Part shown: one piece after another, positions 1 through 64,000 of the stretch
Layout of the letters: every line of letters begins with the position of its first letter
Numbering within the stretch: the first letter of the stretch is position 1
NCBI RefSeq assembly: GCF_022968825.1
Contig: NZ_JALHKS010000003.1
Coordinates: forward strand, 186,001-250,000
Source of the DNA: Chryseobacterium salipaludis
Lineage (GTDB): Bacteria; Bacteroidota; Bacteroidia; Flavobacteriales; Weeksellaceae
Length of the DNA stretch: 64,000 bases
Reading direction: 5' to 3'
The notes under the pieces: model-generated
What the model was told of the DNA's origin: nothing
The model's input: only the letters and a program-made list of their open reading frames with translations
Database searches by the model: none
Position numbers and translations under genes: made by a program

Positions 1-611
1 TCACTCCCAAGACTTTCCGCGGTTCCCTGACTGATGTTCAACTGCACACCGTTTCTTTCAGCATTCTCAATCGAATTTTCTACGGACCACTCATCGATAT
101 CGATAGCGGTTACCTCTGCAGCACCGCGCTGTTTTGCATAAATTGCCAGGACAGATGTACCGCAGCCCATATCCAGCACATTCTTGCCAGTGAAATCCAT
201 GTCGAGCATTTGCTGAATCATCAGGTAAGTCGTGGCGTGATGGCCGGTGCCGAAAGACATTTTAGGCTGAATAATAATCTCATGCGGCAAGCCTAGGCTC
301 TCGTGAAATTCTGCACGAATGGCCACCTGATCTTCAATGTTAATCGGTGTGAAGTTCTTCTCCCATTCCTCGTTCCAGTTAATGTTTGGCATTTCGGTGT
401 AAGAGTAGGAAATTTTAACTTCCGCATTTTGCAGCAGCGCTACTGACTGCAGCAAATCTTCATTAAAAATATCTTTCTGAATATAAGCCAGGATCCCGTC
501 GTGTTCTTCGGTAAAGCTATCAAAGCCGGCGTCGATTAGTTGGGCCATCAGGATTTCACTCCAGGGCGCAGGAGGTTGTATTTTAAAGGTAAATTCCAGG
601 TAGTTCTGCAT
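1..611 (-). CDS. prmA: Ribosomal protein L11 methyltransferase, C-terminus cut by window edge
   Basis: The first 203 residues are present, and the 3' end lies beyond base 1. PrmA trimethylates ribosomal protein L11 using S-adenosylmethionine in the cytoplasm. The sequence shows the N-terminal substrate-recognition half (about 1-100), then MSFGTGHHATT (118-128), which is the hallmark of PrmA, and the SAM-binding loop LDMGCGTSVLAI (146-157) followed by the acidic AIDID strand (169-173). The ATG at 609-611 is the only plausible start, because the N-terminus aligns with the short flavobacterial form. A TACTTTTG box 14 nt upstream on the same strand suggests its own promoter with a very short leader. 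The family assignment is firm; only the missing end is unknown. Confidence 0.93.
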   Translation of the reverse strand, partial: MQNYLEFTFKIQPPAPWSEILMAQLIDAGFDSFTEEHDGILAYIQKDIFNEDLLQSVALLQNAEVKISYSYTEMPNINWNEEWEKNFTPINIEDQVAIRAEFHESLGLPHEIIIQPKMSFGTGHHATTYLMIQQMLDMDFTGKNVLDMGCGTSVLAIYAKQRGAAEVTAIDIDEWSVENSIENAERNGVQLNISQGTAESLGS

Positions 612-625
612 AAAAATGATTTTTG

Positions 626-633
626 CAAAAGTA
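626..633 (-). promoter_or_regulatory. Candidate -7 promoter element for prmA
   Basis: On the minus strand the bases read TACTTTTG, an exact match to the Bacteroidota -7 consensus TAnnTTTG. The prmA ATG follows after 14 nt. No TTG was found at the expected -33 distance, so support is from the -7 box only. Confidence 0.4.
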
Positions 634-685
634 CAGTTTTACCTCCGATCTGTTTTAAAGCCTAAAAAGATTAGTGGACCAAGAT

Positions 686-1708
686 TTAATTTTGGTGGAA
701 ATGATGGGGAAATGCATCCTGCGGTTTGCGCCGGAATATATTAAGCAAAATCCAGGATTTTAAAAAACCATAACCGTATGAAAACAGCTGTACGTAGGCT
801 GCGACGATGGCAAAAGCAGCGATGCTGATATTTTTAGTTTTAAATAAAGCATGAAAAAAGATGATGAAGGTATAGAAGCCGTACAACGCCAGCAGTAAAC
901 CGTTACCATACAAATAATATTGAAGCACACCGACGAAATATCCCAGCAGAAACAAAGACGGAAACGCAAAAGAAAGTTTCACATACCTGGGATGACGCTG
1001 ATTAAGAATAGGCCGCGCACACCCAAACTGATAAACCTGCTTGGAAAACTTACCAAAATCAACTCTTCTTTTGTGAAACACGGCAATATCGTCAAAATAG
1101 GCCGTGGTAAAACCCTTTTCCCAAAGTGTCATGGAAAGGTCCGGATCTTCCCCTACCCTCATTTCGGAAAAACCTCCGACGGCGTCAAAGGCTGCTTTCC
1201 GCACACCCATATTAAAACTGCGTGGCTGAAACCGGGTCACCGCTTTTTTACTGCCGCGAATGCCGCCTGTTGTGAAAACGGAAGTCATTGCATACGAAAT
1301 TGCTTTCTGCACCAGATTAAAACCGCGATGTGCCATATCAGCGCCGCCGAAAGCATCGCAGGGCTTTTCCTGAATATTCCTTTTCACATTCGCGATATAG
1401 CTTTCCGGCACAATAACATCTGAGTCCAGAAAAATAAGCCAGTCACTTTCTGATCTGCCGGCACCGTAATTTCGTGATAAACCTGGACCGGAGTTCGATT
1501 TCCGGAAAAATTTGATCTGCAGCATTTTTTCGAAAATGGCAATCGTGGGAAGCAAATCCACCGAAGACCCATCGTCCACAATAATTACTTCAAAATCAGC
1601 ATCATTTTGTCGCGAAAGCGAACTCAGCAATTCAAATAGTTCATCCTTCCGGTTGAAAATAGCGATGATTATTGAAATCGACGTCAAACCTGCAGTTTTT
1701 GTGTTCAA
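686..1708 (-). CDS. Family 2 glycosyltransferase with C-terminal membrane segments
   Basis: A GT-A fold glycosyltransferase of 340 residues that probably transfers a sugar from a nucleotide donor to a cell-surface glycan or lipid; the acceptor cannot be told. Visible motifs are SIIIAIFNR (11-20), VDDGSS (44-49), the metal-binding DSD in LDSDVIVP (94-101) and the ED signature in GEDPDLS (186-192). Three hydrophobic stretches near 245-265, 270-290 and 293-312 should anchor it in the inner membrane. No ATG is available at the N-terminus. The frame begins with TTG directly after the TAA of the upstream methylase gene and in the same frame, so translation is probably coupled. The exact start is uncertain by a few codons. 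Confidence 0.85.
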   Translation of the reverse strand: MNTKTAGLTSISIIIAIFNRKDELFELLSSLSRQNDADFEVIIVDDGSSVDLLPTIAIFEKMLQIKFFRKSNSGPGLSRNYGAGRSESDWLIFLDSDVIVPESYIANVKRNIQEKPCDAFGGADMAHRGFNLVQKAISYAMTSVFTTGGIRGSKKAVTRFQPRSFNMGVRKAAFDAVGGFSEMRVGEDPDLSMTLWEKGFTTAYFDDIAVFHKRRVDFGKFSKQVYQFGCARPILNQRHPRYVKLSFAFPSLFLLGYFVGVLQYYLYGNGLLLALYGFYTFIIFFHALFKTKNISIAAFAIVAAYVQLFSYGYGFLKSWILLNIFRRKPQDAFPHHFHQN

Positions 1709-2875
1709 TTAAGCTCCCGGGTTTAACTTGTGTACTTTCTTCGTACCCTCGTACATTTCATACTGCATAAATCTGCATTCCAGTTTACCGTTAAATAATT
1801 TAATACGACGGGAAGGGCGCAATCCGATCTTCTTAGCAGCTTCCAGATCGGCAGAGATTAACCACGCCAGTGTATTCGGATATCCTTTCTTAAAGGTATC
1901 ACCAATTTTTGTATAAAATGCATCATCTGAAATGGCAAGCCGTTCATCATAAGGCGGGTTAAATACCATCGTAAGCGGGAATAATTCCTTTTGCGAATCA
2001 AAAAAGTTCTGGCATTTCAATTCGATAACATCCTCCAGTTCTGCTGATTCAATATTGCGGCGGGCCGCGCTCAGCATTTGCTCATCAATATCATACCCTA
2101 CAATTTTGCAGTCAAATTCTTTAATCCGGTTCAGTCGTACTTCTTTTATTTTTTGAAACAACTGCGCATCATAATTCTTCCAGTTCTGAAAACCGAAATC
2201 TTTGCGAAAAATTTGTGCCGGAAGATTCATTGCAATCATTGCGGCCTCGATCAGCAACGTCCCGGAGCCGCACATCGGATCCAGAAAATTCCCCTTTCCA
2301 TCCCAGCCGGCCAGCTGCAGCATACCGGAGGCCAATACCTCATTCAGCGGTGCTTTCCCCTGCTCTTTTCGGTATCCTCTTTTAAACAGCGGATCACCAG
2401 AGGCGTCTAAAGAAATAGTCACCAATTCACGGTCAATGTGCAGATGAAATTTAATATCGGGATTTTCGGTATCAACATTGGGTCTTTGGCGGTAATTCAT
2501 TTTAAAGAAATCCACAATGGCATCTTTCATTTTTAAAGCCATAAAGCGCGAATGCGGAAAACGTTCTGAATAAACCGTAGTATCAATGGCGAAAGTTTGC
2601 TCCGGTTTTAAATACTGATCCCAGGCAAACGCAAACAATTTATCATAAAAACGATTTTCATTCCAAGCTTTAAAAGTATGAACCGGCACCAGAATTTTTA
2701 AAGCTGTTCGTAAGGAATAGGTTGCTTTATACAGAAAGCCCAGATCTCCCTCGCAGTTAACCGCTCTGTTTTTGATCGTTACATCTTTTCCGCCGAGGGC
2801 TCTCAGTTCATTGGCGAGCACTTCTTCCAGGCCGAAAAATGTTTTAATTTGTATTGCGTAATTATCTGAGTTCAT
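1709..2875 (-). CDS. THUMP-domain class I rRNA (guanine-N2) methyltransferase, RlmL/RlmK-like
   Basis: A 388-residue SAM-dependent RNA methylase, equivalent to the N-terminal (RlmL) half of the E. coli RlmKL fusion, which modifies 23S rRNA. A THUMP RNA-binding domain covers roughly residues 45-155. The catalytic domain has DPMCGSGTLLIEAA (199-212) for SAM binding and the N6/N2-methylase motif NPPYDERL (306-313). The length fits the stand-alone family (about 375-400). The start is ATG. The TAA stop is immediately followed by the TTG of the glycosyltransferase. The exact target base in rRNA is inferred from family knowledge only. Confidence 0.88.
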   Translation of the reverse strand: MNSDNYAIQIKTFFGLEEVLANELRALGGKDVTIKNRAVNCEGDLGFLYKATYSLRTALKILVPVHTFKAWNENRFYDKLFAFAWDQYLKPEQTFAIDTTVYSERFPHSRFMALKMKDAIVDFFKMNYRQRPNVDTENPDIKFHLHIDRELVTISLDASGDPLFKRGYRKEQGKAPLNEVLASGMLQLAGWDGKGNFLDPMCGSGTLLIEAAMIAMNLPAQIFRKDFGFQNWKNYDAQLFQKIKEVRLNRIKEFDCKIVGYDIDEQMLSAARRNIESAELEDVIELKCQNFFDSQKELFPLTMVFNPPYDERLAISDDAFYTKIGDTFKKGYPNTLAWLISADLEAAKKIGLRPSRRIKLFNGKLECRFMQYEMYEGTKKVHKLNPGA

Positions 2876-2944
2876 AGGGTATTAAATTTTACGCCCGGCC
2901 GTATTAATAAAAGGATTACAGCGCGGAGGTTGCGCAAATTTAGT

Positions 2945-2952
2945 TATTTTTG
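2945..2952 (+). promoter_or_regulatory. -7 promoter element with almost no leader
   Basis: TATTTTTG is an exact TAnnTTTG match. The ATG of the methyltransferase follows after only four bases (CACA), so the predicted transcription start falls on or next to the start codon. It decides the start at 2957 over an upstream in-frame TTG at 2930, which would precede the promoter. Confidence 0.6.
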
Positions 2953-2956
2953 CACA

Positions 2957-3691
2957 ATGGCATGGTTTGAAACATGGTTTGATACTCCTTATTATCACAT
3001 TTTATATAAAGACAGAGATTTCGCTGAAGCGGAAAAATTCATCCGGTTGCTCGTAGCTGATCTGGCATTGCCGCAGGAAAGCAAAATCATCGATCTGGCC
3101 TGTGGAAAAGGCCGGCATTCTGTTTTTTTGAATAGGCTGGGGTATGAAGTTTTAGGACTGGACCTGTCGCCACAGAGCATTACGCATAATCAGCAGTTTG
3201 AAAATGCCAATCTTCATTTTGCGGTACACGATATGCGAAAGCCTATTTATCCTGATGTAACAAGCGAAAAGCAGGATGCGGTTTTTAACTTGTTTACCAG
3301 TTTCGGTTATTTTGAGGATCCGGCGGATGACCGTTCGGTGTTCAGCAGTATTTCGGAAGTTTTAAAAAGCGGCGGATATTTCGTCCTGGATTATCTGAAT
3401 GCGGAATGGGTACGGAACACGCTTGTACCGGTAGAAAAAGTGCAGAAAGAACATATTAATTTTTCGCTTCATAAAAAGATTGAAGACAATTTTGTTATCA
3501 AAGATATACGCTTTGAAGATGAAGGAAAGCCTTATCATTTTTATGAAAAAGTGAAACTGCATGCGCCTGAAACGATTCAGCAGTACGCAGGAGATGCAGG
3601 ATTCAGCTTCGAAAAAGCATATGGTGATTACGAACTTCGTGAATTCAGCAGCAGTTCACCACGTTGCATTATGGTATTCCGCAAAAACTAA
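2957..3691 (+). CDS. Class I SAM-dependent methyltransferase, substrate unknown
   Basis: This 244-residue protein carries a Rossmann-fold methyltransferase domain with DLACGKGRHS (46-55) as the glycine loop and GLDLS (67-71) as the acidic strand. It resembles the Methyltransf_25/11 group and gives no hint of its substrate. The N-terminus MAWFETWFDTPYYHILY is typical of a family of uncharacterised Bacteroidota methylases. The start at 2957 is chosen because an exact -7 box ends five bases before it. Six bases separate it from the ZIP transporter gene, so the two probably form an operon. It could be a small-molecule methylase; no more specific function can be supported. Confidence 0.8.
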   Translation: MAWFETWFDTPYYHILYKDRDFAEAEKFIRLLVADLALPQESKIIDLACGKGRHSVFLNRLGYEVLGLDLSPQSITHNQQFENANLHFAVHDMRKPIYPDVTSEKQDAVFNLFTSFGYFEDPADDRSVFSSISEVLKSGGYFVLDYLNAEWVRNTLVPVEKVQKEHINFSLHKKIEDNFVIKDIRFEDEGKPYHFYEKVKLHAPETIQQYAGDAGFSFEKAYGDYELREFSSSSPRCIMVFRKN

Positions 3692-3697
3692 CTGCGT

Positions 3698-4390
3698 ATG
3701 GTTATTATACTATTGATTCTGAGTGTCCTCACGGGAGCTTTGCTCGGAAAAATTCTTGGCGAACGGCAGGCTCTCGCCAAATATATGCTGATTCTGAGTG
3801 CGGGATTTCTGATCACCATTTGTATTAATGAGGTTTTTCCGGAAGTGTATCACGCCGGAGATTCGAATATTGGTCTGTGGGTTATCGGCGGTGTCCTGCT
3901 GCAGATTTTGCTGGAAAACTTAACTAAAGGTTTTGAACACGGACATTTTCATCACAAAAGCGATAAGAAGAACATTCTTCCGCTCGCATTAATGTTTGGT
4001 CTTTTTGTGCATGCTTTTCTGGAGGGAATACCTTTGGCAAATGATTCGGATATTCATAATCCCTTTCTCCTTGGTATTGTGGTTCACAATATTCCCATTT
4101 CTTTTATTCTGGGTTCTTTTTTAGTTAAGAATAAAAAGTTTTCTTCTTCGGCCTATCTAATCATTGCCTTTTTTGCACTTGCTTCTCCGCTGGGAGTCGT
4201 ACTCGGAAAATATTTTAATCCGGCACTGGAGCCGTATTTTCTGGCCATCGTCGGCGGAATCTTCCTGCACATTTCTTCGGTGATTATTTTCGAAAGCAGC
4301 AAAAACCATAATACCGACTGGACTAAAATTGGTCTTGTCCTCTTGGGAGTGTTGCTCGCTTTGGGTAGTCACCTATTTCATACTCATTAA
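3698..4390 (+). CDS. ZIP-family metal transporter
   Basis: A 230-residue inner-membrane protein with about seven to eight hydrophobic segments, predicted to import divalent metal such as zinc into the cytoplasm. The family signature is visible as VHAFLEGIPL (104-113), giving the H-x3-E-G metal site with H105 and E109, and as VVHNIPISF (128-136), giving the H-N pair. A histidine-rich cytoplasmic loop HGHFHH (81-86) sits between segments, as usual in ZIP proteins. The length is short for the family but complete. It follows the methyltransferase by six bases and ends at a strong shared terminator. The metal selectivity is inferred, not shown. Confidence 0.85.
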   Translation: MVIILLILSVLTGALLGKILGERQALAKYMLILSAGFLITICINEVFPEVYHAGDSNIGLWVIGGVLLQILLENLTKGFEHGHFHHKSDKKNILPLALMFGLFVHAFLEGIPLANDSDIHNPFLLGIVVHNIPISFILGSFLVKNKKFSSSAYLIIAFFALASPLGVVLGKYFNPALEPYFLAIVGGIFLHISSVIIFESSKNHNTDWTKIGLVLLGVLLALGSHLFHTH

Positions 4391-4392
4391 AA

Positions 4393-4422
4393 AAATCCGC
4401 TTTATTTTTGTAAAGCGGATTT
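4393..4422. terminator. Bidirectional intrinsic terminator
   Basis: A 12-bp perfect stem (4393-4404 with 4411-4422) around the TCCGC/GCGGA core, with a 6-nt loop. A-rich and T-rich flanks on the two sides serve the converging ZIP transporter and porin genes. Confidence 0.85.
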
Positions 4423-4442
4423 CATTTTTATGATAATTGGTC

Positions 4443-5843
4443 TTAAAACTTCCAGCCCAGTGTAATAAAAAACTGGTCACGTTTCATATCAACATCCGAC
4501 ACGGCTGATGCATCTGAGTTCACAATATATCGGTCAGAGAAATATCCGGTATTCAGGTTTTCTGAACCTGCGAGAAATGGACTGCTGTAATTAGCTTTCA
4601 CATTCTGGTAAGCGGCATCGATATAGAAGGATTTAAAATCATATCCAATACCCGCTCCGATCGTAGAACGATTTCCGGCTAAAAGTGAACCGGCAGACGT
4701 TGATTGTACTGCTCCCTGATCACCAAAGGTTAAGATGCTCACATCCTTAAAGGCACCGGCGGCGTATCCGTAACCGCCACGCAGACGGAATCCTTCATAG
4801 CGATATTCCGCACCAGCTTTAATTTCCGAAACATTGCGGCCATAGTCACTATAGAAGTTATTCAGTTCCTGTTCGGCTATGCCATATTCCTTAAACTTAG
4901 TTTTAGAAAGTCCTAAAACATAATCAACGTTCAACGCGAAATTTTTATTAGGAACAAACGCCGCACTTAAAGCTGCTTTCAGTGGAGTGCTTAATTTTCT
5001 GTCCTCTGCATAGGTACCGTCCGCCGGGTTTTCGTATTCACGATATACCCTGTTGATCGTCCACCACGTTGGTGTTTCTATGGCAGCACCCACCCGGAAC
5101 TTTGGATTAACTTTCGCAATCACACCCACCGAAGCGGAAAATCCGTCTGAAGATTCAGAATAGGGAGTGTATTGCTTATTATACACATCCGTAGTTCCGT
5201 CGGCCGCTGAAGTAAACGCAGCAGAATCATACTGATCCAACGCTGAGGAGTGAAAATTCAGCCCTGCCCCGACATATAGACGGTTATCATAATTACCACC
5301 GACGCCCAGACTCATTTTGGACATATTTCCATAACGGTTATAAGCATGTCCCGCAAAAGTCAGGTTATCGATAACACCGGTTCCATCAGAGATATCAAAA
5401 TTTATCGCCGCATTACCGGGAGTTTCCACATAATCTTCGGTGCTGATGTTACTGTAGTTCACACCCACGTTTACAAATCTCCACGGGGAATTACCGCTGA
5501 CCTGAAACGAAGCAATTCCACCAACATTTCCGAGATCGGTATTTTTAAGGGTATAATCCAGTTGTTGTCCCGCAAGCGTGCTGGTATTGCGAACCTTATC
5601 GATATTTAATGTTGCAGAAAGATCACTTGCAATGGCAACACCGATTCCGGCCGGGTTACTGTTTAGCACAGAAGCCTCGCCGCCCAGTGCGCCCATGGAT
5701 CCGGCCATGGCATTATATTTAGCAGAACCCGGAAGTGAACTTCCGGCGTAAATATCTGCTGTATTTTTTAAAGTGGACACATCCTGCGCCTGCAAAAGGT
5801 AGGCTGCACCGATGCTGAGTACTATTAAAGACTTTTTAAACAT
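4443..5843 (-). CDS. OmpP1/FadL-family outer-membrane transport protein
   Basis: A 466-residue outer-membrane beta-barrel of the OmpP1/FadL/TodX family, which moves hydrophobic compounds such as long-chain fatty acids across the outer membrane. An N-terminal signal peptide ends near residue 20 (AYLLQAQ). The family's early motif follows, including a GGEAS...NPAGI region near residues 54-67 that forms the hatch. The chain ends in GWKF, with the terminal phenylalanine expected of outer-membrane barrels. It is 25 bases downstream of the Tyr/Gly-rich lipoprotein gene on the same strand, so the two are likely co-transcribed. The window also holds a fatty-acid oxidation operon, but the true substrate cannot be told. 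Confidence 0.88.
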   Translation of the reverse strand: MFKKSLIVLSIGAAYLLQAQDVSTLKNTADIYAGSSLPGSAKYNAMAGSMGALGGEASVLNSNPAGIGVAIASDLSATLNIDKVRNTSTLAGQQLDYTLKNTDLGNVGGIASFQVSGNSPWRFVNVGVNYSNISTEDYVETPGNAAINFDISDGTGVIDNLTFAGHAYNRYGNMSKMSLGVGGNYDNRLYVGAGLNFHSSALDQYDSAAFTSAADGTTDVYNKQYTPYSESSDGFSASVGVIAKVNPKFRVGAAIETPTWWTINRVYREYENPADGTYAEDRKLSTPLKAALSAAFVPNKNFALNVDYVLGLSKTKFKEYGIAEQELNNFYSDYGRNVSEIKAGAEYRYEGFRLRGGYGYAAGAFKDVSILTFGDQGAVQSTSAGSLLAGNRSTIGAGIGYDFKSFYIDAAYQNVKANYSSPFLAGSENLNTGYFSDRYIVNSDASAVSDVDMKRDQFFITLGWKF

Positions 5844-5868
5844 ATTCTGTTACGTTGTTAGCTGTAAT

Positions 5869-6789
5869 TTATCTTCTGAAACCACCAGAGGAACGGGTAG
5901 AACCTGAGTTTGATGACCCGCTGTTGAACCCGCCACTGCTGCCCGAACGGAAACCACTGTCATTGCTTCTGTATCTTGGCTGATTGTTATAATCCGGCGT
6001 GTACTGGCGCTGTGGCACGCTTTGTCTTGGTGTGTTATTCTGCGGAACACTGCGGTAGCGCGGCGTTTCATTTCGCGGATAGTAACGGGTGTCATTTCTG
6101 TTCGGTGCAGAATAATTTCGGTTGCTGTTTTCATTTCTGAAACCATTATTCTGATATCTGTTACCTTGCTGAACCGTATTGGTATTGCGGAAACCACCCG
6201 TAGCGCCGCTTCTTTTGAAGGAAGGAGCGTTGTACGAATTGTAACCCGGTCCTACCGGATAATAATAACCGCCACCGTAATATCCGCCATATCCATAGTA
6301 AGGTGAATAATATGGATTATAACCAAAGTACGGATTGTAGTAGCCGTAGTACGGGCTGTAATAACTGTAAAACGGACTATATCCAAAGCCCCATGGACTG
6401 TAGTATCCGCCGAGTCCCCAGCCGAAACTCATACTGAAACCCGGGTAAAAACCAAACGGCGAACCCCAGTTGTCATTATAATAGGTTTCTGTTCCTGTAT
6501 AGGTTCCCCAGTCAGAGCCCGAGTCCTGCCATCTGGAACCGCGGTTTTCAGAATTAAGGTATTTATTCTGGCCGTCATGGTTTTGGTAATCATAGTAAGA
6601 CCCTACCTCATTCCCCTCATGTGCCATTATTCCTGTTGGCAGGGTATCCCGGTTTGGATCATAATACACGCCGTCTGTTTCAGTATAACCTCCTACAGCA
6701 CCGCAGGAAACCAACATGGCTGCCGCAACCGCCAAAACCGAACCGGCTCTGAACAATTCACGGAAATTTTTAAAGTTTATATTTTTCAT
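5869..6789 (-). CDS. Tyr/Gly/Asn-rich lipoprotein of unknown function
   Basis: A 306-residue predicted lipoprotein. A hydrophobic N-terminal region leads to the lipobox AMLVSC, with the acylated cysteine near residue 29. The middle (about 115-185) is dominated by short repeats of the YYSPYYGYYNPYFGY type. The C-terminal third is rich in Asn, Arg, Ser and Gly and low in predicted structure. No enzyme motif is visible. Genes of this kind, sometimes mislabelled vitellogenin-like because of composition, are common in chryseobacteria. Its position directly upstream of an OmpP1 porin suggests an envelope role. Function is unknown. Confidence 0.75.
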   Translation of the reverse strand: MKNINFKNFRELFRAGSVLAVAAAMLVSCGAVGGYTETDGVYYDPNRDTLPTGIMAHEGNEVGSYYDYQNHDGQNKYLNSENRGSRWQDSGSDWGTYTGTETYYNDNWGSPFGFYPGFSMSFGWGLGGYYSPWGFGYSPFYSYYSPYYGYYNPYFGYNPYYSPYYGYGGYYGGGYYYPVGPGYNSYNAPSFKRSGATGGFRNTNTVQQGNRYQNNGFRNENSNRNYSAPNRNDTRYYPRNETPRYRSVPQNNTPRQSVPQRQYTPDYNNQPRYRSNDSGFRSGSSGGFNSGSSNSGSTRSSGGFRR

Positions 6790-6816
6790 GATATAGCGAA
6801 AAAGTTATAATTAATT

Positions 6817-6824
6817 TATCTTTG
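6817..6824 (+). promoter_or_regulatory. Candidate -7 element for proS
   Basis: TATCTTTG matches TAnnTTTG and would give a leader of roughly 105 nt. No -33 TTG is seen at the usual distance. An oppositely oriented box (TAATTTTG on the minus strand, 6835-6842) may serve the lipoprotein gene in this divergent spacer. Confidence 0.35.
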
Positions 6825-6933
6825 CATCCCGCACCAAAATTATACCATTCAACGGGCATAATTTCGAGTAAAAATACACTTTTTACTTTGGATAGGAAAA
6901 GCGGCAAAAAGTTAAACTAAAAGGCGTTATATA

Positions 6934-8409
6934 ATGGCAAAACTTACCTCTCGGAAAGAGGACTACAGCAAATGGTACAATGAACTCGTTGTGAAAGCCG
7001 ATCTGGCTGAAAATTCCGGTGTGCGCGGATGTATGGTAATTAAGCCCTACGGATACGCAATCTGGGAAAAAATGCGCGATGAGATGGATAAAAAATTCAA
7101 GGAAACCGGACACCAGAACGCTTACTTCCCCATTTTTATCCCGAAAAGCTATTTTGAAGCTGAAGAACAAAACGCCGAAGGTTTTGCGAAAGAATGTGCT
7201 GTCGTAACCCATTACCGTCTGAAAACAGACCCGGATAATCCGAAAAAACTGATCGTGGACCCGGAAGCAAAATTGGAAGAAGAACTCATTGTGCGTCCTA
7301 CGTCAGAAGCAATTATCTGGAGCACGTACAAAAACTGGATTCAGTCTTATCGTGATCTTCCTGTATTGATCAATCAATGGGCAAATGTAGTGCGCTGGGA
7401 AATGCGTACACGCCTGTTTCTGCGTACCGCAGAATTCCTTTGGCAGGAAGGTCACACTGCACATGCCACCAAACAGGAAGCGATCGAGGAAACTGAACAA
7501 ATGCTCGACATTTACGCCGACTTTGCAGAAAACTTTATGGCAATTCCGGTCATTAAAGGAATCAAAACACCGTCTGAGCGTTTTGCCGGCGCAGATGAAA
7601 CCTATTGTATTGAAGCCTTGATGCAGGACGGAAAAGCTCTGCAGGCAGGAACCTCCCACTTCCTGGGACAAAACTTCTCCAAAGCATTTGATGTGAAATT
7701 TGCAACTAAGGAAGGGACGCTGGAATACGCGTGGGCAACGTCCTGGGGCACCTCTACCCGATTGATGGGCGCTCTGATTATGACGCATTCTGACGATCAG
7801 GGATTGGTTTTACCTCCGACCCTGGCACCAATTCAAGTGGTCATTGTACCTATTTTTAAAGGAGAAGAACAGCTGGCGATGATCTCTGAAAAAGCCGAAG
7901 CGTTGCAAAAAGCACTGGGTGCAAAAGGAATCTCTGTGAAATATGATGACAGAACTGAATATAAACCGGGCTGGAAATTTGCAGAGTATGAATTGAAAGG
8001 GGTGCCGGTTCGCATTGCATTAGGCGCACGAGATCTGGAAAACGGAACCGCGGAAATTGCACGCCGCGATACGCTGACTAAAGAAACCATGCCGCTGGAA
8101 AATCTGGATCAATACATTTCCGATTTGCTGCAAACGATACAGAAAGATATTTACAACCGTGCGCGTGAGTATCGCGACACGCACATTACAAAGGCAGACA
8201 GTTATGCTGAATTTAAGGAAATCCTTGAAACCAAAGGCGGGTTTATTGCTGCACACTGGGATGGTACGGCCGAAGAAGAAGAACAGATTAAAAATGAAAC
8301 CAAAGCTACGATTCGTTGCATTCCTTTAGATAATGAACTTGAAGAAGGAGTGTCAATGATTACCGGGAAGCCTTCAGCGCAGCGCGTAATTTTTGCTAAA
8401 GCCTATTAA
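6934..8409 (+). CDS. proS: Prolyl-tRNA synthetase, eukaryote/archaeal type
   Basis: A 491-residue class II aminoacyl-tRNA synthetase that charges tRNA-Pro with proline. It is the short type lacking the bacterial editing insertion, as shown by its length and by the C-terminal domain ending in tyrosine (VIFAKAY). Visible are the proline-site region around residues 110-125 ([10 protein letters not shown]), motif 2 ([20 protein letters not shown]) and the motif-3 side (SHGLDDQ-like [12 protein letters not shown]). It is transcribed divergently from the lipoprotein gene and ends at its own terminator. Bacteroidota normally carry this type, so it is not evidence of recent transfer. Confidence 0.97.
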
Positions 8410-8431
8410 AAATTTCAATAATTCAAAAAAG

Positions 8432-8458
8432 AAGTCCGCAATTTTGTGGGCTTTTTTT
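8432..8458 (+). terminator. Intrinsic terminator after proS
   Basis: An 8-bp stem (AAGTCCGC with GTGGGCTT, two G-U pairs) and a 6-nt loop, followed by a run of seven T. Confidence 0.75.
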
Positions 8459-8514
8459 GTACTTGGATTAAATTTTGCATCTACAGCGAAACATAACATT
8501 AAAATAATAAAATT

Positions 8515-9858
8515 ATGGCTTTAAACATCATTGAACTTATCAAGGGGCAACTTGGGCCGGCGCTCGTTTCCCAAACGGCGACACAACTGGGAGAAAGCGA
8601 ATCAGCGGTTTCCAAAGCAATTAGTGTTCTGCTTCCTGCTGTATTGGGAGGAATGGCAGACCATGCTGATCAGCCCGTGGTCATGGACAGCGTAAAGGAA
8701 CCTGCCTCAGTCAACATGTTGGGTAACCTGCAGTCGCTGATGTCCAGCAACGAAAATATTTCAACAGTTTTGGCTGCTATTTTCGGGAATAATATGAATA
8801 CCGTGGTGGATACAACCGCTTCCTATTCAGGAATTAAAGAAAGTTCTGCACAATCGCTGCTGGCGATGGTAACTGCTGCCGCCATGGGCTCTGTCTCCAG
8901 ACATGCATCAGATAATAACCTGGATAAAACGCAGGTTTCGGAAATGCTGAAAGAACAGAAAGGAATGGTGACCTCACTTCTTCCGGCAGGAATGTCTCTG
9001 GTTTCACTCGGTATGGCCGGAAATACAAATACGGACGATATTTTGTCCACCGGAACAGGTAGCATAACAGAAAGTCCGTCTTATACGACGACCAATACAA
9101 ATATTCCGCCTGCAGCCGAGCCTGTGAGTTCACCCATCACAGAACCCGAACCGGAGGTTACGCGCGCAGGTCAAACACACGTGACCGGTACCCCACCTGC
9201 TGCAAATGATGGTGGCTCGATCTGGAAATGGTTATTGCCATTGATTTTGGTGCTGCTCGCAGGTTATTTTCTATGGAAGCAATGCAATGACGGAACTACT
9301 ACAACAGCGATAAATGAGCAGGTTGACAGTACTGCTACTACAGATAACACGTACGCTGATACAATGACTACCGCCAATGAACGTACGATGTCCGACATTG
9401 ACCTCAACGGCAAAATGCTCAGAGGATACGAAGGGGGAATGGAATCCCGTATTGTTGAATATCTGAAGTCCGGTGCTTACCAAAACGCATCTTCTGATGA
9501 AGAACTGAAAAACAAATGGTTTGAATTCGATAATGTGAACTTCAAAATGAATGAAGCTACAGAACTGGAATCCGGCTCTATGGCTCAGATCGAAAACCTG
9601 GCGCAAATCTTAAAAGCCTATCCCGATGCGAAAATTAAAATCGGTGGCTATGCGGATAATACAGGCGGTGACGCTGTAAATCAGGAGCTATCAGATAAAA
9701 GAGCAAACTTTATTAAAGCTGAACTGGAAAAACTTGGTGTCGGAAATCAGGTAACAGGAACTGAAGGATACAGCAATGAATTTGCAAAAGAGCCGGCCTC
9801 GGCTTCAGATGCGGAACGGGCAACGGACCGCGATATGGCAATTCGTTTTACCAAATAA
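8515..9858 (+). CDS. DUF937-OmpA fusion, membrane-anchored
   Basis: A 447-residue protein with three parts. Residues 1-165 form a helical DUF937 domain (LLPAVLGGMADHA is typical). A Pro/Thr-rich linker then leads to one transmembrane helix near residue 240 (WLLPLILVLLAGYFLW). The C-terminal 130 residues are an OmpA-like peptidoglycan-binding domain with KIKIGGYADNTG and the ending RATDRDMAIRF. The OmpA part should sit in the periplasm and bind the cell wall, leaving DUF937 cytoplasmic. This architecture is frequent in flavobacteria, but the role of DUF937 is not established. It is a single-gene transcription unit, bounded by terminators on both sides. Confidence 0.85.
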   Translation: MALNIIELIKGQLGPALVSQTATQLGESESAVSKAISVLLPAVLGGMADHADQPVVMDSVKEPASVNMLGNLQSLMSSNENISTVLAAIFGNNMNTVVDTTASYSGIKESSAQSLLAMVTAAAMGSVSRHASDNNLDKTQVSEMLKEQKGMVTSLLPAGMSLVSLGMAGNTNTDDILSTGTGSITESPSYTTTNTNIPPAAEPVSSPITEPEPEVTRAGQTHVTGTPPAANDGGSIWKWLLPLILVLLAGYFLWKQCNDGTTTTAINEQVDSTATTDNTYADTMTTANERTMSDIDLNGKMLRGYEGGMESRIVEYLKSGAYQNASSDEELKNKWFEFDNVNFKMNEATELESGSMAQIENLAQILKAYPDAKIKIGGYADNTGGDAVNQELSDKRANFIKAELEKLGVGNQVTGTEGYSNEFAKEPASASDAERATDRDMAIRFTK

Positions 9859-9881
9859 TTATTATAACTATAATGTATAAG

Positions 9882-9904
9882 CCCGGCCATTGCCGGGTTT
9901 TCTT
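9882..9904 (+). terminator. Intrinsic terminator after the DUF937-OmpA gene
   Basis: A perfect 6-bp GC stem CCCGGC/GCCGGG with loop CATT, followed by TTTTCTTTTT. Confidence 0.88.
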
Positions 9905-9987
9905 TTTATAAAGAGGCCACTGCCTAATTGTCCAATCCTGCAAGTTGGCAAATTGTTTGTGAATCAGTGGATATTAAAATATAAATT

Positions 9988-10527
9988 ATGTCTGAAAACA
10001 ACCATAATCACGAGGAAAATTTTGATAAGCAGGAAGAAAACCTTCAGCCGGAGCAGCCTGAGAATACGGAGAATGTGACAGAGCAGCCATCTGAAAAGGA
10101 CCTTTTGGCAGAGGAGAAAGACCGCTATATCCGTCTTTTTGCAGAGTTCGAGAATTACAAGAAAAGAACCACCAAAGAAAAAATGGAGTTCTTCCAGTAT
10201 GCCAATCAGGATCTGATGATTTCCATGTTGGATGTGCTGGACGATTTTGAGCGTGCCCTGAAAGAAATATCTAAGAATGGAAATGAAGCAGACTTAAAAG
10301 GCGTGGAACTGATTTATCAAAAGTTAAAAAACAAACTGGCAGACAAAGGCTTGAAACCAATTGAGGTGAATCCGGGAGACTCTTTTGATGTGGATTTTCA
10401 TGAGGCTGTCACCCAGATTCCGGCACCTTCTCCTGAGCTTAAAGGAAAGATTGTGGATGTGATTGAAACCGGTTATCAACTGCATGACCGGGTCATCCGT
10501 TTTGCGAAGGTGGTAACAGGAAACTAA
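9988..10527 (+). CDS. grpE: Nucleotide exchange factor GrpE
   Basis: A 179-residue cochaperone that releases ADP from DnaK in the cytoplasm. The first 45 residues are acidic and disordered (Glu/Gln/Asn-rich). A long alpha-helical dimerisation region follows, containing the family motif RLFAEFENYKKRT. The beta-domain ends in DRVIRFAKVVTG, matching the GrpE signature region around VLxxGYxLxDRVIRPAxV. It lies 50 bp upstream of dnaJ in the standard grpE-dnaJ arrangement. No CIRCE-type inverted repeat was found upstream. The start ATG fits the family. Confidence 0.95.
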   Translation: MSENNHNHEENFDKQEENLQPEQPENTENVTEQPSEKDLLAEEKDRYIRLFAEFENYKKRTTKEKMEFFQYANQDLMISMLDVLDDFERALKEISKNGNEADLKGVELIYQKLKNKLADKGLKPIEVNPGDSFDVDFHEAVTQIPAPSPELKGKIVDVIETGYQLHDRVIRFAKVVTGN

Positions 10528-10577
10528 TTCAGAAGAATATTTAAAAAAGTGTTAGCTGTAAGGTCAGCAATAAACTT

Positions 10578-11693
10578 ATGACAAAAAGAGATTATTACGA
10601 AGTACTCGAAGTTTCCAAAAGTGCTTCCGGCGAGGAGATTAAGAAAGCCTACCGAAAGATGGCTATTAAATATCACCCCGATAAAAACCCCGGTGATAAG
10701 GAAGCCGAAGAAAAATTTAAGGAAGCTGCGGAAGCTTACGAAGTCCTGAGCGACAGCCAGAAAAAAGCACGCTATGATCAGTTTGGCCACGCCGGTATGG
10801 GCGGTGGCGGATACGGCGGCGGCGGTTTTGGCGGCGGCATGAACATGGAGGATATTTTCTCCCAATTCGGCGATATTTTCGGCGGTCACTTCGGTGGTTT
10901 CGGTGGCGGCGGGCAACAGAGGCAGCAATCCCGCGGCAGTAACCTGCGGGTGCGCATTAAGCTTACCCTGGAGGAAATGTTGAACGGCACGCAGAAAACC
11001 ATCAAGGTGAAAAAGATGAAAGTAGCGCCCGGAACTACTTCCAAAACTTGCCCGACGTGTAACGGATCCGGTGTGCAGATCAAAGTAATGAACACTATGT
11101 TCGGCCAGATGCAGACCCAGGCACACTGCGGAACCTGCCAGGGAATCGGTAAAGTGGCCGACAAAATTCCCGCGGGAGCTAACGCTCAGGGTCTCATTAA
11201 AGAAGACGAGGAAGTGGTGATTAATATTCCGGCCGGAGCACGCGAAGGAATTCAGCTGAACGTACGCGGCAAAGGAAATGACGCGCCTTTCGGTGGCACC
11301 GCAGGTGACCTGCTCGTTGTAGTGGAAGAAGAAGTGGATGCTCATATCAAGCGCGAAGGCGATAATCTGCACCAGGAGCTCTATATTTCTTTTGCTGAAG
11401 CGGCATTAGGAACACATAAAGAAATCCCGACCGTAGGCGGCAAAGTTAAAATCAAGGTAGAAGCCGGCACACAGAGCGGTAAAATCCTGCGCCTTTCCGG
11501 TAAAGGTTTACCAAGCATCGACAGTTATGGCAAAGGCGACATGTTCGTTCATATAAATGTTTGGACTCCGCAAACCCTTTCTAAAGAACAGCGGGAATTC
11601 TTTGAAAAACAACTAACGAATGGAGAGATGGTTGCAGAACCATCCGGTCATGAAAAGACTTTTTTCGACAAGGTCCGCGACCTTTTTAATTAA
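10578..11693 (+). CDS. dnaJ: Chaperone DnaJ with a two-motif zinc region
   Basis: A 371-residue Hsp40 that delivers clients to DnaK and stimulates its ATPase. The J domain carries HPD at 33-35. A Gly/Phe-rich segment spans about 74-112. The two C-terminal substrate-binding domains follow. The central zinc region has only CPTCNGSG (158-165) and CGTCQGIG (184-191), where canonical DnaJ has four CxxCxGxG motifs, so at most one zinc centre can form. From memory this reduced form is usual in flavobacteria, so it is probably a lineage trait and not damage. It ends at a clear terminator and is presumably co-transcribed with grpE. Confidence 0.95.
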
Positions 11694-11699
11694 TATAGG

Positions 11700-11731
11700 C
11701 AAAGGCTTCTTTCGGGAGCCTTTGTTTTTTT
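11700..11731 (+). terminator. Intrinsic terminator after dnaJ
   Basis: An 8-bp stem CAAAGGCT/AGCCTTTG with a 9-nt loop, then TTTTTTT. Confidence 0.85.
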
Positions 11732-11783
11732 GCAGAAGCTGACCGAACCGCAGATTGCAGTTTCGATTGGCTGAAATTTTCCT

Positions 11784-11791
11784 TATTTTTG
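11784..11791 (+). promoter_or_regulatory. -7 promoter element for icd
   Basis: TATTTTTG is an exact TAnnTTTG match, 30 bp before the ATG. A TTG at 11767-11769 lies 14 bp upstream, closer than the usual 17-23 bp. Confidence 0.5.
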
Positions 11792-11794
11792 TAA

Positions 11795-14041
<2,247 letters not shown>

Positions 14042-14060
14042 TAGTCACTCTTTATTATAA

Positions 14061-14094
14061 AAAAAGGTTTCCGCAGCTGTGGAAACCTTTTTTA
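14061..14094. terminator. Bidirectional intrinsic terminator
   Basis: A 12-bp stem (14061-14072 with 14081-14092) with core AAGGTTTCC/GGAAACCTT, A-rich on one side and T-rich on the other, between the converging icd and pseudouridine synthase genes. Confidence 0.9.
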
Positions 14095-14116
14095 GTTTTA
14101 GGATTAAAATAAAATG

Positions 14117-15184
14117 CTAAAGCATTTTCAGATTGTTTACTTCCAGTTCCGTGAGAATACGCCAGTGTCCTCTTTTAATATTTTTCTTTGTTAAACCGGC
14201 GAACATTACACGATCCAGCGCTTCCACCTCATAGCCGAGCTTCTGAAAAATCCGGCGAATAACCCGGTTCCAGCCGATATGAATCTCAATGCCGATTTCA
14301 TTTTTAGGTTTTCCTTCGATGTATGAAATACTGTCGACACCGGCTACACCTTCTTCCAGACGAATCCCTTCCGCAATCGCATTAAGATCGGCGCGGTCCA
14401 GTTTTCTGTCCAGTGTTACATGATAAATCTTCTTCATATTAAAAGAAGGGTGTGTCAGTTTTTTCGTGAGATGTCCATCATTGGTCAAAAGAATTACTCC
14501 TGTTGTGGAACGATCCAGGCGACCAACCGGAAATAAACGGTACGGCGACGCGTTGGCTACCAGATCCAGAACTGTTTTACGTGCCTTTTCATCTTTTGTG
14601 GTTGAAATGTAGCCTTTCGGTTTATTTAATAAAACATATACTGGTTTCTCAGGCGTTATCCCCTGGCCGTCGAAAATAACTTTATCAGTCTTCTGTACCT
14701 GATATCCCATTTCGGTAACCACTTTACCGTTAACCTCCACCAGGCCTTGCGTGATCAGTTCGTCAGCTTCGCGGCGGGAGCATATTCCGGAATTGGCGAT
14801 ATATTTATTAAGCCGAATGGATTCTTTCGGTGTTTCTTTAGAAATTTTTTCCAGGCGACGTTTCTGTACATAAGAACGTGTACGGTCGGCATCTGCTTCC
14901 CTGCCAAATTTTCCAGGTTTTCTCGGTCCGCCAGTGCGTTCTCCTTTTTCATATTTGGTGCGAACATCAAAGTTTTTGCCGCCCCGGCTTTTATTTCGTC
15001 CTGAAGCTTGCGAACGGTCAAATGAACGGGCTTCTGACTCAGACATCAGCCGCGGCTCTCTTGGTTTGCGTGTTTCGCCGGAATTGTCAGCCTCTTCCCG
15101 ACGGCTGCTGCCACGTGGCGAAGTTGGTTTTCCTTTTGGTGAAAAACGGTTATTACCCGGACGGGATGATTTGTCTCTGCTCAT
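14117..15184 (-). CDS. RluB/RsuA-type pseudouridine synthase with basic N-terminal tail
   Basis: A 355-residue enzyme that isomerises specific uridines in ribosomal RNA. Residues 1-120 form a highly charged Arg/Lys/Ser/Gly tail that is probably disordered and RNA-binding. An S4 domain follows (about 123-170, IRLNKYIANSGICSRREAD). The catalytic domain has the signature GRLDRSTTG (221-229), with Asp224 as the nucleophile. The long tail is common in Bacteroidota homologues and is absent from E. coli RluB/RsuA. The exact target uridine cannot be deduced. The start ATG at 15184 is supported by the continuous basic composition of the tail. Confidence 0.92.
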   Translation of the reverse strand: MSRDKSSRPGNNRFSPKGKPTSPRGSSRREEADNSGETRKPREPRLMSESEARSFDRSQASGRNKSRGGKNFDVRTKYEKGERTGGPRKPGKFGREADADRTRSYVQKRRLEKISKETPKESIRLNKYIANSGICSRREADELITQGLVEVNGKVVTEMGYQVQKTDKVIFDGQGITPEKPVYVLLNKPKGYISTTKDEKARKTVLDLVANASPYRLFPVGRLDRSTTGVILLTNDGHLTKKLTHPSFNMKKIYHVTLDRKLDRADLNAIAEGIRLEEGVAGVDSISYIEGKPKNEIGIEIHIGWNRVIRRIFQKLGYEVEALDRVMFAGLTKKNIKRGHWRILTELEVNNLKML

Positions 15185-15262
15185 TTATAATTATAATTTA
15201 TGCAAAGATACAGTATTTTTAAGCACAGAAAATAAGGAAGGGTTTGGCTGAAGTGCTGAATT

Positions 15263-16153
15263 TTAGTCCAAATACTGCCGAATCCCATTTAAAAGCATCG
15301 CCAAAACGCCGGCAAAGATCCAAAGCCTGAACAGATTTAACAACAGGAACCGGCTGTTTGCCCGTTTACGATACAATAATACTATCCCAAACGCAAAGAC
15401 AAAAACACTCAGCAGAAAATACAACTGCATTACGGCAGCCTTTAAAATCAAAAATAAGAGCGCAGCTACAAAGGTATTGACTACTAGCAAAGACAGCACG
15501 ACCAACCGTGTGGCTACTGGTGAAAAGCTATTGGGAATTGTATGATAACCAAAAATGCGGTCTGCATTGCGCGTAATCATATCTTTCACTACATCTATAA
15601 CCAGCAGAAGAAAGAAGAGAAACAGCGACATCAAAAAAATAGTTACCGAAAAAGTGCGGTAATACACCAGCATTCCAAAAAACGGATACAGGGACAGAAG
15701 CACGAAGGTGACATTATTAATAATAACCAGCCGGCTCAGTTTATGGCTGTACAACCACATCAAAAACTGATAAATCAGAAAAAAGAAAAAGACCTGAATT
15801 GAAATGGCAGCTGCCACGGACAGCGAAACCGCATTCAAAATAATATAAGCATAGAGAAAATACTTCTGTTCAAAGAAGTTCTGAATCCGGCTCCGAAAGG
15901 GTTTCACGATCTGATCCTTTTCGCGGTCATAAAACTGATTGATAATACCGCCGGCTAAAATGCTCAGGATTGCACAGAAAATAATACCGTGCACGCGAAG
16001 ATCAAAAACAAAAGCGCGCAAACTTTCTTCCTGATTAAAAAGAAAAAATGTGGAAACATACAGTGCAAAAGCCAGCAGCGCTGTTACCGGTACGCGCGCG
16101 CCCAGCAAAAAACCCAGCAACTGCGATAACCGATAAGAAAATGTTTTTTTCAT
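15263..16153 (-). CDS. UbiA-family prenyltransferase
   Basis: A 296-residue polytopic inner-membrane protein with about eight hydrophobic helices. It has both aspartate motifs of the UbiA superfamily: N72-x3-D76-x3-D80 (NQFYDREKD) and D187-x3-D191 (DVVKD). These bind Mg-diphosphate of an isoprenoid donor. Bacteroidota homologues are often annotated as geranylgeranylglycerol-phosphate geranylgeranyltransferase, but the acceptor here cannot be read from the sequence. Menaquinone or heme O synthesis are alternatives. It lies 49 bp downstream of mevalonate kinase on the same strand, fitting an isoprenoid-related cluster. Confidence 0.85.
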   Translation of the reverse strand: MKKTFSYRLSQLLGFLLGARVPVTALLAFALYVSTFFLFNQEESLRAFVFDLRVHGIIFCAILSILAGGIINQFYDREKDQIVKPFRSRIQNFFEQKYFLYAYIILNAVSLSVAAAISIQVFFFFLIYQFLMWLYSHKLSRLVIINNVTFVLLSLYPFFGMLVYYRTFSVTIFLMSLFLFFLLLVIDVVKDMITRNADRIFGYHTIPNSFSPVATRLVVLSLLVVNTFVAALLFLILKAAVMQLYFLLSVFVFAFGIVLLYRKRANSRFLLLNLFRLWIFAGVLAMLLNGIRQYLD

Positions 16154-16202
16154 AAAGAACAGAAATCTCTACGGTTGCAAAAGCCTTGCCTGAAAATTGT
16201 GT

Positions 16203-17129
16203 TTAAAACCTGTAAATAACTTCTTTGTGAAAGCCGGGCAGCATTTGTTCCGCTTTTTCGTAATCTTTGGTAAAACCCAGAATATAGCCACCACCACCGC
16301 TGCCGCAAAGTTTCAGATAATAGGCATTGGTATCCAGTCCTTTTTTCCAGGCATTATACAGACCTTCAGGAATCATCGGTTTAAAATGTTCGTACGCCCA
16401 GACGGAAAGTTTCTTAAGATTCCGGAACAGTGGCGTCATTTCCTTTTTCAGGAAGGCGTCAATACAGGCATTGTTGTAGCGAATAAATTCTTCCTGCAAT
16501 GTTTTGCGGAAACCTTCGGTCTTCATTTTCTCAAAGAAAATCTGCACCATCGGTCCCGTTTCGCCGGTAACACCTGAGTCGATGAGGAAAATTGCTCCTT
16601 TTCCTTCCTGGCTTGCGGGCACATTTACTTTATCAACGCTGTTTTTATTTTCGATCAGAATGGGCAGGTTCATATAGCAAATGAGCGGATCAATTCCGGA
16701 ACTCTTGCCATGGAAATAACTTTCCATCTGGCCGAAAACTACTTTTAGTTCTTTGAGTTCGTCTTTGGAAACTGATTCCGGCGTTCTTTCCTGCACCGAA
16801 TATTTTTCGAAAATCGCGGCTACCAAAGCACCGGAACTCCCAACACCGTATCCCTGAGGAATATTGGAATCGAAGAACAAACCATTATCTAAATCAGTGC
16901 GTAACTGCAACAGATTGAGTTGGTAAATTTCCGGCAAAGTAAGCGTTTGCAGAAAGTCAGCGTACTGTCGCAAAGACTCATTTGATTTTTTCTCAAACTC
17001 ATTTTCGAGCGAGGAAAACTTTAGAGTTCCTTTATAAAAACTGTACGGCAAAGTAAGCCCCTGCGAATCCTCGATGATTCCGTATTCACCGAAAAGCAGA
17101 ATTTTAGCGTAAAATAAAGGATTGGCCAT
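16203..17129 (-). CDS. Mevalonate kinase (GHMP family)
   Basis: A 308-residue GHMP kinase predicted to phosphorylate mevalonate for isoprenoid synthesis in the cytoplasm. Motif 1 is the N-terminal KILLFGEYGII (9-19). Motif 2 is PQGYGVGSSGA (91-101), the ATP loop. Motif 3 is LCGSGGGGYILGF near residue 285. The start at 17129 (MANPLFYAK) is chosen because it places motif 1 at the usual distance; a longer frame beginning with TTG at 17213 adds 28 residues unlike the family. The UbiA prenyltransferase gene lies just downstream. Other GHMP enzymes are possible, but the motif layout and the context favour mevalonate kinase. Confidence 0.85.
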   Translation of the reverse strand: MANPLFYAKILLFGEYGIIEDSQGLTLPYSFYKGTLKFSSLENEFEKKSNESLRQYADFLQTLTLPEIYQLNLLQLRTDLDNGLFFDSNIPQGYGVGSSGALVAAIFEKYSVQERTPESVSKDELKELKVVFGQMESYFHGKSSGIDPLICYMNLPILIENKNSVDKVNVPASQEGKGAIFLIDSGVTGETGPMVQIFFEKMKTEGFRKTLQEEFIRYNNACIDAFLKKEMTPLFRNLKKLSVWAYEHFKPMIPEGLYNAWKKGLDTNAYYLKLCGSGGGGYILGFTKDYEKAEQMLPGFHKEVIYRF

Positions 17130-17221
17130 CTGTGTTTCTGATAAGTTTTCCACTGCAAATTTACGGAATTTCCTGTAGATATTATAATTAAAGCAATTAT
17201 TGCACCGTAGCAAGGGTTATA

Positions 17222-18712
17222 TTACAAAATATCTTTATCGGAATTGATTTTGGTTTTCAGAAAGCGAATTAATATTAGTCCAACCGCAAAAAATATCGAC
17301 ATGGATAAAGCCGAGAAGCGCATGTTGTGGTACTTCTCAATCATGGTCGCAAAAATGAAAGTTCCGATGATGATTGCGATCTTTTCCAGCACGTCGTAAA
17401 AACTGAAGAAGGTGGTGTTATCCATTCCGTTGCCCGGCAGTAATTTACTGTATGTGGAGCGGGACATCGCCTGCAGGCCGCCCATGACCAGGCCAATGAT
17501 GGCGGCAATACCATAAAACTGATACTCCACATTCGGATTTTCTTTGTTTAAATAGTACGCAGAAAGGCAGGCTACAATCCAAAGCACGATGGCAATGGAA
17601 ATCACATTCTTGTTTCCAATGCGGCGTGACAGTCTCGAAAATACAACCGCGCCAATAATGGCTTCAATCTGAATAACGAGCAAAGTCATAATCAGTTTGT
17701 CCTGCTCGAGATTAATTTCACTTTTGCCGAAAAGCGTAGCCATCAGAAAAATGGTCTGCATCCCGACGCTGTAGAAAAAGAAACTGGACAGAAAAAACTT
17801 CAGATTGCGATCGCGGAATAAAGTATTGCCGACTTTAAACAATTCGCGGAAACTTTGTTTTGCGACATCCAGATAGAATTTAATATTATCCTTCAGCACG
17901 ACCCAAACACCGCCCTGCTCCTGATGTTTCTTGAAAATATTTTTATAGTTAAGCAGCACCAGATCTTTCGGCAATTGTTCTTTCACCAATCCAAATTGGG
18001 GCAAATGTTTAAACGTATATTGCGAAAAGCCAAACCACCACGCTCCGGTCAACAAAAATGAAATCCGGGTATACATTTTCGCCTGCTCCGCATCTTTCGC
18101 CAACACCTGAATCAGCACCAGGCAAATGATCACCAGCAAAACAGAGCCTAAATAACCATACACATACCCTGTCGCAGAAAGTGCATCCTGCTTATCCGGC
18201 GTAGCGATATCCGGCAGAAAACTGTTGTAAAAAACCAAACTACCCCAGAAGCCGACGCTCGCCGTAATACTAAATAATAATCCGAGGAAAACAGTATCCA
18301 TGCCCGTGAACATAGCCAGACCCATACAGGACGTGGCGCCGAGATAACAGAAAAACTGCAGGAAGGACTTTTTGTTCCCGATGGTATCGGCCAGCGAGGA
18401 GAGAAAGGGCGAAAGCAGTACCACTATAAAAAAAGAAAGCGTCAGCGAGTAACCATAAATGGCGTCCGGCTGATATTCTTTTCCGAAAACGCGGATCATA
18501 TGACGCACCGGCACATCAATCCACTGGCCGGTTTCCTGCACATATTCCTTTTTCTCCTCAATCGTGGTGAGAATGGAATAATAAATAGGGAAAATGGTGG
18601 ACGTAATCACCAGCGAATACACAGAATTTGCCCAGTCATACAATGCCCAGGCTTTCATTATCTTGGGATTGTTTTTAATATTCTGCCGGGTTGTAACGTC
18701 GGTTTCCGCCAT
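17222..18712 (-). CDS. MFS transporter, UMF1/ATG22-like
   Basis: A 496-residue inner-membrane carrier with about twelve hydrophobic helices. The opening KAWALYDWANSVYSLVI is the hallmark of the UMF1 (ATG22-like) branch of the major facilitator superfamily. Its substrates are unknown in bacteria, while yeast Atg22 exports amino acids from the vacuole. The start at 18712 (MAETDV) is preferred over an upstream in-frame non-ATG codon, because the preceding residues are atypical. It is about 90 bp upstream of mevalonate kinase on the same strand and may share its transcript. Substrate is not predictable. Confidence 0.82.
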   Translation of the reverse strand: MAETDVTTRQNIKNNPKIMKAWALYDWANSVYSLVITSTIFPIYYSILTTIEEKKEYVQETGQWIDVPVRHMIRVFGKEYQPDAIYGYSLTLSFFIVVLLSPFLSSLADTIGNKKSFLQFFCYLGATSCMGLAMFTGMDTVFLGLLFSITASVGFWGSLVFYNSFLPDIATPDKQDALSATGYVYGYLGSVLLVIICLVLIQVLAKDAEQAKMYTRISFLLTGAWWFGFSQYTFKHLPQFGLVKEQLPKDLVLLNYKNIFKKHQEQGGVWVVLKDNIKFYLDVAKQSFRELFKVGNTLFRDRNLKFFLSSFFFYSVGMQTIFLMATLFGKSEINLEQDKLIMTLLVIQIEAIIGAVVFSRLSRRIGNKNVISIAIVLWIVACLSAYYLNKENPNVEYQFYGIAAIIGLVMGGLQAMSRSTYSKLLPGNGMDNTTFFSFYDVLEKIAIIIGTFIFATMIEKYHNMRFSALSMSIFFAVGLILIRFLKTKINSDKDIL

Positions 18713-18742
18713 AGGATAGTTTATTAAGAAACAAAAATAAGA

Positions 18743-18787
18743 AAACCATTGAGATGCTGCATATGAAGCAGCCATTCCCAATGGTTT
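18743..18787 (-). terminator. Intrinsic terminator after the thiolase gene
   Basis: On the minus strand AAACCATTG pairs with CAATGGTTT, and an inner stem GCTGC/GCAGC extends it, followed by TTCTTATTTTTG. It separates the thiolase from the UMF1 transporter gene. Confidence 0.8.
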
Positions 18788-18809
18788 AAATTAAAATTAT
18801 ACTAAAAAA

Positions 18810-19988
18810 TCACATATTTTCAATCACAATCGCCGACGCGCCGCCACCGCCGTTGCAGATCGCTGCCGCTCCGAATTTTCCGCCGTTTTGTTTCAGTACA
18901 TTAATAAGCGTAACAATAATGCGGGAACCTGAACTGCCCAGCGGATGTCCCAGCGAAACTGCGCCACCGTTTACGTTTACTTTGGCAGCATCGAGGCCGA
19001 GAATTTTATTATTTGCCAGCCCTACAACGGAAAAGGCTTCATTGAACTCGAAATAATCGATTTCCGACAATTCCATATTGGCTTTTTTCAGTGCAATCGG
19101 CAGTGCTTTGGCCGGAGCCGTAGTAAACCATTCCGGATCCTGCGCGGCATCGGCATAAGAAACAATTTTAGCCAAAGGTTTCAGACCTAATTCTTTTACT
19201 TTCTCACCAGACATCAGTACTAAGGCGGATGCACCGTCATTCAAAGTAGAAGCGTTGGCTGCCGTAACTGTTCCGTTTTCTTTCTGAAAGACCGTTGGCA
19301 AAGATCCGATGCGATCAAAGTTTACAGATTTATATTCTTCATCTTCTTTAAAAACTATTGGCTCCCCTTTTCGCTGCGGAATTTCTACCGGAACTACTTC
19401 CTCATTAAATTTGCCTTCTTCCCAGGCTTTCGCGGAACGCTTGTAGGATTCGATCGCGAAATTATCCTGCTCTTCACGGGAGTGTCCGTTTTCAGCAGCG
19501 CATTTTTCAGCGCAGACTCCCATGTGAACTTTTCCGTACACATCTGTCAGACCATCGAGTACCATTCCGTCCTGCATTTTCACATCGCCAAGCTTTACGG
19601 CTTTTCTGGCATTATAATAATGAGGAACAGAAGACATGTTTTCCATACCTCCGGCTACAATCACCTCCTGATCACCTGCCTTAATAGACTGTGCGGCCAT
19701 CATTACCGCCTTCATCCCGGAAGCACAAACTTTATTAATAGTAGTGGCTGGCGTTTCTTTGCTTAAACCAGCACCCATTGCTGCCTGGCGTGCGGGGGCC
19801 TGTCCCTCACCTGCCTGCAGTACATTTCCCATATACACTTCCTGTACCTGCGCCGGATCCAGATTGATTTTATCCAGAGCACCTTTAATGGCTACAGAAC
19901 CAAGCTTGGTAGCGGGCACGGAAGCAAGACTGCCTAGAAAACTGCCCATCGGTGTGCGTGCAGCAGATACGATAAATACTTCTTTCAT
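18810..19988 (-). CDS. Acetyl-CoA C-acetyltransferase (thiolase)
   Basis: A 392-residue thiolase. It reversibly joins two acetyl-CoA into acetoacetyl-CoA or cleaves it. The catalytic residues are visible: Cys88 in [11 protein letters not shown], His348 in GHPLGSSG and Cys378 in CNGGGGASA. The CNGGGG ending and overall pattern resemble biosynthetic or short-chain thiolases (AtoB/PhaA type). It differs from the second thiolase at 37835-39013, which is in the beta-oxidation operon. This enzyme may feed the mevalonate pathway, since mevalonate kinase lies nearby. It is a monocistronic unit between two terminators. The short-chain preference is an inference. Confidence 0.92.
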
Positions 19989-20030
19989 TATATTCAGATT
20001 GATTTTTTAAGAATATGCCAAATTACAAAA

Positions 20031-20056
20031 AAAAACACACTCCCGAAGAAGTGTGC
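20031..20056 (-). terminator. Intrinsic terminator after the nucleoside permease gene
   Basis: On the minus strand GCACACT pairs with AGTGTGT, and about nine T follow. Confidence 0.85.
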
Positions 20057-20071
20057 TATGTTGATTAGCTT

Positions 20072-21394
20072 TTAATGCTGAAAGTCTGCGACCGCTTTCG
20101 GATCGTGTTTATGCTTAAAAAGAATAGAAAATAAAATGGCGATTACCAAAGCATATAAAGCAAAATACAGCCAGATCTCATGCCACATTTTTGTTCCGTC
20201 GGCATTGGTGAAATATCCTGAAATTAAAGTACCACTAACGGAACTTCCGAGAATGGCACCAAAGCCGTTGGTCATCATCATAAAGACACCCTGCGCAGAA
20301 GACCTGATTTTACTGTCGGTTGTACTTTCCACAAATAAAGAGCCCGAAATATTGAAAAAGTCAAAGGCCATTCCGTAAATAATATTGGACATAATAATCA
20401 GTAAGAGGCCGAAACCTTCCGGCGCGCCGTACGAGAAAAAGCCAAAACGAAGCACCCAGGCAGCCATTGAAATCAGCATGACCTTCTTAATACCAAAACG
20501 GTGCAGGAAGAAAGGAATTGCCAGAATGAAGAGGGTTTCTGAAATCTGGGAAATCGAAATAATCATGGTGGAATAGTGCACCACCGCGCTGTCTTTGTAC
20601 GCTTCAACCTGGCCAAAATCTTTCAGGAAAGTGTCACCGTACATATTCGTTAACTGCAGTGCAGCGCCCAAGAACATAGAGAAGAAAAAGAACAGTGCCA
20701 TTTTTCTCGATGTAAAAAGTTTAAAGGCATCAAGGCCCAGTTTTTCAGTCCAGTTTGCTTCTTTGCGGATGAGTCTCGGTGGCGGACAGGCCGGCAAAAA
20801 GAAGGCAAAAATCCCAAGGCAGGCTGCTACAATGCCGGCAAAATAAAACTGATTAGCATTCAGCGAATTATTGAAAAAAGAAGCGATCTGTGTTCCGATG
20901 CTCTTCCCGACTTCTGAAAATGACTGCTGATCACTGAAAATATTTGTAATCCACATCGCTGCGATAAAACCAACAGTTCCCCACACGCGGATCGGCGGAA
21001 ACACTTTTACTACATCATAATTCTGGTCTTTTAATAATTTATAGGAAATAGAATTAGACAAAGACAACGTTGGCATATAAAAACACATTCCGGCGAGGAG
21101 AATCCAAAAGAAATGCGTTGGGTCATCGGTTTTTGCGAGCAGAAATAAGGTCACACCATACAAAATGTGCAGCATGCCGTAAAGCTTTTCAGCGTTGATC
21201 CATTTATCTGCGACAATTCCCATGAGGGCAGGCATAAAGATGGAGGCGATGCCCAGCGTAGAAAATACAGCGCCGAATTCCGCGCCGCTCCATTGCTTAT
21301 AAGCAAACCCGTACGTTCCCAGGGTTGTGAGCCACGCACCCCACACAAAAAATTGCAGGAAGGACAGCAGCGTCAGTCTTAATTTTAGATTCAT
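20072..21394 (-). CDS. Nucleoside:H+ symporter, NupG/XapB-like MFS
   Basis: A 440-residue inner-membrane protein with about twelve hydrophobic helices. The start MNLKLRLTLLSFLQFFVWG and the WGAWLTTLGTYGF motif (18-30) are characteristic of the nucleoside permease (NHS) branch of the major facilitator superfamily, which imports nucleosides with protons. The assignment rests on overall similarity recalled for the family. It starts 18 bp after the stop of the bifunctional nuclease gene and ends at its own terminator, so the two probably form an operon. A pairing of nucleic-acid degradation with nucleoside uptake is plausible but unproven. Confidence 0.82.
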   Translation of the reverse strand: MNLKLRLTLLSFLQFFVWGAWLTTLGTYGFAYKQWSGAEFGAVFSTLGIASIFMPALMGIVADKWINAEKLYGMLHILYGVTLFLLAKTDDPTHFFWILLAGMCFYMPTLSLSNSISYKLLKDQNYDVVKVFPPIRVWGTVGFIAAMWITNIFSDQQSFSEVGKSIGTQIASFFNNSLNANQFYFAGIVAACLGIFAFFLPACPPPRLIRKEANWTEKLGLDAFKLFTSRKMALFFFFSMFLGAALQLTNMYGDTFLKDFGQVEAYKDSAVVHYSTMIISISQISETLFILAIPFFLHRFGIKKVMLISMAAWVLRFGFFSYGAPEGFGLLLIIMSNIIYGMAFDFFNISGSLFVESTTDSKIRSSAQGVFMMMTNGFGAILGSSVSGTLISGYFTNADGTKMWHEIWLYFALYALVIAILFSILFKHKHDPKAVADFQH

Positions 21395-21412
21395 TATCGG
21401 ATGTTGAAAAAA

Positions 21413-22009
21413 TTAGTCGATTTTTTTCTTGCGGCGCTTGATCTCCTCCTGGATGGCCAGTGCAGCATCAAAGTCCTCTTCTTTCACCGCTTCGTCCAGC
21501 ATTTTCTGCAGGTCCGCCATGGCGAGTGAGGACAGATTTCCTTCTGCAGCAACTTCTTCGTATGTTTCTGGCTGAGGATTCACTTCTTCCAGTTCCAGCA
21601 AAATCCCGGCTTCACTTAACACTTGTTCGGTTGTGTAAATAGGTGCTTCGAAGCGAACTGCCATTGCCACAGCATCGGACGTACGGGCATCGAGAATCAA
21701 TTCCTCGCCGGTTTCGGAATGCTTAAAGTTAAGATTGGAAAAGAAAACGCCGTCGATGATCTGATAGATGATCACCGAACTCAGTTCGTAGTTGGCAGAT
21801 ATTACGAATTTGGAAAATAAATCATGGGTCAGCGGTCGCGGCGGATGGATATCTTTTTCAAGGCCGAGCGAAATCGCCTGTGCTTCGAAATTGCCAATAA
21901 CTACCGGGAGCTTAATATTCGTTTCTTCATGTTCCATCAGCAATGCATAAGCGCCGGATTGGGTCTGGCTGTACGAAATGCCGCGAATGGTCAGTCTTTT
22001 ATAATCCAT
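21413..22009 (-). CDS. Bifunctional nuclease family protein (DUF151) with UVR motif
   Basis: A 198-residue protein. Residues 1-135 form the DUF151/BFN domain with LPVVIGNFEAQAI near the N-terminus and LDARTSDAVAMAVRF in the middle, both typical. Plant members of this family were reported to have RNase and DNase activity. The last 40 residues form a UVR-like helical hairpin (LQKMLDEAVKEEDFDAA), similar to the UvrB-UvrC contact motif. Start and length match flavobacterial homologues. It precedes the nucleoside permease by 18 bp. Biochemical function in bacteria is not established. Confidence 0.85.
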   Translation of the reverse strand: MDYKRLTIRGISYSQTQSGAYALLMEHEETNIKLPVVIGNFEAQAISLGLEKDIHPPRPLTHDLFSKFVISANYELSSVIIYQIIDGVFFSNLNFKHSETGEELILDARTSDAVAMAVRFEAPIYTTEQVLSEAGILLELEEVNPQPETYEEVAAEGNLSSLAMADLQKMLDEAVKEEDFDAALAIQEEIKRRKKKID

Positions 22010-22079
22010 AAGTACAAATATAATTCAATTTTTCAGACCACATATTTGCACCGGATTATTTTGGTAAAAAATCATAAAA

Positions 22080-22103
22080 AAACCCGAAGCATGCTCCGGG
22101 TTT
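22080..22103 (-). terminator. Intrinsic terminator after etfA
   Basis: On the minus strand AAACCCG and CGGGTTT pair, with one mismatch and an inner AGC/GCT pairing, followed by a T run. It separates etfBA from the nuclease gene. Confidence 0.82.
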
Positions 22104-22120
22104 GGTATTAAAATCAGCAA

Positions 22121-23071
22121 TTAAGAATTTTTAAATGCTTTAATTTTCTCTGTCAATTCCGGAACGATTTCAAAAGCATCGCCTACTACGCCATAATCAG
22201 CCGACTTGAAGAAGGGAGCTTCCGGATCGCTGTTGATTACTACGATGGTTTTGGAGGAGTTCACCCCGGCCAAGTGCTGAATTGCACCGGAGATTCCAAC
22301 TGCCACATATAAGTTAGGTGCAATCGCTTTACCGGTTTGCCCTACGTGTTCAGAGTGCGGCCTCCAGCCGATATCGGAAACCGGTTTGGAGCAGGCAGTT
22401 GCTGCGCCTAATGTTTCCGCCAGATCTTCGATCATTCCCCATTTAGACGGATCTTTCATCCCACGTCCGGCAGATACCACAACTTCAGCTTCTTTCAGGT
22501 CCAGCTTTCCGGAACTCTGCTCATGAGAGATTACTTTGGTGTCCTCATTTGCGATGGTTAAGTTCTTTTTCTCCTCTGTACCACTGGCCGGATTTTCTTT
22601 CACACCAAAAGCGTTTTGGGAAACCGTTACGATAACACCGGACGCATCAGACTTCGCGTGCATCACTCCCTTACCGGAGAAAGCGCGTCTTTTCACCTGG
22701 AAGGGCTCCAGACTTTCCGGTGCCTCGAGTGCGTTGGTGATCAGTGCAAACTGCTTCATCACGGACAGCATCGGTGCTACGGAGGACGCATCGGTGGTAT
22801 GCGGGAACACGATGATGTTTCCGTCGATCACCTCATTCAATGCCTGAGCGTACGCTTTAGCACTGAAATTTTTAAGTCCTTCATCTTCGATGCAGATCAC
22901 TTTATCTGCACCATATTTACAAAGCAGTTCAGAAGAATCAGTAGGGTTCACAGAAACAGCAGTTACAGTATCACCTTTCTGACCTGCAATTGCTTTCGCA
23001 TACGATACTGCCTCAAAAGCAGCTTTCTTATACGTCCCGTTTATATTTTCTGCATATACGAATATTGCCAT
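22121..23071 (-). CDS. etfA: Electron transfer flavoprotein subunit alpha
   Basis: A 316-residue subunit that binds FAD and passes electrons from acyl-CoA dehydrogenases to the respiratory chain through ETF-quinone oxidoreductase. The N-terminal domain is the ETF fold. The C-terminal FAD domain shows SAGRGMKDP, the conserved KPVSDIGWRPHSEHVGQTGK region (about 230-250) and VGISGAIQHLAG. It lies 30 bp downstream of etfB on the same strand and ends at a terminator. Its natural electron donors include the acyl-CoA dehydrogenase at 39577-41355, whose operon regulator gene carries the same upstream palindrome as etfB. Confidence 0.95.
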   Translation of the reverse strand: MAIFVYAENINGTYKKAAFEAVSYAKAIAGQKGDTVTAVSVNPTDSSELLCKYGADKVICIEDEGLKNFSAKAYAQALNEVIDGNIIVFPHTTDASSVAPMLSVMKQFALITNALEAPESLEPFQVKRRAFSGKGVMHAKSDASGVIVTVSQNAFGVKENPASGTEEKKNLTIANEDTKVISHEQSSGKLDLKEAEVVVSAGRGMKDPSKWGMIEDLAETLGAATACSKPVSDIGWRPHSEHVGQTGKAIAPNLYVAVGISGAIQHLAGVNSSKTIVVINSDPEAPFFKSADYGVVGDAFEIVPELTEKIKAFKNS

Positions 23072-23101
23072 AATATTTTAAGTTTTAAGATTACAGACGA
23101 A

Positions 23102-23845
23102 TTAAATCACTTTTGCCTCTTCGTGCAACAGTCTCACCAGTTCGTCCAGATTGTTAGCAGGAATCATTTTTACCGCCGCGCGTGCCGGTACAGAGTCATA
23201 GGAAACTGCTTCCACTTTAACGTCAGCCGCCGCGGGTTCTTTCACTGTTAAAGGCTTGGTACGGGCTGACATGATTCCGCGCATATTCGGGATAATCAGA
23301 TCCTTCTCATCAACCATTCCCTTTTGTCCTGCGATCACCGCCGGAAGTTTAACGGAGATGGTTTCTTTTCCTCCTTCAATTTCACGAACCGCTTTCGCTT
23401 CGGAACCTTCTACTTCCAGACCAACGCACGCGTTCACGAAAGGCTGATCCAGCAATTGCGCTACCATTCCGGGAACAGCACCACCATTATAATCAATGGA
23501 TTCCTTGCCACAAAGAATCATATCATAGTTTCCTTCTTTCGCTACGGCTGCAATTTCCTGCGCCACAGAAAAACTGTCTTTCGGATCGGTATTAATACGG
23601 ATGGCGTCATTTGCACCTACGGCCAGCGCTTTGCGGATTACGGGTTCAGTCGCAGCTTCACCTACATTCACCACGGTAACGGTGGCACCCTGCGCTTGCA
23701 GCTTCACTGCTTTCGTCAGTGCAAATTCATCCAGCGGATTAATTACCCACTGAATTCCGTTTTTATCAAAGGCTGTTTTATCTGCCGTAAAATTAATTTT
23801 AGACGTAGTATCGGGAACACTACTGATACAAACTAATATTTTCAT
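23102..23845 (-). CDS. etfB: Electron transfer flavoprotein subunit beta
   Basis: A 247-residue subunit of the ETF heterodimer that binds AMP and supports electron transfer. Visible are the N-terminal VCISSVPDT, the INPLDEFALTKAVKL region, the CGKESIDYNGGAVPGMVAQ segment and the recognition-loop region. It is the first gene of an etfBA operon. The spacer upstream (23846-23938) holds a perfect palindrome shared with the marR promoter region at 34324-34342, which suggests control by that regulator. A TATCTTTT or TATCTTAG sequence next to it may be the -7 element, each with one mismatch to consensus. Confidence 0.95.
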   Translation of the reverse strand: MKILVCISSVPDTTSKINFTADKTAFDKNGIQWVINPLDEFALTKAVKLQAQGATVTVVNVGEAATEPVIRKALAVGANDAIRINTDPKDSFSVAQEIAAVAKEGNYDMILCGKESIDYNGGAVPGMVAQLLDQPFVNACVGLEVEGSEAKAVREIEGGKETISVKLPAVIAGQKGMVDEKDLIIPNMRGIMSARTKPLTVKEPAAADVKVEAVSYDSVPARAAVKMIPANNLDELVRLLHEEAKVI

Positions 23846-23895
23846 TTGCTGTGATTTATTTGTTTAGCATGTGCTAAGATAAGTAAAAAAGATAG

Positions 23896-23914
23896 TATGC
23901 ATGCATAATATTTT
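23896..23914. promoter_or_regulatory. Candidate MarR operator upstream of etfB
   Basis: The 19 bases TATGCATGCATAATATTTT are identical to 34324-34342 in front of marR. The first twelve (TATGCATGCATA) form a perfect palindrome. It lies between 51 and 69 bp upstream of the etfB ATG, next to the probable promoter. Protein binding is inferred. Confidence 0.6.
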
Positions 23915-23938
23915 TAGGAATTACTATGCCTTGAAAAG

Positions 23939-24643
23939 TTATTTTCCGGTTTGTGCCGGACGGATTTCCACCTTGCTCGGCAGTGCGCGCGGATTCATTT
24001 CCAGCAGATCCACGACCAGCTGGCCAATGTCTTCCGGCTGAATTTTCCAGTTGTCTTTTTCAGATGGCGTATTCCCGTTAAAATGCGTAGCAACGGAGCC
24101 CGGCATAATGGTGGACACTTTAATGTTATATTTTCTCAGGTCGAGCATGGCCGCTTGGGTAAAGCCGACCGCGCCGAATTTTGAGGCATTATAGCCGGTA
24201 CCGTTCTCGAAAAAGTTGGTCCCCGCCAGACTGGAAATGGTAATGAAATATCCCTGTGTTTTTTTAAGGTCCTCCACTGTGGCTTTCAAGGTGCGGTAAA
24301 TACCGGTGAGATTGGTATCAATCATGGCCTGCCAATCGTCCTCGGAGAGTTGATCGACGGGTTTAAAGATCCCGACACCGGCGTTGGCGATCACGAAATC
24401 AATTTGTCCGAAGCGATTTGTTATTTCCTGTACTGCCTTTTGTTCATCATCAGGATTTCGAACATCGGAGGCAAGGCCCATCGCCATAGAAGAATCTTCA
24501 GAAATTTGTCTGACAGCAGCAACGGCTTCCTCATGGTTGCGTCCGGAAATGGCTACTTTAACGCCCTGCTCATGCAGCGCTTTAGCGATTCCTAAACCAA
24601 TACCTTTGGTACCGCCTGTAATATAAGCTACTTTATTTTTCAT
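23939..24643 (-). CDS. Short-chain dehydrogenase/reductase
   Basis: A 234-residue classical SDR that probably uses NADP(H), with substrate unknown. The cofactor loop is TGGTKGIGLG (9-18). The structural motif NAG is at 87-89. The catalytic set is Ser138, Tyr151 and Lys155 (TISSLAG and YNASK). The basic residue after the second beta strand (SGRN) favours NADPH. It lies between the M20 peptidase gene and etfBA, separated from the former by a terminator and from the latter by a 93-bp regulatory spacer. Links to fatty-acid metabolism are possible but not shown. Confidence 0.88.
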   Translation of the reverse strand: MKNKVAYITGGTKGIGLGIAKALHEQGVKVAISGRNHEEAVAAVRQISEDSSMAMGLASDVRNPDDEQKAVQEITNRFGQIDFVIANAGVGIFKPVDQLSEDDWQAMIDTNLTGIYRTLKATVEDLKKTQGYFITISSLAGTNFFENGTGYNASKFGAVGFTQAAMLDLRKYNIKVSTIMPGSVATHFNGNTPSEKDNWKIQPEDIGQLVVDLLEMNPRALPSKVEIRPAQTGK

Positions 24644-24660
24644 ATGATTTAATTAAAACA

Positions 24661-24693
24661 AAAACACGCCCGGAAATGAAAGTCCGGACGTGT
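24661..24693 (-). terminator. Intrinsic terminator after the M20 peptidase gene
   Basis: An 11-bp stem (24664-24674 with 24683-24693, one mismatch) with core CCGGA, followed on the minus strand by TTTTTGTTTT. Confidence 0.85.
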
Positions 24694-24707
24694 ATCAGGT
24701 TACGTTA

Positions 24708-26087
24708 TTATTTTGCGTAGTTTTCGAAGAAGAGCGGAATACTTTCAATTCCCTTATAGAAATTGTAAAGCCCGTAATGCTCATTAGGTGAATGAATGGC
24801 ATCTGAATCCAGTCCAAAGCCCATCAGTACAGATTTTGCTTCCAATACTTCCTCGAACATGGCGGTAATCGGAATACTCCCGCCGCTGCGGTACGGCAGC
24901 ACTTCTTTTCCGAACGCCTGTTCCATCGCCTTCTTCGCGGCCTGGAATTCTTTGGTGTCGCCTGGTAATACGTATGGCATTCCTCCGTGATGTGGAGATA
25001 CTTTTACCTTTACATTATCCGGCGCTATTTTTTCAAAATATTGAGTGAACTTTTCGGTAATTTCCTCAGGTGTCTGATACGGGACCAAACGCATGGAAAT
25101 TTTAGCATACGCCTTTGAAGGGATTACGGTTTTTGCGCCTTCTCCAGTGTATCCTCCCCAGATTCCGTTGCAGTCCAGCGTCGGACGGATAGAAGTTCTT
25201 TCCAGCGTAGTGTATCCTTTCTCTCCTTCCACTCCTTTCAAACCGATGGATTTCTTGAATTGCTCCGGATCATCTTTGAGTTTATTCATCTCGGCGCGCT
25301 CTTCATCAGAAACGACTTCCACATTATCATAAAAACCATCAATGGTAATATGACCATTTTCATCAATAAGCTTCGCAATCATGCGCGACAGCACGTGAAT
25401 AGGATTCGGTACGGCGCCGCCATACAAACCGGAATGCAAATCGCGGTTCGGACCTTTTACTTCCACTTCCACATAACTTAAACCGCGCAGGCCGGTGGTA
25501 ACCGTTGGCTGCTCATTGGAATAAATATGCGTATCTGAAATCAGAATCACATCACAGGAAAGTTTCTCGCGGTTGGATTTCACAAAGCCTTCCAGACTTT
25601 TGGAGCCCACTTCCTCTTCCCCTTCAAAGATAAATTTCACGTTGCAAGGCAGAGTATTAGTTTGCATCATCGCTTCAAACGCTTTGATATGCATAAAGAA
25701 CTGTCCCTTGTCATCTGCCGAACCACGCGCGAAAATAGCACCTTCAGGGTGAAGTTCGGTTTTTTCAATATAAGGCTCGAACGGCGGCTTTTTCCAAAGA
25801 TCAAGCGGATCAGGTGGCTGCACATCATAATGGCCATATACGAGTACAGTCGGCAATTTGGGATCAAGCATTTTTTCACCGTACACAACAGGATACCCTT
25901 CGGTAGGACAAACTTCCACTGAATCGGCACCCGCTTTTTTTAAAAAGTCGGCGACACTGTCAGCGCACTTTAAAACTTCATCTTTATAAGCCGGATCTGC
26001 ACTGATGGACGCGATGCGCAACAGTTCAAAAAGCTCATCCACATACCGCTGTTTGTTCTCCTGGATATACGCTAAGGTTTCTTGCAT
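24708..26087 (-). CDS. M20-family metallodipeptidase
   Basis: A 459-residue zinc peptidase that probably removes residues from dipeptides or small peptides in the cytoplasm. Metal-binding motifs are visible in order: VYGHYDVQPPDPLDLW (His and Asp near residues 82-85), RGSADDKGQF (the bridging Asp) and FEGEEEVGS (the catalytic Glu-Glu pair). The dimerisation lid domain lies in the middle. The ending resembles the CNDP/dipeptidase branch. The length is normal for the family. It is a single-gene unit. Cytoplasmic peptide hydrolysis fits with the peptide uptake genes at 52.9-58 kb. Confidence 0.92.
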   Translation of the reverse strand: MQETLAYIQENKQRYVDELFELLRIASISADPAYKDEVLKCADSVADFLKKAGADSVEVCPTEGYPVVYGEKMLDPKLPTVLVYGHYDVQPPDPLDLWKKPPFEPYIEKTELHPEGAIFARGSADDKGQFFMHIKAFEAMMQTNTLPCNVKFIFEGEEEVGSKSLEGFVKSNREKLSCDVILISDTHIYSNEQPTVTTGLRGLSYVEVEVKGPNRDLHSGLYGGAVPNPIHVLSRMIAKLIDENGHITIDGFYDNVEVVSDEERAEMNKLKDDPEQFKKSIGLKGVEGEKGYTTLERTSIRPTLDCNGIWGGYTGEGAKTVIPSKAYAKISMRLVPYQTPEEITEKFTQYFEKIAPDNVKVKVSPHHGGMPYVLPGDTKEFQAAKKAMEQAFGKEVLPYRSGGSIPITAMFEEVLEAKSVLMGFGLDSDAIHSPNEHYGLYNFYKGIESIPLFFENYAK

Positions 26088-26124
26088 TGTTTCTTTTTTT
26101 AATGTAATCTCGTAAAAATAAAAA

Positions 26125-26150
26125 AAATGTCCCGCCGAAGCAAGACATTT
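26125..26150 (-). terminator. Intrinsic terminator after the small lipoprotein gene
   Basis: On the minus strand AAATGTC and GACATTT pair around a GC-rich loop, followed by about seven T. Confidence 0.82.
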
Positions 26151-26177
26151 AAACTTTGTTAACGCTTAGAAAAGTGA

Positions 26178-26471
26178 TTATTTGGCGGGCTCGGTCGATG
26201 CAGGTTGCTGCTTTTCCTGTGCTGCGCTGTCGAGCACATCACTTTGTACTGGCTGCGTCCCCTCGTTGTCACTGCCTTCTGTCATCATTCCGCCAACAGC
26301 CTGTTCTTCTACTTTTTTAGTTTCAGTGGGTGTTGCATCTTTTCTTGCAACATCACTCCAGTGTTCTGCACCCTCTTCCATGCGCAGTACCCCTTGGTTT
26401 CCGCCAGCCTGAATTTTTTGGCAACTCATCGCTAATCCGGCTACTGCCACGCCCAGAATAATTTTTTTCAT
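26178..26471 (-). CDS. Small lipoprotein of unknown function
   Basis: A 97-residue predicted lipoprotein. The start at 26471 (MKKIILGVAVAG) gives a normal signal peptide and the lipobox GLAMSC with cysteine near residue 17; a longer frame from 26495 would spoil it. The mature part is acidic and rich in Glu, Gln, Thr and Ser, with no recognisable domain, and is probably disordered. It has its own terminator and no operon partner. A similar small acidic lipoprotein lies at 43364-43585; they share composition but no clear alignment. Function is unknown. Confidence 0.7.
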   Translation of the reverse strand: MKKIILGVAVAGLAMSCQKIQAGGNQGVLRMEEGAEHWSDVARKDATPTETKKVEEQAVGGMMTEGSDNEGTQPVQSDVLDSAAQEKQQPASTEPAK

Positions 26472-26547
26472 ATCGTTATCGGGATTAATTATCAATATTA
26501 AAGGTCCAAAAATAAGAAATATAACGCTGTTTCACAATCTTATTTCT

Positions 26548-27702
26548 TCAAACAGGTGTACAACGCAAAATTTGTTTGCCGCCGACCGATTGCGTAAAGA
26601 TGAGATACAGGTCACCGCCATCGCGCAAACCGTACTTTTTCTTGATCTGTTCGGGTGTGAGCGGATGGTTCCGCGATATAATGTTATACTGCGTACGCTT
26701 CTTTAATTCACCGGCTTTAATCAATTCGGCAGACCAGGATCTTCCCGGGAAGTCCGGAATATGTTTTCCAGAGGTGTATAAATGACTGTTCGGATGAAGT
26801 TTTCTTAATTTAAATCTTTCCGATATCAGATTAAAAGCGCCCGCTTTCAGTACTGCTGCATTCGGCAGATAGAAATAGTTTAAAGGTTCCGAAATTTCAG
26901 GCTGTGCACTTATTTCTTCCTTTACATAAAAATTAAAAGACGGCTGCTGACTTTCCAGATTTACGCAGGTGATGACAGGTTCCGCTGTCCAGCCTTTTTT
27001 AAGTACCACCACAACTTCCTTCATTTCATTTTTCACGGCGATCAGGTGAATATCCGAAACGCAATCCAAAACAGAAAGCAGATAAGAAATATCAATTAAA
27101 GGTGAAAGTTTAATAACAACCGTCGGTGCCAGTTTCAACAGTTCATCCCTGATAGTTAAAATATCCGGCGAAAGATCGCTGAGCAAAAACTTCTTACGCT
27201 GCGCATCATCACGGCGCGCGGGGTCCAGAAAAACTACATCGAAAGAGTCTGTTTCAGTATTAATGAAATCCTGCAGCGGACTATTGATGAAGGTCGCGTT
27301 TTTACCGAGCGTTTGCCAGTTATGCCGAACAACATCCAGTAATCCCGTATTCTGTTCTACCAATGTGACATCGGAGAAAGACTGTGACATAAAAAAGGCA
27401 TCGATTCCGAAACCGGCCGTCAGATCCAAAAAGCGATTGCCCGAAATGAGACCCGCTTTATATTCCGCAGTTACCTGAGAGGAAGATTGCTCAAGGTTGA
27501 GATGTGGAGGAAACAGAATATGCTCCTTCAGCAGGAAGGGAAATTTGCGCCGCGCGATTTTTCTGCCCTGAATCTGCTGCGCCAGTTCCTGCACGGTAAC
27601 CTGGGGAAAAGGAGAACCTTTCAATAACACAGCAGTTATCTCATCTTGTTCATGATCTGAGATGAATTGTTGTACTTCAGGTGCGAGGACAAATTGATTC
27701 AA
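26548..27702 (-). CDS. THUMP-like class I SAM-dependent methyltransferase
   Basis: A 384-residue methylase resembling the Porphyromonas PG_1098 family. The SAM fold is seen in RFLDLTAGFGIDAFFM (about 90-105) and the acidic VEQN strand. A conserved FLDPARRD segment sits where an RNA/DNA methylase motif is expected. C-terminal THUMP-like and ferredoxin-like parts include HPNSHLYTS and YNIISRNHPLTPEQIKKKYGL. The target is presumably RNA but is not established. No ATG is present near the start. The frame begins with TTG 12 bp after the mutA-like stop, so translation is likely coupled to that gene. Confidence 0.8.
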   Translation of the reverse strand: MNQFVLAPEVQQFISDHEQDEITAVLLKGSPFPQVTVQELAQQIQGRKIARRKFPFLLKEHILFPPHLNLEQSSSQVTAEYKAGLISGNRFLDLTAGFGIDAFFMSQSFSDVTLVEQNTGLLDVVRHNWQTLGKNATFINSPLQDFINTETDSFDVVFLDPARRDDAQRKKFLLSDLSPDILTIRDELLKLAPTVVIKLSPLIDISYLLSVLDCVSDIHLIAVKNEMKEVVVVLKKGWTAEPVITCVNLESQQPSFNFYVKEEISAQPEISEPLNYFYLPNAAVLKAGAFNLISERFKLRKLHPNSHLYTSGKHIPDFPGRSWSAELIKAGELKKRTQYNIISRNHPLTPEQIKKKYGLRDGGDLYLIFTQSVGGKQILRCTPV

Positions 27703-27714
27703 CGGAAAACGTTT

Positions 27715-28884
27715 TTATTCAAACATCTCGGACAGGCGCACAGGACGGATTGCATCTTCGGCGTACATTTCTGAAACAGGTTGCGTTGCCTCACGTTGCG
27801 GGTACATATTAACGCCAATCAGTTTTATGTTTCCGTCTGCGACCCATTGCTGTTCTGCAACTGCCTGATCAAAAATTTGTCTCTGGATACTACCTTCTTT
27901 TAACAAAACACTATAGCCACCGTTCTCTTCCCAAGTTGTAAACAACTGCCACGCCTGGTCTGCCAACTGACGCGTGAGATCATCCACCAGATAGCTACCG
28001 CCGGCTGCATCTTCGAAGACATTAATGATGCTCTCATAGGCTAACACAATCTGCTGCTTAAAGGAAATTTCCTGCGAAAGCGAAGTGCGGTTCTCCAAAA
28101 GATAATCGTTGCAATATACCGCGTCGGCACCGGCAATCATAGCACCAGCCACCTCGAGCGTAGAGCGGATCAGATTATTTTCCGGATCAAATTTAGATTT
28201 GTTGCGAAGGGAATCTTCTGCAAAAATATATGGGAATAAATCGAACCCAAACTCACGGCTTAGCTGGTTGAACAGCAATTTCAGTGCACGGATTTTGGCA
28301 ATCTCAAAAAAGTAATTGCTTCCGACCGCGACTCTGAATATAAGATCTTTCAAAATTTCCGGACCGGCCACTTCGGCCAGGTCTTTCACTTTTGCCAGCG
28401 CAATCGCCAGTTGCTGGACAATGGACGCGCCAGCATTCTGATGTAACGCGGTATCAATACAAATCGCGCGCTCAAACTGTTTTGCCTGAAGTTCACGTAT
28501 CAGTTGCTCGTCTATTTTCCCGGTGGAATCTTCCGAAAAAACATCTATCAGTGAGAAACACATATTGCCGTTCGAAACTGATATATGTTCTGCAAGTTCT
28601 TTATTTTCAATATAAAGGCTTTTTTCTTCCAGGCCTTCCACATTATTTTTCAGCAAAAAAGCGAAGGTCTGCTCATCCGCTTCTTCATAGTACCGGCAAA
28701 CAAGTTGGGTAGATTCTTCAATCCGCGGCAAAGCCGGCAAGCGGTCTGTATCATCCGTGTAAAACGGGCGCACCTTCACCCCTTCCAGATTGGGCTTGGA
28801 AAGTTGGCTGTAAATATCGTCGGTCTTGAGTTGCTTCTGTACCTGCGTTTCCCAGTCCTGCAAGTTTTTCGGTGTAAATGACAT
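27715..28884 (-). CDS. Methylmalonyl-CoA mutase small-subunit-like protein
   Basis: A 389-residue protein of the methylmalonyl-CoA mutase family, matching the non-catalytic small (beta, MutA) subunit: it has the barrel region but no C-terminal B12-binding domain with a DxHxxG motif. Visible pieces include the N-terminal KNLQDWETQVQKQL, RVAVGSNYFFEIAKIRALK and FEDAAGGSYLVDDLT. It is shorter than classical MutA proteins. The large subunit (mutB) is not in this window. The upstream neighbour is divIC, and udk-divIC-mutA is a familiar flavobacterial order. The enzyme pair interconverts succinyl-CoA and methylmalonyl-CoA and needs cobalamin. Confidence 0.85.
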   Translation of the reverse strand: MSFTPKNLQDWETQVQKQLKTDDIYSQLSKPNLEGVKVRPFYTDDTDRLPALPRIEESTQLVCRYYEEADEQTFAFLLKNNVEGLEEKSLYIENKELAEHISVSNGNMCFSLIDVFSEDSTGKIDEQLIRELQAKQFERAICIDTALHQNAGASIVQQLAIALAKVKDLAEVAGPEILKDLIFRVAVGSNYFFEIAKIRALKLLFNQLSREFGFDLFPYIFAEDSLRNKSKFDPENNLIRSTLEVAGAMIAGADAVYCNDYLLENRTSLSQEISFKQQIVLAYESIINVFEDAAGGSYLVDDLTRQLADQAWQLFTTWEENGGYSVLLKEGSIQRQIFDQAVAEQQWVADGNIKLIGVNMYPQREATQPVSEMYAEDAIRPVRLSEMFE

Positions 28885-28910
28885 GCGATTAAATTTAATA
28901 TATAATGCTG

Positions 28911-29270
28911 CTATTTCTTGCCGGAAGCAGCACTATCTACGACAAGGATGAAAATTTCTTCGTTCGGTTTTTTCATAAAGTAATTTTCGCGTGCATACTT
29001 TTCCTTTTCGTCTTTATTGTTCATCAGTTTCTTATAGAACTGATCATTTTTTTCATATTCGTTTTTATAGTATGCCAGCTGCTGCTCATATTTTTTCACT
29101 TCACTGTTCAGTTCATTAATAACCAGAAAAGAAGTACTGTCGAAAAAAACCATCCAGATCAGGAACACAAAAACCGTTATGAAGTACTTGTTCACAAAGT
29201 ATTTCCGCACAAAACGGGTGGCCTGTGTACGTGGTTGGATATCCTTGATAAGCTCTTCCTGATCAGCCAT
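28911..29270 (-). CDS. FtsB/DivIC-family septum protein
   Basis: A 119-residue bitopic membrane protein of the cell-division initiator family, which helps assemble FtsL and FtsQ/DivIB at the septum. A short basic cytoplasmic tail is followed by one membrane helix (about 32-50, ITVFVFLIWMVFFDS). A periplasmic coiled coil then spans roughly 55-90, rich in Glu, Lys and Asn. The end, ARENYFMKKPNEEIFILV, matches the conserved family motif. The ATG overlaps the end of udk by 8 bp, so translation is coupled. Assignment is by architecture and motif. Confidence 0.85.
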   Translation of the reverse strand: MADQEELIKDIQPRTQATRFVRKYFVNKYFITVFVFLIWMVFFDSTSFLVINELNSEVKKYEQQLAYYKNEYEKNDQFYKKLMNNKDEKEKYARENYFMKKPNEEIFILVVDSAASGKK

Positions 29271-29880
29271 TTTTTTTCAGGGAATTATTAATTACAGTGG
29301 AAAGAAAATCAATGGCCACCGTATTGTGTTTCATATTAGGAACAATCAGGTCGGCGTTATTCTTGGAAGGCTCGATGAACTCGTGGTGCATCGGTTTTAA
29401 GGTGGTCTGATAGCGGTGCAGCACTTCCTGCAGATCCCGGCCTCGCTCCTGTGTGTCCCGGCGGATCCGGCGGATCAGTCTTTCATCGGAGTCGGCGTGC
29501 ACAAAAACCTTTAAATCATATTCCTTTAATAATTCCGCATTGGAAAGCACTAGGATTCCCTCCACTATTAAAACACGGCGCGGCTCCACCAACACGTGAT
29601 CACCGGTCCTGGAATGTGTTACAAATGAGTACAAAGGCTGCTCAATCACCTGCCCTTCCTTCAATGCCTTCACATGGCTCAGAAGCAGTTCAAAATCAAT
29701 GGATTTCGGGTGATCATAATTCAGCATTTCACGCTCAGACAAGGTCAAATGCTGGTTATCGTGGTAATAATTATCCTGCGACAGCACATTCACACCTTCT
29801 GTGTTGAGTTGCTGCAGGATTTTGTTCACCACCGTGGTTTTGCCGGAGCCGGTACCGCCGGCAATTCCAATAACAAGCAT
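29263..29880 (-). CDS. udk: Uridine kinase
   Basis: A 205-residue kinase that phosphorylates uridine and cytidine for pyrimidine salvage. The Walker A loop GGTGSGKTT is at 8-16. NYYHD, which forms part of the substrate pocket, follows, with NYDHPKSIDFELL downstream. The arginine-rich lid RLIRRIRRDTQERGRD is visible in the second half. The length is typical (about 205-215). It is first in a minus-strand operon with divIC and the mutase small subunit. The nucleoside permease at 20072-21394 could supply its substrate. Confidence 0.94.
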   Translation of the reverse strand: MLVIGIAGGTGSGKTTVVNKILQQLNTEGVNVLSQDNYYHDNQHLTLSEREMLNYDHPKSIDFELLLSHVKALKEGQVIEQPLYSFVTHSRTGDHVLVEPRRVLIVEGILVLSNAELLKEYDLKVFVHADSDERLIRRIRRDTQERGRDLQEVLHRYQTTLKPMHHEFIEPSKNNADLIVPNMKHNTVAIDFLSTVINNSLKKNG

Positions 29881-29949
29881 AAATTTTGTTTTTGCAAAGA
29901 TATAATTTTAAGGCAAACCGACTCTCTGCGGAGTGACAGTTTTAAGGAA

Positions 29950-30570
29950 TCAGACGCGGTTTTCTATATTAAATAAATAGAAAACAACCGCCTGCACTCT
30001 GGCCAGGAACTCGCGCGACTGGTTACGGTAAAAACTCTGATTAGCCAGTACATCCTGCGCATCAAACCCCAGTGCATTCATCCCACTGTTCTGCGCATAA
30101 AACAACGCGCGCAAGTTGTGGAAACCCTGCGAAACGATAATTACATCCTTTTGGTTATATTTTACCAGACAGTTTCGGATGCTGGATTGGGTTTTAAATC
30201 CGTGCGGATCTTCGGTAATAATTTGTTCAGGCACACCTTCCTGATAAATGAGATAATTCTTCATCGCGGCAGGTTCATCATATCCCTGGCTTTTCTCGCC
30301 GCTCACAATAATTTTCCGGATTTTGCCGTGATGGTACAACAAGGCAGCCGCATCCATTCGGGCTGTGAAATATGGATTGGAGATACCGGACCTCATTTTG
30401 GGCGAAGTTCCCAGCACCAAGGCAGTTTCGCGAGGTGGTATTTTGGAAATACGGGTGTAAGTACGGCCGTTGGTCAAAGCAAATACCCAGATATTGGCCA
30501 GAATCATGAGTAACAGTGTGAGTTCTGTCAGATTAAAGAAAATTTTTAATATGTCGAGAATCTTTCTCAA
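29950..30570 (-). CDS. SanA/YdcF-like DUF218 membrane protein
   Basis: A 206-residue protein with one N-terminal membrane helix (about 10-32) and a DUF218 domain. The conserved pieces are ALVLGTSPK near residue 50, NPYFTARMDAA, the IIVSGEKSQGYDEPAAM segment and IIVSQGFHNLRAL. E. coli SanA affects vancomycin resistance and envelope permeability; the biochemical activity of the family is unclear. No ATG fits the start. The frame begins at TTG inside TTGA, which overlaps the TGA stop of the upstream reductase gene, indicating translational coupling. Function is inferred only at family level. Confidence 0.8.
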   Translation of the reverse strand: MRKILDILKIFFNLTELTLLLMILANIWVFALTNGRTYTRISKIPPRETALVLGTSPKMRSGISNPYFTARMDAAALLYHHGKIRKIIVSGEKSQGYDEPAAMKNYLIYQEGVPEQIITEDPHGFKTQSSIRNCLVKYNQKDVIIVSQGFHNLRALFYAQNSGMNALGFDAQDVLANQSFYRNQSREFLARVQAVVFYLFNIENRV

Positions 30571-31700
30571 AGGTCAGGCAGTAAATCAAAATTCACAGAA
30601 ATATTCTTGCTCATCATCACCGACATGCACGCAAGGATTTTCCCGTCGGCGGCTTCTTTTTCAGTTAGGTATTCATTTTCGAGAACCTCTACTTCCCCTT
30701 CATATAAAGTGCAGATACAACTGCCGCAGATGCCGGATTTGCAGGAGTACGGCACAGGATAACCCTGAATCAGCAACTGCTGAAGCAAACGCATTTTATT
30801 ATCCTTCAAAGTAGTTTCGTAATCCTGATTGAACAGCCGGAACTTCACATCAATATTTTCAATGACGGGAAATTCCTTTTCTACCGGGTAAATATCTTCG
30901 TTAAATTCCTCAAACAATTCAAAATGAATATTGCGCTTCGGAATACCATGGTGGTAACAGGCATTGGCCAGTTCGCGGATCATTTCACCTTTTCCGCAAA
31001 TCAGGACTTCATCCACCGCATCCCAGATCGTGCTTTCTTCATCCGTGTCATCCAGCTGTAAGATCTGATTAATAATAAGGTTGACTTTATGCCGGTCCAG
31101 GCGTCCTTCAAACAGCAGATTGCCGGCCCGCTCTTGAGACAGAAAATAATATACTTCCAACCGCTCACCGTATTGTTGCTGCAACGCTTCTAATTCTTCG
31201 CGGAAGGCAATTTCATCTTTATTCCGGCTACCATAAAACAAGAAAAACCGGGTACGGCTTTCGCGATGCAGGATGTCTTTAACATGACTTAAGATGGGTG
31301 TAATTCCAATGCCGCCGGCAAAGGCAATAATAGTGCGAAACTCATGGGGCTTCTGCACAATGGTGAACCGGCCACGCGGTGCTGAAACTTCAATAAAGTC
31401 GCCAATCTCAATGTTCTTAATTAAAACGGTCGCCGGGCTGCCGCTTTCATACGTTTTTATGCCAAGCGCAATTTTATTTTCGTACGGAGCAGAGGTCATG
31501 GAAAAATCTTTTTCAACCTCTATATCATTCCAGAGAAACTTCAGGGTCACATATTGTCCCGCCTGAAAAGCAAAAACATCTTGCAGTTCCTGAGGAATTT
31601 CCAGTTCCACCGCAAAGGTGTTTTTGGTTACCTGTACCTTTTTCGTTAATTTTAGCCGATAAAACGTGTGCTGCCTGGTCTTGGGTAAAGCGTTTTCCAT
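30567..31700 (-). CDS. Flavin reductase with C-terminal [2Fe-2S] domain
   Basis: A 377-residue protein of the ferredoxin-NADP reductase type, like the PaaE/HCR oxygenase reductases. It has an N-terminal FAD-binding barrel with DFSMTSAPY, a nucleotide-binding domain (FAGGIGITPILSHV and the CGKGEMIREL region), and a plant-type ferredoxin domain. The cluster ligands are Cys320, Cys325, Cys328 and Cys358 (YSCKSGICGSC and LACMS). It carries electrons from NAD(P)H to an unidentified partner. The start at 31700 is chosen because a -7 box ends six bases before it; an upstream in-frame TTG would lie inside that box. The stop overlaps the SanA-like gene. Confidence 0.88.
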   Translation of the reverse strand: MENALPKTRQHTFYRLKLTKKVQVTKNTFAVELEIPQELQDVFAFQAGQYVTLKFLWNDIEVEKDFSMTSAPYENKIALGIKTYESGSPATVLIKNIEIGDFIEVSAPRGRFTIVQKPHEFRTIIAFAGGIGITPILSHVKDILHRESRTRFFLFYGSRNKDEIAFREELEALQQQYGERLEVYYFLSQERAGNLLFEGRLDRHKVNLIINQILQLDDTDEESTIWDAVDEVLICGKGEMIRELANACYHHGIPKRNIHFELFEEFNEDIYPVEKEFPVIENIDVKFRLFNQDYETTLKDNKMRLLQQLLIQGYPVPYSCKSGICGSCICTLYEGEVEVLENEYLTEKEAADGKILACMSVMMSKNISVNFDLLPDL

Positions 31701-31706
31701 ACGTTT

Positions 31707-31714
31707 CAAAATTA
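31707..31714 (-). promoter_or_regulatory. -7 promoter element for the reductase gene, no real leader
   Basis: On the minus strand the bases read TAATTTTG, six bases before the ATG at 31698-31700. Only 24 bp separate the start codons of the reductase gene and the divergent lipoprotein gene, so promoter elements must overlap the opposite gene. Confidence 0.5.
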
Positions 31715-31724
31715 ATAAAATTAA

Positions 31725-32303
31725 ATGAAAAAGTTTTTCGCAAGCGCTGCTGCACTGCTGGTACTGGCCGCGTGCAATAAAAAAGAAGATACGACAATTA
31801 CGGATGAATCAGCGACCTCTGAAGTTCAGGAAGACCACGTGATTACTGAAGAAACGGCGAGCCCTTTCCGCAAGGTGGAGGTAACCCCGGAGCAGGCAAC
31901 TGAAATGCTTTCAAACAAAGATAATGATACACTGTACGTTACCAATTTCTTTGCAACTTGGTGCGGACCATGTGTTAAGGAGCTTCCGCACTTCCGCGAA
32001 AAAATGCAGGAACTGGAAGGCCAGCCGGTGAAATTTACGTTCGTGAGTCTGGACGATAAAAAGGAATGGGACCAAACGGTGAAAAATTTCACAGAGAAAC
32101 ACGGCATTGGTGCCAATACCGTATTGCTTGATGGCGCTGCGCTGACCCCACAGTTTTTCCCGGCTAATTTTAAAAAGTGGGACGGAAATTCAATTCCCTT
32201 TACATTTATTCGCAAGGGCGACCGTACGGATGAAACCGTGGGGATGATGAGTAAAGAAATGCTGAGCGACAAAATCACCAGCATGCAGGGCCCTGCGTTG
32301 TAA
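31725..32303 (+). CDS. TlpA-like thioredoxin-fold lipoprotein
   Basis: A 192-residue predicted lipoprotein with a signal peptide and lipobox LAAC (Cys17), a linker to about residue 50, and a thioredoxin fold containing the redox motif WCGPC (79-83) and a cis-proline in SIPFTFI. It probably reduces or isomerises disulfides on the periplasmic side. It starts 24 bp from the divergent reductase gene and is followed after 13 bp by the ABC permease gene, so it may be the first gene of that operon. A redox role in metal or heme uptake is possible but speculative. Confidence 0.87.
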   Translation: MKKFFASAAALLVLAACNKKEDTTITDESATSEVQEDHVITEETASPFRKVEVTPEQATEMLSNKDNDTLYVTNFFATWCGPCVKELPHFREKMQELEGQPVKFTFVSLDDKKEWDQTVKNFTEKHGIGANTVLLDGAALTPQFFPANFKKWDGNSIPFTFIRKGDRTDETVGMMSKEMLSDKITSMQGPAL

Positions 32304-32316
32304 TTGCTCATTTTTT

Positions 32317-33288
32317 ATGGAAAAAAGTTTCCGTTTTCTTTTAATAATCCTGGTGATCGCCATCGCATGCATTGCGTTGATCAACCTTAATACAGGATTT
32401 TTATCTTTAAGTTTTAAAGATTTTTTTTCAGAAACGGAACAGTCTTCTTTGGCCGCCATGCGAATGAACCGTGTAGCGGCCATGCTGCTGGCCGGGGTTT
32501 CTATTCCAAGCAGCGGTTTTTTACTGCAGGAATATTTTCGCAATCCGTTGGCAGGACCCTCCGTGCTGGGTATTACTTCGGTGGCGAGTTTAAGCGTGGC
32601 GCTTTATATTTTCGTTTCACAGGATTTTATTCTGCCGTCTTTCCTGCAAAATAGTTTATTAAGCATATCAGCCATTGCCGGCAGCTTACTGCTGATGCTG
32701 GTTTTGATAGTGCTCAGCAAAAGATTTCAGGATGGCGCTTTCCTGATCATATTCGGATTTCTGGTTTCCGCTTTGGCCGGTGCAGTGGTTTCGGTTATGC
32801 AACTGTATGCAGAAAATCAAAGTCTGAAAAATTATGTTTTATGGAGTTTCGGTGCTAATAACCAGTTGTCTGCTCAGCAACTCTGGGTGCTGGCTGCTTT
32901 GGTCTGCATTGGCCTGATGGTCGCTTTTCGTTCCATTCGGCCCCTGATTGGAAATGCTTTGGGAGAAGCTTATGCGCAAACGATTGGCGTCAATTTATCG
33001 TCGCTGAAGATATCGGTGATCTGCGCTTCTTCCATTTTATCTGCTTCTGTGACCGCTTTTCTCGGGCCGGTGCTTTTTATCGGAATTGTTGTGCCGCACT
33101 TCGCCAGAATGATTTATAATCCCTCCCATCTGTGGCAGCAGTGGATCCTGAACATGTTGCTGGGTGCGTCCATTATGCTGTTATTTTCCTGTGTTTCGGA
33201 ATGGACTCAGTTTCCGCTGAATGTCATAACTTCTTTATTCGGAATTCCGGTCATCCTTGCGATGATGCTTAAAAGCAGAAAATATTAG
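32317..33288 (+). CDS. FecCD-family ABC transporter permease
   Basis: A 323-residue inner-membrane permease of the BtuC/FecCD family, which imports siderophore-iron, heme or cobalamin. About nine to ten hydrophobic helices are visible. Family motifs include RMNRVAAMLLAGVSIPSSGFLLQ near the start (positions about 50-72), NPLAGPSVLGI, and the coupling region GFLVSALAGAV. The C-terminal LFIGIVVPHFARM is the typical FecCD signature. It lies 3 bp upstream of the ATPase gene. No periplasmic binding protein or TonB receptor is adjacent, so the substrate cannot be fixed. Confidence 0.9.
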   Translation: MEKSFRFLLIILVIAIACIALINLNTGFLSLSFKDFFSETEQSSLAAMRMNRVAAMLLAGVSIPSSGFLLQEYFRNPLAGPSVLGITSVASLSVALYIFVSQDFILPSFLQNSLLSISAIAGSLLLMLVLIVLSKRFQDGAFLIIFGFLVSALAGAVVSVMQLYAENQSLKNYVLWSFGANNQLSAQQLWVLAALVCIGLMVAFRSIRPLIGNALGEAYAQTIGVNLSSLKISVICASSILSASVTAFLGPVLFIGIVVPHFARMIYNPSHLWQQWILNMLLGASIMLLFSCVSEWTQFPLNVITSLFGIPVILAMMLKSRKY

Positions 33289-33291
33289 CGT

Positions 33292-34224
33292 ATGGAGCAT
33301 GCATTGTTACAAGTGGAAAATGTTTCTGTCGGCTATAAGCAACCGCTCATCACCGGAATTACGGCCCAACTGAGCGCAGGAGATATCTGCCTGATGATCG
33401 GCAATAATGGCGTGGGAAAAACTACCCTGATCCGGACATTGCTTAAACAGTTAGCCCCAATGAAAGGAGAAATTACACTGGCTGGCAGACCACTCCCTTC
33501 TTTATCTACAACAGAAATTGCAAAAACCACAGCCGTTGTTTTCTCCAAAGCACCCATACCGGCAAACATGACGGTTCGGGATTTGGTTTCGCTGGGAAAA
33601 TTTATCCATTATCCTTTTTACTTTCAGCTCAACACTCAGGACAAGCAGGAAGTTAACGATATCATCGACTGGCTGAGTTTAACACATCTCGCTGATAAAC
33701 CATTGTATCAATTGTCTGACGGTAATTTGCAAAAAGCATACATCGGCCGTGCACTTGCCCAGGATGCAGCTCTTATTATTCTCGATGAACCGACCACGCA
33801 TCTCGACGAGAATAATAAAATTATGCTTCTGCAGCTGTTACGGCAACTTGCAAAAGAGCAAAACAAATGTATCTTATTTTCATCGCACGACTGGCGGCTC
33901 GCGCGTGAGTTTTCGGATGAAGTCTGGTTACTGCAGGACGGCAGCTTCAGCGCCGGCAATACTGAGCATATTTTGTATGAACATAAGGAAATGCTGAATG
34001 CCACCGTTTTCAATCTGAATCAATTTTTCAAGGAACCCACCATTCGCGCGCCACAATTGGAGGCGCAGCTTCTCTACTCTTTCCTGCAAAAAAACTGCAA
34101 TACCGACCTTTCCTCTTTTAGTGTGACGTTCCAAGATGATCAATGGATTGTGACGAACCATCACAACATTCAGCAGTTCAAAAATTTTCAGGCAGTAACA
34201 GAATATTTTTATAAAATAAAATAA
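33292..34224 (+). CDS. FecE/BtuD-like ABC transporter ATP-binding protein
   Basis: A 310-residue cytoplasmic ATPase that powers the adjacent permease. Walker A is GNNGVGKTT (37-45). The signature loop reads LSDGN in place of LSGGQ, a variant often seen in Bacteroidota iron-transport ATPases. Walker B is ALIILDEPTTHLDEN. A C-terminal extension of about 60 residues after the H-loop (SSHDW) is longer than in E. coli FecE and has no recognised motif. The gene closes the probable three-gene operon. Iron, heme or cobalamin are all possible substrates. Confidence 0.9.
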   Translation: MEHALLQVENVSVGYKQPLITGITAQLSAGDICLMIGNNGVGKTTLIRTLLKQLAPMKGEITLAGRPLPSLSTTEIAKTTAVVFSKAPIPANMTVRDLVSLGKFIHYPFYFQLNTQDKQEVNDIIDWLSLTHLADKPLYQLSDGNLQKAYIGRALAQDAALIILDEPTTHLDENNKIMLLQLLRQLAKEQNKCILFSSHDWRLAREFSDEVWLLQDGSFSAGNTEHILYEHKEMLNATVFNLNQFFKEPTIRAPQLEAQLLYSFLQKNCNTDLSSFSVTFQDDQWIVTNHHNIQQFKNFQAVTEYFYKIK

Positions 34225-34323
34225 GTATGTATTATCCTCTGCAATGCATTATTTTCTTTACTTAAAATATAAAGAAAACACATTCCTCTTACTATTAACA
34301 AAATATTAACATTTCAAATATAC

Positions 34324-34342
34324 TATGCATGCATAATATTTT
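34324..34342. promoter_or_regulatory. Candidate MarR operator in the marR promoter
   Basis: The sequence TATGCATGCATAATATTTT, identical to 23896-23914 in front of etfB, contains the perfect 12-bp palindrome TATGCATGCATA. It lies directly upstream of the -7 box, in the position of a promoter-occluding operator, so autoregulation is likely. Confidence 0.65.
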
Positions 34343-34343
34343 C

Positions 34344-34351
34344 TATATTTG
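34344..34351 (+). promoter_or_regulatory. -7 promoter element of the marR operon
   Basis: TATATTTG matches TAnnTTTG exactly, 23 bp before the marR ATG and two bases after the palindromic element. No -33 TTG at the consensus distance is visible. Confidence 0.6.
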
Positions 34352-34374
34352 AATTCATCAGTTAATGAATTGTT

Positions 34375-34827
34375 ATGGAAAAAGCTATGCCTGAAAAAGT
34401 TGAAAATGTAGACCTGATTTTGAAGTCTACCTGGCTGGCCGTGTCGAAGATGTATTCGGAGCTGGCACAGGATTATGATGCGACCGCCGTCCAGGCGCTA
34501 ACCCTGTTGAAAATTGATCCAAAGGAAGGAACGCGCAGTACCAATCTTGGCCCCAAGATGGCAATTGAACCCACTTCGCTGACGCGAATTATTAAACTGC
34601 TGGAAGACAACGGTTATATATATAAGGAGAAAACTTCTACAGACAAACGTGAAGTAATTATTAAGCTTACCGAGAAAGGACTGAACTCCCGAAACATCAG
34701 CAAGGAGGCGGTGGTGAACTTCAACCGTACCGTCGCGGAGCGTGTGGCACCCGCAAAGCTGGAAATATTTAAGGAAGTGATGAGCGATATCCTCAAAATC
34801 GCGCAGGAACTGAATAACAAGAAATAA
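34375..34827 (+). CDS. MarR-family transcriptional regulator
   Basis: A 150-residue winged-helix regulator. The DNA-binding region spans about residues 30-105, with TSLTRIIKLLEDNGYIYKE as the recognition helix and start of the wing, and the wing DKREVIIKLTEKG. Flanking helices form the dimer. It is the first gene of the beta-oxidation operon (next start 46 bp away). The ligand is unknown; acyl-CoA or a fatty acid would fit the context. Its promoter carries a perfect palindrome that also lies in front of etfB, which makes it the likely regulator of both. Confidence 0.92.
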   Translation: MEKAMPEKVENVDLILKSTWLAVSKMYSELAQDYDATAVQALTLLKIDPKEGTRSTNLGPKMAIEPTSLTRIIKLLEDNGYIYKEKTSTDKREVIIKLTEKGLNSRNISKEAVVNFNRTVAERVAPAKLEIFKEVMSDILKIAQELNNKK

Positions 34828-34873
34828 TAGGGCGGCAATCTGCTGCCACCAAACCATTAAAATAAAAACCAAT

Positions 34874-37267
34874 ATGAAACGACGAATCAAGCATGTCACG
34901 GTGCTCGGTTCCGGGATAATGGGTTCCGGAATCGCGGCGCACTTTGCCAACATTGGCGTACAGGTGCTGCTGCTGGACATCGTGCCGTTTGAACTTTCTG
35001 AAGCTGAGCAGAAAAAAGGGCTCACCAAAGAACACAAAGCTGTGCGAAACCGCATCGCTGACGAAAATCTGGCTAAGCTGAAAAAGGCCAGTCCTGCCCT
35101 GCTCTATTCTCCGGAATTTGCAGACAGAATACAGACCGGCAACTTCGATGATGATCTGCCGAAGATTAAGAACACCGACTGGATCATTGAAGTGGTGGTG
35201 GAAAAGATTGAAATTAAAAAATCTGTGTACGAGAAGGTGGAACAATTCCGCAAGCCCGGCACGCTGATTTCCTCCAACACCTCGGGAATTCCGATTCACC
35301 TGCTGACCGAAGGCCGCAGCGACGATTTTAAAAAGTACTTCGCGGGAACACACTTCTTTAATCCGGTTCGCTACCTGCCCTTGCTGGAAGTGATTCCGAC
35401 ACCGGACACAGACCCCGAAGTGACTAGATTCTATATGGAATACGGTGCAAAATTCCTGGGCAAGACCACAGTAGAAGCGAAAGATACACCAGCGTTTATC
35501 GCGAACCGAATCGGGGTTTTCTCCATGATGAATTTGCTGCATGAAGTAAAGAATCTGCGACTTAATGTTTCTGATATCGATAAGCTCACCGGCCCGATTA
35601 TCGGTCGCCCAAAATCCGCTACTTTCCGAACGGCGGATGTAGTCGGACTGGACACACTGGTGATGGTTGCCAAGGGCGTGCGCGGCAGTAAGGCAGAAGC
35701 CAATGATTTTAATGATGTTTTTAAACTTCCTGATTATATCGAAACCATGGTCAGCAACAACTGGCTGGGTTCGAAAACGCAACAGGGATTTTATAAAAAA
35801 ATTAAAAACGCCGAAGGTAAGTCAGAAATCCACGGATTGAACCTGGATACGATGGAATATGAGTTGCAGCCTAAAGGAAATTTCCCAACGCTGGAACTTA
35901 CCAAGAATATTGACCGGCCGATTGACCGGTTCAAAGTGCTGATCACCGGAAAAGATAAAGCCGGTGAACTGTACCGCAAATCTCTGGGTGCTTTGTTTGC
36001 GTATATTTCGCATAAAGTTCCGGAAATCTCTGATGATATTTACAAAGTAGATGACGCCATGCGCGCCGGATTTGGTTGGGAGAACGGTCCATTTGAAATC
36101 TGGGATGCAGTCGGAATTCAGAAAGGTATCGAACTGGCGCAGGAAGCCGGTTATCAGGTCGCGGACTGGGCGAAAGAAGTACCTTCTTTCTATAAAGTGA
36201 ATGATGAAGGACAATCCACATACTATGGCAAAGAGGATCAGAATTACCATGCGATTCCGGGACAGGAATCGATAATTAATCTCGATAATATCCGCAAAAA
36301 CAGAACACTCTGGAGCAATTCGGGCGCAGCCATCCAGGATTTGGGTGACGGTATCATCAATTTCGAAATACGCTCCAAGATGAATTCTCTGGGCGGCGAG
36401 GTACTGGACGGACTCAACCGAGCCATAGATCTGGCCGAAAAAGAATACGATGGCCTCGTGATCGCTAATCAGGGAGCCAATTTCTCGGTAGGTGCTAACT
36501 TAGCCATGATTCTGATGATGGCCATTGAGCAGGACTGGGACGATTTAAATATGGCCATCGCGTACTTCCAGAAATCGATGATGCGCGTGCGCTACTCTTC
36601 AATTCCGGTGGTGGTTGCTCCGCACGGAATGACGCTCGGTGGAGGCTGCGAAATGACCATGCATGCTGACCGTGTGGTAGCTGCTGCGGAAACGTATATC
36701 GGCCTGGTGGAAACCGGGGTAGGCGTAATTCCCGGCGGTGGCGGTACGAAAGAACTCACCCTGCGCACTTCGCAAGATTTCCAGAAAGATGACGTGAAAA
36801 CCAACCGCCTGCGCGATGCCTTCATGAATATCGCCATGGGCAAAGTTGCGACTTCCGCTTACGAGGCTTACGATATGGGAATCCTCCAGGAACACAAAGA
36901 TATTGTCAGCGTTAACAAAAACTACCAAATTAAAACGGCGAAAATGCTGGCTTTAAGTCTGGCCGAGCACGGATATACCCAGCCGATTGAGCAGAAAGTT
37001 AAGGTCCTGGGCCGCGACGCATTAGGAATGTTCTACGTAGGTACCGATCAGATGCTGGCCGGGAACTACATCTCGGAACACGACAAGCTTATCGCCGATA
37101 AACTCGCGAATGTCATGGTAGGTGGAAATCTGTCCGAAGCCACCGTCGTGAGCGAACAATATCTACTTAACCTAGAACGAGAAACCTTCCTCCAACTCTG
37201 CGGCGAACGCAAAACTCTGGAGAGAATTCAGCATATGCTGCAGAAGGGCAAACCGTTGAGGAATTAA
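34874..37267 (+). CDS. 3-hydroxyacyl-CoA dehydrogenase / enoyl-CoA hydratase fusion
   Basis: A 797-residue bifunctional beta-oxidation enzyme. The N-terminal half is the NAD-dependent 3-hydroxyacyl-CoA dehydrogenase with GSGIMGSGIAAHFANIG (12-28) and the catalytic His in GTHFFNPVRYLPLLEVI. The C-terminal half, about 500-720, is a crotonase-fold hydratase with the oxyanion-hole segment NFSVGANL and GGGCEMTMHADRV. The domain order (dehydrogenase first) is opposite to E. coli FadB and is the usual Bacteroidota form. It is preceded by marR. The next operon gene, thiolase, is displaced by a four-helix-bundle insert. Confidence 0.93.
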   Translation: MKRRIKHVTVLGSGIMGSGIAAHFANIGVQVLLLDIVPFELSEAEQKKGLTKEHKAVRNRIADENLAKLKKASPALLYSPEFADRIQTGNFDDDLPKIKNTDWIIEVVVEKIEIKKSVYEKVEQFRKPGTLISSNTSGIPIHLLTEGRSDDFKKYFAGTHFFNPVRYLPLLEVIPTPDTDPEVTRFYMEYGAKFLGKTTVEAKDTPAFIANRIGVFSMMNLLHEVKNLRLNVSDIDKLTGPIIGRPKSATFRTADVVGLDTLVMVAKGVRGSKAEANDFNDVFKLPDYIETMVSNNWLGSKTQQGFYKKIKNAEGKSEIHGLNLDTMEYELQPKGNFPTLELTKNIDRPIDRFKVLITGKDKAGELYRKSLGALFAYISHKVPEISDDIYKVDDAMRAGFGWENGPFEIWDAVGIQKGIELAQEAGYQVADWAKEVPSFYKVNDEGQSTYYGKEDQNYHAIPGQESIINLDNIRKNRTLWSNSGAAIQDLGDGIINFEIRSKMNSLGGEVLDGLNRAIDLAEKEYDGLVIANQGANFSVGANLAMILMMAIEQDWDDLNMAIAYFQKSMMRVRYSSIPVVVAPHGMTLGGGCEMTMHADRVVAAAETYIGLVETGVGVIPGGGGTKELTLRTSQDFQKDDVKTNRLRDAFMNIAMGKVATSAYEAYDMGILQEHKDIVSVNKNYQIKTAKMLALSLAEHGYTQPIEQKVKVLGRDALGMFYVGTDQMLAGNYISEHDKLIADKLANVMVGGNLSEATVVSEQYLLNLERETFLQLCGERKTLERIQHMLQKGKPLRN

Positions 37268-37272
37268 TTTTT

Positions 37273-37314
37273 GTACAGTGCACACAGTACTTTGTACAAT
37301 GTAAAAAGTATAAT
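37273..37314. repeat. Left heptad array and inverted repeat of four-helix-bundle insert 1
   Basis: Six imperfect 7-bp units mostly beginning GTA (GTACAGT, GCACACA, GTACTTT, GTACAAT, GTAAAAA, GTATAAT) run from just after the dehydrogenase stop. Within it, 37294-37313 is the reverse complement of 37784-37803 at 19 of 20 positions. The two arrays thus face each other across the 37354-37716 gene. Confidence 0.7.
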
Positions 37315-37353
37315 GATAGGCAATACACAGTCGACAGTTTAAATTTTTGATTC

Positions 37354-37716
37354 ATGCATAATTTTCGGGAATTGGAAGTGTGGAAAAAAGCCGTTATGCT
37401 GGCAACCACTTATTATGAGTGTTCCAAAACATTTCCGCGCGAGGAGATTTTTGGATTAACATCGCAGTCACGCAGATGCGTAGTTTCGATTGCCTCTAAT
37501 ATTGCTGAAGGTGCCGGCCGGGATTCTAGCAAACAGTTTGTACAATTCCTGGGAATTGCGCTGGGATCTGCATTTGAGTTTGAAACGCAAATTATAATTG
37601 CGGACAGACTGGACTATTTGAGCGATCATGAGTCTTATACTCTTAAAGAGGAAATAACACATATTGAGAATATGCTGATCAGGCTCATTGCACGGTTAAA
37701 AGAATCCGCTACCTAG
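37354..37716 (+). CDS. Four-helix-bundle protein (23S rRNA IVS / S23 family), insert 1
   Basis: A 120-residue protein of the TIGR02436/PF05635 family, whose members include ORFs of 23S rRNA intervening sequences and the Avd accessory protein of diversity-generating retroelements. Family landmarks are FRELEVWKKAVML near the start, FPREEIFGLTSQSRR (38-52), SIASNIAEGAGR and FLGIALGSAFEFETQ. The protein is basic in part and probably forms a pentameric barrel that may bind nucleic acid. It sits alone between two genes of a fatty-acid operon, co-oriented with them and flanked by complementary heptad arrays. No reverse transcriptase or rRNA is near. Function here is unknown. Confidence 0.85.
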   Translation: MHNFRELEVWKKAVMLATTYYECSKTFPREEIFGLTSQSRRCVVSIASNIAEGAGRDSSKQFVQFLGIALGSAFEFETQIIIADRLDYLSDHESYTLKEEITHIENMLIRLIARLKESAT

Positions 37717-37810
37717 TACTAGATACTTTATACATTATTCTTTATTCTTTATTCTTTATTCTTTATTCTTTATTCTTTATACTTTATACTTTATACATTG
37801 TACTTTATAC
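37713..37810. repeat. Right heptad array and inverted repeat of four-helix-bundle insert 1
   Basis: Fourteen head-to-tail 7-bp units cover the stop codon and all of the spacer: CTAGTAC, TAGATAC, TTTATAC, ATTATTC, five TTTATTC, three TTTATAC, ATTGTAC, TTTATAC. Bases 37784-37803 are complementary to 37294-37313 (19 of 20). The array is the entire spacer apart from the last 24 bp before the thiolase. Confidence 0.8.
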
Positions 37811-37834
37811 AAAACCATAACACATTTAATAAAA

Positions 37835-39013
37835 ATGAAACAAGCATACATCATCAAAGGCTACAGAACGGCCGTCGGGAAAGCCCCGAAGGGAAGCCTG
37901 CGATTTACACGGCCCGATGTGATGGCCGCCACCGTAATTGAAAAATTAATGGCCGATGTGCCACAACTTGATAAAAACAGAATTGATGACCTCATCGTCG
38001 GGAACGCCATGCCCGAAGCTGAACAGGGGTTAAACGTGGCTCGTCTGATCTCGCTGATGGGCCTGAAAACTGATCAGGTTCCGGGCGTTACCGTTAACCG
38101 GTACTGCGCGTCGGGAAGTGAAGCTATCGCTATTGCTTCCGCCAAAATCCAGGCCGGCATGGCGGATTGCATTATTGCCGGGGGCACAGAATCGATGTCC
38201 TACATCCCGATGGGCGGTTACAAACCCGTTCCTGAAACCGATGTCGCCAAATCCAATCCGGATTATTACTGGGGCATGGGCTATACCGCAGAAGCTGTTG
38301 CCAAAGAGTTTAATATTTCACGTGAGGAGCAGGACGCCTTCGCTTTTGACTCACATCAAAAAGCTTTGCGCGCCAATGCCGAAGGCCGGTTTAAAAACCA
38401 AATTGTGCCGGTGCCCGTTGAATTTAATTATCTGGATGAAAACCAGAAAATGCAGACCAAAAAATTCGATTTCGCTGTCGACGAAGGACCACGCGCAGAC
38501 ACTTCGTTGGAAGGTTTAGCGAAACTGCGTCCGGTTTTTTCAAACGGCGGAACGGTAACTGCCGGCAACTCATCGCAAATGAGCGACGGTGCCGCCTTCG
38601 TGATTGTCATGTCTGAGGAGATGGTAAAAGAACTCAATCTTGAGCCAGAAGCACGCCTGGTTGCGTATGCTGCCGCAGGTCTGGAACCGCGCATTATGGG
38701 GATGGGCCCACTGTATGCTGTTCCGAAAGTTTTAAAACAAGCCGGCATGCAATTACAGGATATCGAACTGATCGAACTGAACGAGGCATTTGCCAGCCAA
38801 TCGGTTGCGCTGAAGAAAGAACTCGGTCTGAATCCGGATATTCTCAATGTCAACGGCGGTGCCATCGCGCTCGGCCATCCACTCGGCTGCAGCGGAACCA
38901 AACTGACCGTGCAGCTCCTCGACGAAATGCGCAAACGCGGCAACAAATACGGCATGGTCACCATGTGTGTGGGAACAGGCCAGGGAGCAGCGAGTATATT
39001 TGAATTACTTTGA
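37835..39013 (+). CDS. Acetyl-CoA C-acyltransferase (3-ketoacyl-CoA thiolase)
   Basis: A 392-residue thiolase that cleaves 3-ketoacyl-CoA in the last step of each beta-oxidation round. Catalytic residues are Cys91 in NRYCASGSEA, His348 in GHPLGCSG and Cys378 in MCVGTGQG. The TAVGKAPKGSLRFTRPD insertion near the start and the MCVGTGQGAA ending match FadA/FadI-like degradative thiolases and differ from the AtoB-like enzyme at 18810-19988. It lies in the operon after the dehydrogenase/hydratase fusion, separated from it by insert 1 and from the acyl-CoA dehydrogenase by insert 2. Confidence 0.93.
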   Translation: MKQAYIIKGYRTAVGKAPKGSLRFTRPDVMAATVIEKLMADVPQLDKNRIDDLIVGNAMPEAEQGLNVARLISLMGLKTDQVPGVTVNRYCASGSEAIAIASAKIQAGMADCIIAGGTESMSYIPMGGYKPVPETDVAKSNPDYYWGMGYTAEAVAKEFNISREEQDAFAFDSHQKALRANAEGRFKNQIVPVPVEFNYLDENQKMQTKKFDFAVDEGPRADTSLEGLAKLRPVFSNGGTVTAGNSSQMSDGAAFVIVMSEEMVKELNLEPEARLVAYAAAGLEPRIMGMGPLYAVPKVLKQAGMQLQDIELIELNEAFASQSVALKKELGLNPDILNVNGGAIALGHPLGCSGTKLTVQLLDEMRKRGNKYGMVTMCVGTGQGAASIFELL

Positions 39014-39044
39014 TTTCTGAGAAAAGAAAAAAGAGAAAGAAAAT

Positions 39045-39080
39045 AGACTTTAAGATAATAGAAGAAAAGATAATAGACTT
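39045..39080. repeat. Left 36-bp inverted repeat of four-helix-bundle insert 2
   Basis: Bases 39045-39080 match the reverse complement of 39510-39545 at 28 of 36 positions without gaps. The first six and last nine or so positions match best (AGACTT at each end). It follows a purine-rich run (39021-39044). Confidence 0.7.
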
Positions 39081-39103
39081 CAGCAGCTATAAAAATTTAA
39101 ATT

Positions 39104-39469
39104 ATGGATTTACCAAAGAGACATAATTTTAAAAAGCTGAAAATCTGGTTGATGGGTGTGGATATCGCAAATGATGTTTACACCATTTCTGCAGAATTTC
39201 CTCAGTTCGAAATGTATGGCCTAAAGAGTCAAATGAACAGGTCTTCAATTTCAATTCCTTCTAACATTGTAGAAGGTTCTAGTAGATCAGACAAGTCATT
39301 TATTCATTTTTTGGATATATCTCTTGGTTCATCTTATGAATTACAAACACAACTAATTCTGGCTAAAAGCAGAGCATATATTGAAGATGAAAAAGCTAGC
39401 GAACTTGAAGAAAAAATTGAAAATTTCCAAAGAGCTACAATGATTTTTCAAAATACTTTGAAATCGTAA
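39104..39469 (+). CDS. Four-helix-bundle protein (23S rRNA IVS / S23 family), insert 2
   Basis: A 121-residue member of the same family as the protein at 37354-37716, but clearly diverged. Shared landmarks are FKKLKIWLMGVDIA, FPQFEMYGLKSQMNR, SIPSNIVEGSSR and FLDISLGSSYELQTQ. The gene is visibly richer in A and T than the beta-oxidation genes on both sides, with lysine and serine codons ending in A or T, suggesting a separate origin. It lies co-oriented between thiolase and acyl-CoA dehydrogenase, bracketed by a 36-bp imperfect inverted repeat. The two inserts do not share their flanking sequences. Function is unknown. Confidence 0.85.
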   Translation: MDLPKRHNFKKLKIWLMGVDIANDVYTISAEFPQFEMYGLKSQMNRSSISIPSNIVEGSSRSDKSFIHFLDISLGSSYELQTQLILAKSRAYIEDEKASELEEKIENFQRATMIFQNTLKS

Positions 39470-39509
39470 TTGCACGGTTGAACCTTTTTATAACATTATA
39501 CCTTATTAA

Positions 39510-39545
39510 AAGTCTATAATCTTAAAATCTATCATATTTAAGTCT
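39510..39545. repeat. Right 36-bp inverted repeat of four-helix-bundle insert 2
   Basis: The partner of 39045-39080, complementary at 28 of 36 positions. It begins 40 bp after the stop codon and ends 31 bp before the acyl-CoA dehydrogenase ATG. Confidence 0.7.
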
Positions 39546-39576
39546 CATATACAAACCTATAAACAAAATAAAAAAT

Positions 39577-41355
39577 ATGTCCAACACAATACAAGGCGGT
39601 GAATTTATCATTAAAGATATTCCTGCACAGGAAATTTTCAGTTTGGAAGAACTGAATGAAGAACAAAAAATGCTGCGCGATTCACTGCGTGATTTTATGG
39701 CGCGCGAAGTAATTCCGAATCGCGAACGTTTTGAACAAAAAGATTATGCACTCACAGAAGAACTGATGCGCAAGCTTGGCGAAATGGGAATTCTCGGAAT
39801 TGCTGTGCCGGAAGCGTATGGCGGTCTGGGGATGGGTTTCGTTACCACCATGCTCGCGTGCGATATAGTTTCCGGCGCAAATGGTTCCCTGGCAACGGCT
39901 TACGGCGCACATACCGGGATCGGGACGCTTCCGATCCTGCTGTACGGAAATGAGGAACAAAAACAAAAATATCTGCCGGCTCTAGCGGCAGGCGAAAAGT
40001 TTGGCGCATACTGTCTGACTGAGCCTGACGCCGGCTCCGATGCGAACTCCGGAAAAACGAAAGCTACGCTCACCGAAGATGGAAAACACTACATCATCAA
40101 TGGGCAGAAAATGTGGATTTCCAACGCCGGTTTTGCAGATACCTTCACTTTATTTGCCCGGATTGGCGATGATAAGAACATCACCGGATTTGTGATTAAC
40201 CGATCAGAACTGGAAAACCCGGAGAGCATGACTTTGGGCGCTGAGGAACACAAGCTCGGCATCCGCTCCTCCTCCACCCGCCAGGTGTTTTTTAATGAGA
40301 TGAAGATCCCCGCGGAAAACCTGTTAGGCGAAAGAAACAACGGTTTTAAAATTGCGCTGAACGCTCTTAATGCAGGACGAATCAAACTCGCTGCAGCCAA
40401 TTTGGACGGGCAAAGACGTATCACTGACCTGGCGATTACCTACGCCAATGAGCGAAAACAATTCGGAGTTGCGATTTCAACCTTCGGTGCCATCAGAAAG
40501 AAAATAGCGGAAATGTGCACCGGTATTTTTGTATCGGAATCAGGTGCTTACCGTGCCGCGAAAAACGTAGAGGACATGGTGGAAAAACTGGTTGCCGACG
40601 GAATGGAGCACGAAAAAGCCGAAATGAAAGCACTGGAAAACTTCGCCGTGGAATGTTCTATCTTAAAGGTTTATGTTTCGGATTTAACACAACATATTGC
40701 AGACGAAGGACTTCAGATTTATGGCGGAATGGGCTTTTCGGAAGATGCTCCGATGGAAGCCGCCTGGCGCGACGCCCGTATCGGCCGTATTTATGAAGGA
40801 ACCAACGAAATCAACCGTTTACTTTCCGTAGGAATGTTGATTAAAAAAGCCATGAAAGGTGAACTGGATTTACTCACACCGGCGATGGGCATCAGCAAAG
40901 AACTGATGGGCATTCCTTCCTTTGACGTTCCCGATTACTCGGAATATATGTCTGAAGAAAAAGCGATTATCCATAACCTGAAAAAAGTATTTTTGATGGT
41001 TTCCGGGGCGGCTCTTCAGAAATACATGACCGAGATCGAAAAACAACAGCACCTGCTGCTGAACGCGTCGGAAATTCTGAACCAAATTTACATGGCGGAA
41101 TCCGCAATTCTGCGCGCCGAGAAGCACTTCGAGCAGGATTCACCGCAAGCTATGATGGCACAGCTCAATTTGTATAAAGCTGTGGAAGCCATTACACAGG
41201 CGGCCAAAGAAGGAATCGTTTCCTTTGCAGAGGGTGATGAACAGCGAATGATGCTGTCCGGCCTACGCAGATTTACGAAATACACCAATATGCCGAACGT
41301 GGTGGCATTTACAGAAAAAATTGCTGCCCATTATATTGATAAAGGTTCATTCTAA
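39577..41355 (+). CDS. Acyl-CoA dehydrogenase
   Basis: A 592-residue FAD enzyme that introduces the 2,3 double bond in acyl-CoA, the first step of beta-oxidation. Family signatures are AYCLTEPDAGSDANSGKT, the KMWISNAGFADTFTLFA flavin region, RKQFG, the Q-I-Y-G-G-M-G segment QIYGGMGFSEDAPM and the C-terminal YEGTNEINRLL. The protein carries an additional C-terminal domain of about 170 residues, as in the VLCAD-like branch. It closes the marR operon and is followed by a strong terminator. Its electrons should go to ETF, encoded at 22121-23845. Confidence 0.95.
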   Translation: MSNTIQGGEFIIKDIPAQEIFSLEELNEEQKMLRDSLRDFMAREVIPNRERFEQKDYALTEELMRKLGEMGILGIAVPEAYGGLGMGFVTTMLACDIVSGANGSLATAYGAHTGIGTLPILLYGNEEQKQKYLPALAAGEKFGAYCLTEPDAGSDANSGKTKATLTEDGKHYIINGQKMWISNAGFADTFTLFARIGDDKNITGFVINRSELENPESMTLGAEEHKLGIRSSSTRQVFFNEMKIPAENLLGERNNGFKIALNALNAGRIKLAAANLDGQRRITDLAITYANERKQFGVAISTFGAIRKKIAEMCTGIFVSESGAYRAAKNVEDMVEKLVADGMEHEKAEMKALENFAVECSILKVYVSDLTQHIADEGLQIYGGMGFSEDAPMEAAWRDARIGRIYEGTNEINRLLSVGMLIKKAMKGELDLLTPAMGISKELMGIPSFDVPDYSEYMSEEKAIIHNLKKVFLMVSGAALQKYMTEIEKQQHLLLNASEILNQIYMAESAILRAEKHFEQDSPQAMMAQLNLYKAVEAITQAAKEGIVSFAEGDEQRMMLSGLRRFTKYTNMPNVVAFTEKIAAHYIDKGSF

Positions 41356-41376
41356 AACGTTTGCAATTTATCTTCT

Positions 41377-41407
41377 AAACGTCCTGAGTCATTCGGGACG
41401 TTTTTTT
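41377..41407 (+). terminator. Intrinsic terminator of the beta-oxidation operon
   Basis: An 8-bp stem AAACGTCC/GGACGTTT with an 11-nt loop, followed by a T run ending at 41407. Confidence 0.9.
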
Positions 41408-41458
41408 AGTGCAATACTTAAGGTTTGTTAAAAATTCGTTTAGCTCAGATTATCATTG

Positions 41459-41466
41459 TAATTTTG
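41459..41466 (+). promoter_or_regulatory. -7 promoter element for the small exported protein
   Basis: TAATTTTG matches TAnnTTTG; the ATG at 41473 follows after six bases. It supports the ATG over an upstream in-frame TTG at 41425. Confidence 0.55.
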
Positions 41467-41472
41467 TCCAAG

Positions 41473-41832
41473 ATGAAGTTCCCCACAACATATTCTTCAC
41501 TAATGCAGCGCGCGATTATTTCGTTCTTTTTAATCATACTCGCCTTTTCGCCCTGCGGCTTAAAGCAGTCTTTGAAAACCGTTTTTCAGGCAGAAAACTT
41601 GTGTGCAAAATCGGGGTCATCAATTAACAGCTGCCAGTTTGTTCGAGCTAAAGAACAACTAAATGCCGCTGATGAAGTTTCACAAAAACTTCAAAACACT
41701 TCTCACCATTTCTTTTTTAATACAGAGAAATATTTAGGTGTATTACTTAATTATGTATCGGGCTACAATGGTGTAACACAGTCAGTACCTCTGTATATAC
41801 TCTATCAGCAGTTGCGTGCATTCCTTTTCTAA
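41473..41832 (+). CDS. Small exported protein with three cysteines, unknown function
   Basis: A 119-residue protein I do not recognise. A hydrophobic N-terminal stretch (IISFFLIILAFSPCG, about residues 14-28) looks like a signal peptide or a poor lipobox. Two more cysteines follow (ENLCAKS and NSCQF), then a helical part and a C-terminal hydrophobic end. The start at 41473 is backed by a -7 box seven bases before it. It lies 64 bp upstream of a TlpA-like thioredoxin gene, so the exported cysteines could be a substrate or partner of that enzyme. That link is inference only. Confidence 0.6.
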   Translation: MKFPTTYSSLMQRAIISFFLIILAFSPCGLKQSLKTVFQAENLCAKSGSSINSCQFVRAKEQLNAADEVSQKLQNTSHHFFFNTEKYLGVLLNYVSGYNGVTQSVPLYILYQQLRAFLF

Positions 41833-41896
41833 GATATTGATGCTCACAGCATCCCGTTACTTTTAACTCTATCCTTTAATTTTAATCTTAGAAAAG

Positions 41897-42496
41897 ATGA
41901 ATATTCAACTTATAAAAAAAATAGGGAACGTTTCGCTGTTTTCCCTGTTATTAGGCGTAGCCTTTGTGCCCGAACTGAAAGCTGGCGTACAGCATACGTT
42001 AATTAAAACCGGCCTGTTCCAGCCGCAGTTGCCAACTACTGAAATTAAAGCTGAAAAAGAAACCGTTTCCACGGCAGGAAACTTCACGATGAACCTCACA
42101 GACCAGAGCGGTAAAACCGTGACACTGGACGACCTGAAAGGCAAAGTAGTCTTTATAAATTTCTGGGCAACCTGGTGTGCGCCGTGTATTGCCGAAATGC
42201 CGTCTATCCAGAATTTATATGATAAATTTAAAGAGAACGACGACGTCGCTTTTGTTATTCTGGAAGCCGAAGGAAGCAAGGACAAAGCGGAGAAATTCAT
42301 GGAACGTAAAAAACTCACACTTCCCGTATATTATCCGGCCGGCACTATTCCGCAGGAATTCTTCCGCGGTCGCTTGCCGACAACCGTGATTTTGGATAAA
42401 CAAGGAAACATTGCCCATATCACAGAAGGGATGGCGGATTACTCCGGACAGGATATCGTGGATTTCCTTAATGAAGTCCGTGCGATGCACCCCTAG
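41897..42496 (+). CDS. TlpA/ResA-like thiol-disulfide oxidoreductase
   Basis: A 199-residue exported protein with a hydrophobic signal segment near residues 10-27 and a thioredoxin domain from about 60. The redox motif is WCAPC (93-97), preceded by VFINFWAT. A cis-proline lies in GRLPTTVI. This layout is that of TlpA/ResA proteins, which reduce disulfides in the periplasm, for example during cytochrome c maturation. No cytochrome genes are nearby. It is followed by a hairpin terminator facing the thioesterase gene. It differs from the lipoprotein-type relative at 31725-32303 in motif and anchoring. Confidence 0.88.
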   Translation: MNIQLIKKIGNVSLFSLLLGVAFVPELKAGVQHTLIKTGLFQPQLPTTEIKAEKETVSTAGNFTMNLTDQSGKTVTLDDLKGKVVFINFWATWCAPCIAEMPSIQNLYDKFKENDDVAFVILEAEGSKDKAEKFMERKKLTLPVYYPAGTIPQEFFRGRLPTTVILDKQGNIAHITEGMADYSGQDIVDFLNEVRAMHP

Positions 42497-42516
42497 CTTA
42501 ATTAATATTAATGAGA

Positions 42517-42552
42517 AAGGCGTTCACAGTAAATTGAGAACGGCTTCTTCTT
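42517..42552 (+). terminator. Intrinsic terminator after the TlpA-like gene
   Basis: A nine-position stem AAGGCGTTC/GAACGGCTT with one mismatch, followed by CTTCTTTTTC. Confidence 0.65.
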
Positions 42553-42628
42553 TTTCGAAATTCTTATAGCTTTAATACATAGGTTTGCGAAACTTTGTAA
42601 AAGTATATTAATGAGTATTTCAGGAGAT

Positions 42629-43015
42629 TTACGAAAAAATTGCGACCGGTCTTTTCTCGCTGTCAATTGCGACAAAAGTGAATTCGCCACTTACGGCTTT
42701 TTCGCGCACGTCGCTGTACATCTGTTCCATGAAAATATCTACCCGCACTTTCAGGCTGGTGCGCCCCAGGTAGGTCACGCGGCCAACCAACTCGATAATA
42801 GTTCCTGCGGCAATAGGTTTGGTAAAATCAATCCGATCACTGGAAACGGTTACCATTCGCTGGCGGCTGTAGCGGGTCGCGGTGATAAAAGCCACCTCGT
42901 CCATCAGCTGCATGGCCGTTCCGCCGAACAGCGTGTCATAATGATTGGTTGTGTTAGGGAATACGGCTTTGAAAATTCGTGTTTCAGCCTTTAAGATTCG
43001 CTCTTCTCTGGTCAT
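42629..43015 (-). CDS. Acyl-CoA thioesterase, YciA-like hotdog fold
   Basis: A 128-residue single-hotdog thioesterase that hydrolyses acyl-CoA to free acid and CoA in the cytoplasm. The family motif is NHYDTLFGGTAMQLMDEVA (24-42) with the catalytic acid in LMDE, followed by VTVSSDRIDF. The start at 43015 (MTREERI) is preferred; a longer frame would begin with TTG inside a leader hairpin. The gene is the only one downstream of a cobalamin riboswitch that has its own promoter. This makes B12-dependent control likely. Substrate range is not predictable; YciA enzymes accept many chain lengths. Confidence 0.88.
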   Translation of the reverse strand: MTREERILKAETRIFKAVFPNTTNHYDTLFGGTAMQLMDEVAFITATRYSRQRMVTVSSDRIDFTKPIAAGTIIELVGRVTYLGRTSLKVRVDIFMEQMYSDVREKAVSGEFTFVAIDSEKRPVAIFS

Positions 43016-43030
43016 AATTATTTGTTTTAT

Positions 43031-43088
43031 GGGTAGGGAAAAGCTGCGGCACAAGTTGAAAGCTGCCGGCTCACCTTTTCCTTTACCC
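43031..43088 (-). other. Long hairpin between riboswitch and thioesterase start
   Basis: Bases 43031-43043 are nearly complementary to 43074-43088 (GGGTAGGGAAAAG against CTTTTCCTTTACCC), and an inner CGGCA/TGCCG stem adds to it. The arm nearest the gene ends 15 nt before the ATG. It has no T tail, so it may be the expression platform controlling translation; this is inference. Confidence 0.5.
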
Positions 43089-43109
43089 GAGGATTATCTG
43101 GTTTCTTCC

Positions 43110-43266
43110 GGTGGCAGGTCTCCTGGCTTGCATCTGTTCTGGCCGCCTTCCCGCCCGGGGGCAGTGGCACTGGACCAGCAGTATAGTAGCTTACAGTTGC
43201 GGGAACAGCCCGGGACTTCAACCCGGTTCCCTTTTCATGCCTCAGCAATCTGCTTCGGCAACCAAC
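43110..43266 (-). ncRNA. Cobalamin (B12) riboswitch
   Basis: Read on the minus strand, the conserved landmarks appear in the correct order. They are GGTTGCC (43257-43263), AAAAGGGAACCGGG...TCCCGGGCTG (about 43207-43235), CCCGCAACTGTAAGC (43189-43203), GCCACTGCCCCCGGGCGGGAAGG (about 43145-43167) and the B12 box AGCCAGGAGACCTGCC (43113-43128). Adenosylcobalamin binding normally turns such leaders off. The only gene downstream on this strand before a converging terminator is the acyl-CoA thioesterase at 42629-43015. Confidence 0.93.
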
Positions 43267-43273
43267 GGAAGCG

Positions 43274-43281
43274 CAAATATA
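43274..43281 (-). promoter_or_regulatory. -7 promoter element of the riboswitch transcript
   Basis: On the minus strand the bases read TATATTTG, an exact consensus. The predicted start near 43268-43270 is just upstream of the first riboswitch landmark, so the leader begins at the aptamer. It lies between the upstream gene's terminator and the aptamer. Confidence 0.7.
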
Positions 43282-43301
43282 ATGTTACTGCATTAAAAAG
43301 A

Positions 43302-43322
43302 AAAACCGCTGAATAACAGCGG
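43302..43322 (-). terminator. Intrinsic terminator after the small acidic lipoprotein gene
   Basis: On the minus strand CCGCTG and CAGCGG pair around a 5-nt loop, followed by TTTTTCTTTTT. It isolates the riboswitch transcript from the gene upstream. Confidence 0.88.
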
Positions 43323-43363
43323 CAGATATCAAATCGTTTGGCTACGTACAGCGCAAAAGCGAT

Positions 43364-43585
43364 TTACTGCTGATTGGCTTCCGTGCCCGCAGAATCAACC
43401 GTTGCAGGCTGGTCGCTCGCTGAGGCAGTGCTGTCGCTGTAGGCAGAATTCATTTCAGAATTTTGCGTCTGCCCCTGGCTCGTCTCCGGGCCGTAATCAT
43501 GTTGCGTACTTTCTTCGGTGCTGTTTTTGGAACACGCCACCGTACACAAAGAAATAACGGCGGCGCTTACTAATAACTTTTTCAT
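43364..43585 (-). CDS. Small acidic lipoprotein, unknown function
   Basis: A 73-residue predicted lipoprotein. A signal peptide MKKLLVSAAVISL leads to the lipobox TVAC with the cysteine at about residue 18. The rest is low-complexity, rich in Ser, Thr, Gln, Glu and Ala, with no domain. It is a monocistronic unit with its own terminator. It resembles the lipoprotein at 26178-26471 only in composition and size. Small lipoproteins of this kind are frequent in chryseobacteria; no function is known. Confidence 0.65.
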   Translation of the reverse strand: MKKLLVSAAVISLCTVACSKNSTEESTQHDYGPETSQGQTQNSEMNSAYSDSTASASDQPATVDSAGTEANQQ

Positions 43586-43682
43586 AGGATTGTTTTTTTA
43601 GTGTTAATGAATACTTGTTTTCAGCAAAAGATGTGCAACTTTATGAAAGCAATGGAGTTAAGGTATACAAAACAGAATGCCG

Positions 43683-43690
43683 TACTTTTG
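43683..43690 (+). promoter_or_regulatory. -7 promoter element for the pentapeptide-repeat gene
   Basis: TACTTTTG is an exact TAnnTTTG match, five bases before the ATG at 43696. It argues against the longer frame that starts with TTG at 43615 upstream of this promoter. Confidence 0.55.
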
Positions 43691-43695
43691 TATTT

Positions 43696-44256
43696 ATGTG
43701 CGAAGACCAAACTTTTATCGGAATTAATTTTACTGAACACAACCCGGAGTTCGCTGAATATGAAAACTGCACGTTTAAGAATTGCGTATTCACCTCCTTA
43801 CCATTATCAGATATAAAATTTATCGATTGTGAATTTATAGAATGTGACCTAAGTCTGGTGATTTGTAACAATACCTCATTTCGCCACGCAAAATTTACCG
43901 GTTGCAAAATGCTCGGAATTTTCTTTGACAACTGCAGTTCTTTCGGACTTTCCTTTTCTTTTTGCGGATGCAATTTAAATCACAGTTCTTTCCACGGCCT
44001 TTCACTTAAAAAACAGAGATTCGATAGTTGTGAATTACAGGAAACAGATTTCACTGATACGAATCTGACGCAGGGTATATTTATAAACTGCAACCTCGCG
44101 GGTGCCCTATTTCAGCACACAAATCTGGAGTACGCCGATGTGCGCACGGCAGAACATGTTGATATCAATATAAAAGAAAACAAAGTTCACGGCTTAAAAA
44201 TTCAACAGCAACAAAGTGTGGCGCTTCTTCGACATTTCAAAATAAAGGTAGAATAA
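43696..44256 (+). CDS. Pentapeptide-repeat protein
   Basis: A 186-residue protein made of A(D/N)LxF-type five-residue repeats that build a right-handed quadrilateral beta-helix. Examples are CTFKNCVF, FIDCEFIECDL, ASFRHAKFTGCKM-like and TDFTDTNLTQGIFINCNLAGALF. Some members (Qnr, McbG) mimic DNA and protect gyrase, but nothing here proves such a role. The length matches the Qnr/McbG-like family of about 186-220 residues. The ATG at 43696 is chosen because of the -7 box five bases ahead and because an alternative start would be TTG. Cytoplasmic location is expected, since no signal peptide is seen. Confidence 0.8.
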   Translation: MCEDQTFIGINFTEHNPEFAEYENCTFKNCVFTSLPLSDIKFIDCEFIECDLSLVICNNTSFRHAKFTGCKMLGIFFDNCSSFGLSFSFCGCNLNHSSFHGLSLKKQRFDSCELQETDFTDTNLTQGIFINCNLAGALFQHTNLEYADVRTAEHVDINIKENKVHGLKIQQQQSVALLRHFKIKVE

Positions 44257-44310
44257 AAATTACCTTTACTGCCTCATTTACAAAAAATGCAGCTGCGCGC
44301 AACATTCTGA

Positions 44311-44339
44311 TTGGATTCCATTTAAAATATCTACATTTG
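44311..44339 (+). promoter_or_regulatory. Promoter of the DUF4920 gene, -33 and -7 elements
   Basis: TTG (44311-44313), 18 bp, then TACATTTG (44332-44339) fit the Bacteroidota consensus TTG-N17-23-TAnnTTTG exactly. The ATG lies 15 bp after the box. Confidence 0.75.
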
Positions 44340-44353
44340 CCAAAATATTGATA

Positions 44354-44860
44354 ATGAAAAAAATAATTTTACTGTGCGCAATGGTAATTACCTGCACAAT
44401 TTCCGCACAACAGTCGCAGGCAAAAAAAATGGGTCCTCCTGCCGGCGATGCGAATGTTGGTGACACCTACGGCCAAACCGTGAAAGCGGGAGCCGAAAAA
44501 AAAGCAATGACGGCTGCGCAACTGGCCAAGAAATTAAAGAAAGAAGACAAGATTGCAAACGTGGCTGTCACAGGAAAAGTTACAGAAGTTTGTGACAAAA
44601 AAGGCTGCTGGATGACGGTCGCGACCGATAACGATGAGAAATTTTTTGTAAAAATGAAGGATTATGCCTTCTTTGTTCCGACCGCATTGGTCGGGAAAAC
44701 AGTTGTACTGGAAGGCGACGCGGCCGTGAAGGTAACATCGGTTGAAGAATTGCAACATTATGCGGAAGATGCCAAAAAATCGGAAGCAGAAATTGTGGCC
44801 ATCACCGAACCGAAGAAAGAAATAAGATTTATGGCATCGGGCATTCGCGTGATTCCTTAA
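44354..44860 (+). CDS. DUF4920 exported protein
   Basis: A 168-residue exported protein with a signal peptide (MKKIILLCAMVITCTISAQQ, cleavage after about residue 18). The mature part carries a DUF4920 domain with an OB-like beta fold and the conserved VTEVCDKKGCWMTV motif, whose two cysteines could bind metal or form a disulfide. The end MASGIRVIP is also conserved. Homologues occur widely in Bacteroidota, and function is unknown. The start at 44354 is preferred over an in-frame TTG six bases earlier. It has a good consensus promoter and a bidirectional terminator after it. Confidence 0.85.
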   Translation: MKKIILLCAMVITCTISAQQSQAKKMGPPAGDANVGDTYGQTVKAGAEKKAMTAAQLAKKLKKEDKIANVAVTGKVTEVCDKKGCWMTVATDNDEKFFVKMKDYAFFVPTALVGKTVVLEGDAAVKVTSVEELQHYAEDAKKSEAEIVAITEPKKEIRFMASGIRVIP

Positions 44861-44882
44861 GCTGATATGAAACTAATAAAAG

Positions 44883-44908
44883 AACTGCCTTTCGATTGAA
44901 AGGCAGTT
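44883..44908. terminator. Bidirectional intrinsic terminator
   Basis: An 11-bp perfect stem AACTGCCTTTC/GAAAGGCAGTT with loop GATT, between converging genes. Confidence 0.88.
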
Positions 44909-44913
44909 TAACT

Positions 44914-46014
44914 TTAAATCAGTTCGAAATTTACAGGCTCATCCACTTTTGGATATGTAGTTGCTGAAATATACTGCTTCCCAGAGCAGTCGATTTCCTG
45001 CCAGCCCTTTTTTCTATTCAGTGTCCCGACTTCGCGAACCACCGGCACAAAGTTCAGACCTGTCTTTTCCTCATTTACCTCTTCACGAAACTGCACAGCA
45101 ATGTCAACCGTGCATTCATGTTCCGTGGCTAACTTGACGTTCCGGTAAATAATATCATAATGCGTTTCCTTATTTAAAGGAATATCCTGATATAATTCCC
45201 ACCCCTCTGCCGAACCTTTTAATTCGGCTATGGCGACTAAGCCTTCATACAAAGCGAGCGTGTAATATTTCCGCGTCTGCGTGCGGTTATAATCATCCGG
45301 AAAATGGCCGCCCTCAAATAAAATGTTTGGCAGGCGTTGACGCATCAGGTTGTCGCCTGTAGCACCCGAATAAAATTCATCCGTATATCTGCCGATTTTG
45401 TTCGGTAAGTTCTCACTCAATGCATGATACATTTTCGCGATCACAGCCATGGACATTTTTCTTTCCCTGGTAAGGCTGCGTTCCATATCCCCGGACGGCG
45501 ACAGCAAGGATAAGGTTGCCGGATGAATTCCGTCTGTGGTAAAAATGGTGCGCTGGTCATGTAAATTTAAACCATAATCAAAGTCAGTCTCCGATAAAAA
45601 TTTGCGAAGCAGTTTCATCTCGGCAGTGGAGGAGGACAAGAAATCACGGTTGATATCAACGCCATCACCGTTCGCGCGTGTCCAGGTCTCCGCACCATCC
45701 GGATTAAGCATAAATAAAATATGCAGTTCAATTTTTTCCTTGAGAGCTTCTTCCAGTTCTGGCTGTTGCGTCAGACTGCTTAATAAGTCCACCATCGCCA
45801 GTGTGCCTGTACTTTCATTTCCATGCATCTGCGTCCAGGTAGCCACCTTCATATCACCGTTTCCCCATACCAAAGAAAAAATTGGTTTCCCGGCGGTGGA
45901 ATAACCATACACCTTCACATCTGGAAATTCTTGCCGCAAATATGAATGGAAAATTTCCGGATTTAAAAATCTGCGCGCTCCAATTTTCGATTTCAAATAT
46001 GTAAACTGCTGCAT
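44914..46014 (-). CDS. M14-family zinc carboxypeptidase
   Basis: A 366-residue metallocarboxypeptidase. The zinc site is H64-x2-E67 in TQMHGNESTG, together with H152 in LNLHDQRT. Substrate-binding motifs are NPDGAE (104-109) and DINRDF with the C-terminus-binding arginine near 123. The catalytic Glu probably lies in the later ILFEGGHFPDDY region. No signal peptide is evident, so it may act in the cytoplasm. It is convergent with the DUF4920 gene across a terminator. A TATTTTTG box on the minus strand at 46032-46039 could be its promoter. Confidence 0.88.
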   Translation of the reverse strand: MQQFTYLKSKIGARRFLNPEIFHSYLRQEFPDVKVYGYSTAGKPIFSLVWGNGDMKVATWTQMHGNESTGTLAMVDLLSSLTQQPELEEALKEKIELHILFMLNPDGAETWTRANGDGVDINRDFLSSSTAEMKLLRKFLSETDFDYGLNLHDQRTIFTTDGIHPATLSLLSPSGDMERSLTRERKMSMAVIAKMYHALSENLPNKIGRYTDEFYSGATGDNLMRQRLPNILFEGGHFPDDYNRTQTRKYYTLALYEGLVAIAELKGSAEGWELYQDIPLNKETHYDIIYRNVKLATEHECTVDIAVQFREEVNEEKTGLNFVPVVREVGTLNRKKGWQEIDCSGKQYISATTYPKVDEPVNFELI

Positions 46015-46360
46015 AAAATGTTACTGTAATACAAAAATAATCAATTTAAAAGACATGAAGTTATATTTACATTTGTATATTTATAAAACATGTGCGGTTG
46101 CCAGTTTGTCAGTTAGTAAAAATGTGGATTACATTTACGAATATTTATAATTGTATTTTACTGTAAAACAGTATTTTACATAAATCATTTAAATTAAATA
46201 TTAAGATTGGCTTTAAGTCGTGTGTTATTGTATTTGAGCGATTTAGGAGTTAATAGTGCAAACAGTATTTCAGCAGGTTTAAGTTTTTTTATTAGCTGGG
46301 TTTACAAATGTTATTCGAGTAATTTGTGGATATTGTTATCTTTGTTTTTTACCACTATAT
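46015..46360. other. AT-rich intergenic region between the M14 and TerC genes
   Basis: A divergent spacer of 346 bp with no ORF or RNA gene I can support. It contains a minus-strand -7 box (46032-46039), an exact TACATTTGTA (46068-46077) related to the XRE operator-like array at 47691-47766, a small palindrome TACTGTAAAACAGTA (46159-46173), and a TATCTTTG box (46337-46344) 17 bp before the terC ATG. Confidence 0.5.
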
Positions 46361-47416
46361 ATGACGAATGAAGTTTTATTCCTTGGGAGTTTTCTGATAT
46401 TTATATTGATTATCCTTGCTTTAGATCTTGGGTTGCTTAATAAAAAGTCCGAAGCCGTTTCACTGCGACATGCAGGGCTGATGAGCTTTTTTGTTATCCT
46501 GCTTTCGATAGGTTTTTACTTCGTTTTGAGAAACTACGGTCACCTACTCCACGGCATTGAAAGTATAGCTGAACTGCAAAAGGTGATCACTAAGCACCAC
46601 CACCCTGTCCGGATTATTCCCGACGACCTTGCGGGAAGCATCGCTTTATACAACGAGAATCTGGGTTTGGAATATCTCACTGGCTATGTAGTGGAATATG
46701 CACTTTCGGTGGATAATATTTTTGTAATGGTTCTTATATTCGGAGCATTTGGGGTGGCGCCTCAGAATTATCACCGCGTGCTTTTCTGGGGAATTTTAGG
46801 CGCCATAATTATGCGCTTTATATTCATCTTCGTCGGTGCAGCACTTATCCAGGAATTTGACTGGATTATGTATCTGTTCGGCGCTTTTCTGGTCTTTACC
46901 GGAATCAAAATGTTTTTTGATAAAGATCAGGACGAAGCGATTGATACCCAGAATCACCCGGTAGTTAGGTTTGCCAACAAGCATTTTAAGGTGCACCACA
47001 GTTTTTCGGGAAGCAAATTCTTTGTAACAGTTGACGGTATAAAGAAGATGACGCCGCTGTTCCTTGTCTTAGTTATCATTGAATTTACTGATCTGATTTT
47101 TGCGGTGGACAGTATCCCGGCTATTTTCTCGGTCACGAAAGATCCTTATGTGGTCTTCTTTTCCAATATTTTCGCCATAATCGGCTTACGCTCCATGTTC
47201 TTCCTGCTCTCCGGCATCATTGATAAGTTCCGTTTCCTGAAGATAGGGCTGGCGATATTACTGACTTTTATCGGACTCAAAATGCTGCTGCATGAATATC
47301 TGGATCGCTGGGGATTTTCGACCACAGACTCCTTAATTATCATTATTTCGATATTGGGCGGCAGTATTCTACTTTCGCTTTTAATACCTGAAAAGGAACC
47401 GGGAGAATTGTCATAA
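46361..47416 (+). CDS. TerC/Alx-family membrane protein
   Basis: A 351-residue inner-membrane protein with about nine hydrophobic helices. The family signature is the pair of acidic segments YALSVDNIFVMVLIFGAF and IEFTDLIFAVDSIPAIF, with intramembrane aspartates that are conserved in TerC and Alx. These proteins are linked to tellurite resistance, pH response and manganese export during metalation of secreted enzymes. A cytoplasmic loop with KDQDEAIDTQNHPVVRF is typical of Alx-like members. It is a single-gene unit with its own terminator. The metal role is inferred from the family. Confidence 0.9.
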   Translation: MTNEVLFLGSFLIFILIILALDLGLLNKKSEAVSLRHAGLMSFFVILLSIGFYFVLRNYGHLLHGIESIAELQKVITKHHHPVRIIPDDLAGSIALYNENLGLEYLTGYVVEYALSVDNIFVMVLIFGAFGVAPQNYHRVLFWGILGAIIMRFIFIFVGAALIQEFDWIMYLFGAFLVFTGIKMFFDKDQDEAIDTQNHPVVRFANKHFKVHHSFSGSKFFVTVDGIKKMTPLFLVLVIIEFTDLIFAVDSIPAIFSVTKDPYVVFFSNIFAIIGLRSMFFLLSGIIDKFRFLKIGLAILLTFIGLKMLLHEYLDRWGFSTTDSLIIIISILGGSILLSLLIPEKEPGELS

Positions 47417-47449
47417 ACAGACCTAAAAAAAGAAATTTTAATTACTACT

Positions 47450-47476
47450 AACACGGTCACTTACCGTGTTTTTTTG
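47450..47476 (+). terminator. Intrinsic terminator after terC
   Basis: A 7-bp stem AACACGG/CCGTGTT with a 7-nt loop, then TTTTTT. The next 214 bp (47477-47690) of the 352-bp spacer show no gene. Confidence 0.85.
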
Positions 47477-47690
47477 TGCATTATAAAGTGTAAGTAGATA
47501 AAAGTTTACGCACAGCAAATAAGGTAGAACCTCAGATATCATAATTAAATGTGCGACAAAAAAAGGGCAACATTAAAGAACTAATCTCCATAATTACGAT
47601 TGTGGGAAGCTTTAGCCTGGAAATAATCATTACTTACAGTTATCCACAACTTGCTTATATCTAAATGATATTCAGAGTCTTATACGTATT

Positions 47691-47766
47691 TACACTTGTA
47701 ATATTTATTTCACATCTGTAATTAACAAATGTAATTCACATTTCAAAATTATTATTTACATTTGTT
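47691..47766. promoter_or_regulatory. Candidate XRE operator array overlapping a -7 box
   Basis: Five near-palindromic ACAnnTGT-type sites: TACACTTGTA (47691), CACATCTGTA (47711), AACAAATGTA (47724), a weak CACATTTCAA (47737) and TACATTTGTT (47757). The centres are 20, 13, 13 and 20 bp apart. The last contains TACATTTG (47757-47764), an exact -7 box five bases before the XRE ATG. Binding by the XRE protein is inferred. Confidence 0.5.
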
Positions 47767-47768
47767 AA

Positions 47769-48278
47769 ATGGATTTGAAGGACCGAATTGCTGAAGTTAT
47801 TTCTTGGACAAACTACTCTGCTTCTGAATTTGCAGATGAAGTGGATGTTCCCCGTTCGAGTATTTCCCACATTACATCCGGACGAAATAAACCCTCGCTG
47901 GATTTTTTAATTAAATTAAAAAGTCGCTTTCCGGAACTGCAATGGTCTTGGTTGATTGAGGGTAAAGGCGAAATGACGGCCTCTGCCGAACCGCAAATTG
48001 AACAACCTGCCAAAGAGAAGGTGGAACGTCCCCCGCTACCCGATCTCTTTTCAATGATTAATGATGAATCGTTCGGGAGTGAAAGTCCAGCTGAAAAACC
48101 GGTGCAGGAAGTGCCGCGAGAATCGATTATTTCGCAACCGACTGCACCTTCCCCTGCGCTGGACGATTCTCAGGCATTAGCGACAAAGGAAGAAACCCGT
48201 GAAAAAGCAGGTACGCCCGGGATCCGGCGCATCGTTATATTTTATGATAATGGCCGTTTTGAAAGCTACGAACCGTAA
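47769..48278 (+). CDS. XRE-family helix-turn-helix regulator
   Basis: A 169-residue regulator. The N-terminal 65 residues form a Cro/CI-type helix-turn-helix, with ASEFADEVDVPRSSISHI and SGRNKPSLDFLIKLKSRF typical of the fold, followed by LQWSWLIEGKGEM. The middle is a Pro/Glu-rich linker. The end RRIVIFYDNGRFESYEP is a short conserved tail found in flavobacterial homologues. It lies behind a set of palindromic sites that overlap its own promoter, which suggests autoregulation. The pseudo-AAA gene starts 49 bp downstream and is probably co-transcribed. Confidence 0.85.
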   Translation: MDLKDRIAEVISWTNYSASEFADEVDVPRSSISHITSGRNKPSLDFLIKLKSRFPELQWSWLIEGKGEMTASAEPQIEQPAKEKVERPPLPDLFSMINDESFGSESPAEKPVQEVPRESIISQPTAPSPALDDSQALATKEETREKAGTPGIRRIVIFYDNGRFESYEP

Positions 48279-48327
48279 AGGGCACAATTTTTCCTGTCTT
48301 CTTCCTTGAATTTTTAAATGAAGATTT

Positions 48328-49683
48328 ATGAAGCTTGCTGAACTGGCCAGAGAGTTGAAAATTCCAACCGATAGTTTTATCCGTTTTATTCAGGACTTTG
48401 ACCTGGAACTTTCTGACTGTATTACCACCGGTTTCGAGGTGAAAAAAGACTTTGAGAAGTTTGCGCGCGAGAACATTTCTTTCCTGCAAAAATATGCGGC
48501 AGATCTGGATAAGAAAAAATCTGTGGAAGACATTGCGGAGACAATCCATCAGCCGGCCGCCGAAGTTGCCGAGGCCATTCGTAAACAGAAACCGCAGATA
48601 TTCAATAACGGACGTTACCAGTCTTCCGTTTCTAGCTTTGGGATTGATAATAAACTCGGTGGTAATTATCAGTTTGTCTATAAATACTTTGGCGACACCA
48701 CGCGTCTGGATAAACGAGAATTCATCGGGTATCGGGATTTATTCTTTTTTATTTCCGAGGCGCTTGAGCCTTTTCTGAATGATGTTTCTGTTGAGAACTG
48801 GGGAATCCACCGTCCGTCTGGCATTATACTATATGGTCCGCCGGGCAGTGGAAAAATATTCTGGGCCGGCAAGATTGCTGAAATTGTAGGCTTTGATTTT
48901 AAGGAAATCCGGAAACATTATCTGGGGACTTCACTCGCCGAAGAAAACAAACCTGATTTTAATAATTTTCTGGTTAAAATGATGGAGCAGGAAAACGTCT
49001 TGCTGTTCTTCGAAAATTTCGATGTGGCAATGGCTGACCGGAGTGATGAGGAAACGGGCGAAAACTGCGATCAGGAAACCAAAGATATTGTGCTGCATTA
49101 CATCAGCCATTTCGAAGAAGAAAATGTACTGATGGTGGGTGCTGCCAATTCACTGCGCCGGATTGATGACGACTTGCTGGCCCCCGGCAGGTTTGATGTG
49201 CAAATCCCTATTTTCCCGCCGAATAAGAAAGAGCGCGCTGAAATGATCCTTTATAATATGACAGAAGAATTGAGCGAAGATTCTTTGCTTCTTAAAATAC
49301 TGAAGCATAACAAGGCGCATCTGGTGCCCTTCTGGAAGGAAACTGCAGCCGAAATGAGGGTTTATTCCAATACCATGGTGGTTGATTTTACGCAAAGCCT
49401 GAAAAAGCGGATCCGGAATCAGTACATGAAAGAAAACAGTACGGAGATTTCCATCAGCAAAGAAATGCTGTCTGCCTCGCTCCGGGATGCCGCCACCAAA
49501 CTTACACCGAAATACCTGAATCAGGTGGAAACTTTCCTGAAAGAGGCCGCTTATCATCAGTACAAGCGCTTTTCTGCCAGAATAGATCAGTTAACCGAGG
49601 AATTGCAAACATACCGCATTGTGGAAGAACCGAAAAAGGCAATCGGATTTACGCACAACCTCAGCCGCGAATCTCCTGAATAA
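48328..49683 (+). CDS. AAA-family protein with degenerate Walker motifs
   Basis: A 451-residue protein of the AAA family. Residues 1-75 look like an all-helical, IF2-N-like domain (ELARELKIPTDSFIRFIQDF). The AAA core is at about 160-320. Walker A reads GPPGSGKI (170-177), with isoleucine where Ser/Thr should bind magnesium. Walker B reads FFENFD (227-232), where the usual DE is EN. The sensor-1 asparagine (Asn274, GAANS) and one SRH arginine (Arg288, PGRFD) remain, but the neighbouring arginine position is Ala285. ATP hydrolysis is therefore doubtful. The C-terminal 130 residues are helical. It is probably co-transcribed with the XRE regulator and may work with it. Confidence 0.82.
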   Translation: MKLAELARELKIPTDSFIRFIQDFDLELSDCITTGFEVKKDFEKFARENISFLQKYAADLDKKKSVEDIAETIHQPAAEVAEAIRKQKPQIFNNGRYQSSVSSFGIDNKLGGNYQFVYKYFGDTTRLDKREFIGYRDLFFFISEALEPFLNDVSVENWGIHRPSGIILYGPPGSGKIFWAGKIAEIVGFDFKEIRKHYLGTSLAEENKPDFNNFLVKMMEQENVLLFFENFDVAMADRSDEETGENCDQETKDIVLHYISHFEEENVLMVGAANSLRRIDDDLLAPGRFDVQIPIFPPNKKERAEMILYNMTEELSEDSLLLKILKHNKAHLVPFWKETAAEMRVYSNTMVVDFTQSLKKRIRNQYMKENSTEISISKEMLSASLRDAATKLTPKYLNQVETFLKEAAYHQYKRFSARIDQLTEELQTYRIVEEPKKAIGFTHNLSRESPE

Positions 49684-49694
49684 ATAGTACAAAA

Positions 49695-49722
49695 GAGCCG
49701 TTTCGCAAAAGTGAAACGGCTC
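49695..49722. terminator. Bidirectional intrinsic terminator
   Basis: A 10-bp perfect stem GAGCCGTTTC/GAAACGGCTC with an 8-nt loop, between the AAA gene and the converging small gene. Confidence 0.88.
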
Positions 49723-49734
49723 CCTTATTTTTAT

Positions 49735-49920
49735 TTATTTCTTGCTTTGCTTCGGAACTTTTAATCCTTCTTTTTTTGCCTCTGAAATTCCAATGGCTAC
49801 AGCTTGTTTACGATTGGTAACTTTATCACCGCTGCCGGATTTCAGTTTTCCTTCTTTATACTCTTCCATGGTTTCATGGATTTTATCCTGTGCTTTTTTC
49901 GAATATTTTCTGTCTGACAT
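49735..49920 (-). CDS. DUF6496-like small basic protein
   Basis: A 61-residue lysine-rich protein (MSDRKYSKKAQDKIHETM..., family feature) with the conserved SGSGDKVTNRKQAVAIGISEAKKEG core near residues 28-52. Many bacteria encode such small DUF6496 proteins; their role is unknown, and nucleic-acid or stress association is only suggested by composition. The start at 49920 is chosen over an upstream alternative because the family begins with MSDRKYS/MPK-type sequences. It lies 30 bp downstream of the hypothetical gene at 49951-50418 on the same strand. Confidence 0.75.
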   Translation of the reverse strand: MSDRKYSKKAQDKIHETMEEYKEGKLKSGSGDKVTNRKQAVAIGISEAKKEGLKVPKQSKK

Positions 49921-49950
49921 AACTTGATATTTTGTGGTTGTAGTGTTCAA

Positions 49951-50418
49951 TTATTTATCGACTGCTACTCCGATTTTATACACTTTGGCGTGCATACGGT
50001 ACTTAATTCTTTCTACAGACTGCACCGAGTCAAACTGGCCGTTTTTAAGGATAATGAGCGGATCCTCTGTATTTTCAATACGCTGATCCGTGATGTATTT
50101 TTCTTCAGGACTTTCTTCTTTAATATCAGATTCCATTTCCTGAAGCTGGTCCGAAAACTCAACAAAGCGCGGATCATCCGAATGGATGAACTGATAGTCC
50201 GGTCCGGCATCAATAAATAAGCTTTTTCGCTGCGCGATTAAGCCTGCTTCATTTGTAATCCGGGGATTATCATTTCCATCAGTAAAAGCTACCTCAACCA
50301 GAGTGCCCGATTTATTGGCAGCGTATTGTGAAGCTTCCCCATAATTGCCGAAGCCGGTTTTAATAACTTGGTCATCCAGTTCGTAACTCACCAGTTTATC
50401 TTCATTAAAAGTTTCCAT
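49951..50418 (-). CDS. Hypothetical protein, 155 residues
   Basis: I do not recognise this protein. The start at 50418 (METFNEDKLVSYELDD) is an ATG; an earlier in-frame TTG at 50469 would add a hydrophobic leader unlike the rest. The sequence is acidic, with KSGTLVEVAFTDGNDNPRITNEAG in the middle and a KYRMHAKVYKIGVAVDK end, and has no signal peptide or membrane helix. It is probably cytoplasmic. It is followed by a DUF6496-like gene after 30 bp. Homologues with this composition are probably confined to flavobacteria. Confidence 0.6.
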   Translation of the reverse strand: METFNEDKLVSYELDDQVIKTGFGNYGEASQYAANKSGTLVEVAFTDGNDNPRITNEAGLIAQRKSLFIDAGPDYQFIHSDDPRFVEFSDQLQEMESDIKEESPEEKYITDQRIENTEDPLIILKNGQFDSVQSVERIKYRMHAKVYKIGVAVDK

Positions 50419-50507
50419 ACCTGTTTTGTTTATTATTTGCACTAAACACATCAAACTTGCTGCCAACATAACGCATGAAGACAGTGTTCGTGTGGATTGA
50501 ATTTTAT

Positions 50508-50515
50508 TATCTTTG
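50508..50515 (+). promoter_or_regulatory. -7 promoter element for DPP IV
   Basis: TATCTTTG matches TAnnTTTG exactly and lies 20 bp before the ATG at 50536. No TTG at the -33 distance is seen. Confidence 0.5.
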
Positions 50516-50535
50516 GAATCTTATCTTATATTTCT

Positions 50536-52662
50536 ATGAAAAAAATTCTGTTTTCCATTTCCTTTTTCGCCGCAGCTGCCTTGTTTGCGCAGGAAATTAC
50601 GCTGGATAAAATATATTCCGGCTATTATCGGAGCAAAGGCATTTCCGGTATTTCTTCATTAAATAACGGCGAACACTATGTCGTTATCGAGCCGGGTGGC
50701 ATTTCCAAATATTCTTACAAAACCTCCCGTAAAGAAGGGGATATCGTGCAGGGAAATTTTCAATCCTATATCTTTAATGAAGACGAATCCAAAATTTTAT
50801 TACTTAAGCAAAGCAAGGGGGTGTACCGCCATTCTTTCCTCGGTAAATTTGAGGTGCGCGATCTGAAAACAGGGAAAACCCTTGAACTTAATAATGGTAA
50901 TTTTGTGCAGGAGCCCACTTTTTCGCCCGATGGCTCCAAGGTAGCTTTTGTGGCAGATAATAATCTTTTTTATCAGGATCTCGGGTCGGGGAAAATTATT
51001 CAGATCACCACCGATGGTGAAAAGAATAAAATCTTGAATGGTCTGGCAGACTGGGTGTATGAAGAAGAATTTGGACACGCACGCCTGTACGAATGGAACA
51101 AAAATTCCGATGCGATCGTTTTCGTTCGCTCTAATGAAACACAAGTTCCGGAAATGCTGATTCCTATCTATGGTAAACAACTCTACCCTTCCGAAATGCG
51201 TTTTAAATATCCGAAAGCCGGCGAAAAAAACTCCGAAGTGTCGGCACATATTTATAGGTTAGACACGGCACAACTGATGCCTGTCAATCTGAGTGGCTTT
51301 AAAAATTACTACATCCCGGATGTGTACCGCACCGCGAAGAACGACGAAATGGTGCTTATTACTTCCGAAAGAGTTCAGAATGCCTCCGATGTTTTAAAAT
51401 TAAATACAAAAACCGGCCAGCTTACAAAACTGTTTACCGAGACAGATCCGAAATGGGTAGATACCGATAATGTCACCCTGGAATTCCTGCCGGATAATTC
51501 TTTCATTTGGGCTTCTGAGCGCGATGGCCATCGCCATTTGTACTGGTACGACCCTTCAGGTAAACTTAAAAAACAAATCACCAAAGGCGACTGGGAGGTA
51601 ACCAAATATTACGGTTACAATCCCAAATCAAAAGAGGTGCTGGTACAGACCACGCAGGCGGGCTCCATCAACAAAGTAATTTCCAAAGTTAATATCAACA
51701 ACGGCCGCGCAACCATTATCAGTAATAAAACGGGAACCAACAGCGCGAATTTCAGCAAGAACTATCAGTATTTTATTGAAACCTCTTCCTCAGCAACCCA
51801 ACCGTACACTTATGTGCTGAAAAATGGAAACGGCCAGGCTGTTAAAGAACTGCAGAACAATACCGAGCAGTTGCAGAAATTGCAGGCAGATAACTGGGTA
51901 CCGAAAGAATATTTCACCGTTCCGAACGAAGCTGGTGACCAGATGAATGCCTGGATCATGAAACCGAAAAATTTTGATCCGAATAAAAAGTATCCTCTAT
52001 TTATGTTCCAGTACTCCGGGCCGGGTTCACAGCAGGTGAGCAACTCCTGGGACCAGGGAAATGGCTTGTGGTTTAACCACTTGGTACAGCAAGGCTACAT
52101 CGTGGCGTGTGTTGACGGGCGTGGAACCGGTTACAAAGGAACTGATTACAAAAAAGTAACGTACATGAACCTTGGCAAGTACGAAATCGAAGATCAGATT
52201 GCCGCTGCCAAATGGTTCGGTAATCAAAGTTATATCGACAAGAGCCGCATCGGTATTTTCGGTTGGAGTTTTGGCGGTTACATGGCAAGCCTTGCCTTAA
52301 CAAAAGGTGCAGATGTTTTTAAAACCGGAATCGCGGTGGCACCGGTCACCAACTGGAGATATTATGACTCAGTTTATACCGAACGTTTCATGCGCACACC
52401 ACAGGAAAATCCTTCCGGCTACGATGACAATTCGCCGACCACATACGCCAACCTGCTGAAAGGAAATCTGTTGCTGATCCACGGTACTGCCGATGACAAT
52501 GTACACTTCCAGAATGCAGTTGAGTTCGCTGAAGCGCTGATTCAAAATAAAAAACAATTCGATTTCATGGCGTATCCTGATAAGGACCACGGAATCTACG
52601 GTGGAAACACCCGTCCGCAGTTATACCAGAAAATGACGGATTACCTGCTTGAAAAATTGTAA
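50536..52662 (+). CDS. S9 dipeptidyl peptidase IV
   Basis: A 708-residue secreted serine peptidase that removes X-Pro or X-Ala dipeptides from peptide N-termini in the periplasm. A signal peptide ends at about residue 19 (AALFAQE). A beta-propeller (DPPIV_N) fills residues 40-470. The alpha/beta-hydrolase domain contains GWSFGG with Ser578, Asp653 or Asp654 in HGTADDN and His685 in DKDHG. The propeller has the YEEEFG-like EE pair that recognises the free N-terminus. It precedes three POT peptide transporters, fitting peptide use as carbon and nitrogen source. Confidence 0.95.
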   Translation: MKKILFSISFFAAAALFAQEITLDKIYSGYYRSKGISGISSLNNGEHYVVIEPGGISKYSYKTSRKEGDIVQGNFQSYIFNEDESKILLLKQSKGVYRHSFLGKFEVRDLKTGKTLELNNGNFVQEPTFSPDGSKVAFVADNNLFYQDLGSGKIIQITTDGEKNKILNGLADWVYEEEFGHARLYEWNKNSDAIVFVRSNETQVPEMLIPIYGKQLYPSEMRFKYPKAGEKNSEVSAHIYRLDTAQLMPVNLSGFKNYYIPDVYRTAKNDEMVLITSERVQNASDVLKLNTKTGQLTKLFTETDPKWVDTDNVTLEFLPDNSFIWASERDGHRHLYWYDPSGKLKKQITKGDWEVTKYYGYNPKSKEVLVQTTQAGSINKVISKVNINNGRATIISNKTGTNSANFSKNYQYFIETSSSATQPYTYVLKNGNGQAVKELQNNTEQLQKLQADNWVPKEYFTVPNEAGDQMNAWIMKPKNFDPNKKYPLFMFQYSGPGSQQVSNSWDQGNGLWFNHLVQQGYIVACVDGRGTGYKGTDYKKVTYMNLGKYEIEDQIAAAKWFGNQSYIDKSRIGIFGWSFGGYMASLALTKGADVFKTGIAVAPVTNWRYYDSVYTERFMRTPQENPSGYDDNSPTTYANLLKGNLLLIHGTADDNVHFQNAVEFAEALIQNKKQFDFMAYPDKDHGIYGGNTRPQLYQKMTDYLLEKL

Positions 52663-52675
52663 CTATTTATAAATG

Positions 52676-52703
52676 AACTGCTTCAGAAATGAAGCAGTTT
52701 TTA
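52676..52703 (+). terminator. Intrinsic terminator after DPP IV
   Basis: A 9-bp stem AACTGCTTC/GAAGCAGTT with a 6-nt loop, followed by TTTATTT. Confidence 0.88.
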
Positions 52704-52835
52704 TTTGAAGTGGCTTCGGAAAACTTTCAGTTAAAAAAAGCCGACAAAATTAATCCGCTCTACTTTTTAAATTTTCACCATCACTACCTATTTGCGCATA
52801 AAACTCCATCCATCATCCATTTATCGAAGTTTAAA

Positions 52836-52871
52836 TTTGATTTTTCAATTCGATTAAATATTCTATTTTTG
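52836..52871 (+). promoter_or_regulatory. Promoter for the first POT transporter
   Basis: TTTG (52836-52839) and TATTTTTG (52864-52871), 24 bp apart, one more than the usual 17-23. The ATG lies 17 bp after the box. Confidence 0.5.
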
Positions 52872-52887
52872 AGAAATTTAAAAAATC

Positions 52888-54567
52888 ATGAAAAAAACTT
52901 CCAGTAAGCATCCGAAGGGATTGCCCTATCTGTTTTTTACAGAGATGTGGGAACGCTTCGGGTATTATCTGATTCTGGGGATCTTTGTCCTGTACATGAT
53001 CGACAGTGAAAAGGGCGGACTTGCCTTCAACGACAAAACAGCTGATGATATCTTCGGAACCTTCATCGCACTTACTTATCTGACCCCGTTTCTCGGCGGC
53101 TTCCTGGCTGATAAAGTGCTGGGATACATTAAAGCAATTTATATTGGCGGCGCGCTGATGGGTCTGGGCTATTTCGGAATCGGACTTTTTAAAGAACTTC
53201 CTTTGTTTTATGCTTCACTGGGGCTTGTGATTTTAGGTAACGGCTTCTTTAAACCCAGTATTTCTACCCTGCTTGGGAATCTTTATAACGAAGAACCGTA
53301 CACCGCAAACAAAGATGCCGGTTATAATATTTTCTATATGGGAATTAATATCGGTGCCTTCATCTGTAATATTATTGCGGCTTTCATGCGTAATAAATAT
53401 GGTTGGGGACCTGCATTTATGACTGCTGGTGCCGGTATGTTTGTGGGACTGATTGTCTTCACGATTGGGCGACGCCATATTCTTCAGGCCAATATCCTCA
53501 AGGAATCTCAGGAAGGAGATACCAAAATTTCTGATGTTCTGCTGAAAGTCTTCCTGCCGGCGATCGTAGCGGGTGTTATCGGCTGGATGATTCCGGGCAA
53601 CATTTTCGGCAGCGATTCCACAGATGCCTTTATTTTCGCGTGTCTGCCGGTGGTTTATTTCTATATCATGCTTTATGTAAAAGCCAATGCAGAAGACAAA
53701 AAACCGATCGGTGCGTTGCTGGCGATCTTTGCGGTGAGTCTGATGTTCTGGGCCGTCTTTAAACAGAACGGAACGGCACTTACGCGCTGGGCAAATAACT
53801 ACACGGACAGAAGTATTCCTGCACCGCTGGTGGAACCGCTGCGCAGCATAAATTTAATTGATGGTAAAGACGGCGTACAAGGCAAAACATACGAACCCAA
53901 AGAGGTTTCGGTATATGATGACCAGTACCGCACGGTGAAAGATGAAAATGGTGAACCTAAAAAAGAAATGGCGCCTGATATTTATTTCCGCAACATTTCT
54001 GATGCTGAGCGAAGCAAACTGGAAGCAGATCCTTCCCACGAAGTAGCGCTCTATAACACGGAACTTTTTCAGTCGATTAACCCTGCCTGGGTAATTATCT
54101 TAACGCCAATTGTGGTGAGTGTCTTCATGTTCCTGCGGCGGCGCGGCAAAGAACCAACCACGCCTTCCAAGATTGTACTTGGTCTTTTCATTTCCGCTTT
54201 ATCCTGTCTGGTGATGGTCGGGGCCGTGTATGCCGGCGATAACGGGTTGATTAAAGTTTCCGCGATCTGGCTGATTGCTTCTTATGGCGTTATTACACTT
54301 GGCGAACTCTGCCTCTCACCGATGGGACTTTCGCTCGTGTCTAAACTTTCGCCACCACGGATTACCGCGCTGATGATGGGTGGATTTTTCCTGTCAACCT
54401 CTATCGGGAACAAACTCTCCGGCGTACTCGCCAGCTTCTGGTACGAGTACGACAATAAGGCAAATTTCTTCATCGTGAACTTTGGCCTGCTGATGATCGC
54501 CACTTTGCTCGGCCTGGCTATCCTGAAACGGCTGAACCGGATTATGAAGGAAAGAGGAATCCGCTAG
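52888..54567 (+). CDS. POT-family proton-coupled peptide transporter (1)
   Basis: A 559-residue inner-membrane carrier with 12-14 hydrophobic helices that imports di- and tripeptides with protons. The E-x-x-E-R motif is TEMWERFGYY (about 14-23). The second POT signature is NIFYMGINIGAF. A hydrophilic insertion of about 75 residues (around positions 310-390, with KDGVQGKTYEPKEVSVY) separates the two halves and is unusually long; it probably faces the cytoplasm or periplasm as a loop. It is the first of three tandem POT genes. Confidence 0.93.
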   Translation: MKKTSSKHPKGLPYLFFTEMWERFGYYLILGIFVLYMIDSEKGGLAFNDKTADDIFGTFIALTYLTPFLGGFLADKVLGYIKAIYIGGALMGLGYFGIGLFKELPLFYASLGLVILGNGFFKPSISTLLGNLYNEEPYTANKDAGYNIFYMGINIGAFICNIIAAFMRNKYGWGPAFMTAGAGMFVGLIVFTIGRRHILQANILKESQEGDTKISDVLLKVFLPAIVAGVIGWMIPGNIFGSDSTDAFIFACLPVVYFYIMLYVKANAEDKKPIGALLAIFAVSLMFWAVFKQNGTALTRWANNYTDRSIPAPLVEPLRSINLIDGKDGVQGKTYEPKEVSVYDDQYRTVKDENGEPKKEMAPDIYFRNISDAERSKLEADPSHEVALYNTELFQSINPAWVIILTPIVVSVFMFLRRRGKEPTTPSKIVLGLFISALSCLVMVGAVYAGDNGLIKVSAIWLIASYGVITLGELCLSPMGLSLVSKLSPPRITALMMGGFFLSTSIGNKLSGVLASFWYEYDNKANFFIVNFGLLMIATLLGLAILKRLNRIMKERGIR

Positions 54568-54590
54568 GTTTCCTTTCTATTAATACAAAT

Positions 54591-54622
54591 AAAACGCAGC
54601 TTTCGGTTGCGTTTTATTTTTT
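54591..54622 (+). terminator. Intrinsic terminator after POT 1
   Basis: An 8-bp stem AAAACGCA/TGCGTTTT with a 9-nt loop, followed by ATTTTTTTT. Confidence 0.87.
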
Positions 54623-54641
54623 TTAATTGAAACTCTTTCGC

Positions 54642-54671
54642 TTTGCTGCTTTAGAAAAACAACTATATTTG
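54642..54671 (+). promoter_or_regulatory. Promoter for the second POT transporter
   Basis: TTTG (54642-54645), 18 bp, then TATATTTG (54664-54671): a full match to the Bacteroidota consensus. The leader would be about 80 nt and contains a repeat-like element. Confidence 0.72.
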
Positions 54672-54683
54672 CTACGCTAATAA

Positions 54684-54732
54684 TTGCCTTGGCACTGCGA
54701 GGAGTTGCAGCATGCGCAACGATGGCTTAATT
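54684..54732. repeat. Candidate dispersed palindromic repeat in the POT 2 leader
   Basis: The segment contains CACTGCGAGGAGTTGC (54693-54708) and a hairpin GTTGC/GCAAC (54704-54720). This resembles the dispersed bacterial repeat beginning (A/T)(C/T)TGCGAGGAG, recalled from many genomes. Only one copy is in this window, so repeat status is unproved. Confidence 0.45.
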
Positions 54733-54755
54733 GTAAAGTAAAAAATCGATAAAAT

Positions 54756-56354
54756 ATGGAAGGAAATCAAGATGAAATTTTATTAAAACATCTCGCGAAA
54801 GAAGGCATTGATAATAAATTGGTGATAGGACACCCGGCCTCTCTTTTCGTTTTGTTCTTTACTGAAATGTGGGAAAGGTTCAGCTACTATGGTATGCGTG
54901 CTTTACTGACGCTGTTTTTAGTATCGAAATTAGTAGAAGGCGGCTGGGAATGGAGCAATGAAGATGCGCTGCAACTGTACGGCTGGTACACCGGGTTAGT
55001 TTACCTTACACCGCTGTTTGGCGGAATCATCGCCGATAAACTGACTGGGTATCGAAAGGCAATTCTCATAGGCGCTCTGGTCATGACACTCGGGCATGCC
55101 GCTATGGCTATGGAAGGCTTCTCCAACACCTTCTTCTATGTAGGGTTGGTGTTAATGATCTTAGGTAACGGTATGTTCAAACCTAATATTTCATCGATGG
55201 TTGGCCAACTTTATCCTGACAGCAGTGCAAAAAAAGATGCGGGTTATACCATATTCTACATGGGTATTAACGCAGGTGCATTCATGGGAATGATGTTGTG
55301 CGGATACATTGGTGAGAAAATAGGCTGGCATTATGGCTTTGGACTAGCCGGAATCTTCATGTTTTTTGGTTTACTGCAGTTTTATTTTGCGCAAAGAATC
55401 TTCGGGATTGTTGGGAGCAGCCCTGCTAAAAATAAGGAGGTTGCAGGCATTTTCGCAGAAGAAAATAAAGAGTCCGCCGAAGAGGAAACCGACAGCAATC
55501 CTGCAATTGTTCGTGACCGACTGATCGTTATTGCGGTCTTTATGTTTGCGAGCTTGTTTTTCTTTTTTGCTTTCGAACAGGCTGGTGGTTCCATGTCCAT
55601 CTTCGCCAAAGATTACACACAGCGAGCGCTGGAAGGTAACACTGCTCTCATATTTAAGTGGGTCGATACGTTCCTGACGATCTTCCCGATCGCAATTGTG
55701 ACATATGTACTCTATCTGCTATCTAAGCAGATTATGAAAAAATATCCGCTGACCATTATTTTTACCGCGATTTCTTTTTTAATCATTTGGGGATTGGGAA
55801 TCTGGAAAATCAACAGAGAGTTTAGCCAGGAGGATACGGAAGTCGCGGCTTCATGGTTCCAGATTCTGAATTCATTCTTCATCATCACGATGGCGACATC
55901 CTTCAGTAAGTTGTGGGAGAAGAGATGGAATCCCTCCGGGCCGGTTAAACTGGCACTGGGGCTGATCCTGGTAGGTTTCGGTTTCGTGTTTCTGGCGTAC
56001 GGAAGTATGAGTATTCCATTAGGCGCTCGCAATGCGTCTGTCAGCATGATCTGGTTGATCCTTGCTTATTTCTTCCACACTGCTGGAGAACTTTGCCTCT
56101 CACCGGTAGGGTTGTCTTACGTAAGCAAATTGTCACCAAAGAAATTTATCGGCTTACTATTCGGTTTTTGGTTTACAGCTTCGGCCATTGCAAACTTTAT
56201 CGCTGGTTTGAGCGGTTCCATGATCGACAGAATTTCGGAAACGTACGGAATGTCAACCTTCTTCCTCGTAATCGGCGCTATTCCAGTTTTCGCTGCGCTG
56301 ATGCTGCTCTTATTTAACAAGAAACTGGTAAGAATGATGCACGGAATTCACTGA
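54756..56354 (+). CDS. POT-family proton-coupled peptide transporter (2)
   Basis: A 532-residue homologue of the transporters on both sides. The E-x-x-E-R motif is TEMWERFSYYGM (residues about 34-45) and the second signature is IFYMGINAGAF. An acidic cytoplasmic loop EENKESAEEETDSNP lies between helices 6 and 7. The N-terminal 30 residues before the first helix are longer than in its neighbours. A consensus promoter and an 80-nt leader are present upstream, so it is independently transcribed. It is presumably specific for di/tripeptides, with a different preference from its paralogues. Confidence 0.93.
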   Translation: MEGNQDEILLKHLAKEGIDNKLVIGHPASLFVLFFTEMWERFSYYGMRALLTLFLVSKLVEGGWEWSNEDALQLYGWYTGLVYLTPLFGGIIADKLTGYRKAILIGALVMTLGHAAMAMEGFSNTFFYVGLVLMILGNGMFKPNISSMVGQLYPDSSAKKDAGYTIFYMGINAGAFMGMMLCGYIGEKIGWHYGFGLAGIFMFFGLLQFYFAQRIFGIVGSSPAKNKEVAGIFAEENKESAEEETDSNPAIVRDRLIVIAVFMFASLFFFFAFEQAGGSMSIFAKDYTQRALEGNTALIFKWVDTFLTIFPIAIVTYVLYLLSKQIMKKYPLTIIFTAISFLIIWGLGIWKINREFSQEDTEVAASWFQILNSFFIITMATSFSKLWEKRWNPSGPVKLALGLILVGFGFVFLAYGSMSIPLGARNASVSMIWLILAYFFHTAGELCLSPVGLSYVSKLSPKKFIGLLFGFWFTASAIANFIAGLSGSMIDRISETYGMSTFFLVIGAIPVFAALMLLLFNKKLVRMMHGIH

Positions 56355-56385
56355 CCAAAAAGTATTTTACATTTACACTCATATA

Positions 56386-56412
56386 AACCACCGATAACTC
56401 GGTGGTTTTTTC
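56386..56412 (+). terminator. Intrinsic terminator after POT 2
   Basis: An 8-bp stem AACCACCG/CGGTGGTT with a 6-nt loop, followed by TTTTTC. Confidence 0.88.
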
Positions 56413-56470
56413 TATTTTCGTAGGTCTGTTTTCGTCAAAAGCGATGCACAGGCGTTTAAAATAATACCTT

Positions 56471-57982
56471 ATGAGTCTATCCATCGAACAGATACAAAAT
56501 TTTAAAGGCAAATATCCGAAGCAAATCTGGTCCCTTTTCTTTTCCGAAATGTGGGAAAGATTTTGTTTCTACGGAATGCGCGGGATGCTGGTTTTCTTTA
56601 TGATTTCCCAACTGGATCTTCATGAGGAAGAAGCTAACCTGCAATATGGCGCCACCCAGGCATTCGTGTATGCGTTCACGTTTATCGGTGGTTTATTTGC
56701 CGATAAAATCCTGGGGTTCCGAAAATCTCTGTTTTGGGGAGGCTCGCTGATGATTGTCGGAAGTATGATTCTGGCCGCGGATCCGCATAAGTTTTTCTTT
56801 CTGGGAATTGCCTTTACGGTGGTGGGAACAGGATTTTTCAAACCCAACATTTCCTCCATGGTAGGGCAATTATATAAGCCCAATGATTCGCGGGCTGATG
56901 CCGGTTTCTCACTTTTTTACGCCGGGATCAACCTGGGCGCCTTGCTCGGAGGGTATTTGTGTATCGCCATCGGAAAAGGGGAACTGATGGGGCATTTAAT
57001 TCCCGAAGGATTGCACTGGAACGTAGCGTTCGGCTGCGCAGCCATCGTGATGATTATCAGCTTAATTAATTTTGCTTTTACCCAGAAGAGCTTAGGGCCT
57101 ATTGGTTTACAGCCCGGCCATCCGGAATCGCTTATTGCGCATGCACCCATTGCCAAATGGAAAGAGTTCGGTGTGTACATTCTGTCTTTAATCTTTGTGC
57201 CGATTATCATGATCATGGTGGCACAAACGGAATACACCGATATTTTTATGTACACCATCGGGCCACTCACGCTGATTTATTTGTTTTATGAAATGAGCAA
57301 AGTAACGCCTTCCGAAAGGAAAAAGCTGTGGGCCGCGCTGGTTTTCATTTTATTTTCTATTCTTTTCTGGGGGATTTATGAACAGAGTGGCGGCTCTCTG
57401 AGTATTTTCGCCGCGAAGAATCTGAATAACGATTTGCTGGGCCTCGATGCGAACGGTGTAAACAATTCCGGCGGTGCGTTCTTTATTATTTTCCTGGCGC
57501 CACTCGCTGGCCTTGTATGGATCTGGCTGAGCAAAAGAAAGCTGGAACCCAATACCGTCATTAAATTCGGGCTTGGCTTTATCTTTCTTGGCTTGGGGTA
57601 TTACACCTTGTTTGCCACAAAATTTTTTGCCAATGCAGAGGGCGTAACTTCGCTGCGGTTCTTCACTATCGCACTGTTAATCATAACGTTCGGTGAGCTC
57701 TGCCTCTCTCCTATTGGTTTATCAATTATGACGAAGCTTTCAACTCAAAACCTGCAGGGAATGATGATGGGTTTATGGTTTCTGGCCTCCGCGTACGGGC
57801 AGTACGTAGCAGGACTTATCGGTGCCAACATGGCCACAGCCAAACACGGTACGAGCAATCTGGAAGCCCTGATTACGTATGCAGAAAGTTATAAGCAACT
57901 CGCTATTTATGCAGTGATCGCAGGGGTGATATTAATAATTATCTCTCCTTTTGTGAAGAAGCTGATGCAGGACGTCCGCTAA
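56471..57982 (+). CDS. POT-family proton-coupled peptide transporter (3)
   Basis: A 503-residue transporter, the third and smallest POT paralogue. The E-x-x-E-R motif is FSEMWERFCFYGM (residues about 24-36) and the second signature is SLFYAGINLGAL. It has no long insertion, unlike the first copy. Divergence among the three is high, so they are probably old duplicates with different peptide preferences. The ATG at 56471 gives the usual short N-terminus. A thioredoxin gene follows after 39 bp. The gene has its own upstream spacer after a terminator. Confidence 0.93.
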   Translation: MSLSIEQIQNFKGKYPKQIWSLFFSEMWERFCFYGMRGMLVFFMISQLDLHEEEANLQYGATQAFVYAFTFIGGLFADKILGFRKSLFWGGSLMIVGSMILAADPHKFFFLGIAFTVVGTGFFKPNISSMVGQLYKPNDSRADAGFSLFYAGINLGALLGGYLCIAIGKGELMGHLIPEGLHWNVAFGCAAIVMIISLINFAFTQKSLGPIGLQPGHPESLIAHAPIAKWKEFGVYILSLIFVPIIMIMVAQTEYTDIFMYTIGPLTLIYLFYEMSKVTPSERKKLWAALVFILFSILFWGIYEQSGGSLSIFAAKNLNNDLLGLDANGVNNSGGAFFIIFLAPLAGLVWIWLSKRKLEPNTVIKFGLGFIFLGLGYYTLFATKFFANAEGVTSLRFFTIALLIITFGELCLSPIGLSIMTKLSTQNLQGMMMGLWFLASAYGQYVAGLIGANMATAKHGTSNLEALITYAESYKQLAIYAVIAGVILIIISPFVKKLMQDVR

Positions 57983-58021
57983 TGATTTAACCCTTGCATA
58001 GTTCAGTTATCTGATATAAAT

Positions 58022-58552
58022 ATGAAAAAACTGATTATTTTATTTGGCATCCTTTCCGGGCTTTTGTCTTATGCGCAGGTGAACTGGCAGTCGTGGGACG
58101 AAGCAGCGGCGCTGCAGAATGAACAGTCTAAAAAGATTTTGGTTTTTTTCTACACTCAGGGCTGCAAATCCTGTGCGGTTATGGAACGGGAAGCGCTGAA
58201 CCATCCGGTGATTTCTTCTCTAATTAATAAAAAATATTATGCCGTGAAAATAGATGCGGAGCAAAAACAGCCTATCACTGCTTTCGGCCGAACATTTAAT
58301 AATACCGGCCTTCAAAACGGGCAGCGGCAATCTCTGCATGATTTCACGAAATACATGAACATATCAGCCACGCCTGCTTTGGTTTTTATGGATGAAAAAA
58401 TGGAACCTGTTACCAATCTGCAGGGCGAATTCACTGCCGGAGAGATTGAGCCGTACCTGCAGTTTATCGGTACCAATGAATACAAAAAAGTAACCTCCCG
58501 CGAACAGTGGGAAACCTACCGCAAAAAGTTTAAAACGAAACTGCGCGATTAA
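58022..58552 (+). CDS. Exported thioredoxin-family protein, CxxC type
   Basis: A 176-residue secreted protein with a signal peptide (MKKLIILFGILSGLLSYAQ, ending at about residue 19) and a thioredoxin-like fold of the DsbD-gamma/TlpA type. The redox motif is CKSC (residues about 49-52, QGCKSCAVME). A cis-proline lies in ISATPALVF. It probably handles disulfides or cysteine reduction in the periplasm. It lies 39 bp after the third POT gene and ends at a terminator, so it may be co-transcribed with it. The physiological partner is unknown. Confidence 0.85.
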   Translation: MKKLIILFGILSGLLSYAQVNWQSWDEAAALQNEQSKKILVFFYTQGCKSCAVMEREALNHPVISSLINKKYYAVKIDAEQKQPITAFGRTFNNTGLQNGQRQSLHDFTKYMNISATPALVFMDEKMEPVTNLQGEFTAGEIEPYLQFIGTNEYKKVTSREQWETYRKKFKTKLRD

Positions 58553-58562
58553 CTCCTATTTT

Positions 58563-58590
58563 AAGACTTTCAGAGATTGGAAGTCTTTTT
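58563..58590 (+). terminator. Intrinsic terminator after the thioredoxin gene
   Basis: A 7-bp stem AAGACTT/AAGTCTT with an 11-nt loop, followed by TTT. Confidence 0.72.
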
Positions 58591-58634
58591 AATTTTAACG
58601 AAATTTGCTGACATCAGTTTTATAACACATTGTA

Positions 58635-60725
58635 TTGACACTCGACACTCCAATAGAATTTCTGAAAGGCATCGGAACGGAACGTGCTAAGTTTATCCGC
58701 AGTGTTTTGGGGTTTCAGACCGTTGAGGATTTTCTTACCTTCTACCCGCTTCGCTACGCGGACCGCAGCACGGTTCATAAAATCGGTGCCTTGCAAAGTG
58801 GTTCCGACAATGAAATTCAGCTCAAAGGAAAAATTACGGACGTGCAGGAAATTACCTACGGCAAAGGACAGAAAAGACTGACCGCCAAGTTTCGGGACGA
58901 CACCGGCACCATTGAGTTGGTTTGGTTTCGTTATTCCAAATGGCTTCAGGAGCAACTACCGCTCAATCAGGAGATTTTTGTTTTTGGAAAAGTCAATGAA
59001 TTTAACGGTAATTTTTCCCTGCCACATCCGGAAATCGAAAAGGACGAGAAAAAAGCCGTAAGTAGTAGCCTGCTACCCATTTACCCGGGCAGTGAAAAGC
59101 TGGCAAAACGTGGATTAAATAATAAGTTTTTCCAGAACATCATACGCGATATTCTGCAACAATTACCGCAGATGATTTCCGAAAACCTGCCGGCAGAACT
59201 CATGAAGAAACTAGGAATCATCGGACGTCTTCCGGCGATGTTCCATATTCACTTTCCCAATGATATGCAGCACCTGGAACACGCCGAAAAAAGACTGCGG
59301 TTCGAGGAAGCTTTTTTCTTTCAGCTGGGATATGTGCTTAAAAAACAGCACCATAAAACAAACGTCATCGGCAATCCTTTTCCAAAAGTCGGTAAACCCT
59401 TTGAAGATTTTTATCAGCACAGGCTTCCGTTCGAATTGACGGGCGCGCAAAAACGAGTGCTGCGGGAAATTCGCGCCGACATGAAAAAGCCGGTGCAGAT
59501 GAACCGCTTACTTCAGGGTGATGTGGGTTCCGGCAAAACCATGGTCGCGCTGCTGAGCATGCTTATTGCGCTGGGCAACGGTTTTCAGAGTTGTCTGATG
59601 GCACCAACGGAGATTCTGGCACAACAGCATTTCCAGTCGCTGCAGGACCTGCTGGACGGCACCGGCGTAACCATCAGGCTGCTGACCGGCAGTACCAAAA
59701 CGGCAGATCGCCGCGTTATCGATGACGAGCTCCAAAGCGGTGAACTGTCAATCTTAGTAGGAACGCATGCCGTGCTGGAAGACCGGGTGAAATTTAAAAA
59801 CTTAGGGCTGGCCATTATTGATGAGCAGCATCGCTTCGGTGTGGCGCAGCGAGCGAGGCTCTGGGCAAAAAATAAAATCCCACCTCACATTCTGGTGATG
59901 ACGGCGACTCCCATTCCGCGGACGCTGGCCATGAGTTTTTACAGCGACCTGGACGTTTCGGTGATTGATGAACTGCCCGTCGGCCGAAAATCTATTATCA
60001 CTGCGCACCGCAAAGAGCGCGACCGGCTGACCATTTTCCGTTTCGTACAGGACGAAATTGCGAAAGGTCGCCAGGCTTACTTTGTGTATCCGCTCATCGA
60101 GGAATCGGAAACGCTTGATTACAAAAATTTACAGGAGAATTATGTTCACATCTGCGAGTTTTTTTCGAACTGCAACGTGGCGATGGTTCACGGCCAGATG
60201 AAGCCTGCCGAAAAGGAAGCCGCCATGAATTATTTTGCCTCCGGCAAAGCACATATTATGGTGGCTACCACGGTGATTGAAGTGGGTGTGAATGTTCCCA
60301 ATGCCTCGGTAATGGTGATCGAAAGCGCCGAGCGCTTCGGGCTTTCACAACTGCATCAGCTGCGCGGACGTGTGGGACGCGGTGCGGAGCAGAGCTACTG
60401 TATCCTGGTCACTGCAGATAAGATGAGCAAGGAAAGCCGCACCCGGATGAAAACGATGGTGGAAACACAGGATGGCTTTGTCATTTCCGAGGTGGATATG
60501 CAACTTCGCGGTCCCGGTGATATCCTCGGCACGCAGCAAAGCGGCATTATCGATTTTAAAAAACTGGATCTGGTGGCCGACGGAAAAATAATTAAAGCGG
60601 CAAAAAAAATCGCCGAAGATTTGGTTCAGGACGACCCTCATCTGCAAAAACCTGAGAACCAGAATTTGCGTGCTTACTACGTGAGCCAATACCGCGGTAA
60701 AAATAAATGGAGCCGCATTTCCTAA
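58635..60725 (+). CDS. recG: ATP-dependent DNA helicase RecG
   Basis: A 696-residue helicase that regresses stalled replication forks and processes recombination intermediates. The N-terminal wedge/OB domain (about 1-200) includes DFLTFYPLRYADRS. The helicase core shows Walker A GDVGSGKT (about 295-302), the DEQH box in IIDEQHRFG (about 395) and the RecG/Mfd signature SQLHQLRGRVGRG. The TRG motif follows near the C-terminus. No ATG is available, and translation must begin at TTG (58635) or very near. The family opening TPIEFLKGIG agrees with that start. Confidence 0.95.
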   Translation: MTLDTPIEFLKGIGTERAKFIRSVLGFQTVEDFLTFYPLRYADRSTVHKIGALQSGSDNEIQLKGKITDVQEITYGKGQKRLTAKFRDDTGTIELVWFRYSKWLQEQLPLNQEIFVFGKVNEFNGNFSLPHPEIEKDEKKAVSSSLLPIYPGSEKLAKRGLNNKFFQNIIRDILQQLPQMISENLPAELMKKLGIIGRLPAMFHIHFPNDMQHLEHAEKRLRFEEAFFFQLGYVLKKQHHKTNVIGNPFPKVGKPFEDFYQHRLPFELTGAQKRVLREIRADMKKPVQMNRLLQGDVGSGKTMVALLSMLIALGNGFQSCLMAPTEILAQQHFQSLQDLLDGTGVTIRLLTGSTKTADRRVIDDELQSGELSILVGTHAVLEDRVKFKNLGLAIIDEQHRFGVAQRARLWAKNKIPPHILVMTATPIPRTLAMSFYSDLDVSVIDELPVGRKSIITAHRKERDRLTIFRFVQDEIAKGRQAYFVYPLIEESETLDYKNLQENYVHICEFFSNCNVAMVHGQMKPAEKEAAMNYFASGKAHIMVATTVIEVGVNVPNASVMVIESAERFGLSQLHQLRGRVGRGAEQSYCILVTADKMSKESRTRMKTMVETQDGFVISEVDMQLRGPGDILGTQQSGIIDFKKLDLVADGKIIKAAKKIAEDLVQDDPHLQKPENQNLRAYYVSQYRGKNKWSRIS

Positions 60726-60842
60726 AGCCTTCATTCTGGCGTGATATTTTAATGTGCACCATTTTAAAAAAATATATTTAAAAACGGGTGCATATCCTGT
60801 GCGAAACATTATCTTTAAATTTAAGTCACGCCTCCTCCCTAT

Positions 60843-63269
60843 ATGAAACACTTTTCTTTCTTTCTTTTACTTTTTACAGTAAATGTCCTGACGGCCCAGT
60901 ATAAAATAATTGTTACGTCGGAACCTGAAAATAAACCGCTGGCCGGCGCTCAGATCTTATGTGGTAAAAAACTACTGTCTGTCACCAATGCGACTGGCGA
61001 GGCCTATTTGCGAACAAAATGCCGCGAAGTTGAAATCATTAAAAAAGGTTTTTATGATGACAAAAGCCTGGTTGATAAACTGATGGAAGTGCGTATGGTT
61101 CCAAAGGATTCCAAATTACAGTCCATTGAAGGGGTAGTAATTGCTGATGTAAGCGATCAGCTGGCGCTGGAAATTTTAAAGAAAGTAAATGAAAACTTTG
61201 AAGACAATTCACCTAAGAGTTTACAGTCTTACGAATTTAAATCCTACGAAAAGATCGATTTCGATTTAGATGAAGACAGCATTAAAGCATACAATCAATA
61301 CATCAGCCGACGCCTGGATTCGCTAAAGCTTTTGCCACCCGCAGCAGATCTGAGCGATAAAAAGAAAAAGGATTCGCTTGAAAGCGTGCGGGTTATGAAA
61401 CTGATGGGCCAAAGCAAACTCTTCCTCTGGGAACGCGCGACGGAATATTTGTATTCCCAGAAATACGGCGAGAAAATTAATGTGCTCGACAACCGGATCA
61501 GCGGCCTGCAAGAGCCGATCTATGAAATGCTGGCGCTGCGATCCAACCGCAATAAAATCCCGCGCGAAATCCTGGCGGAAAACCGCGCGCTGTACCGATA
61601 CTTCGTAACCGATACCTTGGAGATCGAGGGACGCAGTAATTTTGTTATCCGTTTTCGGCCGGTTGATAAAAAGTCTGCACCCAAGCGCCGGAAATTTACC
61701 GGCTATCTTTATATAGATACCAAAACCTACGCAGTAAAGAAAATCGAACATCACAGCAAAGTGAAGAGTGAAGGCTCACTCACAAGCATCTGGACACCCA
61801 TAGACGGCAAGTGGTTTTTACATAAAGAAAACTTCAAAGTTAAAATGGGTTCCACTGCCTTTCCAAAACCCGGCGCTGATTCTGCCAAAGTGAAAAAAGA
61901 CCGTTTCGGCATGTATGTAAGCCTGCAGGCTGATTATTTTAATTTTAAAACAAACATTCCCCAAAGCAAAAAAGATTTCTCCGGTTATACCATGTCCGTA
62001 GAAAATGCTGACGGCACGCTACTGAATCAATATCGAACAGATTCCCTTTCCGCTCGCGAACAAAACACCTATGTGCAGATTGACAGTGTCGGCCAGAAAT
62101 ACAAACTCGATCAGAAAGCCGGAATCATCTCTAAACTGCTGAAAGGAAAAGTACGTTTCGGCAAAGTTGATTTTGATGTGCTGCAGTTAGTGAAATACAA
62201 TAAATATGAAGGGCTTCGGCTCGGCGCCGGCGTTAAAACCAATGAAAAGTTCAGCAGATATATTTCGCCGGATGCCTATGTAGGTTATGGTTTTCACGAC
62301 CACCGCTGGAAAGGCGGTGCGGGTATAGATGTGCGAACCACGCTCCGAAGGAATGCTTTTTTCCGCGCAGAATATTACAATGATGTGGATGCGGCCGGCC
62401 GCTTCAATGAAGATCTGTGGAATGTGAAAATGCGCATTATGAACTCTGGCGTTGATTTGAATAACAGGATGTTTTACCGCTTTTCCGGCTTTAAATTTTC
62501 TTACGAAGATGACCTGACGAGTACCTTCACGGCCAAAGCAGCGATGTCAGCCAACAAGGAGTACGCCGAATTTCCCTATAACTTCCGGGAGCGCGGTAAT
62601 GATTTTCACAACACTGCTTTTCAGCTGACTTTAAAGTACGCGCCGTTTTCAAAAAACATGATGACGCCGGCGGGCAAACTTACCTACGAACAGAACTATC
62701 CGGAGTTTTATTTTAATTATGAACAGGCTTTTTCTGCTTTAAAGGGAAATTTTTCCTACAGCAAATTTGATGTACTGGCGCAGCATCAGTTTAAAACAAA
62801 AGCAGGGCAAACGGGCGCAAGACTGTACGCCGGCATTGTTTCGGGTGACGCACCGATCTGGCATCAGTTCGCAATGAACGGCTTGAGTAACGGCAAAGGA
62901 AATATCAGTTTCAACCTGACTTCATTCCTTGGTTTCGCGACCATGGAAGGAGGGAAATATTTCAATGACCGTTTTGCCGGCTATTACCTGACGCACCGTC
63001 TGCCTGTATATTTCCGTACCTTTGGCCGCAAGACTTCTAGCTTTGATCTGCTGTATAAAGGAATCATCGGCGACATGTCGCATCCGGAATACCATGATCT
63101 CAACTTTGAAAAACTGAATAAATTATATCAGGAAGCGGGTCTGGAAGTTAACAGTATTTTTGGAATACCGTTTAATCTGGGCTTTTTCTACCGTGTGGGA
63201 CCATACGCCACAGCTAACTTCAGTTCAAATTTTGCGGTCCAGCTTAAGCTTAATATTTTAGGATTTTAA
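60843..63269 (+). CDS. DUF5686-family outer-membrane protein with carboxypeptidase-regulatory-like domain
   Basis: An 808-residue protein. A signal peptide (about 1-18, ending VLTAQ) leads to a carboxypeptidase-regulatory-like domain with LAGAQILCGKKLLSVTNATGEAYL (about 34-57). A DUF5686 domain follows, with helical and beta regions such as QSYEFKSYEKIDFDLDED. The C-terminal part is rich in aromatic beta strands and ends in the hydrophobic LNILGF, as expected of an outer-membrane barrel. It is likely anchored in the outer membrane, and its role is unknown. It is a single-gene unit before a small adjacent ORF. Confidence 0.85.
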   Translation: MKHFSFFLLLFTVNVLTAQYKIIVTSEPENKPLAGAQILCGKKLLSVTNATGEAYLRTKCREVEIIKKGFYDDKSLVDKLMEVRMVPKDSKLQSIEGVVIADVSDQLALEILKKVNENFEDNSPKSLQSYEFKSYEKIDFDLDEDSIKAYNQYISRRLDSLKLLPPAADLSDKKKKDSLESVRVMKLMGQSKLFLWERATEYLYSQKYGEKINVLDNRISGLQEPIYEMLALRSNRNKIPREILAENRALYRYFVTDTLEIEGRSNFVIRFRPVDKKSAPKRRKFTGYLYIDTKTYAVKKIEHHSKVKSEGSLTSIWTPIDGKWFLHKENFKVKMGSTAFPKPGADSAKVKKDRFGMYVSLQADYFNFKTNIPQSKKDFSGYTMSVENADGTLLNQYRTDSLSAREQNTYVQIDSVGQKYKLDQKAGIISKLLKGKVRFGKVDFDVLQLVKYNKYEGLRLGAGVKTNEKFSRYISPDAYVGYGFHDHRWKGGAGIDVRTTLRRNAFFRAEYYNDVDAAGRFNEDLWNVKMRIMNSGVDLNNRMFYRFSGFKFSYEDDLTSTFTAKAAMSANKEYAEFPYNFRERGNDFHNTAFQLTLKYAPFSKNMMTPAGKLTYEQNYPEFYFNYEQAFSALKGNFSYSKFDVLAQHQFKTKAGQTGARLYAGIVSGDAPIWHQFAMNGLSNGKGNISFNLTSFLGFATMEGGKYFNDRFAGYYLTHRLPVYFRTFGRKTSSFDLLYKGIIGDMSHPEYHDLNFEKLNKLYQEAGLEVNSIFGIPFNLGFFYRVGPYATANFSSNFAVQLKLNILGF

Positions 63270-63506
63270 ATGAAACCAATTCAGATTCAGGCACGTTCGT
63301 TTTTTGAAATGCTTAAAGAGAGAGATACTTCCATGTGGGAAATTTTCGCGCAACTGATTGACGGACAGCGGCGAGAACTTCTATTCTTAGACGATGAAGA
63401 CAAAATACTCTTTGCTTACGAACTGCCGGGAACGCTCGAAGAACTCAACCGCGACCGCGAAGTTTTCGCGAAAGAATATGCCGAGAAACTATCTGCTTTG
63501 AACTAG
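63270..63506 (+). CDS. Small hypothetical protein, 78 residues
   Basis: A 78-residue acidic protein I do not recognise. The ATG follows the DUF5686 stop without a gap and in the same frame, so translation is coupled. The sequence has no signal peptide, membrane helix or known motif. Its last 18 bp overlap the 3' end of the converging folP gene. Conserved gene order next to folP is likely in flavobacteria but not checked. Confidence 0.65.
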   Translation: MKPIQIQARSFFEMLKERDTSMWEIFAQLIDGQRRELLFLDDEDKILFAYELPGTLEELNRDREVFAKEYAEKLSALN

Positions 63507-64000
63507 GAAATCCTGAATGGTGGTCCGCGCCTGGGCCACGTCGTGTACCCGCAAAATTTTTGCACCGTTTTTCAGCAACGTGCGGTGCAGCTTTTGTGTT
63601 TCGGTATTGATTTCGGTGGTTTTTTTCCCTAAGGGTTTATAAATAAAAGATTTCCTGGAAATACCGGCAAGCACAGGATATCTTCCAAAACTCAGATAAT
63701 TCAGTTCATTAATCAGCTGATGCTGCTGCTCCACCGTTTTCCCAAATCCGAATCCGGGATCCAGTATAATGTCTTTCACACCGGCGTTCCGCAATTTTTG
63801 TATGCGCTCCGAGAAATAGAAGTTTAGGTCCAGCAGCAGATCATCGAAGGTTTTAACCTCATGCATTTTTTCATAATTCGCGTTGTTGTGCATCAGGATA
63901 TACGGCAGCCCGGTGCGTCCTGCTGCAGGTATCATCTCCTTATCGTAAAAGCCACCCGAAATGTCATTAATGATATCAATTCCCTGATCAAACCCGAATA
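63489..64000 (-). CDS. folP: Dihydropteroate synthase, N-terminus cut by window edge
   Basis: The last 170 residues of dihydropteroate synthase are present; the 5' end lies beyond base 64000. The enzyme joins p-aminobenzoate and dihydropterin diphosphate in folate synthesis. Visible motifs are GIDIINDISGG, PYILMHNN (the TxMH-like part), DIILDPGFGFGKT and the C-terminal HDVAQARTTI, which includes the conserved His-Asp/Arg pair. The ATG at 63935 is internal, not the start, because the coding frame continues upstream with family sequence. The gene ends in an 18-bp tail-to-tail overlap with the small protein gene. Confidence 0.94.
   Translation of the reverse strand, partial: FGFDQGIDIINDISGGFYDKEMIPAAGRTGLPYILMHNNANYEKMHEVKTFDDLLLDLNFYFSERIQKLRNAGVKDIILDPGFGFGKTVEQQHQLINELNYLSFGRYPVLAGISRKSFIYKPLGKKTTEINTETQKLHRTLLKNGAKILRVHDVAQARTTIQDFLVQSR

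Follow-up and report, generated by a model that had tools for sequence, protein, structure and literature searches.

What are two small genes of one family doing in the two gaps of a beta-oxidation operon, each enclosed by sequences complementary to one another? The 64-kb window, by which we mean the whole stretch of 64,000 nucleotides analyzed here, contains a co-directional fadB-thiolase-fadE operon (Weeksellaceae) in which both gaps are filled, each by one PF05635/TIGR02436 gene, hereafter S23 gene (Table 1). Gap 1 separates the fadB-like and thiolase genes and gap 2 the thiolase and acyl-CoA dehydrogenase genes; this genome has five S23 copies in all. The original prediction proposed one S23/TIGR02436-type gene per gap in host orientation, complementary brackets around both genes and a different repeat for each insert, and the coordinates, domain matches and arm alignments bear out all three. 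Insert 1 gave no match to phage records, nor did Rfam at gathering threshold match anything over positions 36900-39900.

Table 1. Features of the operon and its two inserts (positions in the 64-kb window).
Feature	Position	Strand	Evidence
Host gene, FadB-like (3-hydroxyacyl-CoA dehydrogenase/enoyl-CoA hydratase), upstream of insert 1	34874..37267	+	
5' arm of insert 1, inverted-repeat core, heptad type TGTACAA/TGTAAAA/AGTATAA	37294..37313	+	19/20 complementary
Insert 1 gene, 120 aa, 23S_rRNA_IVP/TIGR02436 four-helix-bundle protein	37354..37716	+	Pfam PF05635 6.8e-37, TIGR02436 1.8e-35, PDB 2gsc 9.4e-20
Heptad tandem array ATTCTTT/ATACTTT, 3' of insert 1 gene, includes 3' arm	37722..37810	+	
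3' arm of insert 1	37784..37803	+	
Host gene, thiolase (acetyl-CoA C-acyltransferase), separates the inserts	37835..39013	+	
5' arm of insert 2, heptad type TAATAGA	39045..39080	+	28/36 by alignment
Insert 2 gene, 121 aa, 23S_rRNA_IVP/TIGR02436 four-helix-bundle protein	39104..39469	+	Pfam PF05635 5e-32, TIGR02436 1.1e-28
3' arm of insert 2	39510..39545	+	Alignment
Host gene, FadE-like acyl-CoA dehydrogenase, downstream of insert 2	39577..41355	+	

Chance complementarity of AT-rich spacers, a doubt raised with the prediction itself, was ruled out by shuffling and by the rarity of arms at control genes. With both flanks shuffled and dinucleotides preserved, the arm complementarity of insert 1 was reached in 0/5000 trials and that of insert 2 in 2/5000. 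The 5' flank of insert 1 fits its own 3' flank best, as none of those from 191 elements with less than 55% protein identity equals it, and for insert 2 the 3' flanks of 12 of 197 such elements fit as well as its own (these foreign-flank comparisons, like that of the ORF-less hairpins below, used mononucleotide rather than dinucleotide shuffles). We then compared 217 S23 loci from this and related genomes, 8 of 225 being left out for incomplete flanks, and scored as armed those with 26 or more, mononucleotide shuffles having their 99th percentile at 25. Inverted arms were found at 145/217 S23 loci versus 19/376 other small genes of the same loci, purged of S23 and Y1 genes; arms together with a heptad period were found at 95/217 versus 4/376. 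Since arms are so much commoner at S23 genes than at neighboring small genes, chance complementarity is rejected. The suspected family of intergenic elements is supported. Of the 217 loci, 72 fell short of the threshold; two of them (L210, score 23; L212, score 14) belong to the five copies of this genome.

Most arms consist of degenerate heptad repeats; on the 5' side they are rich in G and poor in C, and the G-rich polarity relative to the gene is kept in 136/145 armed loci. The heptad structure had been overlooked in the original prediction. Autocorrelation within arms at lags 7, 14 and 21 was 0.56, 0.52 and 0.48, against a background of about 0.33-0.34, and 82 strong heptad arrays were counted in 74,417 bp around S23 genes versus 49 in 1,494,230 bp elsewhere. 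Both inserts carry heptads in their arms. The insert 1 array is the sole strong one in the scan of the window, where 20 shuffled windows averaged 0.0, and the heptads of insert 2 fall under the threshold of that scan. Plasmid loci, from Cyanobacteria, a spirochaete, an alphaproteobacterium and others, showed inverted arms in 23/28 cases once flanks were widened and 12 more loci added (12/16 with narrower flanks). Of these 23, 16 had heptads (lag-7 identity of at least 0.5) and the other seven had no clear 7-base period. In the literature consulted, whose scope excluded most subscription journals and all preprints, no link of heptad repeats to S23 genes outside rRNA was found. Arrays of heptads slip readily, and their copy number varies among Coxiella strains according to the portion of PMC4990558 consulted, so the complementarity might be a by-product of low-complexity slippage in AT-rich spacers. 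Slippage, however, gives direct rather than inverted repeats; other lineages' arms seldom fit, control genes in the same loci are seldom armed, and inverted arms also occur on plasmids of G+C-rich hosts (L254, L260, L261). We consider this explanation highly improbable.

Comparisons between loci demonstrate, across the elements sampled, that arm type tracks protein lineage. At different sites, arms are common to 9/14 pairs with at least 70% protein identity and to about 1% or less of pairs below 50%. Within one gap, where pairs overlap, own arms beat swapped arms in 707/708 pairs at 40-50% identity, in 476 versus 7 at 50-60% and in 138 versus 42 at 60-70%. From 70% identity upward, the advantage of own over swapped arms was gone (104 versus 116, 49 versus 72 and 17 versus 27). 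Disjoint within-gap pairs at 55-90% identity gave 40 in favor of own arms, 21 in favor of swapped arms and 2 ties. The suspicion that each lineage carries its own arm type is thus upheld by both the arm-swap and the different-site comparisons. The proteins differ by 0.07-0.16 at codon positions 1+2 and by 0.35-0.45 at position 3, a codon pattern that demonstrates purifying selection on S23 (3 of 100 gap-labelled elements were left out of the codon and Mantel analyses).

By the alleles compared, both gaps are hot spots. Relatives differ in what fills a gap. Some have an element from one of several lineages or, in gap 1, a Y1 transposase; others have a heptad hairpin lacking an ORF, DNA of another kind or no insert at all. 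Empty orthologous gaps, which the prediction had proposed to look for, do exist: alleles of 45 nt or less occur at 15/113 readable gap-1 loci (excluding L112, which has a run of N) and 14/106 gap-2 loci, and empty gaps are found in operons retaining both neighbor genes. Occupancy on the concatenated host tree (16 of 116 host loci lacking all three genes were left out) shows the same scatter as when labels are shuffled (32 versus 32.6; 31 versus 33.5). On the protein tree, built without 25 of 225 loci with a short domain, elements group by site, with 9 changes versus 85 when shuffled, and Mantel r ranged from 0.28 to 0.86 over seven lineages (p<0.05 in six of seven). Were S23 an ordinary conserved operon gene resident in its host, with arms regulating expression as attenuators or mRNA-stability hairpins, one would account for the purifying selection, the site clustering, the partly vertical inheritance within lineages and the persistence of ORF-less hairpins. 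The shuffle-like occupancy on the host tree and the gaps left empty beside both neighbors nevertheless speak against residence, as does the recurrence of this layout between cas genes, between plasmid transfer genes and in carA-carB, rfbB-rfbA and metH-like genes (identified by look of sequence), all without a common function. Residence in this sense appears quite unlikely to us.

Alternatively, the inserts could be mobile at the DNA level. The arms would then be terminal inverted repeats used by an enzyme provided in trans, either a transposase or a different one, and the RNA stem would be incidental. Arm type and protein type do move together across sites. ORF-less hairpins with heptad arms, found in 13/48 short gaps, resemble miniature derivatives, at least two of the 13 looking by eye like decayed genes, and 23/113 readable loci have in gap 1 a Y1-type gene accompanied by REP-like repeats of its own (one Pfam-checked). 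However, this genome keeps five S23 copies without a match to PF01797 (Y1 transposase) or PF00078 (reverse transcriptase), and likewise G014, G034, G060, G084 and G088 have 5-9 copies each and neither match. A resident reverse transcriptase or Y1 transposase is thereby ruled out as a requirement for persistence. No target-site duplication was readable by eye in the gap alignments, and arms that are lineage-specific and polarized relative to the gene are unlike usual terminal repeats. We regard DNA-level mobility as the main explanation as somewhat unlikely.

The placement of the elements fits between one stop codon and the next start, with a median of 5 nt from stop codon to 5' arm and 14 nt from 3' arm to next ORF (n = 137). 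The element is co-directional with both neighbors at 53/60 sites; at the remaining seven it is not, some elements being antisense to their neighbors and, on plasmids, some antisense within a gene pair. RNA folding pairs the arms of insert 1 (z -3.68) and insert 2 (z -2.65), and arms are paired in the consensus folds of two lineages. Covariation within lineages is sparse: each of two lineage alignments has just one arm pair with double changes, the covariation term being unfavorable (+0.84 and +0.75). A G-U wobble bias of arm mismatches in the sense RNA was absent, with an opposite lean (89 versus 150), which leaves sense-strand wobble tolerance unsupported. The predicted layout in mRNA, each gene on a stem formed by its ends, is therefore favored by the folds of both inserts and disfavored by the wobble comparison.

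For the genomes sampled, these comparisons demonstrate the architecture, the excess of arms over other small genes, the stop-to-start fit, the presence of several lineages per gap and the patchy presence. We think it rather probable that each insert is a unit of a widespread protein-coding stem-loop module, an intercistronic cousin of the S23-coding 23S rRNA intervening sequences (IVS), which is mostly site-bound. In the transcript, the arms would anneal to form a long stem whose loop contains the S23 gene, giving a self-contained module that the operon could tolerate, and double-strand processing, for example by RNase III, might part it harmlessly from its neighbors. Each lineage's heptad stem is probably recognized by the S23 oligomer of that lineage. 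Spread would proceed mainly as a gap allele, through loss, regain and replacement, perhaps via recombination of flanking operon DNA, and new sites would be reached rarely. No recent transposition was observed among 142 within-genome pairs: identity reached 67% at most, apart from one 98% pair (L184/L196) that has a common upstream gene and belongs to an alignment of 2,995 columns, 89.5% identical, which includes upstream DNA.

S23/IVP proteins are widely annotated, and the literature consulted for comparison gives them no function. Structures have been solved for relatives, PDB 2gsc among them. Tentatively, S23/IVP genes with heptad arms may form one bacteria-wide class, in which the element's own RNA stem, its heptads read by an S23 pentamer, would be the unit of recognition and inheritance. 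If so, rRNA IVS, 'CRISPR-associated' S23 genes and many cyanobacterial and Bacteroidota intergenic heptanucleotide repeats would be its members, derivatives or relics. The common architecture of a gene with lineage-specific inverted arms, mostly heptads, fitted stop-to-start, unites scattered oddities into one testable class. It makes a concrete binding prediction, that protein lineage X binds heptad X, and it offers a clean bench assay in polycistronic mRNA, free of ribosome effects.

How do these inserts compare with known systems? Cyanobacterial tandem heptamer repeats, which we take to be STRRs, are likewise intergenic tandem heptads, as is the insert 1 array. Such intergenic heptamers include TAACTGA repeats (portion of PMC4679880) and GGGAATC/GGGGATT of Xanthomonas and Nostoc, some Xanthomonas arrays being inverted pairs (portion of PMC4692102). 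Unlike the inserts, both papers cover repeats alone, and neither 'S23' nor 'four helix' occurs in their main texts. RAYT/IS200-like Y1 transposases with REP hairpins are similar as small genes flanked by inverted repeats, and a RAYT-like gene occupies gap 1 in relatives, but the protein is different and the repeats palindromic. The Avd protein of diversity-generating retroelements has a similar four-helix bundle (portion of PMC10053308), and one S23 copy gave a weak bAvd match under the Pfam cut-off; unlike such retroelements, the inserts lie in a genome without reverse transcriptase matches or candidates. Among cas-associated functions, 18 23S_rRNA_IVP genes have been counted (portion of PMC3936711), of the same family and also in operon gaps. 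We found S23 genes in the gaps cas6-S23-cas4 (L250, L252) and cas10-S23-cmr3 (L259). Because two of these three cases (L250, L259) are bracketed by inverted arms that belong to the element itself, the loci suggest that S23 genes in cas operons are passengers, a caution for their interpretation.

The closest likeness is to the S23-coding 23S rRNA IVS of Coxiella and Leptospira, in which an S23/PF05635 gene is looped by complementary ends, with a sporadic distribution and, in Coxiella, 5' heptads. Sporadic presence among relatives is a property of both gaps as well. Unlike an IVS in the strict sense, which lies inside an rRNA gene, the inserts separate protein-coding genes in a beta-oxidation operon, so the predicted IVS-like layout holds for the S23 gene between complementary ends and not for its location. 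Their protein is under purifying selection by the codon comparison above; in the sporadically distributed Coxiella IVS, by contrast, the ORF is reportedly in decay (portion of PMC4990558). The same source places tandem heptads in the 5' region of the Coxiella IVS, where RNase III cuts, and because these heptads lie upstream of the ORF, the IVS-like reading of the two inserts is stronger than the original prediction could know.

The host operon runs from a MarR regulator through a fadB-like gene and a thiolase to a fadE-like acyl-CoA dehydrogenase, with every gene on the + strand. Its two gaps, of 567 and 563 nt, each contain one S23 gene (PF05635/TIGR02436) on the same strand as the operon. 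The insert 1 protein matched the solved S23 family structure 2gsc (Xcc0516) and, more weakly, 2rld. The complementary arms reported in the original prediction were exact (19/20 positions in insert 1, 28/36 in insert 2), and their complementarity is above chance, as dinucleotide-shuffled flanks matched the observed score in 0/5000 and 2/5000 cases, respectively. The closest named relatives of the operon's thiolase are from Chryseobacterium and Kaistella, in line with placement in the Weeksellaceae. The C. salipaludis genome carries 5 PF05635 copies, and at least one match was found in 73 of 100 genomes searched, its own included. Codon positions 1+2 of S23 genes were 2.6 to 4.8 times less divergent than position 3; the S23 protein is therefore under constraint.

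Coordinates of the inserts and of additional features (L numbers denote collected loci)
Feature	Location	Strand	Remarks
S23 gene, insert 1	window 37354-37716	+	gap 1, fadB-like/thiolase
S23 gene, insert 2	window 39104-39469	+	gap 2, thiolase/fadE-like
Large AACCCGC-type heptad arrays	L212:209-789		about 3.6 kb upstream of an own-genome S23 copy without arms by the test used
S23 between cas6 and cas4	L252:1381-2000		heptads direct, not inverted (AAAGCTA upstream, AAAGCCA downstream)
PDDEXK_3 small gene	L121:466-846		repeat score 66; PF13366 match scanned
PDDEXK_3 small gene	L142:345-722		repeat score 65; assigned by similarity
PDDEXK_3 small gene	L123:453-830		repeat score 28; assigned by similarity

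From this and related genomes we gathered 225 distinct S23 genes, about half of which sit in the fad operon because its thiolase also served as query. Arms were sought within 160 nt on each side of the 217 loci with complete flanks, and 145 of these scored at least 26 (99th percentile of mononucleotide-shuffled flanks, 25); medians were 30 for real and 16 for shuffled flanks. Counted by site, 44/61 had at least one locus at this score. Among control genes of 80-300 codons from the same loci, a set excluding S23 genes, IS200-like transposase (Y1) genes and genes near an S23 gene, only 19/376 scored as high. The own 3' flank ranked first among all 217 in 38 loci and within the top 5% in 116, first ranks being scarce in part because same-lineage elements have common arms. 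Within the C. salipaludis genome, insert 1, insert 2 and a third copy (L211) reached the threshold of 26, and the remaining copies fell under it (L210, score 23; L212, score 14).

The arms are built largely of heptads. Autocorrelation at lags 7, 14 and 21 reached 0.555, 0.522 and 0.483 (shuffled, 0.33-0.34). When periods from 4 to 12 were compared in the 118 arms of at least 24 nt, 7 fitted best in 81 arms and 8 in 21. The 150-nt S23 flanks had a ~34-fold higher density of period-7 arrays than the rest of these loci (82 vs 49 arrays, part of the latter lying in gaps without a recognised gene); the corresponding period-8 counts were 38 and 22, and periods 5, 6, 9 and 10 gave 1-10 arrays near S23 genes. 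In one lineage alignment the core of the unit, TTAGA, was conserved and its other positions varied. The 5' arm is rich in G (22%, against 6% C), with G exceeding C in 136/145 arms. The 5' arm starts a median of 5 nt past the upstream stop codon, and the 3' arm ends a median of 14 nt short of the following ORF (n = 137). Both neighbours were co-directional with the S23 gene at 53/60 distinct sites, and putative neighbours at sites other than the fad operon, judged by sequence, included rfbB-rfbA, carA-carB, a metH-like gene and groEL. Ten single loci lay outside a co-directional pair, four of them strictly antisense (two with arms, L183 and L187); seven of the ten had arms, and G exceeded C on the 5' side in six of these seven. 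Polarity thus seems to be a property of the element itself.

The suggestion that each insert carries its own repeat type was borne out. Elements at different sites had a common arm sequence in 9/14 pairs at ≥70% protein identity (pairs that reuse a few elements, at automatically clustered sites). The share fell to 15% at 60-70% (47 pairs), to 3% at 50-60% (631 pairs) and to at most ~1% under 50%; judged from these sequences, arms appear to go with protein lineage across sites, the numbers being suggestive and the trend clear. When divergent elements occupy one gap, each also fits its own arm better than that of the other element: in 63 disjoint same-gap pairs of 55-90% identity, own arms were better in 40, swapped in 21 and tied in 2. 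At ≥70% identity same-gap pairs had no own-arm advantage (104 vs 116, 49 vs 72, 17 vs 27), as expected if arms had not yet diverged, yet this lends no support.

The original prediction looked to orthologous gaps with and without the insert, and both were present in a set of 116 distinct thiolase loci. Of 113 readable gap-1 alleles, 53 had an S23 gene or part of one, 23 a Y1-type gene, 20 a short sequence and 2 other content, and 15 were empty (≤45 nt); for gap 2 (106 readable) these counts were 55, 0, 28, 9 and 14. Y1-type genes were called by motif, with Pfam confirmation at one locus; in gap 1 these IS200-like genes come with REP-like hairpins (GCTCCGTAGGAGC), for example in L069, L071, L074 and L101, and so form another type of occupant of this hot spot. 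Of the short gaps, 13/48 contained a heptad-armed hairpin lacking both an S23 ORF and the REP-like motif, and apparent S23 gene remnants were seen by eye in some of these and in L093, which is under the heptad threshold. On a flanking-gene tree (100 loci), presence was as scattered as after label shuffling (32 vs 32.6 changes, and 31 vs 33.5). In contrast, on the S23 protein tree (200 proteins, few columns), site changed 9 times vs 85 shuffled, so elements group by site. Each gap holds at least three lineages (sizes 13, 12, 11; and 16, 12, 8, 6), whose distances correlated variably with thiolase gene distances (Mantel r 0.28 to 0.86). Taken together, lineages mostly stay with their gap, with partial inheritance and frequent loss or replacement. 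In one genome (G059), two S23 copies (L184/L196) with 98% identical proteins lie inside ~3 kb of paralogous DNA of 89.5% identity, which may reflect homogenisation of the element between the two sites. Small PDDEXK_3 genes (L121, L142 and L123), also named 'GxxExxY', are bracketed by inverted CGCAAAG-type repeats with no clear periodicity of 7 bases, and may represent another compact element of gene plus inverted repeats in these bacteria.

In plasmid protein searches, S23 relatives were found chiefly in cyanobacteria. We analysed 28 plasmid loci, part of the matches and including two near-copies (L248 and L249); 23 had inverted arms, each above its own 99% shuffle level (200 shuffles), in hosts including Nostoc, Treponema, Azospirillum, Gemmatirosa and Bernardetia. 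Overall lag-7 autocorrelation was 0.63, G exceeded C in 22/23, and lag-7 identity was at least 0.5 in 16/23, the remaining ones being spaced otherwise; units include AGGGAAC, AGGTGAC, AGTCAGA and GGGAGTA. In two cyanobacterial plasmids (L247, L262), an armed S23 gene runs antisense to the co-directed genes on both sides of it, whose annotations are secretion genes and ribonucleotide reductase subunits, respectively. S23 genes occurred between cas genes at three loci (L250, L252, L259), two with inverted arms and L252 with direct heptads only; a published catalogue gives 18 S23-type genes in cas loci (PMC3936711).

Predicted folds of both insert transcripts pair the arms (z -3.68 for insert 1 and -2.65 for insert 2, 100 shuffles each), as do consensus folds of two lineages. 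Double changes affected one arm pair per alignment (columns 99/539, four sequences; columns 63/533, a single sequence), and the covariation terms of the two consensus folds were unfavourable overall (+0.75, +0.84). Arm mismatches were not enriched in sense-RNA G-U wobbles (89 vs 150), which counts against RNA pairing. Models of reverse transcriptase and of Y1 transposase gave no hit in the C. salipaludis genome or in several other S23-rich genomes; neither enzyme is therefore needed for upkeep of the element, though either may have helped in the past. In the reading we favour, the insert is an RNA stem module, tolerated by its host or selfish; it would be recognised by its own S23 protein, might be excised at the RNA level and would spread chiefly as an allelic form of the gap it occupies. 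The IVS-like layout originally proposed holds: like a recognised S23 intervening sequence of 23S rRNA, that of Coxiella, for which heptads are reported in the 5' region cut by RNase III (PMC4990558), the operon inserts combine an S23 gene, stem-forming ends and heptads, but that sequence lies in an rRNA gene, whereas the operon inserts lie between protein genes.
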